Shown: positions 1 through 64,000 of the stretch, in pieces
Layout of the letters: each line of letters opens with the position of its first letter
Numbering within the stretch: position 1 is the stretch's first letter
From: Salinibacter pepae
GTDB taxonomy: Bacteria > Bacteroidota > Rhodothermia > Rhodothermales > Salinibacteraceae
DNA: 64,000 nt
Direction of reading: 5' to 3'
Assembly: GCF_947077775.1 (NCBI RefSeq)
Contig: NZ_CAMTTE010000001.1
Span: 682,001-746,000, forward strand
The notes under the pieces: generated by a model
The model's input: the letters and a program-made list of their open reading frames with translations, nothing else
What the model was told of the DNA's origin: nothing
Databases searched by the model: none
Made by a program: the position numbers and the translations under genes

Positions 1-1471
1 GGGTGAAGACCTCCTGCTTGAGGAAGTTGACCGTCGAGAACGGCTCGCCGCCGAGCGAGATGTCTGCCCCGCCGTCGAAGATATCGATGGTCGGGAAGGG
101 CTGACTGAGGTTCGTGTCCCGGTCGTCCTCTACGTTTTTGTAGCTGAGAATCAGCTTGTTGGCGTAGTCATTTCCGAACGTGCTGTTCAGCTCCAGCGCG
201 CCGATGTGCGTCGTGTTCGGGAAGACCTCATTCCGGCTGGAGAAGGACAGTGCACTGTTGCCGCCCCCGAAGGCGTCCACGTTCTCGGAACTCGAGTAGC
301 TGTAGCGCGCACTCAGGCGGTGATTCTGGCTGATGTTCCAGTCAATCTTCCCCAGGAACTTGTCGCTGTCGAGCGTGGTGGTCTGCCCCCGGAAACTGCC
401 GGGGTCGTACCGGTTGCCGACCGTTCGTTCAAGAAAGGTCAAGAGGTCCTGCACGTCCTGCTCCGTCTGAATGGCCGTTCCCTGGAAGTCGCCGTCCGGT
501 CCCAGCGTGCTCTGGAACGGCTGCGGGGAGGACTCTCGATTGATGTCGAAGTTGACGAAGAAGAAGAGCTCGTCCTCGACGATAGGGCCGCCGAAGCGTC
601 CCACGTAGCGCTCATTGGTAAAGTCCGGAAACCCGCCGTCGGGGAGGTCCTCCGTGACGTTCTGGTCCCGATACTCGAAGGCCACCGACCCCTTGTACTG
701 GTTCGTCCCGCTTCGCGTGATGGCGTTGATGGCCCCGCCGCCAAAATAGCTCTGCGTGACGTCGTAGGGGGAAATCTCAATGTTGAAGCTCTTGATCGCA
801 TCGGTGCTGATCGGCGAGGCGCCCGTCTGCCCGCCATCGGTGCCCTGCGCCGAAAGGCCGAAGACATCGTTGCTCACCGCCCCGTCAATGAAGATGGAAT
901 TGTACCGGTTGTTCTGGCCGGCAATCGAGATTGAGGAGCCGTCGTCGTCGCTGTTGCCGACGATGGCCTGGGGCACGAAGCGCGCGAAGTCCGCAATCTC
1001 ACGGTCCATGGTCGGCGCGGTCTCCACCTCCTCCTCCGAGATGTTGGTGGAGAGGCCTTTGCGGCTCTCGTCGAACACGGCGCCCTGTTCTCCCACGACC
1101 GTCACTTCGTCCATCTGCTCGGTCTGCGGCTGGAGTTGGAAGCGAAACTCTCGCGTCTCCCCAAGGTCAAGCTGCACCTGGGTCTCGCGCCTGGACTGGT
1201 AGCCGACGAACGAGGCCGTGATGGTGTAGGGCCCCCCCACGCGCACATTGGCGAGGGTGAACTGCCCGTCCGCACCGGTCGATGTGCCGTAGCGCGATCC
1301 GCTCGGCTCGTGCACGGCCACGACATTGGCGCCCGGGAGTGGGGCCTCGTTCTCATCGAGGATCGTGCCACTGATTGTTGCCGAGGTGACGCCTTGACCG
1401 TGGGCGGCCGGCGGCCAGGCGAGAAGGCCCGCGAGCAAAAGCAGGGGTATGATTGTAGCCCAACGTTTCAT
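1..1471 (-). CDS. TonB-dependent receptor, Oar-like (5' part; runs off the window)
   Basis: The reading frame is open from the ATG at 1471 to the window edge, giving about 490 residues of the N-terminal part. It starts with a signal peptide (MKRWATIIPLLLLAGLLAW, then an AHGQ cleavage region). Next comes a carboxypeptidase-regulatory-like beta-sandwich (ISGTILDENEAPLPGANV, residues about 30-110), then a TonB plug domain with FIDGAVSNDVFGL and FGGGAINAITRSGTNQYKG. This order is that of Oar-type outer-membrane receptors, which import or bind large substrates using TonB energy. The barrel is mostly missing because the window ends. The substrate cannot be told from sequence. A TonB protein lies at 52590-53303 but is not linked to it. 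Confidence 0.9.
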   Translation of the reverse strand, partial: MKRWATIIPLLLLAGLLAWPPAAHGQGVTSATISGTILDENEAPLPGANVVAVHEPSGSRYGTSTGADGQFTLANVRVGGPYTITASFVGYQSRRETQVQLDLGETREFRFQLQPQTEQMDEVTVVGEQGAVFDESRKGLSTNISEEEVETAPTMDREIADFARFVPQAIVGNSDDDGSSISIAGQNNRYNSIFIDGAVSNDVFGLSAQGTDGGQTGASPISTDAIKSFNIEISPYDVTQSYFGGGAINAITRSGTNQYKGSVAFEYRDQNVTEDLPDGGFPDFTNERYVGRFGGPIVEDELFFFVNFDINRESSPQPFQSTLGPDGDFQGTAIQTEQDVQDLLTFLERTVGNRYDPGSFRGQTTTLDSDKFLGKIDWNISQNHRLSARYSYSSSENVDAFGGGNSALSFSSRNEVFPNTTHIGALELNSTFGNDYANKLILSYKNVEDDRDTNLSQPFPTIDIFDGGADISLGGEPFSTVNFLKQEVFT

Positions 1472-1885
1472 GATGGACAAAGGAGTTGTTAAAGCGAAAG
1501 CGAATAGAAGGAGTGCCAGCGACAAAGTCCATGGCGGCCCGCTCCCCGCGCCGCCCGGTGTGCCTCATGGGCTGAGGCTTGAACATGAACCACTCAGACG
1601 ATACGAACCATGCCCCGCTTTTGCCACCCATCTTTTTTAAGATATTGTGCCTCGCACGTCCTTAATGTCGGGATAATGGTTTCGTAATGGTCGATTACGT
1701 CTCGGATACAAGCTTTTCAAACTCCACGCCGGGCCGGAGGGGACGTGCCACGACATTGCAGCGTTCTCCAGCGTGTCGCCCTGACGCACTGGTGGAGGAC
1801 CTACCAGTCGTGTCCCGAGGTGCGACCGGCTTCCACACTCAGGGCGACGGACGGCCTACGGTGCGCGATGCGCTCCAACGGTGCG
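1472..1885. other. intergenic, leader of the TonB receptor
   Basis: This 414-base stretch holds no convincing gene. Bases around 1625-1700 are AT-rich compared with the surroundings (a run of seven T, then TTAATG, GGATAATGG and TTTCGTAATGG). That is where a promoter for the minus-strand receptor would be expected, but no consensus pair stands out. Nothing else was recognised. Confidence 0.4.
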
Positions 1886-2353
1886 CTACAGCGCCCCCGG
1901 CACCAGCAGCGTCGCCACGAGGCCCGAGAGGACCACGCCGTCAAACGTACCCGCCCCGCCGATGCTGGCCATCCCGGTGCCGATGTCGGCGATGTCGCCG
2001 AGGTGCAGCAGGTCGGCCCCGATGAGGGGCCCGAGCACGCCCGTCGCGAAGGCGACGGGCGGGGCCCACGCCGGGGCCAGCACCAGCCCCGAGAGCGCCG
2101 CCGCCCCCGCGGGGATGAGGGGCTGCATGGCGATGCCCTGCTGGGGCACCGGCGTGGCGAAGGAGTAGCAGAGCCCCACGTTGAGGACGAGCGCCGGCCC
2201 GAGGGCAAAAAGCGTGGAGGGCGCCTGCAGGGCGATGCGCGCAACCTGGTACCCAGCGAGGGCGGTGGGGACGGCGTTGGCCAGGAGGAACGGGAGCGCC
2301 AGCACCAGGCCGAACATCAGAAGCGAAAGGCACCCCGTCGGAGCCGTGCGCAT
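1886..2353 (-). CDS. DUF1614-type membrane protein, short form
   Basis: This is a 155-residue, very hydrophobic protein with about four membrane segments. The C-terminal half carries the DUF1614 signature: a G-PLIGADLLHL stretch followed by SIGGAGTFDGVVLSGL near the C-terminus. The family is widespread in archaea and bacteria and has no known activity. Members are usually about 200 or more residues and have a conserved glycine/asparagine-rich N-terminal membrane segment that I cannot find here. An in-frame TGA sits only 15 bases upstream of the ATG, so the gene cannot be extended. It is either a naturally short version or an N-terminally deleted remnant. Confidence 0.65.
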   Translation of the reverse strand: MRTAPTGCLSLLMFGLVLALPFLLANAVPTALAGYQVARIALQAPSTLFALGPALVLNVGLCYSFATPVPQQGIAMQPLIPAGAAALSGLVLAPAWAPPVAFATGVLGPLIGADLLHLGDIADIGTGMASIGGAGTFDGVVLSGLVATLLVPGAL

Positions 2354-2372
2354 GCGGATCGGGCAGTTTCAT

Positions 2373-2399
2373 TCAACAATTCGACCAACAATTCGACCG
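2373..2399. repeat. short tandem direct repeat
   Basis: The 12-base unit AACAATTCGACC occurs twice back to back between the DUF6503 lipoprotein and the DUF1614 gene, just upstream of the latter's start. It is AT-richer than its surroundings. It could be a protein-binding site or a slipped-strand duplication. Confidence 0.5.
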
Positions 2400-2418
2400 G
2401 GCCGTGGGCGCTTCCTGG

Positions 2419-3183
2419 TCAGAGCGGGCGCACCTGCACGCTGTCGACCTCCACCTCCGACACTCGCTCCAGGGCGCCTTCTTCTAAAAGATCCGGGTAC
2501 TGGGCCATCTGGTCCGCGGTCAGCGTGTCGGCGGTGTAGTTCTCGTAGTCTGCGACGCGGACGCCGGTGCGGCGGCGCATGTTGTACGCCGCCCGGAAGC
2601 GGGTGCCCGCCTCCTCGTCGGGGCCCTGCCCGTAGGCGTAGGCCAGGTAGTCCATCGCGTAGGTGTCGGTGCGAAACCAGTACACGAACACGTCCTCCCA
2701 GTCCGCCCCGCCGCCCTCTTGGCGGAAGGTCACCCGCACGCGGTGGTACGGCACGCCGCCGATCGTGTCGCGGCCGCTGTAGGACGGCTGCACGGCCGGG
2801 TCGTCGAGGGGCGCGGGCAGCAGGGTGAAATACGCCACCGAGTTGACGGTCGTCTCCACCGCACCCTGCCCGGACGACGAGAGCGTGACCGTGTCCCCCT
2901 CCACCACGCGGTAGGGCCCGTCGTTCGTGAGGCCCTCTACGACGGGGCGCCCCAGCGAGTCGGTGTGGGCGCGCCGGTAGTGAAACGTCCCGCCGTCCTG
3001 CCGGAGGCGGTACGCGTCGCCCCGGAAAGCGAACGTCACCAAGGCCCGGTCGAGCACCGGGGCCCCGTGGGCGGCCCGGGCGCTGTCGATCACGGCCTCG
3101 GCGGACGGCGACGGGGCCGGGGCCCCGCAGGCCCCGAGGAGAAGCACGAGGGCCGCGGCGGGCAAAAGAGCAAGATGGCGCAT
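2419..3183 (-). CDS. DUF6503-type lipoprotein
   Basis: This is a 254-residue lipoprotein. The signal peptide ends in the lipobox LLLGAC, so Cys19 would be lipidated and the protein anchored to a membrane facing the periplasm or surface. The mature part is a beta-rich domain with repeated aromatic motifs (FAFRGDAYRL, FHYRRAHTDS, VRVTFRQEGGG, YWFRTDTYAMDYLAY). This matches the general look of the DUF6503 lipoproteins common in Bacteroidota, whose fold resembles LolA/LolB-like lipoprotein carriers. No enzymatic function is known. It is followed by the DUF1614 gene on the same strand. Confidence 0.75.
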   Translation of the reverse strand: MRHLALLPAAALVLLLGACGAPAPSPSAEAVIDSARAAHGAPVLDRALVTFAFRGDAYRLRQDGGTFHYRRAHTDSLGRPVVEGLTNDGPYRVVEGDTVTLSSSGQGAVETTVNSVAYFTLLPAPLDDPAVQPSYSGRDTIGGVPYHRVRVTFRQEGGGADWEDVFVYWFRTDTYAMDYLAYAYGQGPDEEAGTRFRAAYNMRRRTGVRVADYENYTADTLTADQMAQYPDLLEEGALERVSEVEVDSVQVRPL

Positions 3184-3388
3184 GCGAGACAGAGGGAGTG
3201 TGCGGTCGGAGGACAGTGCGCAGCATGTCTAATCGCCCATGGGGAGTGGAGTTGCGTCGGGAGGGTCGGGGGACGTACGGCCGTCTCCGTTCCGTCTCAC
3301 GACGAACCGCGCACCGGGGCGGTGCGTAGGGAAGACCTTGCCGAGTTGAGTGCGGCCCCGAGACGCCTCCTGCATCACGTTCCTCCCC

Positions 3389-3820
3389 ATGGCCCTACCG
3401 AACGCGCTGCCAGTCCGGGTGCTGAGCATCCTGGCCGGGGTGTGCATAAGCGGAATGGTTCTGGGCGCCTGCTCGGGTCCGGGGTCCACCGGCCGGTCGT
3501 CTGAGGGGGAGCCGGGCACCCGCATCTACCACGTGCAGCTTCGGCTTACGGAGGACAAGGGCCGGGCGACCGAGGCCCTCGGGCGGGCCGAACGGTGGTG
3601 GCGCGAGCGCCCCCCGGCGGACCGGCCCCCGCTCGTTCAGGGGACATCGTCCTCCGGGAGGCCCGTCACCATCACGTGGAAGGCGCCCCTCTACCGCGTG
3701 CGGCTCGGCCCGTTCGCCACCGAGACGCAGGCCGAGGCCGTGCTCGACGCCGCCCGCCCGGCGTTTCCGGACGCCTTCGTCGCCCCCGACCGGTCCGAGG
3801 CCGCCCCCCGGGAGCGCTGA
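3389..3820 (+). CDS. SPOR-domain lipoprotein
   Basis: About 143 residues from the ATG at 3389. I prefer this start to an upstream in-frame one because it gives a proper signal peptide ending in lipobox VLGAC. After a Gly/Ser-rich linker, residues about 42-130 form one SPOR-like unit: YHVQLRLTEDKGRATEALGRA and a second half YRVRLGPFATETQAEAVLDAA. SPOR domains bind denuded peptidoglycan at division septa, so a cell-envelope or division role is plausible. No partner gene is adjacent. Confidence 0.75.
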   Translation: MALPNALPVRVLSILAGVCISGMVLGACSGPGSTGRSSEGEPGTRIYHVQLRLTEDKGRATEALGRAERWWRERPPADRPPLVQGTSSSGRPVTITWKAPLYRVRLGPFATETQAEAVLDAARPAFPDAFVAPDRSEAAPRER

Positions 3821-3865
3821 CAGGCCGCTCACACGCGCTCTTCCCGCTATCTTCCACCGCCGACC

Positions 3866-4717
3866 ATGAACATCGCCCTCGTGCAGCACGCCCACTCATC
3901 GTCGCCCGCGGCCGCCGTCGATCGCGGCGCACGGGCGGTGCGGGCGGCCGCCGACGCCGGGGCCGACCTCGTCGTCTTCCCCGAGCTCTCGTTCACGCCC
4001 TTCTACCCGCGGGTGCCGGTGGCGGACCGGGACCGAAGCGCCCTCGACCTGGCCGAGCCGGTGCCGGGCCCCACGACGGAGGCCCTCGCCGAGGCCGCCG
4101 CCGAGCAAGGCGTGGTCGTGGTCTTCAACCTGATGGAGCGGGCCGGGGACCGCACGTTCGACACCTCGCCCGTACTCGACGCCGACGGCACGCTGCTCGG
4201 GCGGACGCGCATGATGCACATCACCGCGTACGAGCACTTCCACGAGCAGGGCTACTACGCCCCGGGCGACACCGGCGCGCCGGTCTACGACACGGCCGCC
4301 GGACGGATCGGCGTGGCCGTCTGCTACGATCGCCACTACCCCGAGTACCTGCGGGCGCTGGCCCTGCAGGAGGCCGACCTCGTGGTGGTGCCGCAGGCGG
4401 GCACCGTCGGGGAGTGGCCCGACGGGATGTACGAGGCCGAGCTTCGGACGGCTGCGCTCCAGCACGGGTTTTTTACGGCCCTCGCCAACCGAACGGGACC
4501 CGAGGGCGACATGCCGTTTGCGGGCCGCTCCTTTGTTACGGATCCTTTCGGTGAGGTGGTGGCGCAGGCGCCGGGGGCCGAAGAGACCATCCTGCACGCG
4601 TCACTCGATCTTTCCCGGACCGCCGACGCCCCCGCCCGCCGGCTGTTTCTGCGCCACCGCCGCCCGGACCAGTACGAACGGGGCGCCGTGGCCCTCGCGT
4701 CGGACCGGACGGACTGA
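3866..4717 (+). CDS. carbon-nitrogen hydrolase (nitrilase superfamily)
   Basis: 283 residues, the usual length for single-domain amidases such as N-carbamoylputrescine amidase or beta-ureidopropionase. The catalytic Glu lies in FPELSF (Glu40) and the nucleophile in AVCYDRHYPE (Cys153). The family's catalytic Lys normally sits in an R-K-x-H motif; here the matching stretch reads TRMMHIT, with Met116 where the Lys should be. Downstream features (EQGYYAPGDTG, VVPQAGT, ALANRTGPEGDMPFAGRSFVTDPFG) are otherwise typical. The protein could belong to a subfamily that uses another base, or be a non-catalytic or altered enzyme. It starts 45 bases after the SPOR gene. Confidence 0.85.
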   Translation: MNIALVQHAHSSSPAAAVDRGARAVRAAADAGADLVVFPELSFTPFYPRVPVADRDRSALDLAEPVPGPTTEALAEAAAEQGVVVVFNLMERAGDRTFDTSPVLDADGTLLGRTRMMHITAYEHFHEQGYYAPGDTGAPVYDTAAGRIGVAVCYDRHYPEYLRALALQEADLVVVPQAGTVGEWPDGMYEAELRTAALQHGFFTALANRTGPEGDMPFAGRSFVTDPFGEVVAQAPGAEETILHASLDLSRTADAPARRLFLRHRRPDQYERGAVALASDRTD

Positions 4718-4748
4718 ATGCGTCGGCCGCGCCCGCACCGCCCTCCTG

Positions 4749-5228
4749 CTAAGCGAAGTACACGCCCAGGTACCGATTCCAGAGCATGAGGACGAGCATG
4801 ACGACCCAGAGCAGGTGCCCCACCCCGGTCCCGATGGCCACCTTCTTCCGCGCCGCATCGGCCGCGTCGGCCCCGAGCGACGCGCCCCCGCCCCCCGTCA
4901 CGAAGGCCTGGAGCGTATTCCAGCCCGGCCGGATGACGAAGAGCTGATCGGCCGCAAACAGCACGATCAGGGTGACGGACGTGTGGTAGAGCGGCCCGTA
5001 GGCGACGAAGTGCCCGCCCGCCACGAACGCGCCGAGCGAGAACACGAGGGTCAGCACCGCGAAGATGTTCATCTGCCACACGGTGGACGCCCCGTCGTTC
5101 GCGAGCGCGATTCCGGCCTTCCCGCCCTGGTCGAGCACCGTGCGGGCCCGCCCGGCAAGGCGGAGGCCCAGCCCGAACCACGCGGCGGCCGTGATAATGT
5201 GGAGCGTGACGAGAATGGAGAAGATCAT
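4749..5228 (-). CDS. four-helix membrane protein, unknown function
   Basis: 159 residues with four hydrophobic segments (about residues 3-23, 54-75, 80-100 and 133-153). It has an N-terminal His-Ile-Ile motif in the first helix (VTLHIITAAAWFGLGL) and a His in each of the central helices. The pattern recalls small CopD/DUF2269-like integral membrane proteins, but I cannot assign a family firmly. It is convergent with the nitrilase gene, with 31 bases between them. Confidence 0.7.
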   Translation of the reverse strand: MIFSILVTLHIITAAAWFGLGLRLAGRARTVLDQGGKAGIALANDGASTVWQMNIFAVLTLVFSLGAFVAGGHFVAYGPLYHTSVTLIVLFAADQLFVIRPGWNTLQAFVTGGGGASLGADAADAARKKVAIGTGVGHLLWVVMLVLMLWNRYLGVYFA

Positions 5229-5393
5229 GGAAGCGACGAAGGGTCAGTTTGAGTCGTGCTCGGTGCCCTCTCACGCGCGGTCCAAGGGAGAGTTTTGTCC
5301 CCCCTCTTCGTCGTCTCGAACCGGGCCCGAACGAGAAGGCCTAACTCAGGTTAGAACGGACCGCTGCGAGCATACACCAAAGCCTCCTCTCGC

Positions 5394-5621
5394 ATGGACG
5401 CCAGCACCCTCGGCCGCGGACTGATGTACCTGGGCGGCGGGCTCGTCGTACTGGGCGGGCTCGTCGTGCTTCTCGGACAGGTTCTCGACCTGGGCAACCT
5501 TCCGGGCGACCTGGTTTATCGGGGCGACGGCGTCCGGGTCTACGTGCCGATTGCCACCATGGTGGTGCTGAGCGTCGTGCTCACGCTTCTCGTGAACCTG
5601 GCCCTCCGTCTCTTTCGGTAG
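5394..5621 (+). CDS. DUF2905-type small membrane protein
   Basis: 75 residues with two hydrophobic helices. The first (LGRGLMYLGGGLVVLGGLVVLL) is followed by the family's short loop LGNLPGDLVYRGDGVRVYVPI and a second helix ending LRLFR. This is the usual size and layout of DUF2905 proteins, which are of unknown function. It lies divergently from the membrane protein at 4749-5228. Confidence 0.8.
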   Translation: MDASTLGRGLMYLGGGLVVLGGLVVLLGQVLDLGNLPGDLVYRGDGVRVYVPIATMVVLSVVLTLLVNLALRLFR

Positions 5622-6102
5622 GCCCCCAACGGATCTTCTCGGCACGACGGTGATTGCAGATTCACCCGTTGGGGCCAGGAGCCTTGTTCTCGACGAATCC
5701 CTCTCGGTCTTCCCTCCTCGGCTCGACCTGCGTCGTGCGGTTCCGGCCCCCCGAGCGCCCGCCGTTCTCGTTCTGGCCCGTCGCCCCTCCCGGCCTCGTG
5801 GGCTTCGGGTCGAGCCCGGCCCCCCACGGAGCCGATCTACGTGGGCACACTTCCCTCCCGTACGACGGCGAGCGCCCCAGAACGCTCGAGGAGACCGCCC
5901 ACCACGACGGGGCGAATCGGTACGCGCCTCGCGCAAAATTGCCGTCGTGCGGTAGCGCCGCCGGTGCGCCCGGCACGTCCGTCCCAGACCTCCTTGCACC
6001 CTCCCTGGCGGCTTCCTTTCTTTCGAACGCCCCCACGCCCCGCCCAGGCCGCTGCCCCGACCGGCCTGCGGCGGCTCCTTCCTCGCATTCGCCTTCGATC
6101 TT
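5622..6102. other. long non-coding leader before glgC
   Basis: This 481-base gap separates the DUF2905 gene from glgC. It contains the inverted repeat noted at 5624-5674. Several open frames cross it, but their translations are Pro/Arg/Ser-rich, have no recognisable motif and disagree with each other, so I do not call a gene. A long untranslated leader or a decayed gene is possible. Confidence 0.4.
5624..5674. repeat. inverted repeat after the DUF2905 gene
   Basis: CCCCAACGG at 5624-5632 pairs exactly with CCGTTGGGG at 5666-5674, and the outer GGCC flanks extend the pairing. The loop is about 33 bases and no T-run follows. It may end the DUF2905 transcript or be part of the long glgC leader. 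Confidence 0.4.
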
Positions 6103-7386
6103 ATGTCTACGTCGCTCGACAACTCCATCCTGACCGTCATCCTCGGTGGCGGCAAGGGCACCCGCCTCTATCCCCTCACCAAGCTGCGCGCCAAGCCGGC
6201 CGTGCCCCTCGCCGGGCGCTACCGACTGATCGACGTGCCCGTCTCCACGAGCATCAACTCGGGCATCACCCGCATCTTTGTCCTGACCCAGTACAACTCG
6301 GCCAGCCTCAACCGCCACCTAGCCCGGGCTTACCAGTTCGACCGCTTCAGCAACGGCTTCGTGTCCATCCTGGCGGCCGAGCAGACCCCCTCGTCGAAGG
6401 ACTGGTTCCAGGGCACCGCCGACGCGGTGCGCCGCAGCCTGCCCCACATCGAGGGCCACCGGCACCGCCACGTGCTCATCCTGTCGGGGGACCAGCTCTA
6501 CTCGATGGACTACCGCAAGATGCTGGCCCACCACCGGGAGACCGACGCGGACGTCACGCTCGGCACCATTCCGGTGACGGCCGACGACGCCACCTCCTTC
6601 GGCATCCTGAAGACCGACGACGAGCACATCATCACCGAATTCCACGAAAAGCCCGACCGCGACGAGCTCAACGGCCTGGACAGCCCGGTCGGCCCCGCCC
6701 TCGACGACGAAGGCCGCGTCTACCACGCCTCGATGGGCATGTACATCTTCGACCGCGAGCCCCTGCACGAGCTGCTCGACGCCAACCCGAACGACCACGA
6801 CTTCGGCAACCAGATCATCCCGAAGGCGATCGACAAGATGCGGGTGGCGAGCTACCCGTTCTCCGACTACTGGAGCGACATCGGCACCATCCGCTCCTTC
6901 TACGAGGCGAACTTGATGCTGGCGGAGCCGGAGCCGCCCTTCAGCCTCTACGACCCGAATCGCCCCCTCTACACCCGCGCCCGGATGCTGCCCCCGGCGA
7001 AGGTCCAAAACTCGACCGTCCAGGACTCGCTCATCACGGAGGGCAGCCTCGTCGAAAACAGCCAAATTTCCAAGTCCGTCGTCGGCATCCGCTCGTACGT
7101 CGGCCCCGACACCACCCTCAAGAACACGGTCATGATGGGGGCCGACCACTTTCGGTGGCACGACATGGAGGAGCGCGGCTTCGTGGAGGGCCCGGCCAAC
7201 CCCGGCATCGGGGAGAACTCCTATGTCGAGGGCGCCATCATCGACAAGAACGTCTCCGTCGGCAAGCGGTGCATCATCAAAAACCGGGACAACGTGCAGG
7301 AGGCCGAGGAGGACCTCTACCACATCCGCGACGGGATCGTCGTCATTCCGAAGAATACGCGCATCCCGGACGACACCATTATCTGA
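6103..7386 (+). CDS. glgC: glucose-1-phosphate adenylyltransferase
   Basis: 427 residues. Makes ADP-glucose from ATP and glucose-1-phosphate, the committed step of bacterial glycogen synthesis. The nucleotide-binding motif is [12 protein letters not shown] at the N-terminus. The substrate and catalytic regions include [22 protein letters not shown]-type and GTADAVRR motifs, then DHIYSMDY-like [15 protein letters not shown], and [16 protein letters not shown]. The C-terminal left-handed beta-helix (about residues 300-427) ends with [10 protein letters not shown]. Length and motif order match GlgC. It is followed, 148 bases later, by glycogen synthase in the same direction, so the two form a glycogen module. 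No branching enzyme or phosphorylase is in the window. Confidence 0.96.
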
Positions 7387-7534
7387 GCACGGGTGCGTGG
7401 GGGGAGCGTGTGGCTGGGGGACGCCTTTCCTCCCCACGCTCCCATGCCCCCGCGCTCTCCCCCCCGCGTTCTTTCAAGCCTCCAGTGGCAATGAGCGCTC
7501 CCCTTCCCTCTCTGCGGACCGACCCCCCGACCCT

Positions 7535-8764
7535 ATGAAAGTTGCGATCCTCACCAACGAGTACCCGCCTAACGTCTACGGCGGGGCCGGCGTGCACGTG
7601 GAGTACCTGACCCGCGAGCTGGCCACCCTGGACGGCGGCCAACACGAGATCGAGGTGCTCTGCTTCGGCACCCAGGACGAGACCCACGACAACCTGCGGG
7701 TGCGGGGCGTGGCGCCCGACTTCGAGCTGCCCCGCCAGGACGAGCGCCACGCCAAGTTTATGGACGCGATGGCGCGCGACCTGGTCATGGCCGGCTCCGT
7801 GGCCGACGCCGACATCATCCACGGCCACACCTGGTACTCGCACCTCGCCGGCTGCCTCGCCAAGCAACTGACCGGCGGCCGGCTGGTGCTCACCACCCAC
7901 TCCCTGGAGCCGCACCGCCCCTGGAAGCGCGAGCAGCTCGGCCGCGGCTACGACGGCTCCTCGTGGGTGGAGCAGACCGCCTACGAGACCGCGGACGGCG
8001 TCGTGGCCGTCTCCGGCGCGATGAAGGAGGACGTGCAAGACCTCTACGACGTGGGCGACGCCGACACGCAGGTCATCCACAACGGCATCGACGTCGACCA
8101 GTACCGCCCGCGCCCCGACCGGTCGACGCTGGAAGAGTACGGGGTGGACCCCGACCGGCCGTTCGTGCTCTTCGTGGGCCGCATCACGCGGCAGAAGGGC
8201 ATCCTGCACCTCGTGGAGGCGATCCACCACTTCGACGACGACGTCCAGGTCGTCCTCTGCGCGGGCGCCCCGGACACCGACAAGATCGGGGCGGAGATGG
8301 AACGACGGGTCGAGACGGCCCGGGCGGAGACAGACAACCGCATCGTGTGGCTCGCCGAGATGCTGCCGCGCGAGGACGTGATCACGATGTACACCCACGC
8401 CTCGGTCTTCGTCTGTCCCAGCGTGTACGAGCCGTTCGGCATCATCAACCTGGAGGCGATGGCCTGCGAGACGCCGGTCGTGGCCTCGCGCGTCGGCGGC
8501 ATCCCCGAGATCGTGGTGCCCGACGAGACGGGCCTCCTCGTGGACGTGGACCCGACGGGCGGGGACGACGTGGAGCCCGCCGACCCCGACGCCTTCGCCC
8601 ACGGCCTGGCCGACGGCGTGAACGCCCTCATGCGCGACCCGGAGCGGCGCGAACAGATGGGCACCGCGGCCCGGCGCCGCGTGGAGGCGCAATTCAGCTG
8701 GACCGCCATCGCGGAGCAGACGCTCGCCTTCTACAAGTCGTTGGTGGGCGACGGGCGCTCCTGA
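7535..8764 (+). CDS. glgA: glycogen synthase, GT4 (actinobacterial) type
   Basis: 409 residues from the ATG at 7535. N-terminal Rossmann domain begins MKVAILTNEYPPNVYGGAGVHVEYL. The donor-binding domain has FVGRITRQKGILHLVEAI and the GT4 E-x7-E motif EPFGIINLEAMACETPVVAS. It transfers glucose from ADP-glucose to alpha-1,4-glucan. The sequence and roughly 400-residue length resemble the Corynebacterium/Mycobacterium GT4 glycogen synthases (now known also to make maltose-1-phosphate) rather than the classical GT5 GlgA. It follows glgC, which fits use of ADP-glucose. Substrate choice between glucan and glucose-1-phosphate cannot be settled from sequence. Confidence 0.92.
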   Translation: MKVAILTNEYPPNVYGGAGVHVEYLTRELATLDGGQHEIEVLCFGTQDETHDNLRVRGVAPDFELPRQDERHAKFMDAMARDLVMAGSVADADIIHGHTWYSHLAGCLAKQLTGGRLVLTTHSLEPHRPWKREQLGRGYDGSSWVEQTAYETADGVVAVSGAMKEDVQDLYDVGDADTQVIHNGIDVDQYRPRPDRSTLEEYGVDPDRPFVLFVGRITRQKGILHLVEAIHHFDDDVQVVLCAGAPDTDKIGAEMERRVETARAETDNRIVWLAEMLPREDVITMYTHASVFVCPSVYEPFGIINLEAMACETPVVASRVGGIPEIVVPDETGLLVDVDPTGGDDVEPADPDAFAHGLADGVNALMRDPERREQMGTAARRRVEAQFSWTAIAEQTLAFYKSLVGDGRS

Positions 8765-9083
8765 CGGCCGCACGCCCCCGGCCCGTGTCGCGCCCCGGTC
8801 GGGGGGTGGCGGAGCGCCGTCCCCAGGTCCCGCCCCATGGTCGCCCCGTCGGTTCTATACGGCACCCCCTGTACAGGATTGCTTCCTTTTGCAACGCTCT
8901 GTACGCGAGTGGCTTGGGACGGATCGAGGTCTGTACAACCCGTCGACCGACGTATAATCGCAGTCCATGCGGACGCCTCCACTGCGCCCCGGTGCCCGCA
9001 CAGCGGCGGCGACCAGCTCGCCGCCGTTATGCCTTGCGAGTAGAGTGACTTGAGTGAGGAGGGCAATCTCGTAGTTTTCACGT
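8765..9083. other. intergenic before the PIN gene
   Basis: 319 bases without a supported gene. From about 8870 on, the base composition drops below that of the neighbours. A strong hairpin lies at about 9003-9026 (GGCGGCGA, short loop, TCGCCGCC) with GTTATG after it. The cyanobacterial-type relatives of the downstream PIN gene normally have a separate antitoxin gene upstream, but no such gene is found here. Confidence 0.4.
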
Positions 9084-9731
9084 ATGCTCATCTACCTGGA
9101 TACCTGCTCCATTCAGCGTCCGTTCGACGACCAGTCGCAGCTCCGCATCGCAATGGAGTCGGAAGCGGTGCTGCGAGCGATTCAACTTGTCGAGCAAGGA
9201 GACCTGGATCTACTCGCTTCCGAGACGCTCCGGATTGAAACGGAGCAGAACCCTCATTCGAGGCGTCGCCGTTTCGCCTTCGGCGTCCTTGCGCACGCTA
9301 CCCGCTTCGTGGAAACGGATTCACAGATCGAATCGCGAGCCCGTCAGTATGGAACTGCTGGCCTGCATCCCTTCGATGCGTTGCATCTGTCGTCTGCAGT
9401 CGAAGCGGAGGCCGACATGTTTTGCACGACGGACGATCAATTGCTCCGGCGTGGGAGCGAGGCCGAAACCGAACCCACGCGAGTGCTCACACCTATTGCT
9501 AGAAGAGATCGAGTCATGAATGCTGAGACTGAACCGCTCGACGATCTCAACGACGAAGCCCTCGAGCTCCTCATGACAGAGTTGGGAGTGGCAAGGACGG
9601 CGCGATTCCTCCAGCAGTTTACCACCGGATCGGGAAACTACACTGAGGAACGAAAGGAGCTGTTCAAGGACTGGACGCTTGAGGACGTGCTTGAAGAAAC
9701 GAGGCGCCGTCGCGAGAACCGCAATGCATAG
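9084..9731 (+). CDS. PIN-domain ribonuclease toxin fused to an antitoxin-like domain
   Basis: 215 residues. Residues 1-140 are a PIN domain: first acidic residue in YLDTCSIQRP, a middle acidic motif SETLRIETE, and the C-terminal motif HPFDALHLSSAVEAEADMFCTTDD. These residues would bind the divalent metals of an RNase. Residues about 145-215 contain DLNDEALELLMTELGVARTA and a FLQQFTTGSGNYTEERKEL motif, which I know as a separate small partner protein encoded beside PIN genes, best seen in cyanobacteria. Here both are in one frame. An internal ATG at 9516 has AGAAGAG just upstream and could start the antitoxin part alone. Codon use is less GC-rich than the neighbours, suggesting transfer. Confidence 0.8.
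   Translation: MLIYLDTCSIQRPFDDQSQLRIAMESEAVLRAIQLVEQGDLDLLASETLRIETEQNPHSRRRRFAFGVLAHATRFVETDSQIESRARQYGTAGLHPFDALHLSSAVEAEADMFCTTDDQLLRRGSEAETEPTRVLTPIARRDRVMNAETEPLDDLNDEALELLMTELGVARTARFLQQFTTGSGNYTEERKELFKDWTLEDVLEETRRRRENRNA
9516..9731 (+). CDS. possible independently translated antitoxin (internal start)
   Basis: 71 residues starting MNAETEPLDDLNDEALELL, nested in frame in the PIN fusion. The ATG is preceded at good spacing by a purine-rich AGAAGAGA, and the segment matches the whole partner protein found as a separate gene elsewhere. If used, the cell would make both the fusion and free antitoxin. This is inference; no direct evidence of initiation is available. Confidence 0.35.
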   Translation: MNAETEPLDDLNDEALELLMTELGVARTARFLQQFTTGSGNYTEERKELFKDWTLEDVLEETRRRRENRNA

Positions 9732-10011
9732 CGCTACGGCTGAAAGTAGGCCGGTGCCGTTTTCAGGCGAGGGCAGTCGGTGGGTTCTGCTTCGCCGGCC
9801 CGGAGCGATGAGGCCGGCGGATAGGAACGTCCAGGACCGATGCTGGCGTACCGGTGGGTATTTCATTAACCCTTTTCCCGAAGGGCTGGTCGGCCGGGCG
9901 GCCCTGGTCGGCGCAGCGAGGAGACCATTTGTTGCGCATTGGTGCGCGTGCGGACCTGCCCCCACTGCACGCCCCACACGCCCTTCCGTCCAGGGGTCAA
10001 CATTGAATTGA
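9732..10011. other. intergenic after the PIN gene
   Basis: About 280 bases with no supported gene. It holds an 8-base inverted repeat (CGCCGGCC and GGCCGGCG, about 9793-9820, loop about 12) without a T-run. It separates the plus-strand toxin from a minus-strand unit, so any terminator here would serve both. Confidence 0.35.
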
Positions 10012-10275
10012 TCAGGCGGGCGCGGGCGGCACGGGATCGTCCCCCGCGTCCGCCCCCCCGGGCGGCGGGGCGCCATTCTCGGTCTCGGATCGAACCTCAG
10101 CCCAGGTGTCGTTGCCCGCGAGGAGCCGCTTCGCCTCGGCGAGGGACACGTCGAGCGTGTCCAGGATCCGGCGGAGGGCCTCCAGGCGCGAGTGGCCGTC
10201 CCGGCGCAGCCGGCGGAAGGTCGTCTCGATTTCTTCGTCGCCCGGCGGGGCCGGGCGGTCCGAATCCGTTGGCAT
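10012..10275 (-). CDS. small hypothetical protein
   Basis: 87 residues. A central predicted helical region (GHSRLEALRRILDTLDVSLAEAKRLL) is followed by a disordered Pro/Gly/Ala-rich tail. The helix pair resembles the C-terminal domain of ribosomal protein L7/L12 (an E/A-x-R-x-hydrophobic ...  L-x-EAK pattern), but the match is too short for a firm call. It starts 15 bases after the stop of the DmpA-like reading frame and is probably co-transcribed with it. Function unknown. Confidence 0.6.
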   Translation of the reverse strand: MPTDSDRPAPPGDEEIETTFRRLRRDGHSRLEALRRILDTLDVSLAEAKRLLAGNDTWAEVRSETENGAPPPGGADAGDDPVPPAPA

Positions 10276-10290
10276 GTGGGGGAGCAGGGG

Positions 10291-11456
10291 CTATTCGTTC
10301 GCGTCGAGGCGGCCGGCGTCCCGGAGGAGCGAGCGGAGGCGATCCAGCGGCAGGGCCGCCTGCGTGTGGCCGTCGCGCCCGGTCACGGTGGTGGCGGCCG
10401 TGAGCGCGTTGTAGACGGCCTCCTCCGTCGCCTCCACGGTGGCGAGGAAGAGCGGGCTCATCTGGTCGTTCGGGAGCAGCGAGTCGGGACGGGGGACGTC
10501 CTCGCCGGCGCGGCGGTTCTGCGTCGAGAAGGCCACGACGAAGTCGCCGGAGCCGTTGCTCGCGTAGCTGCCGGTGCGGGCCAGCCCCAGCATCGCACGC
10601 TTGGCCATCCGCTCCAGGGTGCGGGGCGAGACGGGGGCGTCGGTCGCCAGCACGATCATGCAGGACCCCGCGTCGTCGGGCCCTTGCGTCTCGCTGTCCC
10701 CCTCCCCCTCGACGACGGAGCGGAAGTCGTAGCGGCCCAGCCGCTCGCCCACCGGCACCCCGTCGATGCGGAGCACGCCGCCGTAGTTGGCCTGCACGAG
10801 GGCCCCGACGGTGTAGCCCCCGTACTCGTCGGGCAGCAGGCGCGAGCTGGTGCCGATGCCCCCTTCCACCCCAGGGCGCTGGTGCCCGTGCCCGCCCCCA
10901 CGCTGCCCTCCGCCACCGGCCCGCCCGACGCCGACTCGATGGCCCCAATGACGTCTTCTCCCGTGACGTGCTGCCCGCGGATGTCGTTCAGGTAGCCGTC
11001 GTTCGTCTCCCCCACCACGGCGTTCACCGACCCCACGTCCTCGTGGCCGGGCCGGTCGAGGGTCCAGGCCACGGTGGCGTCCACGGCGGTGCCCACGTCG
11101 AGCGTGTTCGTGAGCACGATGGGCGTCTCGATCGTGCCCAGCTCCCGCACCTGCAGGAAGCCCGCGGCCTTCCCGAAGCCGTTGCCCACGTGCACCGCCG
11201 CCGGCACCTTCTCGCGGAAGAGGTCGCCCCCGTGCGGCCGGATCGCCGTCACGCCGGTGCGCACCGCGTCGCCCTCCCGAAGCGTGCGGTGGCCCACCTG
11301 CACGCCCGCCACGTCGGTGATGGCATTGAGGGGGCCCGGCTCGAAGAGGCCGGGCTCCACCCCGAGGGCACGGAGGCGCGTGGACTCAGACTGGGCCGCA
11401 GCGGTCATGGGGACGATGCAGAGCAGGAGCGAGAGAACGACGCAACGAATCGACAT
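10291..11456 (-). pseudogene. P1/DmpA-family aminopeptidase, frameshifted
   Basis: The intact product would be about 387 residues: a secreted L-aminopeptidase/D-esterase that cleaves itself to expose an N-terminal Ser nucleophile. The 5' frame (from ATG 11456) gives a signal peptide and LNAITDVAGVQVGHRTL, VGETNDGYLNDIRG and VGAGTGTSALGWKG. The remaining domain (GIGTSSRLLPDEYGGYTVG, AGSCMIVLATDAP with the expected nucleophile Ser, GSGDFVVAFSTQN) is in another frame, starting at a run of five C (plus strand 10859-10863). One more base there would join them exactly. Either the gene is truly broken or the run was miscalled. The downstream part has a GTG at 10869 but would lack the first half. Confidence 0.85.
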
Positions 11457-11617
11457 GGGGGGCCACCGTGCGGACTGGGGCAGAACAGACCGATGTGTCG
11501 TCGAAATCTTATCCCCGTGTTAGACTTCTGTGATAACTCCACGCCGGGGCCAAGGTAGACTTAAGGGACGACGGAGACAAGGACTCGCGCCTTTTCCACC
11601 CACCCCAGTCCGTTTCC

Positions 11618-12193
11618 ATGGAACTGCCCCAGCCCTGCACCGCCGACGACCCGACGATTGAGGCCCTCAAGGCCGGCAACGAGCACGCGTTCCGGTGCCT
11701 GTTCGAGGAGGAGCGCGAACGGCTCCGCCGCTTCGTGGTCAAGCTGATCGAGGACGCCGACGAAGCGGAAAACATCGTCCAGGAGACCTTTGCCGAGGCC
11801 TACCGCCAGATCGAGGACTTTCGGGGTGAGGCGTCGGTATCGACCTGGCTGTTTTCCATCGCGAAGCACCTGGCGTACGGCCACCTCCGCACGAGCGACC
11901 GGCACAACTACCTCGAGCACGACACCATCGAGTTTCTGCAGGTCGACCGGGACGACTCCGTCAGCGGGACGCAGCAGGAGGTGGAGCGGTCCGAGCGCAA
12001 GCAGATCGTGCACGATGCCCTCCAGGAGCTGCCGGACCACTACCGGCGCGTGGTGCAGCTGCGGGACCTGGAGGAGAAGTCGACCGCGGAGGCGGCCGAG
12101 CAGCTCGACCTCACGGAGGTCAACGTGCGGGTTCGGCTCCACCGGGCCCGGAAGGCCCTCCGCGAACACCTCTGTGAACGGATGGGGTGTTAA
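11618..12193 (+). CDS. ECF-type RNA polymerase sigma factor
   Basis: 191 residues. Region 2 (about residues 20-95) has FRCLFEEERERLRRFVVKLI, the DAEN/IVQETFAEAY core-binding stretch and ASVSTWLFSIAKHLAYGHLR. Region 4 (about 130-185) has LQELPDHYRRVVQLRDLEE and a helix-turn-helix STAEAAEQLDLTEVNVRVRLHRARKAL. Region 3 is absent, which defines an ECF sigma. No anti-sigma or zinc-finger gene follows it: the next 312 bases are empty and the next gene is on the other strand. Its regulation is therefore unclear. Confidence 0.93.
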   Translation: MELPQPCTADDPTIEALKAGNEHAFRCLFEEERERLRRFVVKLIEDADEAENIVQETFAEAYRQIEDFRGEASVSTWLFSIAKHLAYGHLRTSDRHNYLEHDTIEFLQVDRDDSVSGTQQEVERSERKQIVHDALQELPDHYRRVVQLRDLEEKSTAEAAEQLDLTEVNVRVRLHRARKALREHLCERMGC

Positions 12194-12505
12194 ATCGGGG
12201 GCGGAACGAATCCATGGGGGGCCTCCCGGGACCGCCTCTCCTCGCGCAGGACTACTCCGCCCCCGTCAGCTCGGAGAGCAGCTCCCTGGGCTCTACGACC
12301 ATTTCCGGCACGCCACAGATGCAGAGGTGAGATGGGCCCGTGCCGTCAACGCCCCCCGGACGGGGGTTCTGTACGTGCCCGGTGCGGCCGTGTACGGACT
12401 GATCCGCTGATGTGCGGATGGGGGCGCCGGAAACAGCCCTGAGGCCTCGTCTCGTTGGGAGGGCGGCCCGGGGCCCTGCTCGCATCCACAATGGAGTCGG
12501 CCACT
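12194..12505. other. intergenic after the ECF sigma gene
   Basis: 312 bases with no gene I can support. In particular, there is no reading frame resembling a zinc-finger anti-sigma factor, which often follows an ECF sigma. A small hairpin (ATCCGC / GCGGAT) lies near 12402-12420. Confidence 0.4.
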
Positions 12506-12973
12506 CTAGGCATTCGTCCCCGAGCGCTCGTGGGCCTCGGCAAACGCGTCGGCCTCGTCGGCGTCTCGGAAGAGGGTGATCCGCGGGTACCGCGGCTTGC
12601 CAATCCATGCGTGATGGGCGGACACCGCGTCCTCCACGAGCACGCGATCGGCCTCTGCGTCCTCGAACACCGCGGCGGACCCGTCCATCTCCGTGTCGGC
12701 GAGGGCGTCGCGGAGCGCCTCGACAGAGCGGTACCGCCCCACCTCGTCGCCGTCGTCGGGCTCCGCCACCTCGGTTCGGGCAGAGTGGGCCTGGATCGAA
12801 AGCCACTCCCCCGACGAGGCCCGGACCACCACGAACAGGCCCGGGGCGGGCTGGGCCTCGGTTGCGTCCGGGTCCGGTCCCGTAGGGGACCGGACGGTCT
12901 GCCCCGTCTCCGTTTCTGGGTCGTTGCCGCGGTGGGTACCAACGTCACTCAGGTCGTCGGGAAGGTCGGCCAT
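12506..12973 (-). CDS. acidic hypothetical protein
   Basis: 155 residues from the ATG at 12973 (a GTG two codons upstream is an alternative). The first 45 residues are polar and probably disordered. The rest alternates hydrophobic strands with Asp/Glu-rich loops, e.g. LFVVVRASSGEWLSIQAHSA and YRSVEALRDALADTEM, and ends with a PRITLFRDADEADAFAEAH stretch. The acidity fits a halophile's cytoplasm. No family was recognised. It is convergent with the ECF sigma gene. Confidence 0.6.
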   Translation of the reverse strand: MADLPDDLSDVGTHRGNDPETETGQTVRSPTGPDPDATEAQPAPGLFVVVRASSGEWLSIQAHSARTEVAEPDDGDEVGRYRSVEALRDALADTEMDGSAAVFEDAEADRVLVEDAVSAHHAWIGKPRYPRITLFRDADEADAFAEAHERSGTNA

Positions 12974-13122
12974 GGGCACAGTAGAGGGGGCTTCATTTGT
13001 ATTTCACGAAAGACAACATTATGATTACACCGTGGCCGCCCTGAAGGCAGAGCCCCACGGACCGTTTGGGAGTCCATCCGGTGGGACCATCGGGAGTTGG
13101 GGGAACGCCCACAACACAACGC

Positions 13123-14883
13123 ATGGTCATGGCCCGCGTCGTCTGTCTTGTTTTCCTGATCGGGACGATCGGGGCCGGGATCGGGCCCCGGCTCGTGGAC
13201 GCACAGGCGAAGCGTACGCTCTCGCCGGGGGCGCCGGGCGAGACGGTGATCAATCTATTCGAGACCCTCGATCCGAGTTCCTCGATCGACGGCGTTCGGC
13301 TGGACCTCCCAAAACGCTGGACGGTCCGGGATGCTCACCTTCTCCGATACGGGACGTCGCCCGTTCCGGTTCGCCTCCAGTCCGGCCCCGAACCGGGCGT
13401 CGTATTTCTGGCGCTCAATTCGTCCGTTCAGGGCCCGCACGAGTTGGTGGTGCAAGTGAAGCCGGGCGACCACACGGGCACATACCAGTGGCACCTCACC
13501 CCGTTTACGACGCCCTCCTCTGCCCACGTCCCGGCCCGGGACTCCTCGAACCGACGGATGCGCCGCACGGACCGTCTCACGCGGACCGTGGAGGTCAATC
13601 CGCCGTCTCGCCCCCGCGGCCCGAATCAGGCCCTCGCCCTGACCGACGCAGCGGCGCCGCCCCGCCTCCAGGTGCCGCCCGACCGGGCCCCGAGCCGGCG
13701 CCGCTCGTTTACCGTCGAGTTCTGGGTACGAACCCACAGCCTCGACCGGGTCATCCTCTCCTCGTGGACGGGCAACGAGGCGGCGCCCTACCCGCTTGAG
13801 GTTGTGACCGACTCGGGCGGGCGTCTCCGGTTCTATTGCGGGCGGGGCGGGCGCCACCAGGCCCTCCGCAGCACGAGCCCCGTCGCCGACGGCCAGTGGC
13901 ACCACGCCGCCGTCGTCCACGACGCGACCGCGTCTGTGCTCCGCCTCCTGCTGGACGGGATGGTGGTCGACTCGGCCCGGGCCCGGGCCCTGCCCGCACA
14001 GTCGGGCGCCCTGCCCCTTGCCCTCGGGGGGCGCCGGCGGGCCGGCCCCGAACGGGCCCCCTCATCTTCCGACCAGCGCTTCGTCGGGCGGCTCGACGAG
14101 CTCCGGATCTGGCCGAGCGCCCGCTCCGCCTCCGCAATCCGCCGAACGCAAAGCCGTCCCTTTCCCCCCGCCGGCGACGCGGGGCCCTTTCGCCTTGGCT
14201 TCGAGGAGGACGCGCCGCAATCCGGCCTCGATGCGGCGGAGGGGGCCCGGCGGGTTCCCGCCCGCCTGTCGTTCCGGCCGCCCCTCCGGCGGCTGCGGGC
14301 GCGCACCGACGGGCAGTCCGTCACACTTCGGTGGAACGCGCAGGGGGTTGCCGACGGAACAAAAAGCGGGGCAACAAACGCCGGGGAGTTTGTCGTCGAG
14401 CGCTCCCCCGACGGCACGTCTTTTACGCCCGTCGACCGCGTCTCCCCGGCCGAGGCCGCGTCCCCCTCTTCCGGGGCGGCACAGGCGTTCACGTACACGG
14501 ACGATGGGGTCTCGGGGCAGGTCGTCTTCTACCGGGTCCGATACGTGCCGTCCGCCCCGGGCGTGGAACGCAGCACGAGCACGATCAAGATCGGGCTGGG
14601 GGGCGAGCCGGCCCCTGAGCGCGCGGTGGACCTCGTCGGCAACTTCCCAAACCCCTTCGAAACGTCCACCACGGTTGCGTACCAGGTCGAGTCGCCTCGG
14701 CCCGTCACCCTCACGATCTGGAACCTATCCGGGAAGCGCATCGCCACCCTCGCAGACGGCGTGCACGAGCCCGGCTACTACGAGCAGACACTGACCGCGG
14801 ACGGGCTGCCCAGCGGAACGTACTTCGCCCGCCTCGAAACGCCCGAGGGCATCCAGTCGGCCCGGATGGTGCTTCTGAAGTAG
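13123..14883 (+). CDS. secreted LamG-domain protein with T9SS sorting signal
   Basis: 586 residues from ATG 13123, chosen because it puts a signal peptide (VVCLVFLIGTIGAGIG) at the N-terminus; ATG 13129 is equally possible. Residues about 190-340 form a LamG/concanavalin-A-like domain (FTVEFWVRTHSLDRVILSSWTG ... HHAAVVHDATASVLRLLLDG ... FVGRLDELRIWPSARS), likely binding sugars or proteins. A fibronectin-like segment follows. The last about 85 residues match the T9SS type-A sorting domain (NFPNPFETSTTVAYQVE, VTLTIWNLSGKRIATL, ending SARMVLLK). This predicts export through the type IX system and cell-surface attachment or release. It lies alone. Confidence 0.85.
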   Translation: MVMARVVCLVFLIGTIGAGIGPRLVDAQAKRTLSPGAPGETVINLFETLDPSSSIDGVRLDLPKRWTVRDAHLLRYGTSPVPVRLQSGPEPGVVFLALNSSVQGPHELVVQVKPGDHTGTYQWHLTPFTTPSSAHVPARDSSNRRMRRTDRLTRTVEVNPPSRPRGPNQALALTDAAAPPRLQVPPDRAPSRRRSFTVEFWVRTHSLDRVILSSWTGNEAAPYPLEVVTDSGGRLRFYCGRGGRHQALRSTSPVADGQWHHAAVVHDATASVLRLLLDGMVVDSARARALPAQSGALPLALGGRRRAGPERAPSSSDQRFVGRLDELRIWPSARSASAIRRTQSRPFPPAGDAGPFRLGFEEDAPQSGLDAAEGARRVPARLSFRPPLRRLRARTDGQSVTLRWNAQGVADGTKSGATNAGEFVVERSPDGTSFTPVDRVSPAEAASPSSGAAQAFTYTDDGVSGQVVFYRVRYVPSAPGVERSTSTIKIGLGGEPAPERAVDLVGNFPNPFETSTTVAYQVESPRPVTLTIWNLSGKRIATLADGVHEPGYYEQTLTADGLPSGTYFARLETPEGIQSARMVLLK

Positions 14884-14998
14884 CGGGGCGGGCCGGCGCA
14901 TGCTCCGCCCCGTCCGTGAAACAGGTCGGGTGGCGTCCCCCGTTCCACCGCGCAGCTTCGCTCCGACATCCTGATCACACGAGACGATACCGACCGTC

Positions 14999-15679
14999 AT
15001 GGACCTCACGTACTTCGGGCACTCCACCTTCCAGATCGAGACGGAGGACGTCACGCTGCTCTTCGATCCGTTCTTCGAGGAAAACCCGCACACTGAGACC
15101 GATCCGGGGACGCTCGCCCCCGACGTGCTCCTGATTACGCACGCCCACTTCGACCACTTCTCCGACGTTGAGGCGGTGCTAGAGGCCAGCGCCCCCCTCG
15201 TCATCAGCAACTTCGAGATTACGCAGTACGTCCAGGAGGAGTACGGCCACGACGCGATTCAGCCGCTGAATGAGGGCGGCAGTGTGGAGTTCGACTGGGG
15301 CTACGTCGAGTCCACCCACGCGCGGCACAGCTCGTCCTTCCCGGACGGCTCCTACGGCGGGGTGCCCAACGGCTTCGTCCTGGAGCTGGGGGACGACGTG
15401 GTCTACAACACCGGCGACACCGCCCCCTTCGCCGAGATGAAGTGGGTGGGCGACCTGTGGGACGTGGACGTGATGCTGGCCCCGGTCGGCAACGTCTTCA
15501 CGATGGGCATCTACGGCGCGCTCCACTCCACGGAAATGGTGGGGCCGGAGCTGGTCATTCCCCTCCACTACGACACCTTCCCGCCCCTCGAAACGGACCT
15601 CGACGCGTTTGCGGACGCCTTCGACGAGGCCGGATACGACACGCGCGTGTTCGGGGCCGGCGAGACGGCTGCGCTGTAG
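14999..15679 (+). CDS. UPF0173-type metal-dependent hydrolase (MBL fold)
   Basis: 226 residues. Starts MDLTYFGHSTFQIE, followed by the metal-binding motif THAHFDHFSD, which fits the metallo-beta-lactamase HxHxDH pattern. Later metal ligands are suggested by ESTHARHSSSF, NTGDTAPF and VIPLHYDTFPP. Length and order match the UPF0173 (YtkL-like) hydrolases, whose substrate is unknown. It stands between the LamG protein and a phosphodiesterase on the same strand. Confidence 0.88.
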   Translation: MDLTYFGHSTFQIETEDVTLLFDPFFEENPHTETDPGTLAPDVLLITHAHFDHFSDVEAVLEASAPLVISNFEITQYVQEEYGHDAIQPLNEGGSVEFDWGYVESTHARHSSSFPDGSYGGVPNGFVLELGDDVVYNTGDTAPFAEMKWVGDLWDVDVMLAPVGNVFTMGIYGALHSTEMVGPELVIPLHYDTFPPLETDLDAFADAFDEAGYDTRVFGAGETAAL

Positions 15680-15799
15680 CGACCGCCTCGTGCATGCCTC
15701 CGCCCTCGGCCGTACGATGGACTGCGGGCCGCTTCCCTGCGGTCCGCGGTCGGCCGTCCGGTCGACGACGCCCCCTCTCATTCTGTTCTATACCGTCGC

Positions 15800-16324
15800 G
15801 TGACCACACTCGGCATTGTCTCGGACACCCACGGCTACTTCCATCCCAACCTGGCGGACGACCTGTCGGGCGTGGACCGCATTCTGCACGCCGGGGACGT
15901 GGGCGACCCCGCCATTCTGGATGGGCTGGAGGCGGTGGCCCCGGTCACGGCCGTCTGGGGCAACATCGACGACGCCTCCCTCCGCCGCCGGCTCGCCGAG
16001 CACGAACGGTTCACGGTGGCCGGGCTCGACGTGTGGATGACCCACATCGCCGGCCGGCCCGGGCGCTGGCAGGACGGAATGGGCACGAAGCTGGAGGCCA
16101 CCCCACCCGACGTGCTGGTGTGCGGGCACAGCCACATCCTGCAGGTGGAGCGGGTGGCGGCCCTCGGCGACATGCTCTACGTCAATCCCGGTGCCGCGGG
16201 CAAACAAGGCTTCCACCAGACGAAGACGTGCCTCCGGCTGGCCGTGGCGGACGGCCGGGCCACGGAGGCGGCGGTGGTGCACCTCGACCCCGACGCGTCG
16301 CCGGCCCAGGCCCCAGACCCATGA
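15800..16324 (+). CDS. YfcE/MJ0936-family phosphodiesterase
   Basis: 174 residues from a GTG at 15800; no ATG gives the required MTTLGIVSDTHG start. Metallophosphoesterase motifs appear in order: DTHG, GDVGD, GNID, THI-G and GHSH, followed by NPGAAG. These residues bind two metal ions. Relatives hydrolyse phosphodiester substrates such as bis-p-nitrophenyl phosphate, and their natural substrate is uncertain. Its stop codon overlaps the next start by four bases (ATGA), so the two genes are translationally coupled. Confidence 0.9.
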   Translation: MTTLGIVSDTHGYFHPNLADDLSGVDRILHAGDVGDPAILDGLEAVAPVTAVWGNIDDASLRRRLAEHERFTVAGLDVWMTHIAGRPGRWQDGMGTKLEATPPDVLVCGHSHILQVERVAALGDMLYVNPGAAGKQGFHQTKTCLRLAVADGRATEAAVVHLDPDASPAQAPDP

Positions 16325-16965
16325 CGACGCGCGACCCGCGCCATCGAGGCCGTCGCTACGACGGGGCCGTCGGGCGACGCGCGTTCACCCGGTGGATCAT
16401 CCGGGGCATTCGCGTGCTCGCCGTGCCCACCGCGGCGCTGAGCCTGCTGTTGGCCGTGGACATCGTCCTGCCCGGGACGGCGGAGACCGGCATTACGTAC
16501 CGCCGGGCTCTCACCTCTCACTGGGTCGCTCCGGACGGAATGGAGCTCTCGGTGGGCTGGCCCGACCGCCCCAACTGCCTCGACGAGCGCCCCGAGACGG
16601 GCCGCCGCCTCCTCTTCACCACCCGCCCCGGCTGCGCGGGATCCGTGGCGGTGAGCCTCGACTTTGGGCGCCGGATTGCGGGCCACGACACCCTGCGGGT
16701 CGTCCGAACCCCGATGTTCGGCCGGGTCCGCGCGGTCCAGCGGCCGGCCGACGGACGGCAGGACCGGCGTCCGCTCTGGGGCCTCGGCGCGTACGTGGTG
16801 GTCGGCCTCGTGCCCCTCCTGAGCTTCGGCCGCGGGTTCGGGGTGCTCGGGGGGCCCCGCGAGGCCCCTCGCTACCACTTCGCCTACCTCCTCCCGGCCC
16901 TCGCCGCCGAGGCACTCTACGCGTGGCTTCTTGTGCAGGCGGTTGGCGGCTCGGCCCTGCCCTGA
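16321..16965 (+). CDS. hypothetical membrane protein
   Basis: 214 residues. A basic N-terminus (MTTRDPRHRGRRYDGAVGRR) precedes a membrane helix at about 30-50. A predicted extracytoplasmic domain of about 100 residues follows (with Cys in RPNCLDERPE and RPGCAGSV that could form a disulfide), and two more helices lie near the C-terminus. The start overlaps the stop of the phosphodiesterase gene (ATGA). No family was recognised. Confidence 0.7.
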   Translation: MTTRDPRHRGRRYDGAVGRRAFTRWIIRGIRVLAVPTAALSLLLAVDIVLPGTAETGITYRRALTSHWVAPDGMELSVGWPDRPNCLDERPETGRRLLFTTRPGCAGSVAVSLDFGRRIAGHDTLRVVRTPMFGRVRAVQRPADGRQDRRPLWGLGAYVVVGLVPLLSFGRGFGVLGGPREAPRYHFAYLLPALAAEALYAWLLVQAVGGSALP

Positions 16966-16970
16966 CGCCC

Positions 16971-18260
16971 TCAGCCGTGGCGGTCGGCCCGCTCGGCCCG
17001 CGTCCGATCGAAGAGCCCGGCCAGAAGCGAGCGGTCGGCCGCCGTGAAGGGCGTGTCGCGGCGCCCCATCACGTGCTCGGCCACCTCGCAGGCCTTGTCG
17101 AGCCGGTACGTCGTGAGGCCGGAGGCGCCCCCCCACGAGAACGGCGGCACGTAGCGCGGCGGAAAGTCGCCCCCGAACAGGTTGCTGTTCGTCCCCACGA
17201 CCGTGCCGGTGTTGAACATGGTGTTGATGCCGCACTTGGAGTGGTCGCCCATGAAGAGCCCGGCGAACTGGCGACCGGTGTCGACGAAGCGCCCCGCGTC
17301 CGGCGCGTAGGCGGACACCGTTCCGTAGTCGTTCTTGAGGTTCGAGGTGTTGGTGTCCGCCCCCAGGTTGCACCACTGCCCGAGGACCGAGTGGCCCAGG
17401 AAGCCGGGGTGCCCCTTGTTCGAAAAGCCCTGCAGGAGGGCGTCGTGCACCTCTCCCCCGATCTTGCACCAGGTTCCGGTGGCGGTGCCTTCCACGTTTG
17501 CCCCGGTTTTGACGTGCGTCTTCGGCCCGATGTAGCACGGCCCGCGCAGCACGGCCCGCTCGTGGACGGTCGCGCCCGGGCCGAGGACGATGGCCCCATC
17601 CTCCGCGTTGAGTAGGGCCCCGGGCTTGACCGTGGTGTCCTTCCCCAGATGAATCTGTTCGTCGCGGACGGCGACGACGCTCTCGTGCACCGTGGCGTGG
17701 GGCCGCTCCGCGAGCGGCGCCCCGGAGGACGCGTCGACGAGCCCCTCCGCGTCGCGGGCGAGGGCGGGCCGCAGGGTGTCGAGCAGGTCCCAGGGCCGCC
17801 GCAGGAGCGTCGCGTCGTCGAGGGTCGTGACCGGCAGCCCGTCGAACGAGCCCGCCGTCAGGGCGGGGCGGGCAAGCAGGTCGTCGGGCAGGCGGGCCGC
17901 CGCGGCGGGCACCCACGCCGCCACCAACGTATCGTCCTGTACAAACGCGCGGGGGCCGTCCTGGGCCGGCGCCGCCTCCAGTTGGCGGCGCGCCGCGCCG
18001 CCCTCCGCCACGTATCGCCCGTTGAGGAAGAGCACGTCGCCCCCGTCCGGCAGCGCGTTGACGACCGCCCCCGGGTGGGCGCGGCGCGTCCCCTCGGCGA
18101 CCAGCGGGCGGGCATGGAGCACCAGCGCGGCGGGCTCGAACGCGTCCGCGGCGGTCGCCAGCACGGTGCGCCCCGCCAGCCGCAGGTCGTACGCGGCCCG
18201 CGTTTCCACGAGCGGACGGAGGCCGGCAACGTGATCGTCCTCGAAGAGACAGAGGTGCAT
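16971..18260 (-). CDS. GlmU-like nucleotidyltransferase/acetyltransferase (Bacteroidota type)
   Basis: 429 residues from ATG 18260 (MHLCLFEDDHVAGLRPLVETR). The frame extends further upstream, but that part does not resemble the family. The N-terminal half is a divergent nucleotidyltransferase-like domain; the C-terminal half (about 230-400) is a left-handed beta-helix with hexapeptide turns such as KDTTVKPGALL and VLGPGATVHERAVL, then GPKTHVKTGANVEG. This resembles the alternative GlmU of Bacteroidota, which would make UDP-GlcNAc for peptidoglycan and outer-membrane polysaccharide. The assignment of both activities is by family, since no standard GlmU active-site motif is obvious in the N-half. 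Confidence 0.8.
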   Translation of the reverse strand: MHLCLFEDDHVAGLRPLVETRAAYDLRLAGRTVLATAADAFEPAALVLHARPLVAEGTRRAHPGAVVNALPDGGDVLFLNGRYVAEGGAARRQLEAAPAQDGPRAFVQDDTLVAAWVPAAAARLPDDLLARPALTAGSFDGLPVTTLDDATLLRRPWDLLDTLRPALARDAEGLVDASSGAPLAERPHATVHESVVAVRDEQIHLGKDTTVKPGALLNAEDGAIVLGPGATVHERAVLRGPCYIGPKTHVKTGANVEGTATGTWCKIGGEVHDALLQGFSNKGHPGFLGHSVLGQWCNLGADTNTSNLKNDYGTVSAYAPDAGRFVDTGRQFAGLFMGDHSKCGINTMFNTGTVVGTNSNLFGGDFPPRYVPPFSWGGASGLTTYRLDKACEVAEHVMGRRDTPFTAADRSLLAGLFDRTRAERADRHG

Positions 18261-18381
18261 GGCAGTAGGGGCCTGTGTGGAACGTGTGACGGGCAAGCAT
18301 CCGTGCGCCGCCTGCAATCTAGAAAACAAACGCGGCGATGTCACGACGAAGGACGCCCCCCGCTCGCGTCCCGTGGGCGCG

Positions 18382-18417
18382 GCCCCTAAACTCCGCCGCC
18401 GATCGCTCGTTAGGGGC
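18382..18417. repeat. inverted repeat between the GlmU-like and transaldolase genes
   Basis: GCCCCTAA at 18382-18389 pairs exactly with TTAGGGGC at 18410-18417 across a 20-base loop. It is about 65 bases upstream of the transaldolase start, inside the divergent intergenic region. It could be an operator or a leader hairpin. Confidence 0.4.
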
Positions 18418-18481
18418 TTCTCCCTTAAAGCGGGGAATCTCCTCCGTGCTGTTACGCCCACTGATCAACGCCGCCTCCACC

Positions 18482-19156
18482 ATGCAATTTTTCGTCGACA
18501 CGGCCGAGCTGGACGAGATCCGTGAGGCAAGCGACATGGGCATTCTCGACGGCGTGACCACGAACCCCTCGCTCGTCAAGGAGCAGGGCAACGTCGACTT
18601 CCACGAGCACGTCTTCACTATCTGCAAGATTGTGGACGGGGATGTCTCCGCCGAAGTGACGGCGACAGACTTCGACGGCATGATGGAGGAGGGCCGTCGG
18701 CTGCATCAGATCCACGAGAACGTGGTCGTAAAAATTCCCCTGATTAAGGACGGCATCAAGGCCCTCCGGGCCCTCGACGAGGAGGGCATTGAGACAAACT
18801 GCACCCTCTGCTTCTCCCCCACCCAGGCTACCCTCGCCGCCAAGGCCGGGGCCGATTACATCAGCCCCTTCATCGGGCGCATCGACGACATCTCGTCCGA
18901 CGGCATCGGCCTGGTCGAGGACATTGTGCAGATCTACGACACCCACGACTTCGACACGGAGGTGCTGGCAGCCTCCATCCGCCATCCCACCCACGTGAAG
19001 CGCGCGGCCCTGGCCGGGGCCGACGTGGCGACGATGCCGTTCGACACGCTCCTCAATCTGCTGGAGCACCCCCTCACCGATCGGGGGCTGGAGCGCTTTC
19101 TGGCGGACTGGGAGGAGTACAAGGACGCCCGCAAGGCCGAGGCCGGACTCGCGTAG
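18482..19156 (+). CDS. tal: transaldolase, small (FSA/TalC-like) type
   Basis: 224 residues, the length of the short transaldolase/fructose-6-phosphate-aldolase class. It begins MQFFVDTAELDEIREASDMG and has GVTTNPSLVKEQG, the Schiff-base Lys in VVVKIPLIKDGIKAL, the NCTLCFSPTQATLAAKAGA stretch, and SPFIGRIDD. It exchanges three-carbon units between sugar phosphates in the non-oxidative pentose phosphate pathway; transaldolase rather than aldolase activity is the more common role for this sequence type. Confidence 0.93.
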   Translation: MQFFVDTAELDEIREASDMGILDGVTTNPSLVKEQGNVDFHEHVFTICKIVDGDVSAEVTATDFDGMMEEGRRLHQIHENVVVKIPLIKDGIKALRALDEEGIETNCTLCFSPTQATLAAKAGADYISPFIGRIDDISSDGIGLVEDIVQIYDTHDFDTEVLAASIRHPTHVKRAALAGADVATMPFDTLLNLLEHPLTDRGLERFLADWEEYKDARKAEAGLA

Positions 19157-19297
19157 GCCCCACGGCGGCCCCGTCTCCCGTCTCGCCTTCATCCCAGCCC
19201 CCCGTTCACGCCCTCGTTGTCCCCGCCACGGCTGCGCTTCCGTGTCCCGGCCGGCCCCGCCCTTTCCCGCTCACGACCTGCGACCCGTACATCCTAC

Positions 19298-20692
19298 ATG
19301 AACTTTCTCGCTCTCGGAGACACCGACGGCATCGGCGCAAGCTGCCACTTTCTCGACCTCAACGGCAGCGGCATCGCCCTCGACGCGGGCACCGACCCGC
19401 AACGCGACGGCCCCGACTCGCTCCCTCGGTTCGACTGGGTGGGGGACCGGGCCGACAGCTACGTCGACCACACGCTCGTCACGCATGCCCACCACGACCA
19501 CATGGGCAGCCTGCCGGTCCTGGTGCGCCGCTTTCCCCACGCCATGGCGCACATGACCGACGCGACGAAGAAGCTGCTCGACATTCTGCTGCCGGCCTCG
19601 GCCCGCCTCCAGGAGAAGCGACGGGACCGCGGCGAGACCACGCACGAGCCGCTCTTCACCGAGGATGAACTGGAGGCCCTGCACCACCTCTACCTCACCC
19701 ACGACCTCGGGCAGGGGTTCGACCTGACGGGGCCGAAGGGACAATCGTCCGTCACGGGGCGCTTCTTCTCGGCCGGGCACATCCTCGGCTCGGCGGGCGT
19801 CGAGCTCCAGTTTGAAGAGGGAGGCCGCGACCGGCGGGTCTTCTACACGAGCGACACGAACATGCAGGCCCAGACCATTATTCCCGGGGGCGAGTACCCG
19901 GACAGCACGGACGTGCTGATCCTGGAATCCACCCAGGGGGCCGAGCCCGAGGCCGCGGCCACCAGCCGTCCGGAGGAGCGCGATCGGTTTCGGAAGACGC
20001 TCTCGCAGGTGCTCGCCCGGGGGGGCACGGCGCTAATTCCCGTGTTCGTGATGGGGCGGGCGCAGGAGATTTTGGTGTTGCTCGGCCAGCTCAAGCGGGA
20101 GGGGGCCATCCCGGCCGACGTGCCCATCTACACGGCCGGCTCCATGCGGGCCATTGCGGGGGTGTACGACGACACCCGCACGACCACCCCCCGCGTCGAC
20201 GCGAGCGACGAGGTCTACGCCGTCGACCAGGAGCGGGTGCCCTACGAGTCGGAGGCGAAGCGTGAGATTCTGGACGGCCCCGGCATCATGGTCGTCAGCA
20301 GCGGCATGATGATCGAGCCGACCCTGTCGAACGTCCTGGCCCGGCGCATGGTCGAGAACGAGGACGACGCCGTGCTGCTGGTGGGCCACCCGGCAGAGGG
20401 GACGCCCGCGCGCCGCCTGCAGGACGCCGCCGCCGAGGGGGACGGGGCCCCGGTGATGCTGGCGGACGGGCACGGCCCACAGCCCGTGTACTGCACGGTC
20501 GAGCGCTTTCGCTTTTCCGGCCACAGCGACCGGCGCGAGCTTCTTTCCCTGGTCGAACGGATGACTCCCGAGACGGTGCTCCTCATCCACGGCGATCCCG
20601 ACGCCAAGGATTGGATGGCCGCGCACATCAAGGAGGCCCACCCGGAGACGGAGGTGCACCGCCCCGAGTGGGGCAGCGTGCTCGACGTGTAG
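19298..20692 (+). CDS. MBL-fold/beta-CASP RNA-processing nuclease-like protein
   Basis: 464 residues. It starts MNFLALGDTDGIGASCHFLDL. The metallo-beta-lactamase motif is THAHHDHMGS, and further motifs (GHILGSAGVELQFEE, FYTSDTNMQ, ESTQGAEP) follow. The beta-CASP region includes TALIPVFVMGRAQEILVLL and SSGMMIEPTLSNVLAR, and the C-terminus has RFSGHSDRRELLSLVERM and HGDPDAKDWM. This order matches CPSF-73-like RNA-specific metallohydrolases and is close to RNase J-related and archaeal KH-less types. A role in RNA decay or processing is likely. Confidence 0.87.
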   Translation: MNFLALGDTDGIGASCHFLDLNGSGIALDAGTDPQRDGPDSLPRFDWVGDRADSYVDHTLVTHAHHDHMGSLPVLVRRFPHAMAHMTDATKKLLDILLPASARLQEKRRDRGETTHEPLFTEDELEALHHLYLTHDLGQGFDLTGPKGQSSVTGRFFSAGHILGSAGVELQFEEGGRDRRVFYTSDTNMQAQTIIPGGEYPDSTDVLILESTQGAEPEAAATSRPEERDRFRKTLSQVLARGGTALIPVFVMGRAQEILVLLGQLKREGAIPADVPIYTAGSMRAIAGVYDDTRTTTPRVDASDEVYAVDQERVPYESEAKREILDGPGIMVVSSGMMIEPTLSNVLARRMVENEDDAVLLVGHPAEGTPARRLQDAAAEGDGAPVMLADGHGPQPVYCTVERFRFSGHSDRRELLSLVERMTPETVLLIHGDPDAKDWMAAHIKEAHPETEVHRPEWGSVLDV

Positions 20693-20709
20693 CCGGCCTC
20701 GGGGCCGGC
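20692..20709 (+). terminator. GC-rich hairpin at the end of the beta-CASP gene
   Basis: GCCGGCC and GGCCGGC form a seven-pair stem with a four-base loop, starting on the last base of the stop codon. No T-run follows, so it is a weak terminator candidate. Confidence 0.35.
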
Positions 20710-20850
20710 GCCCCTGCACCGGCCGGCCGCGTTCCGGAACGACACGATTTTGAGACACCGGGGACCGTGTGGCGGGCCGCGCGTGGACGTAACCTCTTGG
20801 AAACACCGCGGCGAGCGCCGAGCACTGTCGTCGGTTGCCCATTGGTACGT

Positions 20851-23829
20851 ATGACGAAGATTCGGCGAAAGAGGCCGGCGGGCGACGGTCCGGTCCGTCC
20901 TGCGCCGCCGCTCGCGGAGGCCCTCCGGCCGCGCATCTCGGGCACGATCCACACCGACGAGATGACGCGGGCCCTCTACGCGACAGACGCGAGCATGTAC
21001 GCGATGTCGCCCGTCGCCGTCCTCGTCCCCGAGACGAAAGCGGACGTGCAGACGGCCCTGACGGTCGCCCACGAGCAGGGCGTGCCCGTTCTGCCCCGCG
21101 GGGGCGGGTCCTCCCTCGCCGGGCAGGGCGTCAACGAGGCCCTGGTGATCGACTTTACAAACCACCTCAACCGCATCCGCGAGATTGATCCAGAGGCCCA
21201 GACGGCCCGCGTGGAGCCCGGCGTGACGCTCGCCGAGCTCAACCGCGCCGCCGCCGAGCACGGCCTCATGGTGGGCCCCGACCCCGCGAGCGCCAACCGC
21301 GCCACCCTGGGCGGCATGCTGGCGAACAACTCGACCGGCACCCACTCCATCGCGTACGGCAATTTCATCCACCACGTCCGCGAGGCCGAGGTCCTGCTGG
21401 CCGACGGCACCGCCACCACCGTCGGCCCCACCGACCCGGCCACCTGGCAGGACAAGATGCGGGGCGATGGGCTGGAGGGCGCCATCTACCGCGGCCTGAA
21501 GGCGCTCCTGGCCGACGGCGGACGCGAGACGATCCGAGAGGACACCCCGAGCCACTGGCGTCGCAACAACGGCTACCGCCTGGAGGCGCTGCTGGACGAG
21601 GCGCCCAACCTTGCCAAGCTGCTCTGCGGCAGCGAGGGCACCCTGGCCGTCACCACCGAGCTGACCTGCGGCCTCGTGGAGAAACCCGCCGCCACCGGCC
21701 TCGGCGTGGTCCACTTCGAGTCGCGTGACGACGCGCTGCGGGCCGTCACGACCGTCCTCGACACCGACCCGTCGGCCGTGGAGCTGTTCGACGGCGTCGC
21801 CATTGAGCGCACCCTGCAGACGCCCGGCTACGCCGAGCGCCTCACGTTTCTGGAGGGGACGCCCGGCTCCGTCCTCATTACCGAGTACGCCGGCGACACG
21901 GACGCCGAGGTCGACGCGGCCCTCGACGCCCTCGAACAGACGATGGCGGAGGCGAGCCGCGGCTACGCCACCGTGCGCGTGACCGAGCCGGACGCCGTCG
22001 ACAACGTCTGGTCCATCCGCAAGGAGGGCCTCGGCCTGCTCATGGGCGTAGAGGGCGACTACAAGCCGTGGGCCTTCATCGAGGACGCCTCCGTGCCCGT
22101 CGAGAACCTGGCCGACTACATCGACGAGCTCTCCACGTTCGTCGACGCCACCGACACGCGGGCCGCCTATTACGCCCACGCCTCCGCCGGCTGCCTCCAC
22201 GTGCGCCCCTTCGTCAACACCAAGGACGAGACGGAGGTCGAGAAGATGACGGACATCGCGAAGGAGTCGCTCGACCTCGTCACGAAATATGGCGGCGTCG
22301 TCTCCTCCGAGCACGGCGACGGCATTGCGCGGGGCTGGGCCAACCCCCACATCCTCGGCGAGGACCTGTACGAGCTTTGCCGGGAGACGAAGGCGCTCTT
22401 CGACCCGGACGGCATTCTCAATCCCGGCAAGGTCGTCGACGCGCCGCCGATGGACGAGAATCTGCGGATGGGCCCGACGTACGAGACCGATCCGTTCCGC
22501 ACGGAGCTCGACTTTTCGGAGGACGGCGGCTTTACCGGTGCCATCGAGAAGTGCAACGGCAACGGCGCGTGCCGCAAGCTGCGGGCCGGCACCATGTGCC
22601 CCAGCTTCATGGCCACGCGGGAGGAGCCGGACTCCACCCGGGGGCGGGCCAACGCGCTCCGGAGCGCCCTGGCCGGCGACCTCTCGGAGGACGCCATGAC
22701 GGGCGACGACATGCACGAGGTGATGGACCTCTGCGTCCAGTGCAAGGCCTGCAAGACGGAGTGCCCGTCGAACGTCGACATGGCCAAGATCAAGACCGAG
22801 TGGCTCCACCACTACTGGGACGACAACGGGGTGCCGCTCCGCACTCGCCTGTTCGCCCGCCAGCCCGACGCGGCCCGGTGGATTAGCGGCACGCCCCTGG
22901 CGTCGCTCGTCAACTGGGCGAGCGGCCAGTCCGCCCTCCGCCAGGTGGGGGAGGCGCTCCTGGGCGTCAGTGCGGAGCGGCCCCTCCCGCCGTTCGCCCG
23001 CGAAACGTTCCGCCAGTGGTTCCAGCATCAGCCCCCTCCTGTCGGCGGGGACGGGGCGAGGGGGCCGCGCGTCGTCCTCTTCCCGGACGCGTTCAACGCC
23101 TACCACACGCCGGCGCCCCTCCAGGCAGCCACCCGTGTCCTGCGGGCCACCGGGCACCGCGTCGAGCTGCCTCCGGCGTCCGTCGGAAGCGCGCGCACGC
23201 TCCTGTCGAAGGGGTTCGTTCCACAGGCCAGGCGCCGTGCGCGCCAGACGGTCGATGCGCTGCACGCGTACGCCGAAGCGGGGGTGCCCGTGGTGGGGCT
23301 GGAGCCCAGTTCCATCCTCACCCTCCGGGATGAGTTTCTGGACCTGCTCCCCAGCGACGCACGCGCCGAGGCCGTTGCGGACGCCGCCTACACCTTTGCG
23401 GAGTACCTGGCCGCACGGGCCGAGGACGGGGCCCTCGATAGGGCATCGTGGCGGGGCAGCGGCGACGTGCTGCTGCACGGACACTGCCACCAGAAGGCCC
23501 TGATCGGCACGACGGCGACCGAACAGGTCCTGTCCCGGGCCGGGTACGACGTGACCGCCGTCGATGCCGGATGCTGCGGCATGGCGGGGGCCTTCGGCTA
23601 CGAGGCCGAGCACGTGGGCGCCTCGAAGCAGATGGCTGAGCTCCGCCTCGCCCCGGCCGTCCGCCAAACCGACGCGGGAACCCGGGTGGCCGCCCCCGGC
23701 TTCTCGTGCCGCTCCCAGATCAAGGATGTGACGACCCGCACGGCCCAGCATCCCGCCGAGCTGCTCTGGGACGCGATCGAACACGACCGCTCCCCAGCGG
23801 CCGCCCGTTCGTCCCGGCCCGCCCGCTAG
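20851..23829 (+). CDS. FAD-binding and 4Fe-4S dehydrogenase (GlcD/DLD-like, fused to Fe-S/CCG part)
   Basis: 992 residues. Residues about 30-500 form a BBE/PCMH FAD-linked oxidase: PRGGGSSLAGQGVNEALV and GANNSTGTHS-like NNSTGTHSIAYGNFI bind FAD, and SSEHGDGIARGW closes it. Residues about 570-660 carry Fe-S ligands (CNGNGACRKLRAGTMCP and CVQCKACKTECPSNVDM). The last about 200 residues have a CCG-type domain (HGHCHQKALIG, DAGCCGMAGAFGYE). This single-chain form is common for D-lactate or 2-hydroxyglutarate oxidation feeding the quinone pool. The substrate is not certain. It is followed convergently by the Ctp protease, with 42 bases between. Confidence 0.88.
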   Translation: MTKIRRKRPAGDGPVRPAPPLAEALRPRISGTIHTDEMTRALYATDASMYAMSPVAVLVPETKADVQTALTVAHEQGVPVLPRGGGSSLAGQGVNEALVIDFTNHLNRIREIDPEAQTARVEPGVTLAELNRAAAEHGLMVGPDPASANRATLGGMLANNSTGTHSIAYGNFIHHVREAEVLLADGTATTVGPTDPATWQDKMRGDGLEGAIYRGLKALLADGGRETIREDTPSHWRRNNGYRLEALLDEAPNLAKLLCGSEGTLAVTTELTCGLVEKPAATGLGVVHFESRDDALRAVTTVLDTDPSAVELFDGVAIERTLQTPGYAERLTFLEGTPGSVLITEYAGDTDAEVDAALDALEQTMAEASRGYATVRVTEPDAVDNVWSIRKEGLGLLMGVEGDYKPWAFIEDASVPVENLADYIDELSTFVDATDTRAAYYAHASAGCLHVRPFVNTKDETEVEKMTDIAKESLDLVTKYGGVVSSEHGDGIARGWANPHILGEDLYELCRETKALFDPDGILNPGKVVDAPPMDENLRMGPTYETDPFRTELDFSEDGGFTGAIEKCNGNGACRKLRAGTMCPSFMATREEPDSTRGRANALRSALAGDLSEDAMTGDDMHEVMDLCVQCKACKTECPSNVDMAKIKTEWLHHYWDDNGVPLRTRLFARQPDAARWISGTPLASLVNWASGQSALRQVGEALLGVSAERPLPPFARETFRQWFQHQPPPVGGDGARGPRVVLFPDAFNAYHTPAPLQAATRVLRATGHRVELPPASVGSARTLLSKGFVPQARRRARQTVDALHAYAEAGVPVVGLEPSSILTLRDEFLDLLPSDARAEAVADAAYTFAEYLAARAEDGALDRASWRGSGDVLLHGHCHQKALIGTTATEQVLSRAGYDVTAVDAGCCGMAGAFGYEAEHVGASKQMAELRLAPAVRQTDAGTRVAAPGFSCRSQIKDVTTRTAQHPAELLWDAIEHDRSPAAARSSRPAR

Positions 23830-23871
23830 CGCATCACAAGCAGGCGGGCCGGGCGTCCAGTCTCGGCACCG

Positions 23872-25551
23872 CTAGTTCTGCTGCATCGTCGGCGCGGCCG
23901 TCTTGTGGTAGGCCGCCAGGTCCTGCGAGGACGGCCATAGCGACATGGCCTCCTGGAAGATCGGATCGGCCCGGTTCAGGATGGGCCGCGCCACCCCGCG
24001 CCCGTAGATCAGGCGCGCCAGGTAGCCCTTCACCCGGGTGGCCACGAACGCCTGCTCCTCCTCCGCCGTCTGTGCCGCGTAGACACGCTCCGCGGTGTCG
24101 ACCGAGTCCGGATTTTCCGTGATCTGCACGCCGTTCTTCTCCGCGAACGACCAGAAGGCGTCCATCATGTTCTCCGACGGCTCGAAGGAGGACTGGAACG
24201 CCTCGGGCCGGTCCTGCCACGTCTCGCGGAGGTCGGTCTCGTTCTCCGTAAACCACTTCCGCGCGAAGGCGTAGTCGAGCCCGCTCTGCACGAGGTGGGT
24301 CAGCGCCGCGGTGTCCGGCTGTACCACGTAGTCCGGAAGGATGCCCCCGCCGCCGAATACCGTCCGGCCGTGGTCGGTCTGGTAGGCCAGCGAGTCGGGG
24401 ATGCTCTCACGGTACTCGTTGAGGTGGTAGGTCGCCTGGTTGATCGTGGAGAATTTCTCCTCGTAGTAATCCTCCCGTTCGCCCCGCTCGTAGGGCGACT
24501 GGATGAGGCGGCCTGCCGGCGTGTAGTAGCGGCCCACGGTCATCTGCAGCACGCTCTTGTCGCCGAGGTCGAACTGCTTCTGGATCAGCCCCTTGCCGAA
24601 CGTGCGCCGGCCCACAAGGAAGGCCCGGTCGTGGTCCTGTAGCGCCCCGCTTAGGATCTCACTCGCCGACGCCGACCCGCGGTTCACGAGAACGATGATG
24701 GGCTGGTCCGCGAGCATGCCCCCGGGCCGCGCCGAGATGGTCCGGTTCATCTGCTCGCTCCGGCCCTTCGTCTCCACGATCGTCATCTCCTCCCCGAGCA
24801 TCTCGTTCGCGATCTGCCAGGAGGAGCGCATCACGCCGCCCGGGTTGCCCCGAAGGTCGAGGACGAGCCGCTCCATGCCCTGGTTGAGCAGCGTCGACGC
24901 CGCCTCCCGAAACTCGTCGTGCGTCTTCATGGTGAACCGGGTGATGTTGATGTACCCGGTCGTCTCGTCGACCATGTACGGCGACCGCACGGACTGCGTC
25001 TCGATCTCTTCCCGTGTGAGGGTGAAGTCGAGGCGATCGTCCATCGTGGGACGATAGACCGTGATCTGCACCTCCGTCCCGATCTCGCCCTTCAGGCTGT
25101 TCTGAATCTCGTTGGACGAGAGCCCGACGGCGGACGAGTCTTCAATCCCGACGATGCGATCGCCGGCCATCACGCCCATTTCTTCACTGGGCCCTCCTGC
25201 TACCGGCGAGATGACACGGGCCGTGTCGCTCGGCACCTCGAAGACAATCCCAATGCCGCCAAAGGAGCCCTGATACTGGTCCTTCACGTCCTCGGCCCGA
25301 TCGGCGGGGATGTAGGTGGAGTGCGGATCGAGGCTGCTGATCATCCCCTCAATGCCCTCCTCCGCCACGTCGGCCGCGTCCAGCGGGTCCACGTACTCCT
25401 TGTTCATGACGACGAGGGCCTGCCGCATCTTGTCGAGCTGCGTGCCCAGATCGTCATCGGTCAGGTACGTGTCAATCTGCACGCCGAGCACCGCCCCGAA
25501 GGCGATGAGAAGAACGGCCGGGAGAATGTGGTACTTGCTGAGACGCTTCAT
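23872..25551 (-). CDS. carboxy-terminal processing peptidase (S41)
   Basis: 559 residues. An N-terminal uncleaved-type membrane segment (ILPAVLLIAFGAVLGVQI) anchors it in the periplasm. Then comes an alpha-helical lead with SSLDPHSTYIP, a PDZ domain (about 90-165: GGIGIVFEVPSDTARVISPV ... GDRIVGIEDSSAVG) and the S41 core: LVLDLRGNPGGVM, NRGSASASEILSGAL (catalytic Ser) and GRRTFGKGLIQKQF (catalytic Lys). It trims or degrades periplasmic proteins. The extension after the core (about 150 residues) is longer than in many CtpA proteins but typical of Bacteroidota. Confidence 0.92.
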   Translation of the reverse strand: MKRLSKYHILPAVLLIAFGAVLGVQIDTYLTDDDLGTQLDKMRQALVVMNKEYVDPLDAADVAEEGIEGMISSLDPHSTYIPADRAEDVKDQYQGSFGGIGIVFEVPSDTARVISPVAGGPSEEMGVMAGDRIVGIEDSSAVGLSSNEIQNSLKGEIGTEVQITVYRPTMDDRLDFTLTREEIETQSVRSPYMVDETTGYINITRFTMKTHDEFREAASTLLNQGMERLVLDLRGNPGGVMRSSWQIANEMLGEEMTIVETKGRSEQMNRTISARPGGMLADQPIIVLVNRGSASASEILSGALQDHDRAFLVGRRTFGKGLIQKQFDLGDKSVLQMTVGRYYTPAGRLIQSPYERGEREDYYEEKFSTINQATYHLNEYRESIPDSLAYQTDHGRTVFGGGGILPDYVVQPDTAALTHLVQSGLDYAFARKWFTENETDLRETWQDRPEAFQSSFEPSENMMDAFWSFAEKNGVQITENPDSVDTAERVYAAQTAEEEQAFVATRVKGYLARLIYGRGVARPILNRADPIFQEAMSLWPSSQDLAAYHKTAAPTMQQN

Positions 25552-25821
25552 AAAATCGGCGGAGAGATCCGTGTCAAACGACAGCGCGCGAACGGTGTGG
25601 GGTGCCGAAAGGATCCTTCGACCTCATCCCCCACAAGCGGCCTTTGGGGAGGCCTCTGGGGATGACATCAACCTTTTTCTCATATTTAGGGCAGACGGCT
25701 TTGTTGCGGACTTGGCCGTGGTGGGACCGACCAGAGAACGTTTTCCGGGAATCCGCTTATCAAATGATGCCTGTTCGTGCAAAAAGTACAACCCATCTTT
25801 CCCAAGACCAGGAGCGGGGCC

Positions 25822-26370
25822 ATGTCCCCCACAACCAGAATGACGGACGCAAAGGCGGACCAGTACTACTATATTTTCGACAGTCGCACGCATCGTCCGC
25901 TCGTGCTGGACCGGGCGACGGGGGAGCACTACGCCTCCGGATCCGACCCGCGAGGGCCGCTCATCGAGCACGTTTCGGCCCGGCGGGGCCCCGAGGTCCC
26001 GCGCCGGTTCGCACGCTGGTGTGCCCGGCAGGTGAACCCCAGTGCGGCGTCCGCCCACACCGCCGCCGGTCGGCTTTGGGCCGCCGCCCAGCGCGACGCC
26101 CCGGAGGCGTGGCGGCGCGTGCGGCACGAGACCGCCGACGCGGCCCTGCTGGCCATGTCACTCGGCCTGCCTCAGCGCGAGCCCCGGGCCGCGCGGCTTC
26201 TTACCCTGCAGGCCTGCACGCACCCGGAGGCGCAGCAGGCGGCCCGCGATGCCGCACACATGAGCGAACGGTGGGCCGAGTTCAGCGCTTCTTCCGCCTC
26301 GGCGGAGGAGGCAGAAGCGATGCGGGCGCGCCACGTCGATTGGCTTCTCGACCGGGTGTCCACTCCGTAG
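25822..26370 (+). CDS. hypothetical protein, Ala/Arg-rich, helical
   Basis: 182 residues from ATG 25822, which has AGGAG eight bases upstream and is preferred to a GTG further upstream. The N-terminus (YYYIFDSRTHRPLVLDRATGEHYASG) is followed by helical Ala/Arg-rich stretches (ARWCARQVNPSAASAHTAAG, RRVRHETADAALLAMSLGL, QEAARDAAHMSERWAEF-like). It ends with MRARHVDWLLDRVSTP. It has about the length and helix style of a regulator or of an alpha-helical repeat protein, but I recognise no family. It lies alone, divergent from the Ctp protease. Confidence 0.6.
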   Translation: MSPTTRMTDAKADQYYYIFDSRTHRPLVLDRATGEHYASGSDPRGPLIEHVSARRGPEVPRRFARWCARQVNPSAASAHTAAGRLWAAAQRDAPEAWRRVRHETADAALLAMSLGLPQREPRAARLLTLQACTHPEAQQAARDAAHMSERWAEFSASSASAEEAEAMRARHVDWLLDRVSTP

Positions 26371-26490
26371 ATTGAGGAACCGCGTCGGTTTCCCCAGCCG
26401 GCCCGTCCAGATCGGTCGTATGCGTTTTTTTACCATTGGCGCCGGGATGCGACTCGGCGCATGTGCCCGGCGGGTGGGACCGCCCCCGTC

Positions 26491-27183
26491 TCATTCTCTC
26501 CCCTCGTCCTCGTCGACCAGGGGCACGAAGCGGAACGAGTGCAATTCCTCCTGCTCGTAATCGTGGGGGCCCGAACCGGTCCGGCGGACGCGCGTCATGG
26601 TCTGCCCCTCAGGCCCCCCAATTGGAATGACGAGCCGCCCCCCTGGGCCGTCGTCCGCCCCGGACGGCTCACGGAGCTGGTGGAGAAGCGGAGCGGGAAT
26701 CTCGGGCGCCCCCGCGGTCACCACGATCCCGTCGTAGGGCGCAAAGGCGGGCCACCCCCTCGTTCCATCCCCGTGCCGCGTTCGCACGTCGTAGCCGAGC
26801 CCGTCGAGCACGGATCGGGCCCGCCGGAGCAGGTCTTCGTGGCGCTCGACCGAATAGACTCGCGCCCCCATCTCGCACAGCACGGCGGCCTGAAACCCAC
26901 TGCCCGTGCCCACCTCCAGGATGCGATCGTCCGGCTGCACGTCCAGCAACGCGGTCTGATACGCTACCGTGAAGGGCTGGGAGATGGTCTGGTTGAGCCC
27001 AATCGGGAGGGCCTCGTCGGCGTAGGCCCGATCGCGGAGGGCCGGGTCCACGAAGGCATGCCGGGCCACCGCCCCGACCGCCGACAGGACCCGGTCGTCG
27101 TGGATGCCCCGCTCGCGAAGGGTCTCAACGAGCCGTTCGCGTTGGTGGCGGTATTTCCGGTCGTCCGATGGGGTGGCAGTCAT
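26491..27183 (-). CDS. pcm: protein-L-isoaspartate O-methyltransferase
   Basis: 230 residues from the ATG at 27183; the frame extends further upstream but that Arg/Pro-rich part is not conserved. The SAM-binding motif is VLEVGTGSG-like (ILEVGTGSGFQAAVL), preceded by the PCMT-specific QTISQPFTVAYQTALLD and followed by VYSVERHEDLLRRA and a YDGIVVTAGAPEIP catalytic stretch, then GGRLVIPIGG. It repairs isoaspartyl residues in aged proteins. It is the third gene of a minus-strand run, 64 bases after cdaA. Confidence 0.93.
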   Translation of the reverse strand: MTATPSDDRKYRHQRERLVETLRERGIHDDRVLSAVGAVARHAFVDPALRDRAYADEALPIGLNQTISQPFTVAYQTALLDVQPDDRILEVGTGSGFQAAVLCEMGARVYSVERHEDLLRRARSVLDGLGYDVRTRHGDGTRGWPAFAPYDGIVVTAGAPEIPAPLLHQLREPSGADDGPGGRLVIPIGGPEGQTMTRVRRTGSGPHDYEQEELHSFRFVPLVDEDEGRE

Positions 27184-27247
27184 GGCGGCAACAAGGAAAC
27201 ACGTTGCAGGAGGGCGGCGCCTTTTTCTCAGGCCGAGGCGGGTTCTT

Positions 27248-28048
27248 TCAGGCCGAGGCGGGGACCGCGGCACTCGCCTGGGAGGCGGACTGCCCCGTGA
27301 GGGCGCTCGTGAGGTACGTCCGCAGTTCCTCCGGGGTGATGTTGGAGATGAGGGCCCCGTCGCGCGAGACGCTGATGTCGCCGGTCTCTTCCGATACGAC
27401 CACCACGAACGCGTCGGTCTGCTCGGTGAGGCCCACGGCGGCCCGGTGGCGAAGGCCGAGCTGGGGGCTCAGCTTCATGCTCGTGGAGACGGGCAGAATG
27501 CAGCGGGCGGCCTCCACGCGGCGGTTGTTGATGATGACGGCCCCGTCGTGCAGGGGGTTCTGGCCGTAGAAAATCGTGAGCAGCAGGTCGCGCGAGACCT
27601 CCGCCTCCAGCAGCTCGCCCGTCTCGACGTAGCTCCGAAGGCCCGTGCTCCGCTGGAAGGCCATGAGGGCCCCGATCTGCCGTTGGCTCATCTCCTCCAC
27701 CGCCCCCACCGTTTCGTCGATGACCTGACGCTGGTCGGTCGTGCTGACGAAGCGCCGCACGATCGGGTTTTTCCCCAGCAGCAGAAGCAGACGGCGGATC
27801 TCGGGCTGGAAAATAATGATGACCGCCAGCACGAAGACCTGGTTGAAGTAGCTGAAGACGGTCGTCAGCACCGTCATGTCGGCCAGCTCCACCACGAACT
27901 GAATCAGGAAGAGCGCCCCGAGGCCAAGGGCAATCTGCACGGCAATCGTCCCGCGCATGAGCCGGTAGAGCTGGTACAGGACGTAAGCGACGACGACAAT
28001 CTCGATGGCGTCGCCAATCCCGAAGCCGATAATCTCGAAGACCTTCAC
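27248..28048 (-). CDS. cdaA: diadenylate cyclase
   Basis: 266 residues. Three N-terminal membrane helices (about 10-90) precede the DAC domain. The active-site motifs are both present: HDGAVII (DGA) and GLRHRAAVGLTEQTDAF (RHR). It makes cyclic di-AMP from two ATP and is membrane-anchored. Length and layout match CdaA. C-di-AMP controls potassium and osmolyte transport in many bacteria, and that would suit an extreme halophile, though this is inference. It follows folP by 60 bases and precedes pcm. Confidence 0.96.
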   Translation of the reverse strand: MKVFEIIGFGIGDAIEIVVVAYVLYQLYRLMRGTIAVQIALGLGALFLIQFVVELADMTVLTTVFSYFNQVFVLAVIIIFQPEIRRLLLLLGKNPIVRRFVSTTDQRQVIDETVGAVEEMSQRQIGALMAFQRSTGLRSYVETGELLEAEVSRDLLLTIFYGQNPLHDGAVIINNRRVEAARCILPVSTSMKLSPQLGLRHRAAVGLTEQTDAFVVVVSEETGDISVSRDGALISNITPEELRTYLTSALTGQSASQASAAVPASA

Positions 28049-28108
28049 GGAGGAATTCGGCCGGATGCGAGGAGAGGAACGGAACCGGAAATGCCGGCGG
28101 CACGCGCG

Positions 28109-29026
28109 CTACCGTTGGCGGAGGGTCACCCCGAGCACCGTGAGCATCTCGACGGTGGGGGCGATGTCGTGGGTGCGCACGATGGTGGCCCCCCGCGCCA
28201 CGGCCGCCGCCGTCGCCCCGAGCGACCCGAAGAGCCGCTCGTCCACGGGCGCGGGGTCGTCGGGCGTGCCCAGCGTGGCCCCGATCGTGCTCTTGCGGGA
28301 GACGCCCACGAGCACGGGGCAGTTGAGGGTGAGAAGCTCGTCGATCTCGTTGAGCAGGCGGAAGTTTTCAGCATCGGATTTCCCGAAGCCGAAGCCCGGG
28401 TCGATAATGATCTGCTCCACGCCGGCCTGCTCGGCGGTCTCCACCGTCCGGGCCAGCGCGTCGCGCACCTGGGCCGTCACGTCGTCGTGCTCGCGGGGCC
28501 GCGTGAGGTCGCCGGGCTCGCCCATCGAGTGCATGACCATGAGGGGGGCCTTCCAGTCGGCCGCGGCCGCGGCCATCTCCGGATCGTGCCGCAGGCCGGT
28601 GACGTCGTTCACGATGTCCGCCCCCGCGGCGAGGGACGCCCGGGCCACGTCGGGCTTGTAGGTGTCGACCGACACCACCGCCTCGGGGAACCGATCCGTG
28701 AGGGCGTCGATGACGGGCACCACCCGGTCGCGCTCGTCTTCTTTCGAGACGGGATCCGCCCCGGGCCGGGTCGACTCGCCCCCTACGTCAATGATGGAGG
28801 CCCCCTCGCTCAACATCTCGGCGGCCCGCGACACGGCCTTCTCGACGGTCACGTACTGGCCGCCGTCGGAAAAGGAGTCGGGGGTCACGTTCAGGACCCC
28901 CATCACGTGAGCCCCTGCGGCCTCCGGACTCCCGGGCCGGCAGTCGAGCGTGTAGTCGTCCCCACCAAGCACGAACCGGTCGGCGGGAAAATCGTCAGGG
29001 TTCAGCGACGGGGTTGAGTGTGACAT
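28109..29026 (-). CDS. folP: dihydropteroate synthase
   Basis: 305 residues from ATG 29026 (a second ATG lies three codons upstream). Two DHPS signatures are clear: HVMGVLNVTPDSFSDGG and IIDVGGESTRPGAD. They are followed by VSVDTYKPDVA, NDVTGLRHDPEM, DPGFGFGKSDAENFRLL, and VGVSRKSTIG. It joins p-aminobenzoate to a pterin for folate synthesis and is the target of sulfonamides. It is the first gene of the folP-cdaA-pcm run. Confidence 0.96.
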   Translation of the reverse strand: MSHSTPSLNPDDFPADRFVLGGDDYTLDCRPGSPEAAGAHVMGVLNVTPDSFSDGGQYVTVEKAVSRAAEMLSEGASIIDVGGESTRPGADPVSKEDERDRVVPVIDALTDRFPEAVVSVDTYKPDVARASLAAGADIVNDVTGLRHDPEMAAAAADWKAPLMVMHSMGEPGDLTRPREHDDVTAQVRDALARTVETAEQAGVEQIIIDPGFGFGKSDAENFRLLNEIDELLTLNCPVLVGVSRKSTIGATLGTPDDPAPVDERLFGSLGATAAAVARGATIVRTHDIAPTVEMLTVLGVTLRQR

Positions 29027-29215
29027 GCGGGGCATCGGAGGAGCGGGAGGAGGCGTTTCAAGAAGCGGAGAGCCACGAACACTTGTTGGGGCAAGGTATA
29101 CACAGAGCGCTGTCGGAACGAGATCCATCGCCTGTTTTTGTGGAAACTTTCCGGCCGGCCCGTGTATCCTGCGGGGAGTCTCACGAAGCGGCTTTCACGA
29201 CCTGCTTTTTCGTTG

Positions 29216-30757
29216 ATGGACGACATCGTACGCTCGGCCCTGCAATGGATGGGTCCCCTCCGGCGGGTCAAGGAGTTCAAGGCTCGCCCCGTCGCCACGC
29301 AGCGCTCGTTGCTTCGCCGCCTGCTTCGCCGCGCCGCCGACACCGAGTGGGGGCGCCGGTTCGGGTTTTCCGAAATCGACGAGGCGTCCGATGTGGTGCA
29401 GGCCTACCAGGAGCGCGTGCCGCTGCACACCTACGCGGACATCGCCGACGATGCGGAGCGGATGCGGAACGGCGCTGCCGACGTGATGTGGCCCGGTACC
29501 GTCACCAACTTCGCCGTCTCCAGCGGCACGGTCTCCGACGGCAAGGTGATCCCCATCAGCGACGAGACGATCGACCACAACCGGTCGTTCAGCGTGGGGG
29601 CCGGCGTGAATTACCTCAAAGAGAGCCTCGACCCGAGCTTCTTCGGCGGCAGCCACCTGACCCTGCCGGGGCGCGTGGAGGAGGATCCCAACTACCCGGG
29701 CACGAAGGCGGGGGAGATCAGCGGCATCCTCGCAGAAAATGCCCCTGGGTTCTTCCGGGCCCTCTTTCAGGCCGTCCCTAACGAGGTCACCTTCCTCCCC
29801 AGTTGGGAGGAGAAGCTTCAGGCCGTCGCCGAGCGGACGGTCGACAAGGACATCCGCCTCCTCGTGATGGTGCCCACCTGGGCCCTCAACCTGTTCGACC
29901 TGCTGATCGACCTGCACAACGAGCGACACGGCGGCACGGCCACGACCGTGGGCGAGGTGTGGCCCAACCTGCAGGTGTTTATCTCGGGCGGGGTCGCCCT
30001 TCGGTCGTACCGCGACCTGATCGAGGAGAAGATCGGGCACGACATTGACTTCGTGGAGACCTACGGCGCCTCCGAGGGCTTTTTCTCCTTCCAGGACGAG
30101 CTCGACGACCCCTCGATGCTGCTCCATCTCGACAACGGGGTCTTCTACGAGTTCGTGCCCCTCAAGGAGCGCGGCGACGAGGCCCCCACCCGCCACACGA
30201 TCGCCGACGTGGAGCCCGGCGTGCGCTACTCCCTACACGTGACCTCGTGCAGTGGGCTCTGGGCCTACGAGGTGGGCGATGTCCTCCGGTTTACACAGAC
30301 CTTCCCGCACAAGATTACCGTGGCGGGCCGCACGAGCGACATGATCGACGAGTACGGCGAGGCCATCTACGGGGACGAGGTCCGCGCCGCCCTGAAGGCC
30401 GCCTGCGAAGCCACCGGGGCGCACGTCTCCGACTACCACGTGGCCCCGCGCCCCGCGACCAACGGCACGCAGCCGGGCCACGAGTGGCTCGTCGAGTTTG
30501 AGCGCCCCCCAGACGCCCCGGCGGCCTTCGAACGCGCCCTCGACGAGCACCTGCAGGAGGTCAACCGGCACTACTACATTCGCCGGGAGGGCGACGCCCT
30601 CGACGGCCCGGACGTGTCGGCCCTTCCGGAAGGGACGTTTTATCGCTGGCTCCAAGCGACCAACGACGACATCAGCGGCCAGACGAAGGTCCCGCGCATG
30701 AGCGACACCCGCGAGGTCGCCGACGGCGTGCTTGCGGCCGCTGAGCGGGATCGGTGA
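29216..30757 (+). CDS. GH3-family acyl-adenylating protein
   Basis: 513 residues from ATG 29216; an upstream in-frame start is less likely because its extra residues are not conserved. It contains the GH3-type adenylate motifs NFAVSSGTVSDGKVIPIS, WPNLQVFISGGVALRSYRD and VETYGASEGFFSFQD, then YEVGDVLRFTQTFPHKITVAGR. Plant GH3 enzymes conjugate amino acids to jasmonate or auxin; bacterial relatives are found in Bacteroidota and have unknown acyl substrates. It is divergent from folP and stands alone. Confidence 0.87.
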   Translation: MDDIVRSALQWMGPLRRVKEFKARPVATQRSLLRRLLRRAADTEWGRRFGFSEIDEASDVVQAYQERVPLHTYADIADDAERMRNGAADVMWPGTVTNFAVSSGTVSDGKVIPISDETIDHNRSFSVGAGVNYLKESLDPSFFGGSHLTLPGRVEEDPNYPGTKAGEISGILAENAPGFFRALFQAVPNEVTFLPSWEEKLQAVAERTVDKDIRLLVMVPTWALNLFDLLIDLHNERHGGTATTVGEVWPNLQVFISGGVALRSYRDLIEEKIGHDIDFVETYGASEGFFSFQDELDDPSMLLHLDNGVFYEFVPLKERGDEAPTRHTIADVEPGVRYSLHVTSCSGLWAYEVGDVLRFTQTFPHKITVAGRTSDMIDEYGEAIYGDEVRAALKAACEATGAHVSDYHVAPRPATNGTQPGHEWLVEFERPPDAPAAFERALDEHLQEVNRHYYIRREGDALDGPDVSALPEGTFYRWLQATNDDISGQTKVPRMSDTREVADGVLAAAERDR

Positions 30758-31005
30758 GGGCATTCCTGCAAGGATTCCCCACAAGTGGTCTCGCCGCTGC
30801 CCCTGGAACAACCGGTCACGTCGCTCGTGATGGCTCTTCGGAATGCAGATCGGATCCTCCGCAGACTCGGTACCGGTTGAGTTTCGGCGTACTTTAATCC
30901 CGGTTGGAAGCGCACGCCGCCCCGACTGCCCCCCGATCGTTCCCGGGGACGTGCCGTTCTCACCATCACTGCCACCGCTCATCACCCACAACCCGACAGG
31001 ACCAT

Positions 31006-31845
31006 ATGCAAGTTTCTCGCGAACAACGGATGCTGGACCAGTACCTCCAGGAGATCGGGAAAATCGATCTGCTTGAGCCGGAGGAGGAGGTCGAGCTGGC
31101 ACGACGCATCGAAGATGGTGACGAAGAGGCCCTTCACAAGCTCTGTCGCGCCAACCTGCGATTCGTCGTCTCGGTCGCGAAGAAGTATCAGGGACAGGGC
31201 CTGTCGCTGGCCGACCTCATCAACGAGGGCAACTACGGCCTCATCAAGGCCGCCAAGCGGTTCGACGAGACCCGCGGCTTCAAGTTTATCTCCTACGCCG
31301 TCTGGTGGATTCGGCAGGCCATCCTGCAGGCCCTCGCCGAGCAGAGCCGCGTGGTGCGTCTGCCGCTCAACCGCATCGGCACCATCTCGAAGATCCGGAA
31401 GGCCAGTGCCCGCCTGCAGCAGGACCTCGACCGCAAGCCCAACATCGAGGAGCTGGCCGAGGAGCTCGAGATCGACGTCCAGAAGGTGCGGGAGGCGATG
31501 AAGCACACCAGCCGCCACCTGTCGATGGACGCGCCCTTCAACGAGGAGGACGACAACAGCCTCCTCGACGTGCTGCCGGACGAGGACAACGACTCCCCGG
31601 ACGAGGAAATGCTCTCCGAGTCGGTCAAGATTGACATCGAGCGTGCCCTCAGCGCCCTGCACGACCGGGAGGCGGAGATCACGCGCCTGTACTTCGGCAT
31701 CGGGCGCGAGCACCCGCTCACCCTCGAGGAGATCGGCAAGCGCTTCGACCTCACGCGAGAGCGTGTCCGTCAGATTAAGGAGAAGGCCCTCCGGAAGCTT
31801 CGCCAGCGACACAGCAAACAAGACCTCCAGCCCCACACTGATTAA
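31006..31845 (+). CDS. rpoD: RNA polymerase sigma-70 factor (primary, RpoD/SigA type)
   Basis: 279 residues, the short form of the primary sigma factor typical of Bacteroidota. Region 1.2 starts [23 protein letters not shown]. Regions 2.1-2.4 include [39 protein letters not shown] and [17 protein letters not shown]. Region 3 has [17 protein letters not shown], and region 4 has [17 protein letters not shown] and [18 protein letters not shown]. It directs housekeeping transcription. A strong terminator follows at 31893-31930. Confidence 0.95.
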
Positions 31846-31892
31846 CGCTAACACGGCCCCTCCTCCCGATTCATCCTTGCGATGAACGGTCC

Positions 31893-31930
31893 GGGCGCGT
31901 CCCGACTCCTGTCGGGGTGCGCCCGTTTTC
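31893..31930 (+). terminator. rho-independent terminator after rpoD
   Basis: GGGCGCGTCCCGAC and GTCGGGGTGCGCCC form a stem of about 14 pairs with a short TCCT loop, followed by GTTTTCGTT. It lies 48 bases after the rpoD stop codon. Confidence 0.8.
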
Positions 31931-31986
31931 GTTGGGGGCCGTTGTCATGACCTGTTGGCGCCGATCGAGTTGGCCTCCGTACACTC

Positions 31987-32718
31987 ATGTCGATTCCGTT
32001 TTTCTCAGCCCGTCGCGTCCTCCGGGCGACGGCCCGGAACCGGGTGGTTGTGGGCTACGCGGTGGACCCGGCCCGCGTGGCGCCCCTTCTCCCGGACGGC
32101 CTCTCTCCCGTTCGGGACGACGGGACGACGCCCATCAGCCTCGTGGGGGTCGAGCTGACGAACCTGCGGGTCCTTGGCGTCGGGGGGGCCGGGGCCCGGC
32201 GGGTGCCGGTGGTAGAGCTTCGGGTGCACGTTCGGCCGGACGGGGCCCCGTCCGGCCCGGCGGGCACCTGGACGGCGCAGGCCTACGTGCCGCGGCGCCT
32301 CGTGACCTGGGGCGCTCGGGTGCTCTATGGGGAGCGGGTGGCGACAACGTCCATGCAGCCCATCCAGCGGGAGCCGGTCGACCAGGTGGAGGTGACGTAC
32401 CGCTTCGACTGGAAGGGACGCGAGCAACGGGTGCGGGCACGGGGCGAGCAGCCTCCTGTGATGCCGGCCCCCGGCGCCCGGGCCCATGCCCTCCTCCGTC
32501 CCCACTGGCGATACAGCACCGCACGGGACGGCACGCTACTGCAGACCCGCATCGAGCGCCCGGCCGTCCCCATCTGCCGCGTGCAGGAGCACCACGTGAC
32601 CGTGCAGTGGTCGGCCGCCTGCGGCGACATCGGGGCCCTCCTCCAGGACCAGTCTCCCTCTCATGTCCTTCTTGCCCCCCGGACGCCCGTGGCCGTGCAC
32701 GGGCCGGCCCGGACGTAG
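31987..32718 (+). CDS. DUF2071-type protein
   Basis: 243 residues. It has the layout of DUF2071 (acetoacetate decarboxylase-like beta-barrel) proteins: an N-terminal VVGYAVDPARVAPLLPDGLSPV, ISLVGVELTNLRVLG, VVELRVHVRP, then a C-terminal QEHHVTVQWSAACGD stretch. The family has no known reaction. It lies between rpoD and fadL and is not clearly in an operon. Confidence 0.75.
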   Translation: MSIPFFSARRVLRATARNRVVVGYAVDPARVAPLLPDGLSPVRDDGTTPISLVGVELTNLRVLGVGGAGARRVPVVELRVHVRPDGAPSGPAGTWTAQAYVPRRLVTWGARVLYGERVATTSMQPIQREPVDQVEVTYRFDWKGREQRVRARGEQPPVMPAPGARAHALLRPHWRYSTARDGTLLQTRIERPAVPICRVQEHHVTVQWSAACGDIGALLQDQSPSHVLLAPRTPVAVHGPART

Positions 32719-32947
32719 CGACCGGCCTCCGTGGTTGCATTTTGCCCCCTCTGTTAATACACTCTTTATCCGAAGGAGGAAAAGTCCATCCACGCGCGTT
32801 CATCCTTCCGGACCACTTTCGAGGAACTGCTCGTCTCCGATCACAGCTGAATGCGTTGGAAGCCCTTTTCGTAGCCCCCGTCCTTCCTGCCGGGTGGGTG
32901 ACTGCCCTTTCGTTCGCCGCTCGCCTCGTCTCTCCCCGCCTCCATTC

Positions 32948-34456
32948 ATGCTTCTCCGTCCTCGCCTCCGTGCCCTCTGCCTGACCCTCGCCATATTTAT
33001 GGGTGCCGGACTGTGGGCCCCGTCGCTCGTGCAGGCGCAGGGGTTCGGGGTCTACGAGCAGGGCTCGTGCGCGATGGCCCGGGCGGGCGCCGCCGTCGCG
33101 GACGGCTGCGGCGACGGGTCCTCAATCTACTTCAACCCGGCCCATCTCGCCGGCGCGGACCGACTGACCGTCTCGCTGGGTGCCACCCTGATCGACGCAA
33201 ACGGGGAGTTCACCTACGACTACGCGGCCCGCCCCCCATACACCGGCGCGGAGGTGTCGCTCGAAAACGACCCGATCCCCGTCCCCCACGGGTACGTCAC
33301 GTACGGGGTCACAGAGCGCCTCGGGGTGGGACTGGGCACCTACGTTCCGTTCGGCCTGGAGACCAACTGGCCCACCCGGCTCTCGGACGGGAGCTACTTC
33401 GACGGCGCGTTCGAAGGGTTCGAAAACCGCATCCAGAGCATCTACGTGCAGCCCACGGTCGCCTACCAGGTCACCCCGACGTTGCAGGTGGGCGGCGGCC
33501 CCGTCCTCGCCATCTCGTCGGTGGAGCTGAACCAGGCGCTGGACCTCTCGCAGCAGCCGACCCCAGGAGGAGGCCCTACGTTTGGAGAGCTCGGGGTGCC
33601 CTTCCACACCGCGTTTGCCGAGTCCACGCTCGAAGCGACCAACGAGGTGGGCTACGGCGCCAACATTGGGGCCTCGTACCAGGCCACCGACCGAATCTCC
33701 GTGGGGGCCCGATTTACCACCCCGATCACCGTGTCGTACGAGGGCGACGCTGCGTTCGAGCAGGTTCAGACCGGACTCGTCTTTCCCGCCACCAGTCCCC
33801 TCGCACAGGACCTCCCCGCCGATGGGAACCAGGACGGGAATCCAGACCCCACCCCCGCCGACTTGTTGCTCGCGGGTCAGTTCGATGAGGGCGGCGTTCT
33901 CGACCGGTACCAGCAGCAGGCCAGTGCGGACGGCACCCTCAGCACGCAGACGATCGAAACCGAAATCACCTTCCCGTTCCAGCTCGTCGCCGGCGTCAGC
34001 GTGCAGGCCAGCGAGAAGCTCCTCCTGCTCGCCGACTACCAGCTCACGGGCTGGTCCGCCTTCGACGAGATTCCGCTCCAGTTTGACCGGCTTGGTGACC
34101 GGGCGCGGGAGGAGAACTACGACAACACCCACGCCGTCCGCCTCGGCGCGGAGTACGACGTGCTCGACCAGCTCACGGCCCGCGTGGGGTACCTCCACAA
34201 CACGGCCGCCGCCCCGGACGAGGTGGTCACCCCGCTGCTTCCGGAGTCGAATCGCAACCAGCTGACTGTCGGCTTCGGCTGGCGCCCGATCGAGCGGGCC
34301 GAGCTCACCGTTTCGTACCAGCTGCTCCAGCAGAACGACCGCCGGGGCCGTGTTCGCAGTCCCCGGGCGGGCGAAGCGCTCTCCACCGACCTCAATCAAG
34401 GGGTGTACAGCTTCGGCGCCAACCTCTTCGGCACGACCCTCACTCTCTACCTCTAA
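32948..34456 (+). CDS. outer-membrane transport protein, FadL/TodX family
   Basis: 502 residues with a signal peptide (LRALCLTLAIFMGAGLWAPSLVQAQG). The mature N-terminus, GFGVYEQGSCAMARAGAAVA and SSIYFNPAHLAG, is the FadL hatch region (family motif NPA). The rest forms a repeat-rich beta-barrel with VPHGYVTYGVTERLGVGLGTY, GYGANIGASYQATDRISVGARFTTP and a closing VYSFGANLFGTTLTLYL. FadL proteins take hydrophobic compounds (fatty acids, aromatics) across the outer membrane. The SGNH lipoprotein follows three bases after, a pairing typical for Bacteroidota and suggesting uptake of lipid hydrolysis products. Confidence 0.9.
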   Translation: MLLRPRLRALCLTLAIFMGAGLWAPSLVQAQGFGVYEQGSCAMARAGAAVADGCGDGSSIYFNPAHLAGADRLTVSLGATLIDANGEFTYDYAARPPYTGAEVSLENDPIPVPHGYVTYGVTERLGVGLGTYVPFGLETNWPTRLSDGSYFDGAFEGFENRIQSIYVQPTVAYQVTPTLQVGGGPVLAISSVELNQALDLSQQPTPGGGPTFGELGVPFHTAFAESTLEATNEVGYGANIGASYQATDRISVGARFTTPITVSYEGDAAFEQVQTGLVFPATSPLAQDLPADGNQDGNPDPTPADLLLAGQFDEGGVLDRYQQQASADGTLSTQTIETEITFPFQLVAGVSVQASEKLLLLADYQLTGWSAFDEIPLQFDRLGDRAREENYDNTHAVRLGAEYDVLDQLTARVGYLHNTAAAPDEVVTPLLPESNRNQLTVGFGWRPIERAELTVSYQLLQQNDRRGRVRSPRAGEALSTDLNQGVYSFGANLFGTTLTLYL

Positions 34457-34459
34457 ATC

Positions 34460-35851
34460 ATGATGACTGCCTCTCGCATCCGCCCGCGCCTGTCGGCCGG
34501 CGTTCTTCTGCTTCTGGCCCTCACCCTGCCATTGGTGTCGGGGTGCGACGACGAGTCCCTCACGGCGCCGGAGGTGCAGAACGACCGGTTCAACAGCTAC
34601 GTGGCCCTCGGGAACAGCATCACCGCAGGCTTTCAGGCCGACGGCATCAACCAGACGCTGCAACAGCAGTCTTATGCCGTGCGACTGGCGGACCAGATGA
34701 ACACTCCCTTCGGAATCCCTGCGCTTCAGGATCCGGGCTGTCCTCCTCCCCTTACCAACATCTTTCCGCCCGAGCGAACCGTCCCGCTTGAAGAGATCAC
34801 CCCCCCGGGCTGTGCTCTGCGCTCTTCCCCGACGCCCACACAACTCAACAACGTGGCGGTGCCAGGGGCGTGGATACAGGATGCCCTTACGAACAGTGCG
34901 GCAGCCGGTGCACACCCAAACGAGCTTACCTCCTTCATTCTGGGTGGAAAAACACAGGTGGAGGCGGCTATGGAGGCCAACCCCTCGTTTGCAACTGTCT
35001 GGCTCGGAAACAACGACGTCCTCCGAGCGGCCCTTGCTGGGGACCCAAGTCTCTCAACCTCCGCCTCGAACTTCTCGTCCCGCTACACGCGTGTTCTCGA
35101 CAGCTTAGAGGCTGCAGGTGCGGAGAACGGGGCACTTGGTAGCGTCGCGAACGTGACGCTCATTCCGAACCTGTCCCCCGGCCAGGCCTACGCCGCCGCC
35201 GAGTCACGGATTAATCAACTCGGCCAGCAACGCGCTGCCAACGACGGCGACCCTAACACGAGCTGGGGAAGCTACAGCGTGGCTGCGAGCTGTGCCTCAG
35301 GTCCTTCAGCTACCCAATCACGAATCTCATTCCGCTATGGCTTCGAGGGGCTCTTCACACTTGCCCTCTCGGGACAAGACGTAGAGTTGGACTGCACCGA
35401 CAACCGCATCCTCGCCGAGATCTATGGTCAAGGCACGCTCGACCAAGTTGGCATTGGCAGCCTCGGGGCGCTGTCAGTGCTTACGGCCCCGGAGACTCAG
35501 CAACTCGTGGAACGGCTCCAAACGTACAACACGTTTCTTCAATCGGAAGCCGATGATCGGGGCTGGGCATACGTCGACGTAAACGCGGCCCTCGGCGCCC
35601 TCTACAACGCCGGCACCGAAACTCCGAACGATCCTTCCGACGACCTGGTGCCTAAATTCCCCAATCTCGCCCCCGACCAGCCAACATTCGGTCAGTTCTT
35701 CAGCGAGGACGGCGTGCACCCGAGTTCGTCGACCCACCAAGTGGTGACCAACCTCTTCGTCGAAGCCATCAACGACGAGTACGACACCTCCCTGCAGACC
35801 ATCGACGCGCCGGACGTGCCGGGATCGCAGCGTTCCAACCGCGAATTATGA
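34460..35851 (+). CDS. SGNH/GDSL-type hydrolase lipoprotein
   Basis: 463 residues. The signal peptide ends LPLVSGCDD, so Cys29 is the likely lipid anchor. The SGNH blocks are ALGNSITAG (catalytic Ser), WLGNNDV (Gly and Asn blocks) and EDGVHPSSSTHQ (Asp and His). It probably hydrolyses esters at the cell surface. It is separated from the FadL gene by three bases. Base composition is notably lower in GC from about 34650 to 35750 than in the neighbours, so this part may have been exchanged by recombination. Its end overlaps the convergent DUF4097 gene by six bases. Confidence 0.85.
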   Translation: MMTASRIRPRLSAGVLLLLALTLPLVSGCDDESLTAPEVQNDRFNSYVALGNSITAGFQADGINQTLQQQSYAVRLADQMNTPFGIPALQDPGCPPPLTNIFPPERTVPLEEITPPGCALRSSPTPTQLNNVAVPGAWIQDALTNSAAAGAHPNELTSFILGGKTQVEAAMEANPSFATVWLGNNDVLRAALAGDPSLSTSASNFSSRYTRVLDSLEAAGAENGALGSVANVTLIPNLSPGQAYAAAESRINQLGQQRAANDGDPNTSWGSYSVAASCASGPSATQSRISFRYGFEGLFTLALSGQDVELDCTDNRILAEIYGQGTLDQVGIGSLGALSVLTAPETQQLVERLQTYNTFLQSEADDRGWAYVDVNAALGALYNAGTETPNDPSDDLVPKFPNLAPDQPTFGQFFSEDGVHPSSSTHQVVTNLFVEAINDEYDTSLQTIDAPDVPGSQRSNREL

Positions 35852-36826
35852 GGTCGTGTCCGCGGCGGTCGTGTCGGTCTGAATGGTATCGGGCGCCATC
35901 GTCTCGGCGGTGTCCGCGCTCGGGGGCGGGGCCACGGTCGTGTCGGACGACGGCACGGTGGCCGGCGTCGACGTGGTGTCCATCGCGCTCGTATCGGCGG
36001 CCTCGATCAGAACATTCCCGTTTTGGGTCCGGAGCTCGAGGGTCGGCCCGCCGTCCCCCGTCTGGGCGTCGTAGCGCGCCCCGGCATTGATGGGGGCAAA
36101 CTGCTCGTTGGTGAACGTGAGCCCGCGGGTCCGAATTGTGCCCGCGTCCGTCTCGGCGTCGACCTGAACCGTCTCGTCCGGCGGGAGGCGGAGCCGCAGG
36201 TCTCCGTTCGCCGTCTCGATGCGGTGCGTGCCCCCGGTCGGAAGAGACTGAAAGCCCACCGCCACGTCCCCGTTCTTGATCCGCACCTCCGCGGCCCCCG
36301 CGGCCCCCTCCACGGTCACGTCGCCGTGCGCGTGAGAAACGGTCAGCGCCCCCTCCACGCCCGCCACATGGACCGGTCCGCTGAGCCGATCAACGCGGAG
36401 GGCCGTCCGGCGCGGCACCCGGCCCCGCACGTCGACGGCGGCGTAGTCCTCCTGGTCGGCCGCCAGGGTGTAGGCGTACTCGGCGTCGGTGCCACGCTCC
36501 GTAATCGAGATGCCCTCCACGACCGACTGCCCGGCCTCGCGTGTGTCTCCACGGCCGCGGCGCACGAACGAGAGGTCCGCGGTCGTTTGCCCCGCTCCCG
36601 TCAGCCGGACCGAGCCGCGCAGTCCCTCCACCACCAGGGGCCGGTCGCTAGGGGCCACGGCCCGGGCCACCGTGTCGACCACCTCCACAGGGCCAAGCCG
36701 CAGCACCCCGTCGTCCGACCGTGTGATCTCCGACTCTTGGGCGCGCTGGCATCCTCCTCCGAGCGCCGCGAGTCCGAGCATCCCGAATAGGGCGAGTGCC
36801 GTCGAGAACCACCGCATGGTACGCAT
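35846..36826 (-). CDS. DUF4097-like beta-strand lipoprotein
   Basis: 326 residues. Lipobox LGGGC at about residues 22-26 (Met1 or Met4 may be the start). The body is a run of short beta-strand repeats typical of DUF4097 adhesin-like domains: LVVEGLRGSVRLTGAG, AYTLAADQEDYAAVDVRGRV, GDVTVEGAAGAAEVRIKNGDV, IETANGDLRLRLP and ELRTQNGNVLIEA. It ends in a Thr/Asp/Ser/Pro-rich tail (about 55 residues). It is likely surface- or periplasm-exposed. Function is unknown. It lies 41 bases downstream of ftsX on the same strand. Confidence 0.8.
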   Translation of the reverse strand: MRTMRWFSTALALFGMLGLAALGGGCQRAQESEITRSDDGVLRLGPVEVVDTVARAVAPSDRPLVVEGLRGSVRLTGAGQTTADLSFVRRGRGDTREAGQSVVEGISITERGTDAEYAYTLAADQEDYAAVDVRGRVPRRTALRVDRLSGPVHVAGVEGALTVSHAHGDVTVEGAAGAAEVRIKNGDVAVGFQSLPTGGTHRIETANGDLRLRLPPDETVQVDAETDAGTIRTRGLTFTNEQFAPINAGARYDAQTGDGGPTLELRTQNGNVLIEAADTSAMDTTSTPATVPSSDTTVAPPPSADTAETMAPDTIQTDTTAADTTS

Positions 36827-36866
36827 CTATCATTTGAAAGACCGAGCGCGAAGAGGACCCGTGGAC

Positions 36867-37742
36867 TCAATGGAGCTCAATGTTTTGGATGAACCGACGG
36901 GCGGCGAAGTAGGACCCGAGCCACCCGAGCAGAACGCCGCTCCCCACGAGGCCGCCGAAGAACAGGAGCTCCGTGTAGAGCGACAGGGGGGTCTGATCGA
37001 TTTGCTGAAAAAACAGCCGGTAGAGCCCCCACACCACGCCCCCCGCAATGGCTCCTCCAGCGAACCCCTGCACGATCCCCTCGACGAGGAAGGGACGCCG
37101 CACGAAGCGGTCCGTGGCGCCCACCAGCTTCATGGTTCGGATGAGCAGCCGCCGGGCGTAAATGGTGAGCCGGATCGTGTTGGCCACGAGAAAAATGGCC
37201 GCAAGCACGACAATGACGCCCAGCGACAGCCCGATGGCATTGATGAGCTGCCGGTTCTGTGCCACCCGCGTGAGCAGGTCCCGGTTGAGGACGACCTCCT
37301 CCGCCCCTCGCCACCCGTTGATGACGTCCGCGGCACGGGCCATGCTGTCCGGATGGGCGTGGCTCGGGGCCATCTCGATCTTGATCGAGGCGGGCAGAAA
37401 CGTCGGGTCTTCGAAGGCGGAGGCCCCCTCCCCAAACTCCTCCCGAAAAATCTTGGCGGCCTCCTCGTGAGAGATGAGCTCGGCCTGCGCGACCCCCGGC
37501 ATCGTCTGCACGCGAGCGTGGAGGGCCTCCTGGACGTCATCGGTCGCGTCCTGCTCGATAAAGACCTCCATCTGGCTGGCCTGCTCGCGCAGCATCTCCG
37601 ACACGACCGAGGCCTCGTACCCCACGATGCCGAACACGCCCACCAGCACCAGGGCGACCGCGATGGCGCTCGTGGACGCCACGGCCGAGAACGTGGCGCG
37701 TCGGAGGTTGGCAAAGCCTTCCCGAATGAAATACGGCAGCAC
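36867..37742 (-). CDS. ftsX: cell division ABC-type permease
   Basis: 291 residues from a GTG at 37742 (LPYFIREGFANLRRATFSAVAS). The frame continues upstream, but that part does not look like the family. Four membrane segments surround an extracytoplasmic domain: helix 1 at about 20-42, the loop with SQMEVFIEQDATDDVQEALHARVQTMPGV, helix 2 with IGLSLGVIVVLAAIFLVANTI, then ARRLLIRTMKLVGATDRFVRRPF (coupling region) and the last two helices. FtsX activates septal peptidoglycan hydrolases with FtsE. No ftsE is in the window, which is common in Bacteroidota. Confidence 0.88.
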   Translation of the reverse strand: MLPYFIREGFANLRRATFSAVASTSAIAVALVLVGVFGIVGYEASVVSEMLREQASQMEVFIEQDATDDVQEALHARVQTMPGVAQAELISHEEAAKIFREEFGEGASAFEDPTFLPASIKIEMAPSHAHPDSMARAADVINGWRGAEEVVLNRDLLTRVAQNRQLINAIGLSLGVIVVLAAIFLVANTIRLTIYARRLLIRTMKLVGATDRFVRRPFLVEGIVQGFAGGAIAGGVVWGLYRLFFQQIDQTPLSLYTELLFFGGLVGSGVLLGWLGSYFAARRFIQNIELH

Positions 37743-38162
37743 GGCAGGAGGGGTCGAGTCTGAAGGAATACGGCCGCAGTGACAACCTACGAAGACCGGG
37801 TCGGAAAGGACAAGCGGAGGCGCACAGAACAATCGCGTGCACGAAATCCGCCGTGCCCCGCTTAACCTGGAGCTCTTCTGACGATTGTGGGCGCCTCCTC
37901 ACCCGGTCGGATGAGTCCGGGCGATGCGAAGACCGACGGTCATGCCCTTTCGAAGCTGACTGGCGCAGCCAATCGGGGTGGAGGCGACAAACGAGGGCGC
38001 TGTTTTGCACCCTCCGCCTCGGGAGGCAGCAATACGAGAATCCGTCGGGACGAACGGGCAGTTGATGCGGTGGGCCTGCGGGGGCCAGAAACGCGTCGGG
38101 GGCCCGGGCCGCGCTCCAGAGCGCCCTGCTCTGGCCGCTTCCGTTTGCCGCCGGGCGGGCAC
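37743..38162. other. intergenic between ftsX and pheA
   Basis: 420 bases without a supported gene. The reading frames that cross it give low-complexity Arg/Ser/Pro-rich translations in several frames and no motif. No tRNA-like structure was seen. It would contain the ftsX promoter and the end of the pheA transcript. Confidence 0.45.
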
Positions 38163-39023
38163 CTACCGCTCGGCCCCGTCGGGATACGTCGCCCCACGGG
38201 GGTAGGAGCCGAGCACCTGAAGCTCCATCGTGATTTCCCGGAGGTGGTCCAGCGCCCGGGCCACCGCCTCGGCCTCCACGTCCCCGTGCACGTCGAGGTA
38301 AAACCGGTAGCGGCCCGGCTGCCCCACCAGGGGCCGGCTTTCGATCTTGGCCAGGTCCAGTTCGCGGAGCGCGAAGACAGCGAGGCTCTTGAAGAGGGCC
38401 CCCGGCACATTTTCCTGTAGGACGAACGTGATGGACGTCTTCGGCTCGCCGGCCCCCACCGGGGGCGCGCCCGCGTCCGCCGGGGCCAGCACGAGGAAGC
38501 GGGTAAAGTTCTGGTCGTTGTCCTGGAGCCCTTCGGCGAGGACCTCAAGGCCGTAGCGCTCGGCGGCTCGTCGGGAGGCCACCGCCGCCGTTGTCGGGGC
38601 ACCGGTCTCCGCCACCCCCCGGGCCGCCCCGGCCGTGTCCGGCGTGGCCTCCGGCGTCGCGCCCGGAACCTGGGCCCGGAGCCAGTCCCGGCACTGCCCG
38701 AGCGCCTGCTGATGGGACCGCACGACCTCCAGCCCGTTGATCGTCGCCCCCGCCGGCGCCATCAGACAGTGGTGAATGCGCAGCTGGAGCTCCCCGATGA
38801 TCGTGACGGCGTGCGTGCGGAGGTGGTCGTAGTTGACGCGCACGCTGCCGAACACCGCGTTTTCGATGGGCACCACCGCACGGCCCACCGCGCCTCCCTC
38901 AACGGCCTCGAAAACATCCTCGAACGTAGCGGACGGATGCACCTCGGCGGCATCGAAGACGCACCGGACGGCTTCTTCGCTGAAGGCACCGGGCTCTCCC
39001 TGAAAGGCAACGCGATGGGCCAT
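38163..39023 (-). CDS. pheA: prephenate dehydratase
   Basis: 286 residues from ATG 39023 (MAHRVAFQGEPGAFSEEAV). The catalytic domain shows VVPIENAVFGSVRVNYD and the active-site TRF motif in NDQNFTRFLVLAP. A C-terminal ACT domain (about 195-275; SITFVLQENVPGALFKSLAVFALRELDLAKIESRPL, with the Phe-binding ESRP) would give feedback control by phenylalanine. It converts prephenate to phenylpyruvate. It is a stand-alone form without chorismate mutase. Confidence 0.95.
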   Translation of the reverse strand: MAHRVAFQGEPGAFSEEAVRCVFDAAEVHPSATFEDVFEAVEGGAVGRAVVPIENAVFGSVRVNYDHLRTHAVTIIGELQLRIHHCLMAPAGATINGLEVVRSHQQALGQCRDWLRAQVPGATPEATPDTAGAARGVAETGAPTTAAVASRRAAERYGLEVLAEGLQDNDQNFTRFLVLAPADAGAPPVGAGEPKTSITFVLQENVPGALFKSLAVFALRELDLAKIESRPLVGQPGRYRFYLDVHGDVEAEAVARALDHLREITMELQVLGSYPRGATYPDGAER

Positions 39024-39119
39024 CGTCGTGTGTAGACCGCTGCGGGCAAAGACGTGAGACCGGGACGAAATGAATCGGCAGTCCCACGCCCGCAATGGCC
39101 CTGCGTTCCGTTCCGCACC

Positions 39120-39163
39120 AGAAAAAGGAAACGCCTGACCGGACCGGTGGCCCGACCAGGCGT
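39120..39163 (-). terminator. rho-independent terminator after hsp20
   Basis: Read on the minus strand: ACGCCTGGTCGG pairs with CCGGTCAGGCGT (12 pairs including two G-T), followed by TTTCCTTTTTC. It lies about 100 bases after the hsp20 stop codon, and before pheA in the same direction. Confidence 0.75.
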
Positions 39164-39268
39164 CACGATGCGCTTACAGGTCTCGTCCGGCGGCGCGGGC
39201 GGTCTCGTCACGCCCCCACCCCGGACGCTCCCTGGCAGGGGAGAACAGAAAGCGCCGGAGACGTGCCG

Positions 39269-39706
39269 CTACTGGATCTCAATCTGACGGCGCGTGCTCG
39301 TCTCCGTCTTCGGGACATTGATTGCCAGCACGCCCTCGTCGTAGGTGGCCTCCACGCGGTCCGGATCCACCGCGTCCGGAAGGGTAAACGTCCGGTGGAA
39401 GTTGCCAAAGGCGCGCTCCACGCGCACGTACTCTTCGCCGTCCTCCTGCCGCTCACTGGACCGCTCGCCGCTCACAGTCAGCGTGTTGTTCTGGAGGTTG
39501 ATGGCGATGTCGTCCTTCGTCATGCCGGGCACGTCGAGGCGAATGTGGAACGCGTCGTCCGTCTCCGACAGGTCCGTCCGGGGGGCCCAGACGGCCGACG
39601 TGTCGTCGTCGCTTCCTCGACCGAAAAACTGGTCGAAGATGCTGTCCACCTCACGCTGGAGGTCGCGAATCGTGCGGTTCGGGGTGCGGCGTGTGAGCTG
39701 CGTCAT
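39269..39706 (-). CDS. hsp20: small heat-shock protein (Hsp20/alpha-crystallin)
   Basis: 145 residues. The alpha-crystallin domain (about 40-135) has WAPRTDLSETDDAFHIRLDVPGM, a GERSSERQEDGEEY loop and a conserved A-F-G-x-F-x-R-x-F strand (AFGNFHRTFTLPD), then DEGVLAINVPKTE. The chaperone holds unfolded proteins. Its ribosome site is unusual for this genome: AGAGGTGATC lies 4 bases before the ATG, a near-perfect complement of the 16S rRNA tail. That suggests strong translation. Confidence 0.95.
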   Translation of the reverse strand: MTQLTRRTPNRTIRDLQREVDSIFDQFFGRGSDDDTSAVWAPRTDLSETDDAFHIRLDVPGMTKDDIAINLQNNTLTVSGERSSERQEDGEEYVRVERAFGNFHRTFTLPDAVDPDRVEATYDEGVLAINVPKTETSTRRQIEIQ

Positions 39707-39716
39707 GGGTGATCAC
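39707..39716 (-). promoter_or_regulatory. strong Shine-Dalgarno of hsp20
   Basis: The minus-strand leader reads AGAGGTGATCACCC before ATG. AGGTGATC is complementary to the 3' end of bacterial 16S rRNA. Most genes in the window lack such a match. Confidence 0.7.
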
Positions 39717-39922
39717 CTCTGTACAGGTTGTTCGAGAGTCTCACGAACGTGTCAACCAGGGCGTCGCACAACGCCCCGTCGTTTGTCGGTGCACCCACAT
39801 TTAGCATCAAGACGTGTACCAGCCGGTGTCCTCCCTGTCGCCGACCGAAATTTCGGCAAGCCGCCCCCTGCCGTCGTGACAGCGGCCTGTAGATGTGACG
39901 GTCCCGCAACGCGTGTGCCCTC

Positions 39923-41512
39923 CTACCGCGGCGTCACGTCAATCACGACGGGGAGGTGATCGGACGCCGTCGGCGTATCGTCCGCCCGGAGCCCGTGGGC
40001 CGAGCGCACGTCGGCCGGCAGCGCCGGGGTGTGCAGCACAAACGCGTGGACGACCTCCAGTACGCTGTCGGTAACGAACGCGTAGTCGAGCCGCCCCGGC
40101 GGAAACGAACTGCCGGGCGCGATCCAGGTGGTGTGCAGGGGCGACGCCACCTGGCGCGGCCTGGTGTCCAGCAGGGGCGATCCGTCCCAGTCCGGCGCCG
40201 CCGGCGATCCGTACCGGTCGGTGTGTACGATCTCCCCCGTCCGCAGCGTCCGCGGCTGCTGGGCGTCCCCGACAAAGTTCATGTCCCCGAGCACCACGAT
40301 CGGGGTCTTCGGCGGAACGTCGAACGGCCCGTCCCCCTGTTTTACCTCTCGCAGGAAGGCCACCACGCCGTCCACCACCCGCTGCCGCTGTGCGTTGCGG
40401 GAGGGCTCGCCGTCATCGGGGCCGTAGTTGCAGCAGGGCGGGTGCATGTTCACCACCAGGAGGTCCGTCCCCAGCGCACCGTCCGCGTCGAGCAGGAAGG
40501 CGCCGCTCACGTTGTTCTCGTACCCTGGAATGGTGTGGGTGTCGAGAATGGGGTATCGGCTGCCGAGGACGAGATCCTGGCCCTCCTTGGCCCAGTCCCA
40601 CCCGCCCGGCAGTCCGAGCGCCTCGTCGGCGACCGTCGCCACCTGGTCGGCGGTCTGGTCGTAGACCTCCTGAAACGCAATGACGCCCGGATCGGTGGCG
40701 TCGAAGATGCGCCGGAAGCTCGGCTGGCGGGTTTCGAAAAAGATTGCACTCCGTTCGCGGTCAAAATCGTTGACCGAGTTGTACGAGAGCATCCGCAGGG
40801 CCGAGGCGGTCGGCGCGTCGAGAGACGGCGCGTCGAGGGGCGTGTCGGCATCCGAGAGGACGTACCCGAGCCCCCCGTCGGCGTCCGGCAGCCGGTCCCC
40901 GTCGGTCGACAGGCCCACCCGGAGGCTGTCTCTCTCAAACAGGGGCCCGTCGTTGGTGGGCGTCGCCGACCGGTCGAAGGCCACCTCGAACGTCTCGGAC
41001 GTCACCGTGGGCAGGGACGTGAACCCGAGGGCCGCGTGCGTCACCTCTTCCGCGTCGCCGTCGCGAACCACTCGGCCGGACCGCTCGCCAAACGTCCAGG
41101 CCAGCTCCGCCCCCAGTCCCAGTGCCTGCTGCCCCGTCCCGGGATTGTTGTCCGTATCGAGATAGAGCGTCAGGTCGTTGCCTTCCTGGAGGTTGACGGC
41201 CTCGCCGAGCTCGAGGCGGAGGAAGAGGTAGTCGTCATCGTGGGCGACCCACACGCGCTTGAGGTCGACGCCCGCCCCGTCGTCGGGCGCGTCGGTGTGA
41301 CGGACCGGGAGCTCCGCCCAATCGCCCCGTTCGCCATCCACGTAGATGCGGGCCGGGTGCGAGGTGTACCCGTCCACCGGCGCGGCCGTCGGGGGCGCGT
41401 CCTCCGACGGCGACTCGGCCTCGCCCTCGTCGGCGGTTTCATTCAGTCCCCCGCACCCCCCGGCGACAAAAAGAAACAACAGCGCAACAGAGAGCAGGAG
41501 ACGCCGAGACAT
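39923..41512 (-). CDS. endonuclease/exonuclease/phosphatase-family lipoprotein
   Basis: 529 residues from ATG 41512. The signal peptide ends VAGGCGG (lipid Cys). Residues about 45-230 form a beta-sandwich, sugar-binding-like domain (LPVRHTDAP, FLRLELGEAVNLQEG ... GLGYVLSD). The C-terminal part (about 235-529) is an EEP domain: RMLSYNSVND, AFQEVYDQ (Glu), VVNMHPPC, VLGDMNFVGD and ASDHLPVVID (catalytic His). It would cleave nucleic acids or phosphomonoesters at the cell surface, perhaps for phosphate scavenging. Its start is 144 bases from the divergent histidine phosphatase. Confidence 0.82.
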   Translation of the reverse strand: MSRRLLLSVALLFLFVAGGCGGLNETADEGEAESPSEDAPPTAAPVDGYTSHPARIYVDGERGDWAELPVRHTDAPDDGAGVDLKRVWVAHDDDYLFLRLELGEAVNLQEGNDLTLYLDTDNNPGTGQQALGLGAELAWTFGERSGRVVRDGDAEEVTHAALGFTSLPTVTSETFEVAFDRSATPTNDGPLFERDSLRVGLSTDGDRLPDADGGLGYVLSDADTPLDAPSLDAPTASALRMLSYNSVNDFDRERSAIFFETRQPSFRRIFDATDPGVIAFQEVYDQTADQVATVADEALGLPGGWDWAKEGQDLVLGSRYPILDTHTIPGYENNVSGAFLLDADGALGTDLLVVNMHPPCCNYGPDDGEPSRNAQRQRVVDGVVAFLREVKQGDGPFDVPPKTPIVVLGDMNFVGDAQQPRTLRTGEIVHTDRYGSPAAPDWDGSPLLDTRPRQVASPLHTTWIAPGSSFPPGRLDYAFVTDSVLEVVHAFVLHTPALPADVRSAHGLRADDTPTASDHLPVVIDVTPR

Positions 41513-41656
41513 GGACAACGAGGGCGTTTGGGATGAACCACGCGGGAGACAGAGGCGCTATATTGCGTGTCCTGAGGGATGTTCGGGAAACGGGGCGCAC
41601 GCAGAACCGCGGCCGCCCCAATCGTCGTGCTTTTCATATCCGTCGTCACGAAACGA

Positions 41657-42304
41657 ATGCAGACCCTCTGGCTCGCCCGCCACGCCAACCGTCAGGATTT
41701 CGCGGATCCGGACTGGGCGGCGACGGCCGACTGGCCCGACGACCCCGGCCTCTCTCCCGACGGCGTCGAGCAGGCCCGGCAACTGGGCCGCCGCGTCGAT
41801 GCCCTCGACGTCGACCGGATCGTCGCGTCTCCGTACCTCCGCACCGTCCAGACCGCCCACCACGTCGCCACGACGACCGGCCACGGCGTCCTCCTGGAGC
41901 CGGGATTGGGGGAGTGGCTCAACGACGACTGGTTCGACGACGTCCCGAACACACGCGCCCCCACGGCGCTTGCCGATCGGTTCGGGTCGGTGCTGCCGTC
42001 GTCGGCACCGCCCTGCCGGACCCCCGCCTACCCAGAGTCGAGGCACCGGGCCCTCGCCCGCCTCGGGGCCGCCGGCACGTGCCTCGCCGACCGGTACGCC
42101 GGCGAGACACTGCTCCTCGTGGGCCACGGCATCACGGTGCAGGGCGTTCTGCACGGCCTCGTGGGCAGCGACGTGCCCGACCCCGGGTGCCCGCTCGCCA
42201 GCCTCACGAAAGTTGCGCGGCGGAACGGAGACTGGACCGTTTCCCTCCGGAACGACACGAGCCACCTCGAAAACGGCACCCGCGCCCCCGACCGACTCGC
42301 CTGA
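41657..42304 (+). CDS. histidine phosphatase family protein
   Basis: 215 residues from ATG 41657 (MQTLWLARHANRQDF). The RHG-like catalytic motif is ARHANRQD (His in RHA). The second His is in VGHGITVQGVLHGL. Other pieces are LSPDGVEQARQLGRRV and SPYLRTVQTAHHVA. The family removes phosphate from sugars or proteins. Which substrate is used is not clear. The stop lies 59 bases from the convergent lipoprotein gene, with a GGGGGCA/TGCCCCC hairpin between. Confidence 0.85.
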   Translation: MQTLWLARHANRQDFADPDWAATADWPDDPGLSPDGVEQARQLGRRVDALDVDRIVASPYLRTVQTAHHVATTTGHGVLLEPGLGEWLNDDWFDDVPNTRAPTALADRFGSVLPSSAPPCRTPAYPESRHRALARLGAAGTCLADRYAGETLLLVGHGITVQGVLHGLVGSDVPDPGCPLASLTKVARRNGDWTVSLRNDTSHLENGTRAPDRLA

Positions 42305-42312
42305 CTCGGGGA

Positions 42313-42341
42313 GGGGGCAGCCTCCGTCCCCACATGCCCCC
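42313..42341. terminator. hairpin between convergent genes
   Basis: GGGGGCA (42313-42319) and TGCCCCC (42335-42341) form a seven-pair stem with a 15-base loop in the convergent gap between the histidine phosphatase and lipoprotein genes. No T-run is seen, so it could be a weak two-way terminator. Confidence 0.4.
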
Positions 42342-42363
42342 AAGGCACGAGGCACCCAGCTTT

Positions 42364-43212
42364 TCAGGAGCCACCGGCCCCGGCGATGCGCGTCCAGAGA
42401 TCCAGCGTCGGCCGGTCGGGGGTCGGGGCCGAAGGCTGCTGCCTCTGCTGACGCCGGCGTCCTGGTCGCCGCCCCCGCGGGGACCGGCCCCGCCCTCCGC
42501 GCCCCGTCACCGACGGGATGCCCCGCGAGGACGGGGTCACAAGATCGGTATCGTCCGGATCGGGGGTCTGGAGCCCGACCGCGACGGTACTGCCCAGTTC
42601 TCCACGCAGGCCGTGCTCCCAGCGGTCGCCGGTCGTTGACGACCGGGACGGGGACACGGGCACGGCCATCTCGTAAATGAGCGATCCGGTGTCGAGCGTG
42701 GCCTGTGCCCTGAGGGCCGAGGATAGCCCCGCAGGCATCCGGTAGCGGACCGTGTCGTTCCGGATGACCGCAAGGTCCGACGGAAACAGATCGTCGAGGG
42801 GCGCCCCCCCTCGCGGCACGTCGCCCCCGGATGCCCCACCCCTCTGATTCGCCCCGGCCTGCTGGGCCCGACGCCCGAGCGGGTACCGGACCCCGTAGGT
42901 GTGCCGCTCTTCGCCGGCCGGGTCGATCCACACGATGAGCCCGTTCTCGGCCACAGACCGGATGAGGTCGCGGTCCGGAATCACGACGGCCAGATACAGC
43001 AGGCTATCGGTCGGCGCGGCGCTCATGGACACGGAGCGGCCGTCCACCCGGGCAAGCGCCCCGCCCCACTCCGAAAGCGCCCCGTCAATGGCCGGGGCCT
43101 GCGACAGCGAGTGCGACTGCAGCGTGGGCGGGCTGCTGCAGCCTCCCCCGAAGACACCGGCGAGGACCATCAGGAGGAGGCCAAACCAGACTCTAGACAT
43201 AGGCGAGTTCAT
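42364..43212 (-). CDS. lipoprotein with CBM9-like fold
   Basis: 282 residues from ATG 43212; ATG 43200 (MSRVWFGLLL) is an alternative. The signal peptide ends FGGGCSS. The mature part begins with SQAPAIDGALSEWGGALARVDGRSVSMSAAPTDSLLYLAVVIPD, which has the pattern of CBM9/DOMON-like sugar-binding domains that open periplasmic and surface proteins. The last about 60 residues are Arg/Gly/Pro-rich and probably disordered. No enzyme motif is visible. Confidence 0.72.
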   Translation of the reverse strand: MNSPMSRVWFGLLLMVLAGVFGGGCSSPPTLQSHSLSQAPAIDGALSEWGGALARVDGRSVSMSAAPTDSLLYLAVVIPDRDLIRSVAENGLIVWIDPAGEERHTYGVRYPLGRRAQQAGANQRGGASGGDVPRGGAPLDDLFPSDLAVIRNDTVRYRMPAGLSSALRAQATLDTGSLIYEMAVPVSPSRSSTTGDRWEHGLRGELGSTVAVGLQTPDPDDTDLVTPSSRGIPSVTGRGGRGRSPRGRRPGRRRQQRQQPSAPTPDRPTLDLWTRIAGAGGS

Positions 43213-43651
43213 TCGATGAGAGAGAGGCGGGATGCGTGCCGGCGCCGAGTGCCCTGCCGCCCGGGCGCAAAAGGTATCTACACCGGTCGCGAATTGCCAA
43301 CCGGAATGGGCGCTCGAAACCAGCCGATGGATCTTTCTTGCGAAGGGCTCTTCCGAACAGACGCCTGCGGGGGAAGTGCCTCGATCCGTCGCCGTACGGG
43401 AAGAGTGCACCGGGACGAACGGCCCCACTCCACCTACGAAAAACAGCCCATCACACAACTGGAAGGGACGGCGGGCAGACGTTGCATTCTCTGCCCCCCG
43501 ACACCCCCAACTAAAACAACATTTCATCGGCATCATACGTACCAATCAGGTACGACTTGTAACAGACAGAGGCGCGGTATCGTCCTTCCGATGGTATGAC
43601 CTGAACAAGGAAATTCCCCTCATTTCCCCGATACAGAGCTCCCATGTCGCT
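43213..43651. other. intergenic, divergent promoters
   Basis: 439 bases between the divergent lipoprotein and Omp85-type genes. No gene is supported. It is AT-richer in its last third and carries the palindrome at 43538-43554. Confidence 0.4.
43538..43554. promoter_or_regulatory. palindrome upstream of the Omp85-type gene
   Basis: CGTACC-AATCA-GGTACG, six-base arms with a five-base centre, about 100 bases before the Omp85-type ATG. It looks like an operator or a start of a regulatory site, but no regulator is identified. Confidence 0.35.
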
Positions 43652-44950
43652 ATGCTCTATTCTCGGACCTTGAGTTGGGCGGTCATTCTCCTCCTGGCTG
43701 CTCCGTGTGCTTCCGCCCAACCCACGACGGATTCTTCGCCGTCCAGCCCGGCTCCGCACACGGCCCTTGATAGCACCGACTCCGGTGTGCCGGCTTCCGA
43801 GGAAACCCCGTGGGGCCGCACCGAATCGTACGCGGGCGATCACGCGGGCGACTATGTCGGCACGACGGGGGGCTGGACAAGCCCGTTTGGACAGGCGTCT
43901 GCCGTGTACCGCGCGCCGCCGCCGCTCCGCTACAATCGCGTCGAGGGGCTGGTGCTCGGCCTCCGGCGCAGTCCGCTCTCGCTCCGCGACCCGGACGACA
44001 CCGCGCGCATCTACGGCCAACTCGGCTACGCCTTTGCGCTGGGGGACCTGCGGTACACGATCGGGGTCGAATCGAAACTGATTCGCGACGCAGAGACAGG
44101 ATTAAAGCTCGGGGCGTCCTACCAAAAGCAGACCCGGACCCCCGACCGCTGGAAGACGTCGTACGCGGAGAATTCGCTCGGCGGCATCGGGCTCGGGTAC
44201 GACTTCTTCGACTACTACGAGGGCGAGGGGCTCTCCCTCTACGCAGTCCAGGCCCTCCCGGCCACGTTCCGCCTAACCGCGGGCGTTCGCTTCGAAGAGC
44301 ACCGCCCGCTTTCCCGGAATACCGGCTGGTCTCTCTTCGAGGCCACCTCGTTTCGCACGAATCCCAGGGCTGAGGCGGGCCGCCTGCACGCCGGAACAGT
44401 GAGTCTCGAGGGGGGACACGTCGAGGACCGCGACGACCTTCCCACCGGTGCTGCCTTCCGGACGACAGCCACGATTGGGACCGACTTCGGCGGCGACCTC
44501 CGCGCCAACCGCTACGAGGTGGACGGGCGCGCCTTCCTCCCCCTCTCGAGCAACACACGTCTCGGGCTTCGGCTTCGCGGCGGATACGCCACGAGCGACG
44601 CCCCGCCCCAGCAGCAGTTCACGCTTGGCGGCATCGGGTCCGTTCGGAGCTACGACCAGAACGCGCTCCGCGGCACGCGCATGCTGCTGGGCAACGTCGA
44701 GTACATCGTCGACGGCGCCACGCTGGACGACGACTTCCTCGACGACCTCTTCCTCGTGGGGCTGTTCGATGCCGGGTGGGTGGGGCAGCCAGGCACACGG
44801 CTCCGCACGGAGGACGTGCTGCCGTCCGCCGGGGTCGGAATCGGGCTGGACGAACGGGACGTGCGCCTGGACGTGTCCTGGCCGCTCCGGTCCGTGCCCG
44901 CAACGGGCTCTCGTCCGTCGATTTGGCTCCGCATCACCCCGAACTTTTAG
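43652..44950 (+). CDS. Omp85/BamA-TamA-type outer-membrane barrel
   Basis: 432 residues. Signal peptide LSWAVILLLAAPCASAQ, then a Ser/Pro/Thr-rich spacer. From about residue 85 the sequence is beta-barrel. The last third has FTLGGIGSVRSYDQNALRG, GTRMLLGNVEYI and GLFDAGWVG, and ends in WLRITPNF (terminal Phe), which is the surface-antigen (D15) pattern. No POTRA repeat is visible upstream, so it is a short, barrel-only or POTRA-poor form. It could insert or secrete a partner protein. Confidence 0.8.
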   Translation: MLYSRTLSWAVILLLAAPCASAQPTTDSSPSSPAPHTALDSTDSGVPASEETPWGRTESYAGDHAGDYVGTTGGWTSPFGQASAVYRAPPPLRYNRVEGLVLGLRRSPLSLRDPDDTARIYGQLGYAFALGDLRYTIGVESKLIRDAETGLKLGASYQKQTRTPDRWKTSYAENSLGGIGLGYDFFDYYEGEGLSLYAVQALPATFRLTAGVRFEEHRPLSRNTGWSLFEATSFRTNPRAEAGRLHAGTVSLEGGHVEDRDDLPTGAAFRTTATIGTDFGGDLRANRYEVDGRAFLPLSSNTRLGLRLRGGYATSDAPPQQQFTLGGIGSVRSYDQNALRGTRMLLGNVEYIVDGATLDDDFLDDLFLVGLFDAGWVGQPGTRLRTEDVLPSAGVGIGLDERDVRLDVSWPLRSVPATGSRPSIWLRITPNF

Positions 44951-44981
44951 GGCGAGCCGCACGTCGACCTGGCCCCGCGTC

Positions 44982-45434
44982 CTACGCGGTCCCCGTCGAG
45001 CCGAAGCCGCCGGGCCCCCGCACGGTCTCTTCGAGGGCCTCGCGGTGCACCCATTCCACGCGGGCGTGCCGCGCCACCACGAGCTGGGCGATGCGCATGC
45101 CGCGCTCAATCGTGAACGGCTCGGCGCCGTGGTTCACGAGCAGAACCTTGACCTCCCCGCGGTAGTCGGCGTCGATGGTGCCCGGACTGTTGAGGACGGT
45201 CACCCCGTGATCGTGGGCCAGTCCACTCCGCGGCCGGACCTGGCCCTCGTGCCCCTCCGGCAGCGCAAGTTTCAGGCCCGTGTCCACGAGGGCGCGGGCG
45301 CCCGGATCCAGCACGACCGGGGCGTCCGTCGGCACCGCCGCCCGCAGGTCCATGCCCGCACTCGCGGACGTCTCGTAGCTCGGCAGGGCGAGCCCCTCGG
45401 CGTGGGGCAGGCGCGTGATGGAAACGTCGATCAT
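44982..45434 (-). CDS. dut: dUTP diphosphatase
   Basis: 150 residues. The five dUTPase motifs are present: [53 protein letters not shown] and GGFGSTG at the C-terminus. It removes dUTP to protect DNA and provide dUMP. It sits between the convergent Omp85-type gene and the POT transporter. Confidence 0.95.
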
Positions 45435-45495
45435 CGAAGCGTTCGGGATCGGAGTGAGAGATTGAGAAGGAACGTGCGGCCCCCCCGCCGGTCCG

Positions 45496-47412
45496 TTATT
45501 CGATGTCGCCCATGAGCCGCTTCACGGGCGGCGCGGCAAGCATCGCGACCAGGCCGCCCCCGCCAATAATGAGGGCCACCGTCGTAAACAGCCCGGACGG
45601 GTCGAGCGTCTCCAGCTGCCCGGCAATGAGTCCGGCGAACAGGTTGCCGAGGGCCGTAGAGACGAACCAGACGCCCATCATCTGGCCCACGCGGTTCTCC
45701 GGCGCGAGCTTCGTCATTGACGACAGGCCCACCGGGGAGAGGGCCAGCTCGCCGCAGGTGTGCAGGAAGTAGGTGACCACCAGCCAGTGGGCGCCCACCG
45801 GGTTCTCGGCGGTCGCCTGCGACGCGCCCCAGGCGATCACGAAGAAGCCCGCGGCCAGGCCCAGGAGGCCGAGCCCAAACTTGACGGGAATGGAGGGGTT
45901 GGCGTTGCGGTTGGCAAGCCACGTCCAGAACGACCCGAAGACCGGCGCGAGGAGGACGATGAACGTCGGGTTGATGTTTTGCAGCATGCTGGCCGGCATG
46001 GTCCAGCCGCCCGCGATCTGGTAGGCCAGATAGCCGAGGAAGCCGACCACGAGGGCGCCGAGCAGGCTCACGCCCGCCCGTCCCACCCACCAGAGGTTCT
46101 CGCGCCGAAACATGCGGTAGCCGATGTACGCCGCCGGCAGGCCGATTAGGACGAGGGCCCCCATCAGGGCCGAGGTCTGCGAAAGCGCAAACGGCCCAAA
46201 GTCGCGGGCCGTGAGGTCTCGGGCGAACAGGTTGAGCGAAGAGCCCGCCTGCTCAAAGCCGGACCAGAAGAGGGCCGACAGGAGAAACAGCCAGTAGATG
46301 ACGAGGTACCGCCGCCGCTTCAGCGACACGTCGTATTGCGGGGCTGCAAGGCGGGCAATGCTCACCAGCACGAAAAACAGGACCGTCGCGCCGACCCCAA
46401 TCTGGGACGCCAGCGCCGCCCCGTCCACGAACTGATTTGTGACGAGGCTGGCCACGACGAAGAAGGCGGCCATTGTCCCCACGCCCGCCCACTCGAGCGT
46501 GAGGTAGGCAAAGAAGAGGAGCGTGACGAGAATGATGCCGATTCCCACCGCCTCGGCCACCTGGGTGAGCGTGATGCTGATGACCCCGGACGTGGCCAGG
46601 AACCCAAACGCCACGATCAGGGCCGTCACCAGTGCCGTAAGGCGGTAGAAGGTGCGGCTCTTCTGTTGGACGGCCTCCTCGTCGTCGGCGTCGAGCAGCC
46701 CGGCCTCCCCCAGGTTGGGCGCGCCCAGCTTGTAGGAAATGAGCCCCACCAGCATGCCGAAGCCCGCCAGCGAGAAGCCCCAGTGCCAGCTGTAATTCTC
46801 GGCCAGCCACCCGCAGAGCGTCGGGCCCAGGATGGCCCCGAAGTTGATCCCCATGTAGAAGACCGAGAAGCCCGCGTCACGTCGGGCCCCGCCCTCCGGG
46901 TAGAGGTCCCCGACCATCGTGCTGATGTTGGGCTTCAGGAGGCCCGTGCCGACGACGATCAGAAACAGTCCGAGGTAGAAGAAGGACACGTCCGGGAGGC
47001 CAAAGGCCGGCATCGCCAGGCTGAAGTGCCCCGCGGCAATGATGCAGCCGCCGACGAAGACCGACCGCCGCTGGCCCCAGATGTTGTCCGCCACCCAGCC
47101 ACCGGGCAGGGCCAGCAGATAGACAAACGCCGTGTACAGGCCGTAGACCGCCGTCGCCTTTTCGGTGCCGAAGCCGAGCCCCGGGTTCGTCGCTGCCGCG
47201 CCGGCCGGGGCCGTCATGAACAGGACGAGGAGCGCCCGTAGTCCGTAGTAGCTGAACCGCTCCCACAGCTCTGTAAAGAAGAGTGTGGCGAGGCCGCGCG
47301 GGTGCCCGAAAAAGTCCCGCCGACCGGCCACGGCCGTGGCCTCCCCCCCCGACGGCGCCCGGGCCCCTCCATTCTGCATCGACTCGTCGGACGAGGGACC
47401 GCTGGCTGCCAT
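45496..47412 (-). CDS. POT/PTR-family peptide transporter
   Basis: 638 residues from ATG 47412; a TTG further upstream is less likely. It has about 14 membrane segments. The first has [22 protein letters not shown], the PTR signature. Loop 2-3 has [19 protein letters not shown], and [22 protein letters not shown] is the PTR2 family hallmark (E-x-x-E-R-F and GTGxxKPN). A C-terminal [17 protein letters not shown] is also typical. It is a proton-coupled di/tripeptide transporter. It starts 62 bases upstream of dut. Confidence 0.93.
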
Positions 47413-47648
47413 TTGGGACCTAGAAATCAATCGGAAAAACGCGTCGGGGGACGAAAGGGCGTGTTCAACTGGACCGTTACAGGATCCGTATGAACGCTGG
47501 GAATATAGGAGACACTCGCTGCTCTGTCTAATTCTATGTCTAAATTCACGGTGAGGACGAACTGGGAATTGACTCTGCCGTTCGGGGTGGTGGTTTTATT
47601 GCACTCGCCTTTCCCTCCGTCTTTCGCACCCGAACACCCGCGTCCACC

Positions 47649-49538
47649 ATGGAACGCTCCTCCCGCGCCGATCTCATTTCGGAGGATTCCCATCCCGCCC
47701 GCACCCACACCTGCGGCGACCTCCACGCCGACGACAACGGCGAGGCGGTCGTCCTGAAAGGGTGGGTCGACACCCGGCGCGACCACGGCGGGCTCGTGTT
47801 CGTGGACCTGCGCGACCGCTACGGCCTCACCCAGGTCGTCTTTTCGCCGCAGGACAACCAGACGGCCTACGAGGTGGCCGGACAGCTGCGCCGGGAGGAC
47901 GTGATCAGCGTACAGGGAACCGTCCGCCCGCGGGGCGAGGAGGCCGTGAACCCGGACCTGCCGACCGGGGCCATCGAGGTCAGTGCCGATGACCTGGCGG
48001 TGCTCAACACGTCCGAGACGCCGCCCTTCGTCGTGAGCGCCCACGAGGAGCGGCAGATGAACACGAACGAGGACCTGCGCTTGGCGCACCGCTACCTGGA
48101 CCTCCGGCGGCCGGCCCTGCAGGAGAACATCGAGCTGCGCCACCGGCTCTACCAGACGACCCACCGCTACTTCGACGCCCACGACTTCTTGGAGGTGGAG
48201 ACCCCGGTGCTCATGAAATCCACCCCGGAGGGCGCGCGCGACTTCCTCGTCCCCAGCCGCCTCCACCCGGGCCGCTTCTACGCGCTGCCGCAGTCGCCGC
48301 AGACCTACAAGCAACTGCTCATGGTGGGCGGGCTCGACCGCTACGTCCAGATCGTAAAGTGCTTCCGCGACGAGGACCTGCGGGCCGACCGCCAGCCGGA
48401 GTTTACGCAGATCGACGTGGAGATGACGTTCGCCACCGAGGAGCAGGTCTACGAGCTTACCGAGGGGCTCATGGCCGACCTCTGGGACACCCTGGAGGAC
48501 ACGACGCTGGAGACGCCCTTTCCGCGCATGACCTACGACGAGGCGCTGCGGACCTACGGCACCGACAAGCCGGACCTGCGCTTCGACTTGGAATTGCACG
48601 ACGTGAGCGACTGCTTCGCCGGCAGCGGCTTCCGCGTCTTCGACTCGATCGTGGACGACGGCGGACACATCGTGGCCCTCCGGGTGCCCGGCGAGGGCGA
48701 CCGGGGGCGCGCCGCCATGGACCGGCTGGAGGACCACGTGACCGACGAGATCGGCGCCGCCGGGCTCATCTACTTCCAGCTGCCGTCCGACGGCTCCGGG
48801 ATCGAGCAGAACCTGAGCAGCGACGCCCTGCCCCACGAGTACGGGCGGGCCGCCGCCGAACAGGTGGGCGCCGAGGCGGGCGACTTGGTTCTCACGCTGG
48901 CCGGCCACGCGCCCACCGTGTTCGAGCAGGCCGGCGCCCTGCGCCTCCACATGGGCGAGGAGCTCGGCCTGCGCCCGCCCGCCGACGAGGGCGAGGACGC
49001 GTTCCTCTGGGTCACCGACTTTCCGCTGATGGAGTACGACGAGGAGGCCGGGCGCCCCGTCTCGATGCACCACCCCTTCACGGCGCCCCACCCGGACGAC
49101 CTCGACCACCTCGACGAGGACCCGACGCAGGTGCAGGCGCGGGCCTACGACCTCGTGCTCAACGGCACCGAGATCGGCGGCGGCTCCATCCGCATCCACA
49201 ACCACGAGACGCAAATGCAGGTCTTCGATGTCCTCGGGATCGACGCGGAGGAGGCGCAGGACCGATTCGGGTTTTTGCTCGACGCCCTCCGCTACGGCGC
49301 GCCGCCGCACGGGGGCATCGCACTCGGGCTCGACCGCCTCGTCATGCTGCTGGCCGGGGCCGATTCGCTCCGCGACGTCATCGCCTTCCCCAAGACCCAG
49401 AGCGGCAAGGAGCCAATGGTGAAGTCGCCCGACTGGGTGGACCCCGAGCAGCTGGAGACCCTCGCCCTCCGCCTCGACCTGCCCCCCGACGTGGAACCGC
49501 CGGCCCGGATCGCCCAGCGCAAGCGCCTGGCGTCGTAG
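47649..49538 (+). CDS. aspS: aspartyl-tRNA synthetase, bacterial type
   Basis: 629 residues. N-terminal OB-fold ([26 protein letters not shown]), class II motif 1, then motif 2 ([21 protein letters not shown]) and motif 3 ([16 protein letters not shown]). The bacterial GAD insertion (about 300-430) is present. Charges tRNA-Asp, or tRNA-Asp/Asn if the cell lacks AsnRS and uses the amidotransferase route; that cannot be told here. Pyrophosphatase follows 10 bases after and may be co-transcribed. Confidence 0.97.
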
Positions 49539-49548
49539 GCCCTGCCCC

Positions 49549-50007
49549 ATGTCCGACTCGCTTTATCCCCCCTTGGACCTGCAGGCCCTCCGCTCGGCCG
49601 CCCACGAGCACCTTCACTGGGGGACGTGGGCGCGGTGCATCGAGGACAACGGGATTACGATCGAGCGGCCCCGCACGACGGCCCACCCCGACCATCCGTC
49701 CATTGTCTACCCGGTCGACTACGGATACGTGAACGGCACGCGGGGCGGCGACGGCGACGCACTCGACGTGTTCGTGGGCCGCGGCACGACCGGCCTCGTG
49801 GGGGCGCTCCTGACGACCGATCACCAGCAGCGGGACCGGGAGGCCAAGCTCCTCTACGACTGTACGCCCGCCGAGGTCTACACGGCCCACGGCTTTATCA
49901 ACTACGACCGGACGCTGCTGGAGGGCGTGCTGGTGCTCCGCCAAGAGATGCGGGCCCTCTGGGACGAGGGCAACGGACCGGCCCCACCCTCGGCGCAACG
50001 ACCGTAG
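49549..50007 (+). CDS. inorganic pyrophosphatase-like protein
   Basis: 152 residues, shorter than most family I pyrophosphatases. It has the family's IERPRTTAHPDHPSIVYPVDYGYVNGT and the metal motif DGDALDVFVG, near the canonical DGDPxDVxV. The usual Lys/Arg/Asp pocket is only partly visible. It hydrolyses pyrophosphate, drawing synthetic reactions forward, which fits the aspS neighbour just upstream. The very short C-terminus makes the activity less certain. Confidence 0.8.
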   Translation: MSDSLYPPLDLQALRSAAHEHLHWGTWARCIEDNGITIERPRTTAHPDHPSIVYPVDYGYVNGTRGGDGDALDVFVGRGTTGLVGALLTTDHQQRDREAKLLYDCTPAEVYTAHGFINYDRTLLEGVLVLRQEMRALWDEGNGPAPPSAQRP

Positions 50008-50024
50008 GCGGGACTCACGTCTCT

Positions 50025-50411
50025 TTACGCTCGTCGTATCGTCACCGTGGCCCCGACCCGATCGGCAAGCGCCCGGAGCTGGGACGGTGTGACGCCGATG
50101 TAGACCGTGTCGACGCCGGTGCGTCCCGGGTGCGCGTCGGAGCGGATCCGGTTCGTCGAGCGGCCGGCGTGGTCCGTCCCGCGGTGCCCATTGACCATCA
50201 CGAGCGTCTCGACCGCGTCGTCGCCGTCCACCGCCCGAATGACCTCGGCGCGAGACGCCTTCAGGGCCCGCGAGTAGACGTAGGCGGAGCCACAGATGAT
50301 GCCCCCGTATCGCTTGAGGCGGCCCGGCGGGCCCGACGACGAACTCTCGGAGCCGTTCGCAGAGTCGTGGTGCATCCCGTCGTGCCTTCGCTGTGCCGAT
50401 TCCAAACCCAT
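50025..50411 (-). CDS. hypothetical protein
   Basis: 128 residues from ATG 50411; upstream in-frame starts (50447, 50480) are possible. The N-terminus is polar and His/Ser-rich. Then comes YGGIICGSAYVYSRALKAS, AVETLVMVNGHRG and GVDTVYIGVTPSQLRALADR. Gly-rich beta/alpha character hints at a small folded domain but no family is recognised. It follows the fused E1 gene on the same strand by 84 bases, so it may end that operon. Confidence 0.5.
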   Translation of the reverse strand: MGLESAQRRHDGMHHDSANGSESSSSGPPGRLKRYGGIICGSAYVYSRALKASRAEVIRAVDGDDAVETLVMVNGHRGTDHAGRSTNRIRSDAHPGRTGVDTVYIGVTPSQLRALADRVGATVTIRRA

Positions 50412-50495
50412 CGAAAGCGGACGGAGCAAGCCCGGCGGTCGTTCCATTAGTCTCGGTCTTGGCTGAGACGCCCAATGCACGCCGCCCCCCGCCCC

Positions 50496-52493
50496 CTAAA
50501 ACGCCAGCAGGTCCTCCACCTTCGGCCGCAGCCGGGCCTCCGCAGAAAAGATCTCATCTTCCAGCGGCTTGGCGTTGGGCACCGGGAGGTCCTCGGCGGC
50601 CACTCGTGTGATGGGGGCATCGAGGAGCTCAAAGCCGATCTCGCCAAGCTCCGCCGCCACCTCGGCCCCAAAGCCGGCGGTGCGCGACGCCTCGTGCAGC
50701 ACGAGCAGGCAGTTTGTTTTGTCGAGCGACTGACGGACCGTCTCCCGATCCCAGGGCACGAGCGTGCGCAGGTCCACCACCTCCAGCTCCACTCCGTTTG
50801 CTTCGGCCTGGTGTTCCGCCTCCGCCAGCGCCCAGTGCACCCCCACCCCATAGGTGACGATGGTCGCGTCGGCGCCCTCCCGCGCCACCCGTGCCTCCCC
50901 GAACGGCAGCGTGTACGCCTCCGTCGGCACCGCGCCGCGGACCGAGCGGTAGAGCTTCTTGTGCTCGAAGAAGAGGACCGGGTTGGGGTCGGCCACGGCG
51001 GTGCGGAGGAGCCCCTTCGCGTCGCGGGGCGTGGCGGGCACCACGACCTTCAGGCCCGGCGTGTGGGCGAACCAGGCCTCCCGCGACTGCGAGTGGAACG
51101 GCCCGGCCCCGATGCCGCCGCCGAAGGGCGCGCGAATCGTCACGTTGACCGGCTGTCCCCACCGGTAGTGGGTGGTCGCCAGGTTGTTGACGGTCTGGTT
51201 GAAGCCACACGAGATGAAGTCGGCGTACTGCATCTCCACGACCGCCGGGAGGCCCTCAATGGACAGCCCCATCCCGGCCCCGAGGGCGCCGTCTTCGATG
51301 ATCGGCGTGTTGCGGACGCGCTCCCTGCCAAACTCGTCGACGAAGCCGTCGGTCACCTTGAACGCCCCGCCGTACTCGGCAATGTCCTGCCCCATCACAA
51401 TCACCTCGTCGTCGTCCCGCATCGCCGCCCGCAGGCCGTCCTGAAGGGCGTCGATGAAGCGCGTCTCCTCCGGGTCCGCATCGGGCGACGGCAGGTCCGG
51501 ATCGGGCGACGGGGCAAAGACGGCGTCGCGCTCGGCCTCGGGGGTGCTGGTCACCGCCGGCCGGTCGAGGGCCCACTCCGCCAGCTCGTCGACCGCGGAC
51601 TCGAGCTCGGCCCGGATGCTCTCCATCCGGTCGGCCCCGAGCAGCCCCTCCTCCCGCACCCGAGCGGCAAAGCGGTCGAGCGGGTCTTTTTCTTTCCACT
51701 CCTCGATGAGCTCGTCCGGGACGTACGCGGTGCCGGAGGCTTCCTCGTGGCCCCGCACGCGAAACGTTTTCATCTCCAGCAGCACCGGCCCCTCGGTCCG
51801 GGCGTGCGCCCGCGCCTCCCGAACCGCCTCGATGACAGCAAACACGTCGTTGCCGTCCACGATCATCCCCGGCATGTCGTAGCCGGCGGCCGCGTCGGCG
51901 ATGTCGTCGGGGGCCACCGCCTCGTCGGTGGGCGTCGAGAGGCCGTAGCCGTTGTTCTCCACCAGGAAGAGGACCGGCAGGTCCCACACCGACGCCAGGT
52001 TGAGCGCCTCGTGGAAGTCGCCCTCGCGGGTGCCCCCGTCGCCACAGAACGCGCAGGCGACCCGGTCCGCCTCCCGGAACCGAACGGCCTGCCCCAGCCC
52101 GCACGCCACCGGCAGCATGGCGGCCATGTGCGAGATCATGCCCACCAGGTTTTTCTCCGGCAGCCCGAAGTGAAAAGTCCGGTCCCGGCCGTTCGTAAAG
52201 CCCCCCTTCTTCCCCATCAACTGGCAAAAGAGGCGCTCCCGGTCGACGTCGCGCGTGGTCCACACGCCGAGGTTGCGGTGCATCGGCAGGATGTAGTCCC
52301 GGTCGTCCAGCGCCCAGGCGGTGCCCGCGGCGACGGCCTCCTGCCCGTACCCGCTAAACCATTTCGCGATGCGCCCCTGCCGGATGAGCGTCAGCATCTT
52401 TTCCTCGATGACGCGGGGCTCGAGGAGCGCCCGGAAGAGCGCCTCGGCGTCGAGGGCAGGGCCCGTATTGACAGATGACTCTGGGGAGGACAT
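50496..52493 (-). CDS. fused 2-oxoacid dehydrogenase E1 (alpha + beta)
   Basis: 665 residues from ATG 52493. Residues 1 to about 325 are an E1-alpha domain: WFSGYGQEAVAAGTAWAL and the thiamine diphosphate region FCGDGGTREGDFHEALNLASVWDLPVLFLVENNGYG. A Pro/Asp-rich linker (about 330-350) joins it to the E1-beta domain (GQDIAEYGGAFKVTDG ... FEHKKLYRSVRG ... GVGVHWALAEAEHQAEANG, ending KVEDLLAF). It decarboxylates a 2-oxo acid, most likely a branched-chain one, for an E2/E3 complex. Fused E1 chains of this type occur in Bacteroidota. The same run carries the separate E1-alpha/E1-beta/E2 genes upstream. Confidence 0.92.
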   Translation of the reverse strand: MSSPESSVNTGPALDAEALFRALLEPRVIEEKMLTLIRQGRIAKWFSGYGQEAVAAGTAWALDDRDYILPMHRNLGVWTTRDVDRERLFCQLMGKKGGFTNGRDRTFHFGLPEKNLVGMISHMAAMLPVACGLGQAVRFREADRVACAFCGDGGTREGDFHEALNLASVWDLPVLFLVENNGYGLSTPTDEAVAPDDIADAAAGYDMPGMIVDGNDVFAVIEAVREARAHARTEGPVLLEMKTFRVRGHEEASGTAYVPDELIEEWKEKDPLDRFAARVREEGLLGADRMESIRAELESAVDELAEWALDRPAVTSTPEAERDAVFAPSPDPDLPSPDADPEETRFIDALQDGLRAAMRDDDEVIVMGQDIAEYGGAFKVTDGFVDEFGRERVRNTPIIEDGALGAGMGLSIEGLPAVVEMQYADFISCGFNQTVNNLATTHYRWGQPVNVTIRAPFGGGIGAGPFHSQSREAWFAHTPGLKVVVPATPRDAKGLLRTAVADPNPVLFFEHKKLYRSVRGAVPTEAYTLPFGEARVAREGADATIVTYGVGVHWALAEAEHQAEANGVELEVVDLRTLVPWDRETVRQSLDKTNCLLVLHEASRTAGFGAEVAAELGEIGFELLDAPITRVAAEDLPVPNAKPLEDEIFSAEARLRPKVEDLLAF

Positions 52494-52589
52494 GTATCTC
52501 GTAGTTCGGAACGAAGACTGACGATGAGCGCTGCGAACAGAGGGCGGGCGAGACAAGGGCCGCTCGAAGCATGCCCCCTCGGCTTGCTT

Positions 52590-53303
52590 CTATTCCAGTC
52601 GGAAGGTGAAGGTGATCGTGCCGGTCTGGGTTTCCTGGGGCGCCCCCGGCGGCAGTGCGTTGAAGCGCCACTGTTGCAGGGCGTCCATGACGGCGGCCTC
52701 CAGTTCGGGATTGCCCTTGAGGAGGGGCACGCGCCGCACGATGCGCCCGTCCGGGTTGACGGTAATCCGAACCCGGATGCGGGCGTTCACCTTCTCGGCG
52801 TACTGCGGAAGGGGCGCCCGCTCGGGATCCCGGTCCAGCCCCTCAATGTCGTAGGGCGCAGCGGCCTCTTCCTGGGAGCCCGACCCCGGATCGCCCGATT
52901 CGTCACCGGGCTCCTCACTCGGCTCCTGCTGGTCGGCCTGCTGTTCCGTCTCGGGCTGGGCCTCGGCCTCCGGCACGGTCGTCTCCTCCTCGGTCGGCGG
53001 CACGGACTCCTCGCTCTGCTCCTCCTCCGGAAGGTTGACCGGCTCCGACGCGGGCTCCTCCGCCGTCTCGTCGGGCTCGGCCTCCGGCTCGGGCGCCTCC
53101 TCCCGCGGCTCCGGCGTCGTCGTGTTCTCCACCGGCTCGGTGGCCTCCACCGGCTGCCCGGGCGAGAACTCGCCGAATTCCACCTCCACGTAGCCGAGCT
53201 GGGCCGGGCGGGGGCGCGACGCCGTCAGGGAGGCGAAGAGAAGGGCGAGCCCCCCGTGGAGGATAACGGTGGTGGCGACCCCGATCCAATCGCTACGGGA
53301 CAT
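52590..53303 (-). CDS. TonB-family energy transducer
   Basis: 237 residues. One N-terminal membrane helix (WIGVATTVILHGGLALLFASL), then a Pro/Glu-rich spacer of about 120 residues that crosses the periplasm and a C-terminal TonB domain (about 160-237) with VNARIRVRITVNPDGRIVRRVP and ALQQWRFNALPPGAPQ. It passes energy from the inner membrane to outer-membrane receptors such as the one at the window's start. No exbB/exbD is here. The spacer is acidic rather than the usual Pro/Lys-rich, in keeping with a halophile. Confidence 0.9.
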   Translation of the reverse strand: MSRSDWIGVATTVILHGGLALLFASLTASRPRPAQLGYVEVEFGEFSPGQPVEATEPVENTTTPEPREEAPEPEAEPDETAEEPASEPVNLPEEEQSEESVPPTEEETTVPEAEAQPETEQQADQQEPSEEPGDESGDPGSGSQEEAAAPYDIEGLDRDPERAPLPQYAEKVNARIRVRITVNPDGRIVRRVPLLKGNPELEAAVMDALQQWRFNALPPGAPQETQTGTITFTFRLE

Positions 53304-53423
53304 GGGACGCGCGCAGTTGTGGAAGCAGGCGGGCGATCAGTGTTGCCGGTCGTAGAGACGTTGGACGGCCTCGGCCCCACAAAAGTTCGTCGCGTCGGCC
53401 CTTTGCTGCGACCTCAGATCTCG

Positions 53424-54227
53424 TCAGCCGGCGTGGTCGAAGCGCGTCACGCCGTCGCGGACGAAGCGGCCCTCGTCGGGCACGTACCGCCGTTCCTCCA
53501 CGGAGAAGGCCTCCGGCCCCACGGAGACGACGTTGTAGAAGTTGATCGGGCCCGTCGGTTCGCGCCAGCGATTGCTCGTTGCCGTGCCCGCGCTGGCAAC
53601 GACGATGCGCGGGGTGCCCGGGATGATTTCGAGGGGCTGGATTGCGGAGATGTGGAGGTGCCCGCAGAGAATGAGGTCGATGCCCACCTCGCCCGCCACC
53701 GCGAGGGTCTGCTCGGCCTGCCGGGCCACGGGGTGTGGGCTGATGGGCCCGATGGCCGTGGGGTGGAGCTGGTGGTGCACCACGAGCACCTTGAAGCGGT
53801 CGTCCCCTGTCCCCGAGAAGAACGTGCGCATGGCACTCCGGTCGGCCGGGCCGATGCGCCCCCCTTTGATCGACGGCCCGTACGCGGACGTGAGGCCGAG
53901 GACCGATACGTCCTGGGCCTCGAAGGTCGGGGCGAGGTCGTCCGTAATGAACTGCTTGTAGCGCTCCAGGGGCGTCCGGAGTCGCTTTAGGGGGCGCCAC
54001 CACGGGTAGACGTCGTGGTTGCCCGCCACGACGAGGGTGGGCGGGGCCAGCGCGTCGAGCAGGTCTCGGGCCGCCCTGTACTCCGCCGGACGGGCCCGCT
54101 GTGTGAGGTCGCCGCTCACCGCGACGAGGTCGATGCCCGCCGCGTTGATCTCGTCCAGAAGCGCCTCCACCACTCCGGCGTCCGCAATGCGCCCGAAGTG
54201 GAGGTCGGAGATGTGAGCAATGGTCAT
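53424..54227 (-). CDS. metallophosphoesterase (CpdA/GpdQ-like)
   Basis: 267 residues. Motifs in order: HISDLHFGR, VSGDLTQRA, VVAGNHDVYPWW, VVHHQLHPTA and CGHLHISA, the standard set for a class III phosphoesterase. It probably hydrolyses phosphodiesters such as cyclic AMP. It lies 33 bases after the E2 gene and shares its direction, so it may be in the same transcript as the pyruvate dehydrogenase genes. Confidence 0.87.
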   Translation of the reverse strand: MTIAHISDLHFGRIADAGVVEALLDEINAAGIDLVAVSGDLTQRARPAEYRAARDLLDALAPPTLVVAGNHDVYPWWRPLKRLRTPLERYKQFITDDLAPTFEAQDVSVLGLTSAYGPSIKGGRIGPADRSAMRTFFSGTGDDRFKVLVVHHQLHPTAIGPISPHPVARQAEQTLAVAGEVGIDLILCGHLHISAIQPLEIIPGTPRIVVASAGTATSNRWREPTGPINFYNVVSVGPEAFSVEERRYVPDEGRFVRDGVTRFDHAG

Positions 54228-54260
54228 AGCGCCGAACGCGGGCCTCGTAACCGTTCCACG

Positions 54261-55682
54261 CTACAGCAACAGGTTCATCGGCTCCTCCAGGTACGACTTC
54301 ACGGTGTCGAGGAAGTGAGCCCCCTTGGCCCCATCCACGACGCGGTGGTCGCAGGAGAGGGTCACCTTCATGCGCGTGCCCGGCACCACCTCGCCGTCCT
54401 CCACGACGGGGGTGTCGCGGATTTCGCCGATCGCCAGGATGGCCGAGTTGGGCGGGTTGATGATGGCCGTAAACTCCTCGATGCCGAACATGCCGAGGTT
54501 GCTCGTGGTGAAGGTCGCCCCTTCAAACTCCTCCGGCTCCAGGTCGCGGTCCCGCGCCCGCTCGGCCAGGGCCCGCGTCTCGCGGGCGAGCTCCGAGAGC
54601 CCCTTCCGGTCCGCGTCACGAATGACAGGGGTGATCAGCCCCTCGTCGATGGCGACGGCAATGCCGATGTGCACGCGGTTGTGCTTGTGGATTTCGCCCT
54701 CGTCGGGACGGTAGGCGGCGTTGACGTACGGGTGGTCGTGCAGCGAGAGGGCACACGCCTTGGTGATGAAGTCGTTGAAGGAGATTTTCGCGCGGCCCTG
54801 CTCCTCCGCCAGCTCGTTGAGGTCCTCGCGCACCTCGATCGCGCGCTCCACGTCGATGTCGACCGTCAGGTAATAGTGCGGGGCCGAGTACTTGCTCTCC
54901 GCAAGGCGCCGGGCGATGGTCTCCCGCATCTGCGTAATGCCTTCGGACTCGTACGCGGCCTCCTCGTCCGGCATCGCGTAGGACGGCGCCTCGGGGACGG
55001 ACGGCTCGGGCTGGGGCGCCGGCTCCGGTTCGGGCGTCGGCTCCGGTTCGGTTGTCGGCTCCGGTTTGGGCGTCGATTCGGGCGCGGCCTCCTGCTTCTC
55101 GACATGGGTTTCCACGTCCCGACGCACGATGCGCTCCTCGGGCCCCGATCCCTCAACCTGCGCCAGTTCCACGCCGTGCTCCTGCGCAATGCGGCGGGCC
55201 AGGGGAGACGCCTTGATGCGGCGCCCCTCCGCGTCGGTCCCGGCGGGCACCGGCTCCGGCGTCCGTTCGGACAACTGCCCGTCCCCACTCGGCTCCGGCG
55301 CGGGCTCGGGCTCCACCTCCGGCTCGGCCGATGCGTCCTCGGCGTCGGCGTCCGGCTCGGCGTCGGCGTCCGGGTCGGCCTCGGGCTCCGCGGTTGCGGC
55401 CCCGTCCCCGCCGGCGTCATCCACGAGGTCGGAGATGTCCTCTCCGGCCTCCCCAATCACGGCGATCAGCTCCCCGATGGGCACGGCGTCGCCCTCCCCA
55501 ATCACTTGTTTGAGCAGCACCCCCTCGTCAAAGGCCTCCAGGTCCATCGTGGCCTTGTCGGTCTCCACCTGCGCGAGCACGTCGCCCGCCGACACCTCCT
55601 CGCCCTCGTCCACGAGCCAGGCGGAAAGCACCCCCTCCTCCATGGTGTCGCTCAGCTTGGGCATTTCGATTGGAATCGCCAT
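54261..55682 (-). CDS. 2-oxoacid (pyruvate) dehydrogenase E2, dihydrolipoyl acyltransferase
   Basis: 473 residues. One N-terminal lipoyl domain with VETDKATMDLEA (Lys43 carries lipoate), an Ala/Asp/Glu/Pro linker, a peripheral-subunit-binding domain (about 155-195: KASPLARRIAQEHGVELAQV) and a second Pro/Glu-rich linker. The catalytic core begins near 245 (QMRETIARRLAESKYSAPHYYLT) and ends with the active-site HRVVDGAKG. A PDH-type E2 by its neighbours. The linkers are highly acidic. Leader sequence is shared with the E1-beta gene. Confidence 0.94.
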   Translation of the reverse strand: MAIPIEMPKLSDTMEEGVLSAWLVDEGEEVSAGDVLAQVETDKATMDLEAFDEGVLLKQVIGEGDAVPIGELIAVIGEAGEDISDLVDDAGGDGAATAEPEADPDADAEPDADAEDASAEPEVEPEPAPEPSGDGQLSERTPEPVPAGTDAEGRRIKASPLARRIAQEHGVELAQVEGSGPEERIVRRDVETHVEKQEAAPESTPKPEPTTEPEPTPEPEPAPQPEPSVPEAPSYAMPDEEAAYESEGITQMRETIARRLAESKYSAPHYYLTVDIDVERAIEVREDLNELAEEQGRAKISFNDFITKACALSLHDHPYVNAAYRPDEGEIHKHNRVHIGIAVAIDEGLITPVIRDADRKGLSELARETRALAERARDRDLEPEEFEGATFTTSNLGMFGIEEFTAIINPPNSAILAIGEIRDTPVVEDGEVVPGTRMKVTLSCDHRVVDGAKGAHFLDTVKSYLEEPMNLLL

Positions 55683-55703
55683 AAATCAGTGTCGATTTTC
55701 GGG

Positions 55704-55768
55704 TTGCGAATGTCGAATGTGGGTTGACCGGAGTGTCGAACGTCCAATTCGAAATTCGACACTCGCAA
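55704..55768. repeat. inverted repeat in the E1-beta/E2 spacer
   Basis: TTGCGAATGTCGAAT (55704-55718) and ATTCGACACTCGCAA (55754-55768) are inverted copies, 14 of 15 bases pairing, with a 35-base loop. A relative of the left arm lies at 56779-56793 in front of the E1-beta gene. The arm nearer E2 sits 22 bases upstream of its ATG. It could form an RNA hairpin in the transcript and affect the ratio of the subunits. Confidence 0.65.
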
Positions 55769-55772
55769 TTCG

Positions 55773-56756
55773 TCATTGAGCGTACAGGACCCGGAGGCAC
55801 TTGTCGACCGTCTCGTCGGCGCCCGGCATGTACGCGTCCATGAGGTTCGGCGCGTACGGGGCCGGGGTGTCCGGGGCGGTCACCCGCAGGATGGGCGCGT
55901 CGAGGTAGTCGAACGCACGGTCCTGCACCTGATGGGTGATCTCCGAGGCCACGCTGGTGAAGGGGGTGCTCTCGTCGATGACGACCAGCCGATTGGTCTT
56001 CACGACCGACTCCACGATCGTCTCGATGTCGAGCGGCTTGATGGTGCGCGGGTCAATCACTTCCGCCTCGTAGCCCTGCTCTTCGAGGGCCTCCGCGGCG
56101 TCCATCGCGATGTGGTAGCTCTTGCTGTGCGCCACGATCGTCACGTCGTCGCCCTCCCGCGCCACGCGGGCCGAGCCGATCGGGATCGTGTAGTCGCTTT
56201 CCTCGCTCACCTCCCGCTTCATGCCGTACATGAGCTCACTCTCGAGGAAGACCACCGGGTCGTCGTCCCGGATGGCCGTCTTGAGCAGCCCCTTGCCGTC
56301 GTCGGGCACGGAGGGCGACACGACCTTCAGGCCGGGAATGTTTGAGTAGAGCGCCTCCGTGGAGTTGGAGTGGGTGGCCCCGAGCTGCCCGGCCGCCCCG
56401 TTGGGGCCGCGGAAGACAATCGGGATGTCGAACTGGCCGCCCGACATGTAGCGCATGTTGGGCGCGTTGTTGATGACCTGGTCGAAGGCCACGAACGAGA
56501 AGTTAAACGTCATGAACTCGACGATGGGCCGGAGTCCGTTCATCGCCGCCCCGATGCCGAGCCCCGCAAATCCGAGCTCGCTAATCGGCGAGTCGATGAC
56601 CCGGTCGGACCCGAAGTGATCGAGCATGCCCTTGCTTACCTTGTAGGCGCCATCGTACTCGGCCACCTCTTCCCCAATGAGGAAGATGTCGTCGTCGCGC
56701 TCCATTTCCTCGGTCATTGCTTCCCGGAGCGCCGTGCGGAATTCCAGCGTAGCCAT
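55773..56756 (-). CDS. pyruvate dehydrogenase E1 component, beta subunit
   Basis: 327 residues from ATG 56756 (MATLEFRTALREAMTEEM). Begins with EEVAEYDGAYKVSKG, then RVIDSPISELGFAGLGIGAAMNG and MTFNFSFVAFDQVINNAPNMRYMSGGQ and GPNGAAGQLGATHSNS-type cofactor and interface motifs, then the C-terminal transketolase domain (SYHIAMDAAEALEEQGYEAEVIDPRT). With the alpha subunit it forms the alpha2-beta2 E1, using thiamine diphosphate. Its leader strongly resembles that of the E2 gene. Confidence 0.94.
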   Translation of the reverse strand: MATLEFRTALREAMTEEMERDDDIFLIGEEVAEYDGAYKVSKGMLDHFGSDRVIDSPISELGFAGLGIGAAMNGLRPIVEFMTFNFSFVAFDQVINNAPNMRYMSGGQFDIPIVFRGPNGAAGQLGATHSNSTEALYSNIPGLKVVSPSVPDDGKGLLKTAIRDDDPVVFLESELMYGMKREVSEESDYTIPIGSARVAREGDDVTIVAHSKSYHIAMDAAEALEEQGYEAEVIDPRTIKPLDIETIVESVVKTNRLVVIDESTPFTSVASEITHQVQDRAFDYLDAPILRVTAPDTPAPYAPNLMDAYMPGADETVDKCLRVLYAQ

Positions 56757-56778
56757 ATTCAAGTGCGTGTTTCGAAGT

Positions 56779-56793
56779 GCAAATGTCGAATGG
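56779..56793 (-). repeat. leader repeat before the E1-beta gene
   Basis: Minus strand: CATTCGACATTTGCA then CTTCGAAACACGCACTTGAAT before the ATG. It matches the E2 leader (55683-55719) base by base over most of about 40 positions, and the repeat begins 23 bases upstream of the start codon here and 22 there. Confidence 0.6.
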
Positions 56794-56851
56794 GGAGAGC
56801 GGGGAGGGGCGGGCCGTCGGTCCGGCCCCAACACTCAGACGTTCACGGGAC

Positions 56852-58264
56852 CTAGGCGATGAAGGGGTAGTCCTCCTGCGTGTAAATGTCGTCGTAGATG
56901 GCCTCTTCGTCCGGGAAGGACGCCTCGTTTGCCGCGTCGATGGCGTCTTTGACCCGCTCCTTCACCTCCTCGTCGATCGCCTCCATATCGGCCTCGGTGG
57001 CCAGGCCCCGGTCGAGGATGTAGTCCTGGAGGCGGTTGATGGCATCTTGGCTCTGGCGCTGATCGAGCTCGCCCTCCCCCCGGTACTCGGCCGGGTCGGT
57101 GATGGAGTGGCCCTGGTAGCGGTACGTGCGCACCTCCAGGAGCGACGGCTGCCCCTGCCGGGCGTAGTTCTCCACGTGGTCCCTCACCGCCTTGTTGACG
57201 CTGAACACGTCCATGCCACTGGCCAGGGACGCGGGGAAGTCGAAGTTGTAGCCGTGCTTGAAGAGGTCGGGCTTGCTGAAGGCGCGGTCCACGGCCGTGC
57301 CCATCGCGTACTGGTTGTTCTCGCAGACAAAGACGATGGGCAGTTCGTAGATGCCGGCCAGGTTGCACGCCTCGCGGAACGCCCCCTGGTGCATCGCCCC
57401 GTCCCCGAAGAAGCAGAGGCACACGTTGTCCTCCCCCCGATACTTGTGCGCGAAGGCGAGGCCCGCGCCGAGCGGCAGGTGGGCGCCGACGATCGCGTGC
57501 CCCCCCATCATTTTCTTCTCGGCGTCGAAGAAGTGCATCGAGCCGCCCTTCCCCTTGGAGCAGCCCGTCTCTTTGCCAAACAGCTCCGCCATGCCCTCCT
57601 CGGGCGTGATGCCCATCGCCAGCCCCATGCCGTGGTCGCGGTAGGCGGTAATGACCGAGTCGTCTCCCAGCTCAATGGCGTTGACGCTGCCGGTCGAGAC
57701 CGCCTCCTGCCCAATGTAGAGGTGCAGGAAGCCCGAGATTTTCTGGCGCTGATACATCTGGCGACACCGGTTCTCGAAGCGCCGCTGCAGCAGCATGTTG
57801 CGGAGCAGGTCGAGCACCTCATCGTCCGCAATGCCCAGCTCGTCGTGCCCGTACGTGTCGGCGGGATAGGTCTCGTAGGTGACCGTTTCTTCGAGCGGCC
57901 CCTCGGGAATGTCGATGGTCTGCCGGGTGGCCGCCCCGCCCGCGGGCGACTCGGACTCCTCTTCCGAGAGCGGGCTCGGGCGCTTCTCGGTGGTTGCGGC
58001 GCCGGTGGAGGTGCCGTTGGCACTTCCGGTGGCCGGGGCCCCCGTGCCCGCTCCCTCAAGGGCATTCTGGATGTCTTGGGCGTAGGCCGGGCCGATGCCG
58101 GACAGGTCTTCCAGCGACTCTACGTCTCGCAGGTCGGCGAGGCTCGTGACGCCGGCCTGCTTGAGTCGGGACGCGTGCGGGAACCCCTCCGGAAAGTCGG
58201 CTCCCCCGTTGAGGCTTCCATTCGAACCGGAACTGGAGTTTGGGGCCGAGGTGTCATCAGCCAT
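56852..58264 (-). CDS. pyruvate dehydrogenase E1 alpha subunit with N-terminal helix-hairpin-helix-like module
   Basis: 470 residues, about 110 more than usual. The extra N-terminus has a helix-hairpin-helix-like block (about 24-75: SRLKQAGVTSLADLRDVESL and LSGIGPAYAQDIQNALE), then a Gly/Ser/Thr/Ala/Pro-rich linker to about 115. The rest is a standard E1-alpha: SGFLHLYIGQEAVSTG, MHFFDAEKKMMGGHAIVGAHLP, and the thiamine-diphosphate stretch GDGAMHQGAFREACNLAGIYELP with ENN. First gene of the PDH run. The HhH-like module normally binds DNA or protein; its role here is unknown. Confidence 0.93.
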   Translation of the reverse strand: MADDTSAPNSSSGSNGSLNGGADFPEGFPHASRLKQAGVTSLADLRDVESLEDLSGIGPAYAQDIQNALEGAGTGAPATGSANGTSTGAATTEKRPSPLSEEESESPAGGAATRQTIDIPEGPLEETVTYETYPADTYGHDELGIADDEVLDLLRNMLLQRRFENRCRQMYQRQKISGFLHLYIGQEAVSTGSVNAIELGDDSVITAYRDHGMGLAMGITPEEGMAELFGKETGCSKGKGGSMHFFDAEKKMMGGHAIVGAHLPLGAGLAFAHKYRGEDNVCLCFFGDGAMHQGAFREACNLAGIYELPIVFVCENNQYAMGTAVDRAFSKPDLFKHGYNFDFPASLASGMDVFSVNKAVRDHVENYARQGQPSLLEVRTYRYQGHSITDPAEYRGEGELDQRQSQDAINRLQDYILDRGLATEADMEAIDEEVKERVKDAIDAANEASFPDEEAIYDDIYTQEDYPFIA

Positions 58265-58603
58265 GACAAGCGGCGAGGTTGGGTGAGTAGAATCATGCGT
58301 CGGCGAGTGCCGGCCCCGTGAGTCAGGAGCAACACCGGACAGTCGCCGCGTGAAGCTGGACGGATGTACAATGCCAGCTGAAGAAGCAATTTTGTCAAAC
58401 CCTTGTATCTTACTATTCCCCCCTCGGTTTCAACACATCCACGCCCGCTGAAACCCGTTTTCCATTAAAACCTGCCGGCGGACTCGGAAATGCCCCGGTG
58501 CATCATTTATGTAGACTTCCCCTGTCGGCATACGGTCCGTCAACGGCCGCGCCGCGGCCGGTTCCGCACCCTCGTCCGTTCTCACGCTTTTCCCTCTCCT
58601 CCG
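58265..58603. other. intergenic between E1-alpha and the GT2 gene
   Basis: 339 bases, divergent. It holds the AT-rich stretch around 58380-58470 where both transcripts probably start. If the GT2 gene begins at an upstream ATG (58490), the gap is shorter. Confidence 0.4.
58393..58398 (-). promoter_or_regulatory. possible -35 element for the PDH run
   Basis: On the minus strand TTGACA occurs about 130 bases before the E1-alpha start, with AT-rich bases following. A matching -10 box is weak, so this is tentative. Confidence 0.25.
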
Positions 58604-59365
58604 GTGCCCGACCCGCCTCCGTCCTCCTCCGACGCGTCCCCGCCCGACGCCCTGGTCATCATCCCCACCTACAACGAGGCCGATAACATTAGCCCGGTAA
58701 TCGACCAGGTGCTGGAGCAGTCGCCCCCTCTTTCTGTCCTCGTCGTGGACGACAACTCGACCGACGGGACCGCCGACCTCGTGCGGTCAAAGAAGACGGA
58801 TGCGCCCGACCGGGTTCACCTGATCGAGCGAAGCGGCAAGCTGGGCCTGGGCACCGCCTACCTCCGCGGCTTCCGGTACGCCCTGGCGCAGGACTACACC
58901 TACATCTGCGAGATGGACGCCGACCGCTCCCACGACCCCAACGACCTGCCGCGCCTCATCGAGCCCGTGCAGAACGGGGAGGTGGCCCTCGCCATCGGGT
59001 CGCGGTACGTGGAGGGGGTGCGCGTGATCAACTGGCCGCTCTCTCGCCTCGTCCTCTCCTACGGGGCCGGCGTCTACACCCGCGCCATTACCCGCCTGCC
59101 GCTCCTGGACGTCACCGCCGGCTTTAAGTGCTTCCACCGGCGCGTGCTGGAGACCCTGCCGCTCGACCGCGTCAACTCCGACGGCTACGCCTTTCAGGTC
59201 GAGATGCACTACCGCACCTGGCGGGCGGGCTTTCAGTTCACGGAGGTGCCGGTCGTCTTCACGGAGCGGACCGAGGGGGAGTCGAAGATGCGACGCGAAA
59301 TTGTGGTGGAGGCGGCCCTGAAGGTGTGGGAGCTTCGGCTCCAAGACCTCCTCGGGCGGCTGTAG
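58604..59365 (+). CDS. polyprenol-phosphate mannosyltransferase-like GT2 glycosyltransferase
   Basis: 253 residues from a GTG at 58604; an ATG at 58490 would add 38 residues that do not look like the family. The GT2 core has ALVIIPTYNEADNISPVI, VLVVDDNSTDGTADLV, LGLGTAYLRGFRYAL and the metal-binding CEMDADRSHDPNDLP. DVTAGFKCFHRRVL and a tail GESKMRREIVVEA are typical of DPM1-like enzymes. It transfers a sugar to polyprenol phosphate for envelope glycans or glycoproteins. There is no membrane segment at the C-terminus. Confidence 0.87.
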   Translation: MPDPPPSSSDASPPDALVIIPTYNEADNISPVIDQVLEQSPPLSVLVVDDNSTDGTADLVRSKKTDAPDRVHLIERSGKLGLGTAYLRGFRYALAQDYTYICEMDADRSHDPNDLPRLIEPVQNGEVALAIGSRYVEGVRVINWPLSRLVLSYGAGVYTRAITRLPLLDVTAGFKCFHRRVLETLPLDRVNSDGYAFQVEMHYRTWRAGFQFTEVPVVFTERTEGESKMRREIVVEAALKVWELRLQDLLGRL

Positions 59366-59509
59366 TCCGCAGCCGCGGGGCCCACGCTTCTCGCCGTCTT
59401 TTCGGTTTTCTAATGAAGGGAGTCGCCGCCGCGTGTTACCTTGGCGGGTGCCATTGCGTCTGCCGCTCCTGCCTCTTCATTCTTCCTCTCCCAACAACTC
59501 CTCCCAACC

Positions 59510-60745
59510 ATGAGCCCCTCCGGCGAACGCATCACAGTCGACGACGGCACCCTCCACGTCCCCGACACCCCCATCATCCCCTACATCGAGGGCGACGGCG
59601 TGGGGGCCGACATCTGGGCCGCGGCCCGTCCGGTGTTCGATGCCGCCGTGGAGACGGCCTACGACGGCGAGCGCGCCATCGAATGGACCGAAGTGCTGGC
59701 CGGCGAGAAGGCCAAGGAGCACACCGGCGACCTCCTCCCCGAGAACACGGTGGACACCATCCGCGAGCACCGCGTCGCCATCAAGGGCCCCCTCACGACC
59801 CCCGTCGGCGCCGGCTTCCGGTCGCTGAACGTCGCCCTGCGCCAGAAGCTGGACCTCTACGCCAACGTCCGCCCCACCTACTACATCGACGGCGTGCCCT
59901 CGCCGATGAAAAATCCGGAGCAGATGGACATGGTCACGTTTCGGGAAAACACCGAGGACGTGTACGCCGGCATCGAGTGGGAGGCCGGGACCGAGGGCGC
60001 GGAGCAGGTCCGGGCGTTCGTTGAGGAGCAGATGGGCTTCGACGACACCATCCACGACGGCCCGGTGGGCATCGGGATCAAGCCGATCACCGAGTTTGGG
60101 ACCAAGCGGCTCGTCCGCGAGGCCATCGATTACGCCCTGGAGTCCGACGGCCACCAGTTTGTCACCCTCGTCCACAAGGGCAACATCATGAAGTTCACCG
60201 AGGGCGCCTTCCGCGATTGGGGCTACGAGGTCGCCCGCGAGGAGTACGGCGACGCGGTGATCACCGAGGACACCCTCTGGGAGGAGCGCGACGGCGACCC
60301 GCCCGCGGACGCAGTGGTCGTCAACGACCGGATCGCCGACAACATGCTGCAGCAGGTGCAGACACGGACCGACCAGTACGACGTGCTGGCGATGCCGAAC
60401 CTGAACGGCGACTACCTATCGGACGCCTGCGGGGCTCAGATTGGCGGCCTCGGCGTGGCGCCGGGCGCCAACTTCGGCGACGCCGCCTGCCTGGCCGAGC
60501 CCGTTCACGGCTCCGCCAACAAGTACGCCGGCCAGGACAAGGTCAACCCGTCGGCGCTCATTCTGTCGGGCCGCCTCATGTTCGAGTACATGGGCTGGGA
60601 CGAGGCCTCCGCGGTGATCCTCGAGAGCCTGGCGGAGACGATCCAGCAGAAGCGCGTGACGTACGACTTCGAGCGCAACCTGGAGGGCGCCGAGCTGCTC
60701 AAGTGCAGCGAGTTCGGGCGGGCCGTGGTGGAAAACATGGGATAA
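59510..60745 (+). CDS. icd: isocitrate dehydrogenase, NADP type
   Basis: 411 residues from ATG 59510. It has the substrate-phosphate Ser in [19 protein letters not shown], the [17 protein letters not shown] stretch, [20 protein letters not shown] and the dinucleotide region [26 protein letters not shown]. Length and motifs match the bacterial homodimeric IDH. It makes 2-oxoglutarate in the TCA cycle. A strong terminator follows. Confidence 0.96.
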
Positions 60746-60783
60746 TGGTCCCGGACGACCGGCTTCCCCCCTCAGTGAAAGAG

Positions 60784-60815
60784 CGGCATCGTGGCGGCCC
60801 CACGATGCCGTTTTT
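60784..60815 (+). terminator. rho-independent terminator after icd
   Basis: CGGCATCGTGG and CCACGATGCCG form an 11-pair stem with a short loop, followed by TTTTTCTGTTT. It lies 39 bases after the icd stop codon. Confidence 0.92.
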
Positions 60816-60854
60816 CTGTTTCCCCCCTGCTCTTTTGATACACTGCATTCGCTC

Positions 60855-61502
60855 ATGGCCTTCTCGCTCTCCCGCCTCGTGCCCCGCCTTGCCGAGCGCC
60901 TGGGCGGCCCGCTGCCGGGCCACGAGGCGCACCTCCGCATGGCCCCCCGAAATCCGAGCCGGCGGGCCGACCTCTCGGTGGAGGCGCGGGACTGTCGGGA
61001 CGCCGGGGTGCTCCTGCTCCTGCACCCGGACGACGCGGATCCGTCTGTGGTGTTGACCGTCCGGCGCGACCACCTTCCCGACCATGCCGGCCAGGTTTCG
61101 TTTCCGGGAGGGCGACGGGAACGCGGCGAGTCGCTCTCGGCCACGGCCCTGCGGGAGGCGGAGGAAGAGATCAACCTGCCCCCGGCGTCCGTGGGCGTGC
61201 TCGGCGCCCTGACGCCGCTCTTCATCCCACCCTCCAATTTTTGCGTGCACCCCTTCGTGGGCCACACGCCGTCCCCCGCGTCCCTCCACCCCACCGACGC
61301 GGAGGTCGGACGGATTCTGCAGGTTCCCCTCGCGCGTCTCTTGGATCCGGACGCCCGCACGACCGAGACGCGCCCCCTCAACGGAAGGGACGTGGACGTG
61401 CCGTACTACGACGTGGCCGGTCATACCGTGTGGGGGGCCACCGCCATGATGCTGGCCGAGTTCCTGGCCGTGGTGCGGGACGCGACGGCGTCGGCCGAAT
61501 AG
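60855..61502 (+). CDS. CoA pyrophosphatase (Nudix hydrolase)
   Basis: 215 residues. The Nudix box is GGRRERGESLSATALREAEEEI: Gly-x5-Glu-x7-Arg-Glu-x-x-Glu-Glu. It is preceded by the CoA-type VRRDHLPDHAGQVSFPGG (UPF0035 signature LRxHxGQVSFPGG). The last Gly of the box is Asn. It probably splits CoA or its derivatives. It starts 109 bases after icd, beyond the terminator. Confidence 0.9.
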   Translation: MAFSLSRLVPRLAERLGGPLPGHEAHLRMAPRNPSRRADLSVEARDCRDAGVLLLLHPDDADPSVVLTVRRDHLPDHAGQVSFPGGRRERGESLSATALREAEEEINLPPASVGVLGALTPLFIPPSNFCVHPFVGHTPSPASLHPTDAEVGRILQVPLARLLDPDARTTETRPLNGRDVDVPYYDVAGHTVWGATAMMLAEFLAVVRDATASAE

Positions 61503-61512
61503 CCGGCCGCCC

Positions 61513-62751
61513 CTATTCGGGGCCGTCGGGATCCGATGCCGCTTCCGCCCCCACGAGGGAGCGCCAGCCCACCCGCCCCCACCGCTCCGGCGCGTAGCGC
61601 TGGATCCACCGCCGGTCGACCCAGTGCTTGAGCCGGAGGGACCACGTGCGGGCCGTCCACAGGGGGCCCGCCGTCCAGATGGCGCGGCGCGCTCCGGTGG
61701 AGAGCAGCAGCGGCGCGACCGGGTACGGGCGAAAGACGGCCAGGTCCGACGCGACCGGGGCCGAGCCGTCCCCCGCGAGTCGACGTAGGGTGGTGTCGAG
61801 GTTTGCCCGGAGGTCCGGCCCCTGCTTCACGGCGTGCACGCCCACCTTGTCCAGGTTCAACCCCGGAATGGTCCCGCAATCGCCGGCGGCAAAGATGCGG
61901 GGATGGGTGGGGGTGCGCAGGCGCCGGGTTACATGCAAAAAGCCCCGCTCGTCCGTCGACAGCCCGCTTTCACGGAGCAGCGGCGGAGCGACGGCCCCGG
62001 TGCTCCAGAGCACCGCGTCGGGGTGGATCGTGTCGTGTTCGCCCGTGTCCGCTCGCATGTCTACCTGAGCGCGACCTTCGTCGGGTCCGTGCACCTCGTC
62101 GACGGTCGTCGCCGTCCGGAGGGTCGCGCCCCGTTCCCGGAGCAGCCGGGCCGCGTAGGCGCGCATGCCCTCCGGAAACCCCGGCAGGATCTTCCCCGAC
62201 TGCTCCACAATCGTCAGCGAGAGGTCCGCCGCCCGTCCGGCCCCGGCGAACCGTCCCGTGATGTTGAGGGCCACCTCCACCCCGGCTGCCCCGCCCCCTA
62301 CGATCGTCAGGCCGAGCGTCTCCGTCGGGGCGTCGAGCACCTGGTTCAGCTGAGGACGGAGGGCACGGACGCGGTAGATCGGCTTGGTGCCCACCGCGGC
62401 GTCGGGCAGGGCCGGATTCACCCCCCCGACGTCGATCGCCAACACGTCGTAGGGGATGGTGTCCCCCTCAGCCGTCGTGACCGTGCGGGCCTCCGGATCG
62501 AGGGCCGTGGCGCGGGCCGCCACGTGCGTGGCCCCCGCCTCCCGGGCCATCTTCTTCAGGTCCACGCGGATGTCGTCGACCGCATACACCCCGCCCAGGT
62601 GCTCCGGCACCATGCCCGAGTAGTAGAGCCAGCGTTGGGGATCAACGAGGGTTACCTCGACCCCCGCGTCGGTCCATTCCCGGGCATGGGCGAGGCTGGG
62701 CAGCATGGCGTGTCCCCCTCCGACGAGGACGAGATGCAACGGCTCAGACAT
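61513..62751 (-). CDS. FAD-dependent NAD(P)H oxidoreductase, SelD-associated type
   Basis: 412 residues from ATG 62751. Two Rossmann motifs: LVLVGGGHAMLPSLAHAREW for FAD and LTIVGGGAAGVEVALNI for NAD(P)H, and a C-terminal FAD-closing IFAAGDCGTIPG. The YYSGMVPEHLGGVY stretch is typical of the subfamily often fused to selenide-water dikinase (SelD). No SelD is here. It has only one Cys (in AGDCG), so it is not a sulfide:quinone reductase. It follows the DUF2892 gene on the same strand and is probably under the TetR regulator. Confidence 0.87.
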   Translation of the reverse strand: MSEPLHLVLVGGGHAMLPSLAHAREWTDAGVEVTLVDPQRWLYYSGMVPEHLGGVYAVDDIRVDLKKMAREAGATHVAARATALDPEARTVTTAEGDTIPYDVLAIDVGGVNPALPDAAVGTKPIYRVRALRPQLNQVLDAPTETLGLTIVGGGAAGVEVALNITGRFAGAGRAADLSLTIVEQSGKILPGFPEGMRAYAARLLRERGATLRTATTVDEVHGPDEGRAQVDMRADTGEHDTIHPDAVLWSTGAVAPPLLRESGLSTDERGFLHVTRRLRTPTHPRIFAAGDCGTIPGLNLDKVGVHAVKQGPDLRANLDTTLRRLAGDGSAPVASDLAVFRPYPVAPLLLSTGARRAIWTAGPLWTARTWSLRLKHWVDRRWIQRYAPERWGRVGWRSLVGAEAASDPDGPE

Positions 62752-62830
62752 CGGACTGCGATCCGTCAAGAACGAAAGGCGGCAAATGCGCACACGAGAT
62801 TGGGAGCAGTTGTGGCGTACAAAACCTCCA

Positions 62831-63040
62831 TCAGCTGCGCTGCCCGTGTCGCGTCGAGAGCCCCACGGGGAGGTACACAGGGCACGTTCCGACGAAACTC
62901 GTTAGGAGAAACGCCACGGCCCCGACGCCCAGGACGAGCGCCGTGGTGCCGCTGAGGGTGCCCGTGGCGTACAGCACGCCAACCACGAGGGCGGCGACGG
63001 TGCGAAGGATTCGGTCGAGAGAGCCCATGTTCTGGGTCAT
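62831..63040 (-). CDS. DUF2892 (YgaP-like) membrane protein
   Basis: 69 residues from ATG 63040 (MTQNMGSLDRILRTVAALVVGVLYATGTLSG). Two hydrophobic segments and an ending TSFVGTCPVYLPVGLSTRHGQRS with the Cys-Pro turn (TCPxYxPxGxST) of the DUF2892 family. This family is also the C-terminal part of rhodanese YgaP. It probably precedes the FAD oxidoreductase in one transcript (79 bases apart). A TetR operator lies 65 bases upstream of its start. Confidence 0.88.
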   Translation of the reverse strand: MTQNMGSLDRILRTVAALVVGVLYATGTLSGTTALVLGVGAVAFLLTSFVGTCPVYLPVGLSTRHGQRS

Positions 63041-63104
63041 GACGGGGGGGGGGATGGGTTCGGAATAGACGCAGCGAGCGCCGTACCGCACTGGCGGCGG
63101 CGTT

Positions 63105-63124
63105 GTGAGTGATTGATCACTCAC
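63105..63124. promoter_or_regulatory. TetR operator 1 (upstream of the DUF2892 unit)
   Basis: GTGAGTGA-TTGA-TCACTCAC, an exact 8-base inverted repeat with a four-base spacer, 65 bases from the DUF2892 start. Part of a set of three. Confidence 0.75.
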
Positions 63125-63255
63125 GACGGACACCGGTACCAATGTGAGAGGTTCCGGTAGGGATGCGCGATTCGCCCGACACGACGGAATCGCCCCCCTT
63201 ATTTGAACTCCTCACGAACCGCTGAACCTGCACGAGTAGGCAGCATAGAGTGGTT

Positions 63256-63275
63256 GTGAGTGATCACTCACTCAT
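63256..63275. promoter_or_regulatory. TetR operator 2 (upstream of tetR)
   Basis: GTGAGTGA-TCAC-TCACTCAT: the same arms and the same four-base spacer as operator 1, one mismatch. The first 16 bases also form an exact palindrome. It ends 43 bases before the tetR ATG, so it should allow self-repression. Confidence 0.75.
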
Positions 63276-63318
63276 TCCTCCCTCTATTTGGGGCTTTCTC
63301 TCCCACTCGCCTACGCCC

Positions 63319-63888
63319 ATGACCAAGCGAGATGACATTTGCGAGGCCGCCCTCACCCTCTTTGCCGAGAACGGCATTGAGGCCACGACGACCCGTGAGA
63401 TTGCGGAGCAGGCCGGGGCCGCCGAGGGAACGCTCTACCGCCACTTCGACGGCAAGGCCGACCTCGCCCAGTGGCTCTACCGGCGCTGCCTGAATCAACT
63501 CCGCGACACCCTTACGGACGCCGACGAGGCGACATCGACCCCGACCGATCGGCTGGAGGCCCTCGTGCGCGGTATGTTTGACTTTTACGCCTCGAGGCCC
63601 GCCTCGTGCACCTACCTGCTCTCGGCCCGGGAATCGGGCGCCGTGGGCACGAGTGAGAGCGACGCGCCGCCCTCTCCAGTCCACCTGTTTGCGAGCGTGC
63701 TCGACGAAGGCACGCGGCAGGGCGTCTTTCGGGAAACCTCATCCTCCCTCGTCGCCGGATGGATTCTCGCGATGGTTCAGCGTACCGTTCTCTTTTTGAA
63801 GACCGAGGCCCTTTCGTTGAGCACGCAGGCCGCAATCGACCAGACGGTCAACGCGGCCCGCCGGCTGGCGATGCCCTCTCCGGGCTGA
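63319..63888 (+). CDS. TetR-family transcriptional regulator
   Basis: 189 residues from ATG 63319 (MTKRDDICEAALTLFAENG). The helix-turn-helix is clear: TTTREIAEQAGAAEGTLYRHFDGKADL. The rest is the helical ligand-binding domain of the AcrR/FadR type. It is divergent from the DUF2892/FAD-oxidoreductase unit. Three copies of the same palindrome flank it, including one just after it, presumably in front of a further target gene beyond the window. The inducer is unknown. Confidence 0.92.
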   Translation: MTKRDDICEAALTLFAENGIEATTTREIAEQAGAAEGTLYRHFDGKADLAQWLYRRCLNQLRDTLTDADEATSTPTDRLEALVRGMFDFYASRPASCTYLLSARESGAVGTSESDAPPSPVHLFASVLDEGTRQGVFRETSSSLVAGWILAMVQRTVLFLKTEALSLSTQAAIDQTVNAARRLAMPSPG

Positions 63889-63952
63889 GGCGCGGGGGCG
63901 CCACGACCGTTTCTCCACTACGAACCCGACCCCTCACATGTATTTTCCAGTT

Positions 63953-63972
63953 GTGAGCGAACGATCACTCAC
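63953..63972. promoter_or_regulatory. TetR operator 3 (downstream of tetR)
   Basis: GTGAGCGA-ACGA-TCACTCAC: the same arms and spacing as operators 1 and 2 with one mismatch. It lies 65 bases after tetR and near the right end of the window, so it probably controls the next gene, not shown here. Confidence 0.65.
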
Positions 63973-64000
63973 GCTCAGTCCGCGAATCGGAGGTGCGCTG

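Follow-up and report, generated by a model that had tools for sequence, protein, structure and literature searches.

A TetR-family regulator in Salinibacter pepae with predicted operators at its own gene, an RND efflux operon and a DUF2892/FAD-oxidoreductase unit, and a putative role in sulfide stress

In Salinibacter pepae the gene of a TetR-family regulator is accompanied by three copies of one palindrome, placed upstream of tetR itself, upstream of a divergent DUF2892/FAD-oxidoreductase unit and at the start of an RND efflux operon; these copies are predicted to be operators of the regulator. In the genomes of the family the motif is restricted to those that encode this TetR, and in two relatives it also precedes sulfur genes located away from tetR. 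From these comparisons of sequence we lean, with some reserve, towards a TetR repressor that controls its own gene and a regulon for sulfide/persulfide stress, in the job held elsewhere by SqrR/BigR-type ArsR proteins. The operator set itself is of a common kind, and a TetR placed over targets held elsewhere by ArsR sensors would be the new part. The DNA analyzed is a stretch of 64,000 nucleotides (the window), and the features considered, including the operon that continues to its right, are the following.

61513..62751, minus strand: FAD-dependent pyridine-nucleotide oxidoreductase (Pyr_redox_2, 115.4 bits), second gene of the divergent unit
62831..63040, minus strand: DUF2892 / YgaP-like transmembrane protein (PF11127, 67.7 bits; cut-off 25.3)
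63105..63124, no strand: predicted operator 1, GTGAGTGATTGATCACTCAC, 64 bp upstream of the DUF2892 start, part of a block invariant in four genomes
63256..63275, no strand: predicted operator 2, GTGAGTGATCACTCACTCAT, 43 bp upstream of the tetR start
63319..63888, plus strand: TetR-family regulator of 189 aa (TetR_N, 63.8 bits; cut-off 24)
63938..64000, plus strand: start of a TolC-like outer-membrane efflux gene (OMF) that extends beyond the window (PF02321, 149.3 bits)
63953..63972, no strand: predicted operator 3, GTGAGCGAACGATCACTCAC, most likely within codons 6-12 of the TolC-like gene
L011:2939-8801, plus strand: efflux operon encoding the TolC-like protein, a HlyD-type adaptor (MFP) and an AcrB-type RND permease (PF02321 149.3, PF16576 87.0 and PF00873 549.6 bits)

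The preliminary description of this DNA had reported three equal palindromes with the same four-base spacer and at most one mismatch, and direct reading at 63105, 63256 and 63953 bears this out, with 0, 1 and 1 mismatches to GTGAGTGA-N4-TCACTCAC in operators 1, 2 and 3, respectively. The first two do lie before the DUF2892/FAD-oxidoreductase unit and before tetR, at the distances given above. The third had been placed after tetR; it is indeed downstream of this gene, but it is also inside the start of the next one, which likely begins at the ATG at 63938. When up to three mismatches are allowed in the window, 8 rows are obtained. All of them fall on the three operators, read on either strand and, at site 2, also in an overlapping register; the shuffled window gave a mean of 1.36 rows (sd 1.55). 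This loose count is weak by itself because 8 rows were also reached in 1 of 100 shuffles, and the genome scan is the better test of the motif. In the search of the own genome (3.63 Mb, up to two mismatches), copies with 0-1 mismatch occur at the three window operators only, and the reversed pattern gave no match at the same threshold. The many copies unrelated to promoters that had been named as a counter-sign were therefore not seen in this search. Seven other places carry two mismatches and were not accepted as targets; two of them form a pair (G000:C1:1420928 and 1421036) surrounded by ORFs for small secreted-type proteins. Site 2 additionally contains a perfect spacer-less 16-mer palindrome, rejected as the common motif since it is broken in the other sites.

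The search for the regulator covered 41 genomes, i.e. the own genome and relatives of the genus, family and order. Nine further matches were taken as orthologues, eight from the same GTDB genus (60-97% identity), which includes Salinibacter altiplanensis and two Salinivenus species, and one from another genus (G016, 45%); eight weaker matches (30-33%) were set aside as other TetRs. The strict motif RTGAGTGA-N4-TCACTCAY, with at most one mismatch, was found at 21 places in 10 of the 27 family genomes, exactly the 10 in which the TetR was found, and the reversed strict pattern at none in the 27. The other 17 genomes, several of them incomplete (down to 56%), have neither a strict site nor a TetR match at E 1e-15, the best identity being 26% in two of them. 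For this co-occurrence over 27 genomes Fisher's test gives p 1e-7, a value that overstates independence because the genomes are related. A site is present in the tetR neighbourhood in all 10 genomes, and 19 of the 21 sites are no more than about 1.1 kb from tetR. Across the 21 sites only the N4 register is conserved, and the two central spacer bases are pyrimidine-purine in every one. An intergenic alignment of four genomes shows sites 1 and 2 as conserved blocks, invariant or nearly so, where mean column identity is 69%. The earlier proposal that the palindromes are a TetR binding motif gains support from the co-occurrence (10/10 with TetR, 0/17 without) and from these blocks, and the strict sites are very probably operators of the window TetR. 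That they belong instead to another factor or to a repeat family is highly improbable, given the exact co-occurrence and the presence of a site by tetR in each of the 10 genomes. Weaker copies with two mismatches stand upstream of the OMF gene in G006 and of DUF2892 in G005. A looser pattern allowing GYGA (13 genomes, at most one mismatch) added five places off tetR, one each in G002, G007 and G008 and two in G004; all are GC-rich forms, the reversed control matches in 1 of the 13 genomes, and the five were treated as chance.

At least one further target had been predicted to the right of the window, and the gene right of 64000 turned out to open an OMF-MFP-RND operon, in which outer-membrane factor, adaptor and AcrB-type permease follow in a row as in a tripartite RND pump. 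The permease scores far below the NCBIfam multidrug subfamily cut-offs (454.6 vs 1250). All 9 TetR-encoding genomes of the GTDB genus keep the order TetR-OMF-MFP-RND, counting G005, whose contig ends after 36 residues of the RND protein. In the 6 genomes having site 3 (G000, G003, G004, G006, G007 and G010; the G006 copy departing from the consensus at two positions) the site is preceded by an in-frame ATG at a distance of exactly 15 bp. A later in-frame ATG (L011:3005) is aligned in G000, G004 and G007 only; G003 reads ATA there and has an ATG two codons further, and none follows in G006 and G010 over the stretch read. This later ATG was rejected as the OMF start, GTG or TTG starts being possible as well. 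Because the ATG 15 bp ahead is conserved and the later one is not, operator 3 most likely lies in the coding region, as predicted from the start at 63938. The residues encoded at this place, VSERSL in 5 of the 6 proteins, look like a by-product of the operator. The preliminary description was thus right and understated: the pump, the site in a coding region and the sulfur connection described below come on top of it.

The regulator has the N-terminal TetR helix-turn-helix, the all-helical TetR fold and, in 10 of 10 genomes, a palindromic candidate operator by its own gene; its Pfam matches are TetR_N and a weak C-terminal TetR_C_24 only. The AlphaFold2 model (mean pLDDT 89.5) has its best PDB match in the TetR-family protein 3pas (Z 20.0, rmsd 2.5, 185 aligned residues). 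The fold is shared with the TetR-family FadR of Bacillus (3whb, Z 18.1, rmsd 2.8, 182 aligned), whose operator layout TGAATGA-N4-TCATTCA is similar to that of the window operators; against the NCBIfam FadR model, however, the protein scores 45.8 bits with a cut-off of 200, which places it outside the Bacillus-type FadR group. MtrR is also among the structural matches (Z 17.4, rmsd 3.1, 188 aligned), and AcrR is not among the 50 matches listed.

We propose that the TetR repressor would bind GTGAGTGA-NYRN-TCACTCAY upstream of its own gene, at the start of the pump operon and upstream of the DUF2892/FAD unit, and that the bound protein would keep the three units low; repression with autoregulation is likely. 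At site 3, in the start of the OMF gene, it could block initiation or elongation. A signal would release TetR and turn the three units on together. The candidate with the best support is sulfide-derived stress, from persulfide or another form of sulfane sulfur, for which Cys57 and Cys97 may act as the sensing residues.

A TetR gene beside an RND pump is commonplace, which argues against a special signal in sulfur stress and fits another reading, in which the protein is an ordinary local repressor of a multidrug pump of the AcrR/MtrR type, is released by a lipophilic compound in its ligand pocket, and merely happens to have sulfur genes among its targets in two relatives. This reading has a real but limited chance; the MtrR match, the weak C-terminal match to the generic TetR_C_24 and the own genome, where no sulfur target carries the site, are in line with it. 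Like the window TetR with its predicted sites, AcrR and MtrR are encoded beside an RND operon and have palindromic operators at their own gene and at the pump. In contrast to them, the predicted operators of the window TetR also precede the DUF2892/FAD unit and, in relatives, SQR and PDO-like operons, and one of them is inside the first coding region of the pump operon.

The local reading is countered by three observations, which also support the sulfur-stress regulon. The first concerns the two distal sites among the 21 in the 27 genomes: both are exact matches to the strict pattern, and both are upstream of sulfur-oxidation genes. In S. altiplanensis (G007) a PDO-like gene, followed by TauE, begins about 80-160 bp downstream of the site, according to which start codon is used; its product is a metallo-beta-lactamase/rhodanese protein of the persulfide-dioxygenase kind that scores below the NCBIfam cut-offs. 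In G010 it is 113 bp upstream of a type III SQR (623 bits; NCBIfam cut-off 525), followed by DsrC and a DsrE2-like gene. The second is a gene cluster of Salinivenus lutea and S. iranica, with the order FADox | YeeE-YeeE-PDO-like-TauE-site-tetR-OMF-MFP-RND. Against the sulfur-stress regulon it weighs that only G007 has a separate site upstream of the PDO-like gene, which 12 of the 13 genus genomes carry (upstream DNA covered for 11, that of G005 lying off the contig), and that SQR III occurs in G010 alone. For two more of the 12 PDO-like genes, the site of tetR is downstream of them. It weighs in the same direction that the PDO-like and SQR-like genes of the own genome, about 1.57 Mb from the window locus, have no site within two mismatches in 19.9 kb. 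That stretch (L165, G000:C1:2305000-2324900) carries cytochrome oxidase-like, SQR-like, PDO-like and SulP-like genes without an operator, and an ArsR-type frame, interrupted by a stop codon, about 2 kb from the PDO-like gene.

The third observation is the company of the pump clade. On annotated plasmids 301 records match the pump, and among the 20 best plus 60 spread matches listed identities are either 37-56% or at most 29%. We compared 12 loci of the former group with 7 controls of the latter, using 7 kb flanks and omitting duplicates and unannotated records, with gene tables that are incomplete. A DUF2892 gene occurs within 7 kb of 9 of the 12 related pumps and of none of the 7 controls (Fisher p 0.003), an ArsR gene near 8 of 12 and 0 of 7, and rhodanese or YeeE genes added no extra locus in either group. 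In six of the nine ArsR proteins by related pumps, 66 residues separate two cysteines, as they do Cys50 and Cys116 of sHdrR (PMC12423496). In Azospirillum brasilense, a FAD oxidoreductase-DUF2892 pair is divergent from adaptor-RND-rhodanese genes; the layout resembles that of the window, but its FAD protein, as those near related pumps in general, matches the SQR query rather than the window FAD protein. The three related pumps without DUF2892, in Flammeovirga (55.6%, the nearest among the matches listed), Shinella and Sphingopyxis, have no sulfur marker, and the last two adjoin a TetR gene, which argues against the sulfur-stress regulon. Outside the Salinibacter group, 75 TetR loci (best 80 of 159) have no neighbour matching a query protein besides the TetR, with one exception (adaptor and RND at 26-28% identity).

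PMC12423496 describes sulfane-sulfur ArsR regulators as adjoining sqr, sox, pdo, rhd and shdr genes, RND pumps, and TauE and YeeE transporters. During sulfide oxidation Azospira suillum induces an SQR/RND operon and a DUF2892 gene; a mutant deleted for the operon oxidized sulfide at the same rate, and loss of the DUF2892 gene delayed onset only slightly (PMC5358917). The available portions of PMC10128140 and PMC8879271 hold nothing on a TetR sensor, and in the open-licence literature, judged by title or abstract start, no TetR-family sulfane-sulfur sensor was found. The likeness of the window TetR to ArsR proteins of the SqrR/BigR/sHdrR type consists of the target set (sqr, pdo, rhodanese, TauE, YeeE, RND; PMC12423496) and of a conserved cysteine pair, which in the TetR is at other places. 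The two conserved cysteines of SqrR/BigR-type repressors form a polysulfide bridge, to which the pair of the TetR, absent from the G016 protein, would be a candidate counterpart. The protein family is another one, TetR_N and TetR_C_24 being the sole Pfam matches and the ArsR fold being absent.

A redox-active cysteine pair is a defining feature of SQR. The window FAD protein, similar to TIGR03169 (235.2 bits, below the cut-off of 310), has one cysteine overall and is therefore not SQR-like; the DUF2892/FAD unit was rejected as an SQR unit, which is a further point against the sulfur-stress regulon.

Two cysteines of the regulator are shared by all 9 orthologues of the GTDB genus, namely Cys57 and Cys97, which the model places in helices 4 and 6, respectively; Cys8 is shared by 8 of 9. 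TetR proteins usually respond through a shift of helix 6 relative to helix 4, which makes the pair suggestive and no more. The conserved pair adds support to the sulfur-stress regulon, as does the observation that no pair of cysteines has the 66-residue spacing in any of the 8 ArsR-type matches of the own genome; one of these keeps the ILC cysteine and lacks its partner. ArsR-type matches exist in 13 of 13 genus genomes, so that a TetR in place of an ArsR would be limited to this regulon. We tentatively consider a TetR-family sulfane-sulfur sensor: persulfidation or bridging of Cys57/Cys97 would take it off the DNA and turn on an RND pump exporting sulfur species or adducts, together in relatives with SQR, persulfide dioxygenase and sulfite/thiosulfate transporters; in Salinibacteraceae it would have taken over the target set of SqrR/BigR-type ArsR. 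Should the TetR respond to persulfides, a further family of repressors would sense sulfane sulfur and control the same targets. For a pump clade that keeps company with sulfide-stress genes across several phyla, the analysis supplies a precise predicted operator, a regulon that is small and closed, and a signal open to testing.

In G016 (L042:3927-5558) the TetR has no cysteine, its gene is downstream of ferritin-like and cytochrome c'-like genes, and an exact operator copy is upstream of the ferritin gene; the operator is thus independent of the cysteines, and a site before this pair, and not before sulfur genes, argues against the sulfur-stress regulon. The same two genes, the conserved cysteines, the FAD oxidoreductase target and, in G010, an OsmC-like gene (PF02566) close to the site that precedes tetR would suit a regulator that answers redox or electrophile stress, from quinones, hypochlorite or oxidants, through the same cysteines, with the sulfur genes as one branch. 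We regard this as unlikely, since sqr, pdo, TauE, YeeE and RND are also targets in known sulfane-sulfur regulons (PMC12423496).

Some minor features of the loci were also observed. In G010 (L039:3846-4958) the site upstream of tetR is between the OsmC-like gene and a small gene preceding tetR, which by eye is FmdB-like. In S. altiplanensis (L036:4480-5060) DUF2892 is missing at the locus and operator 1 is still upstream of the FAD oxidoreductase. Between operators 1 and 2 (window 63165-63215) the four aligned genomes share the blocks TATTTGAACTCC, CGAACCG, GAAC and CATAGA, the last directly upstream of operator 2, which have the look of promoter elements.
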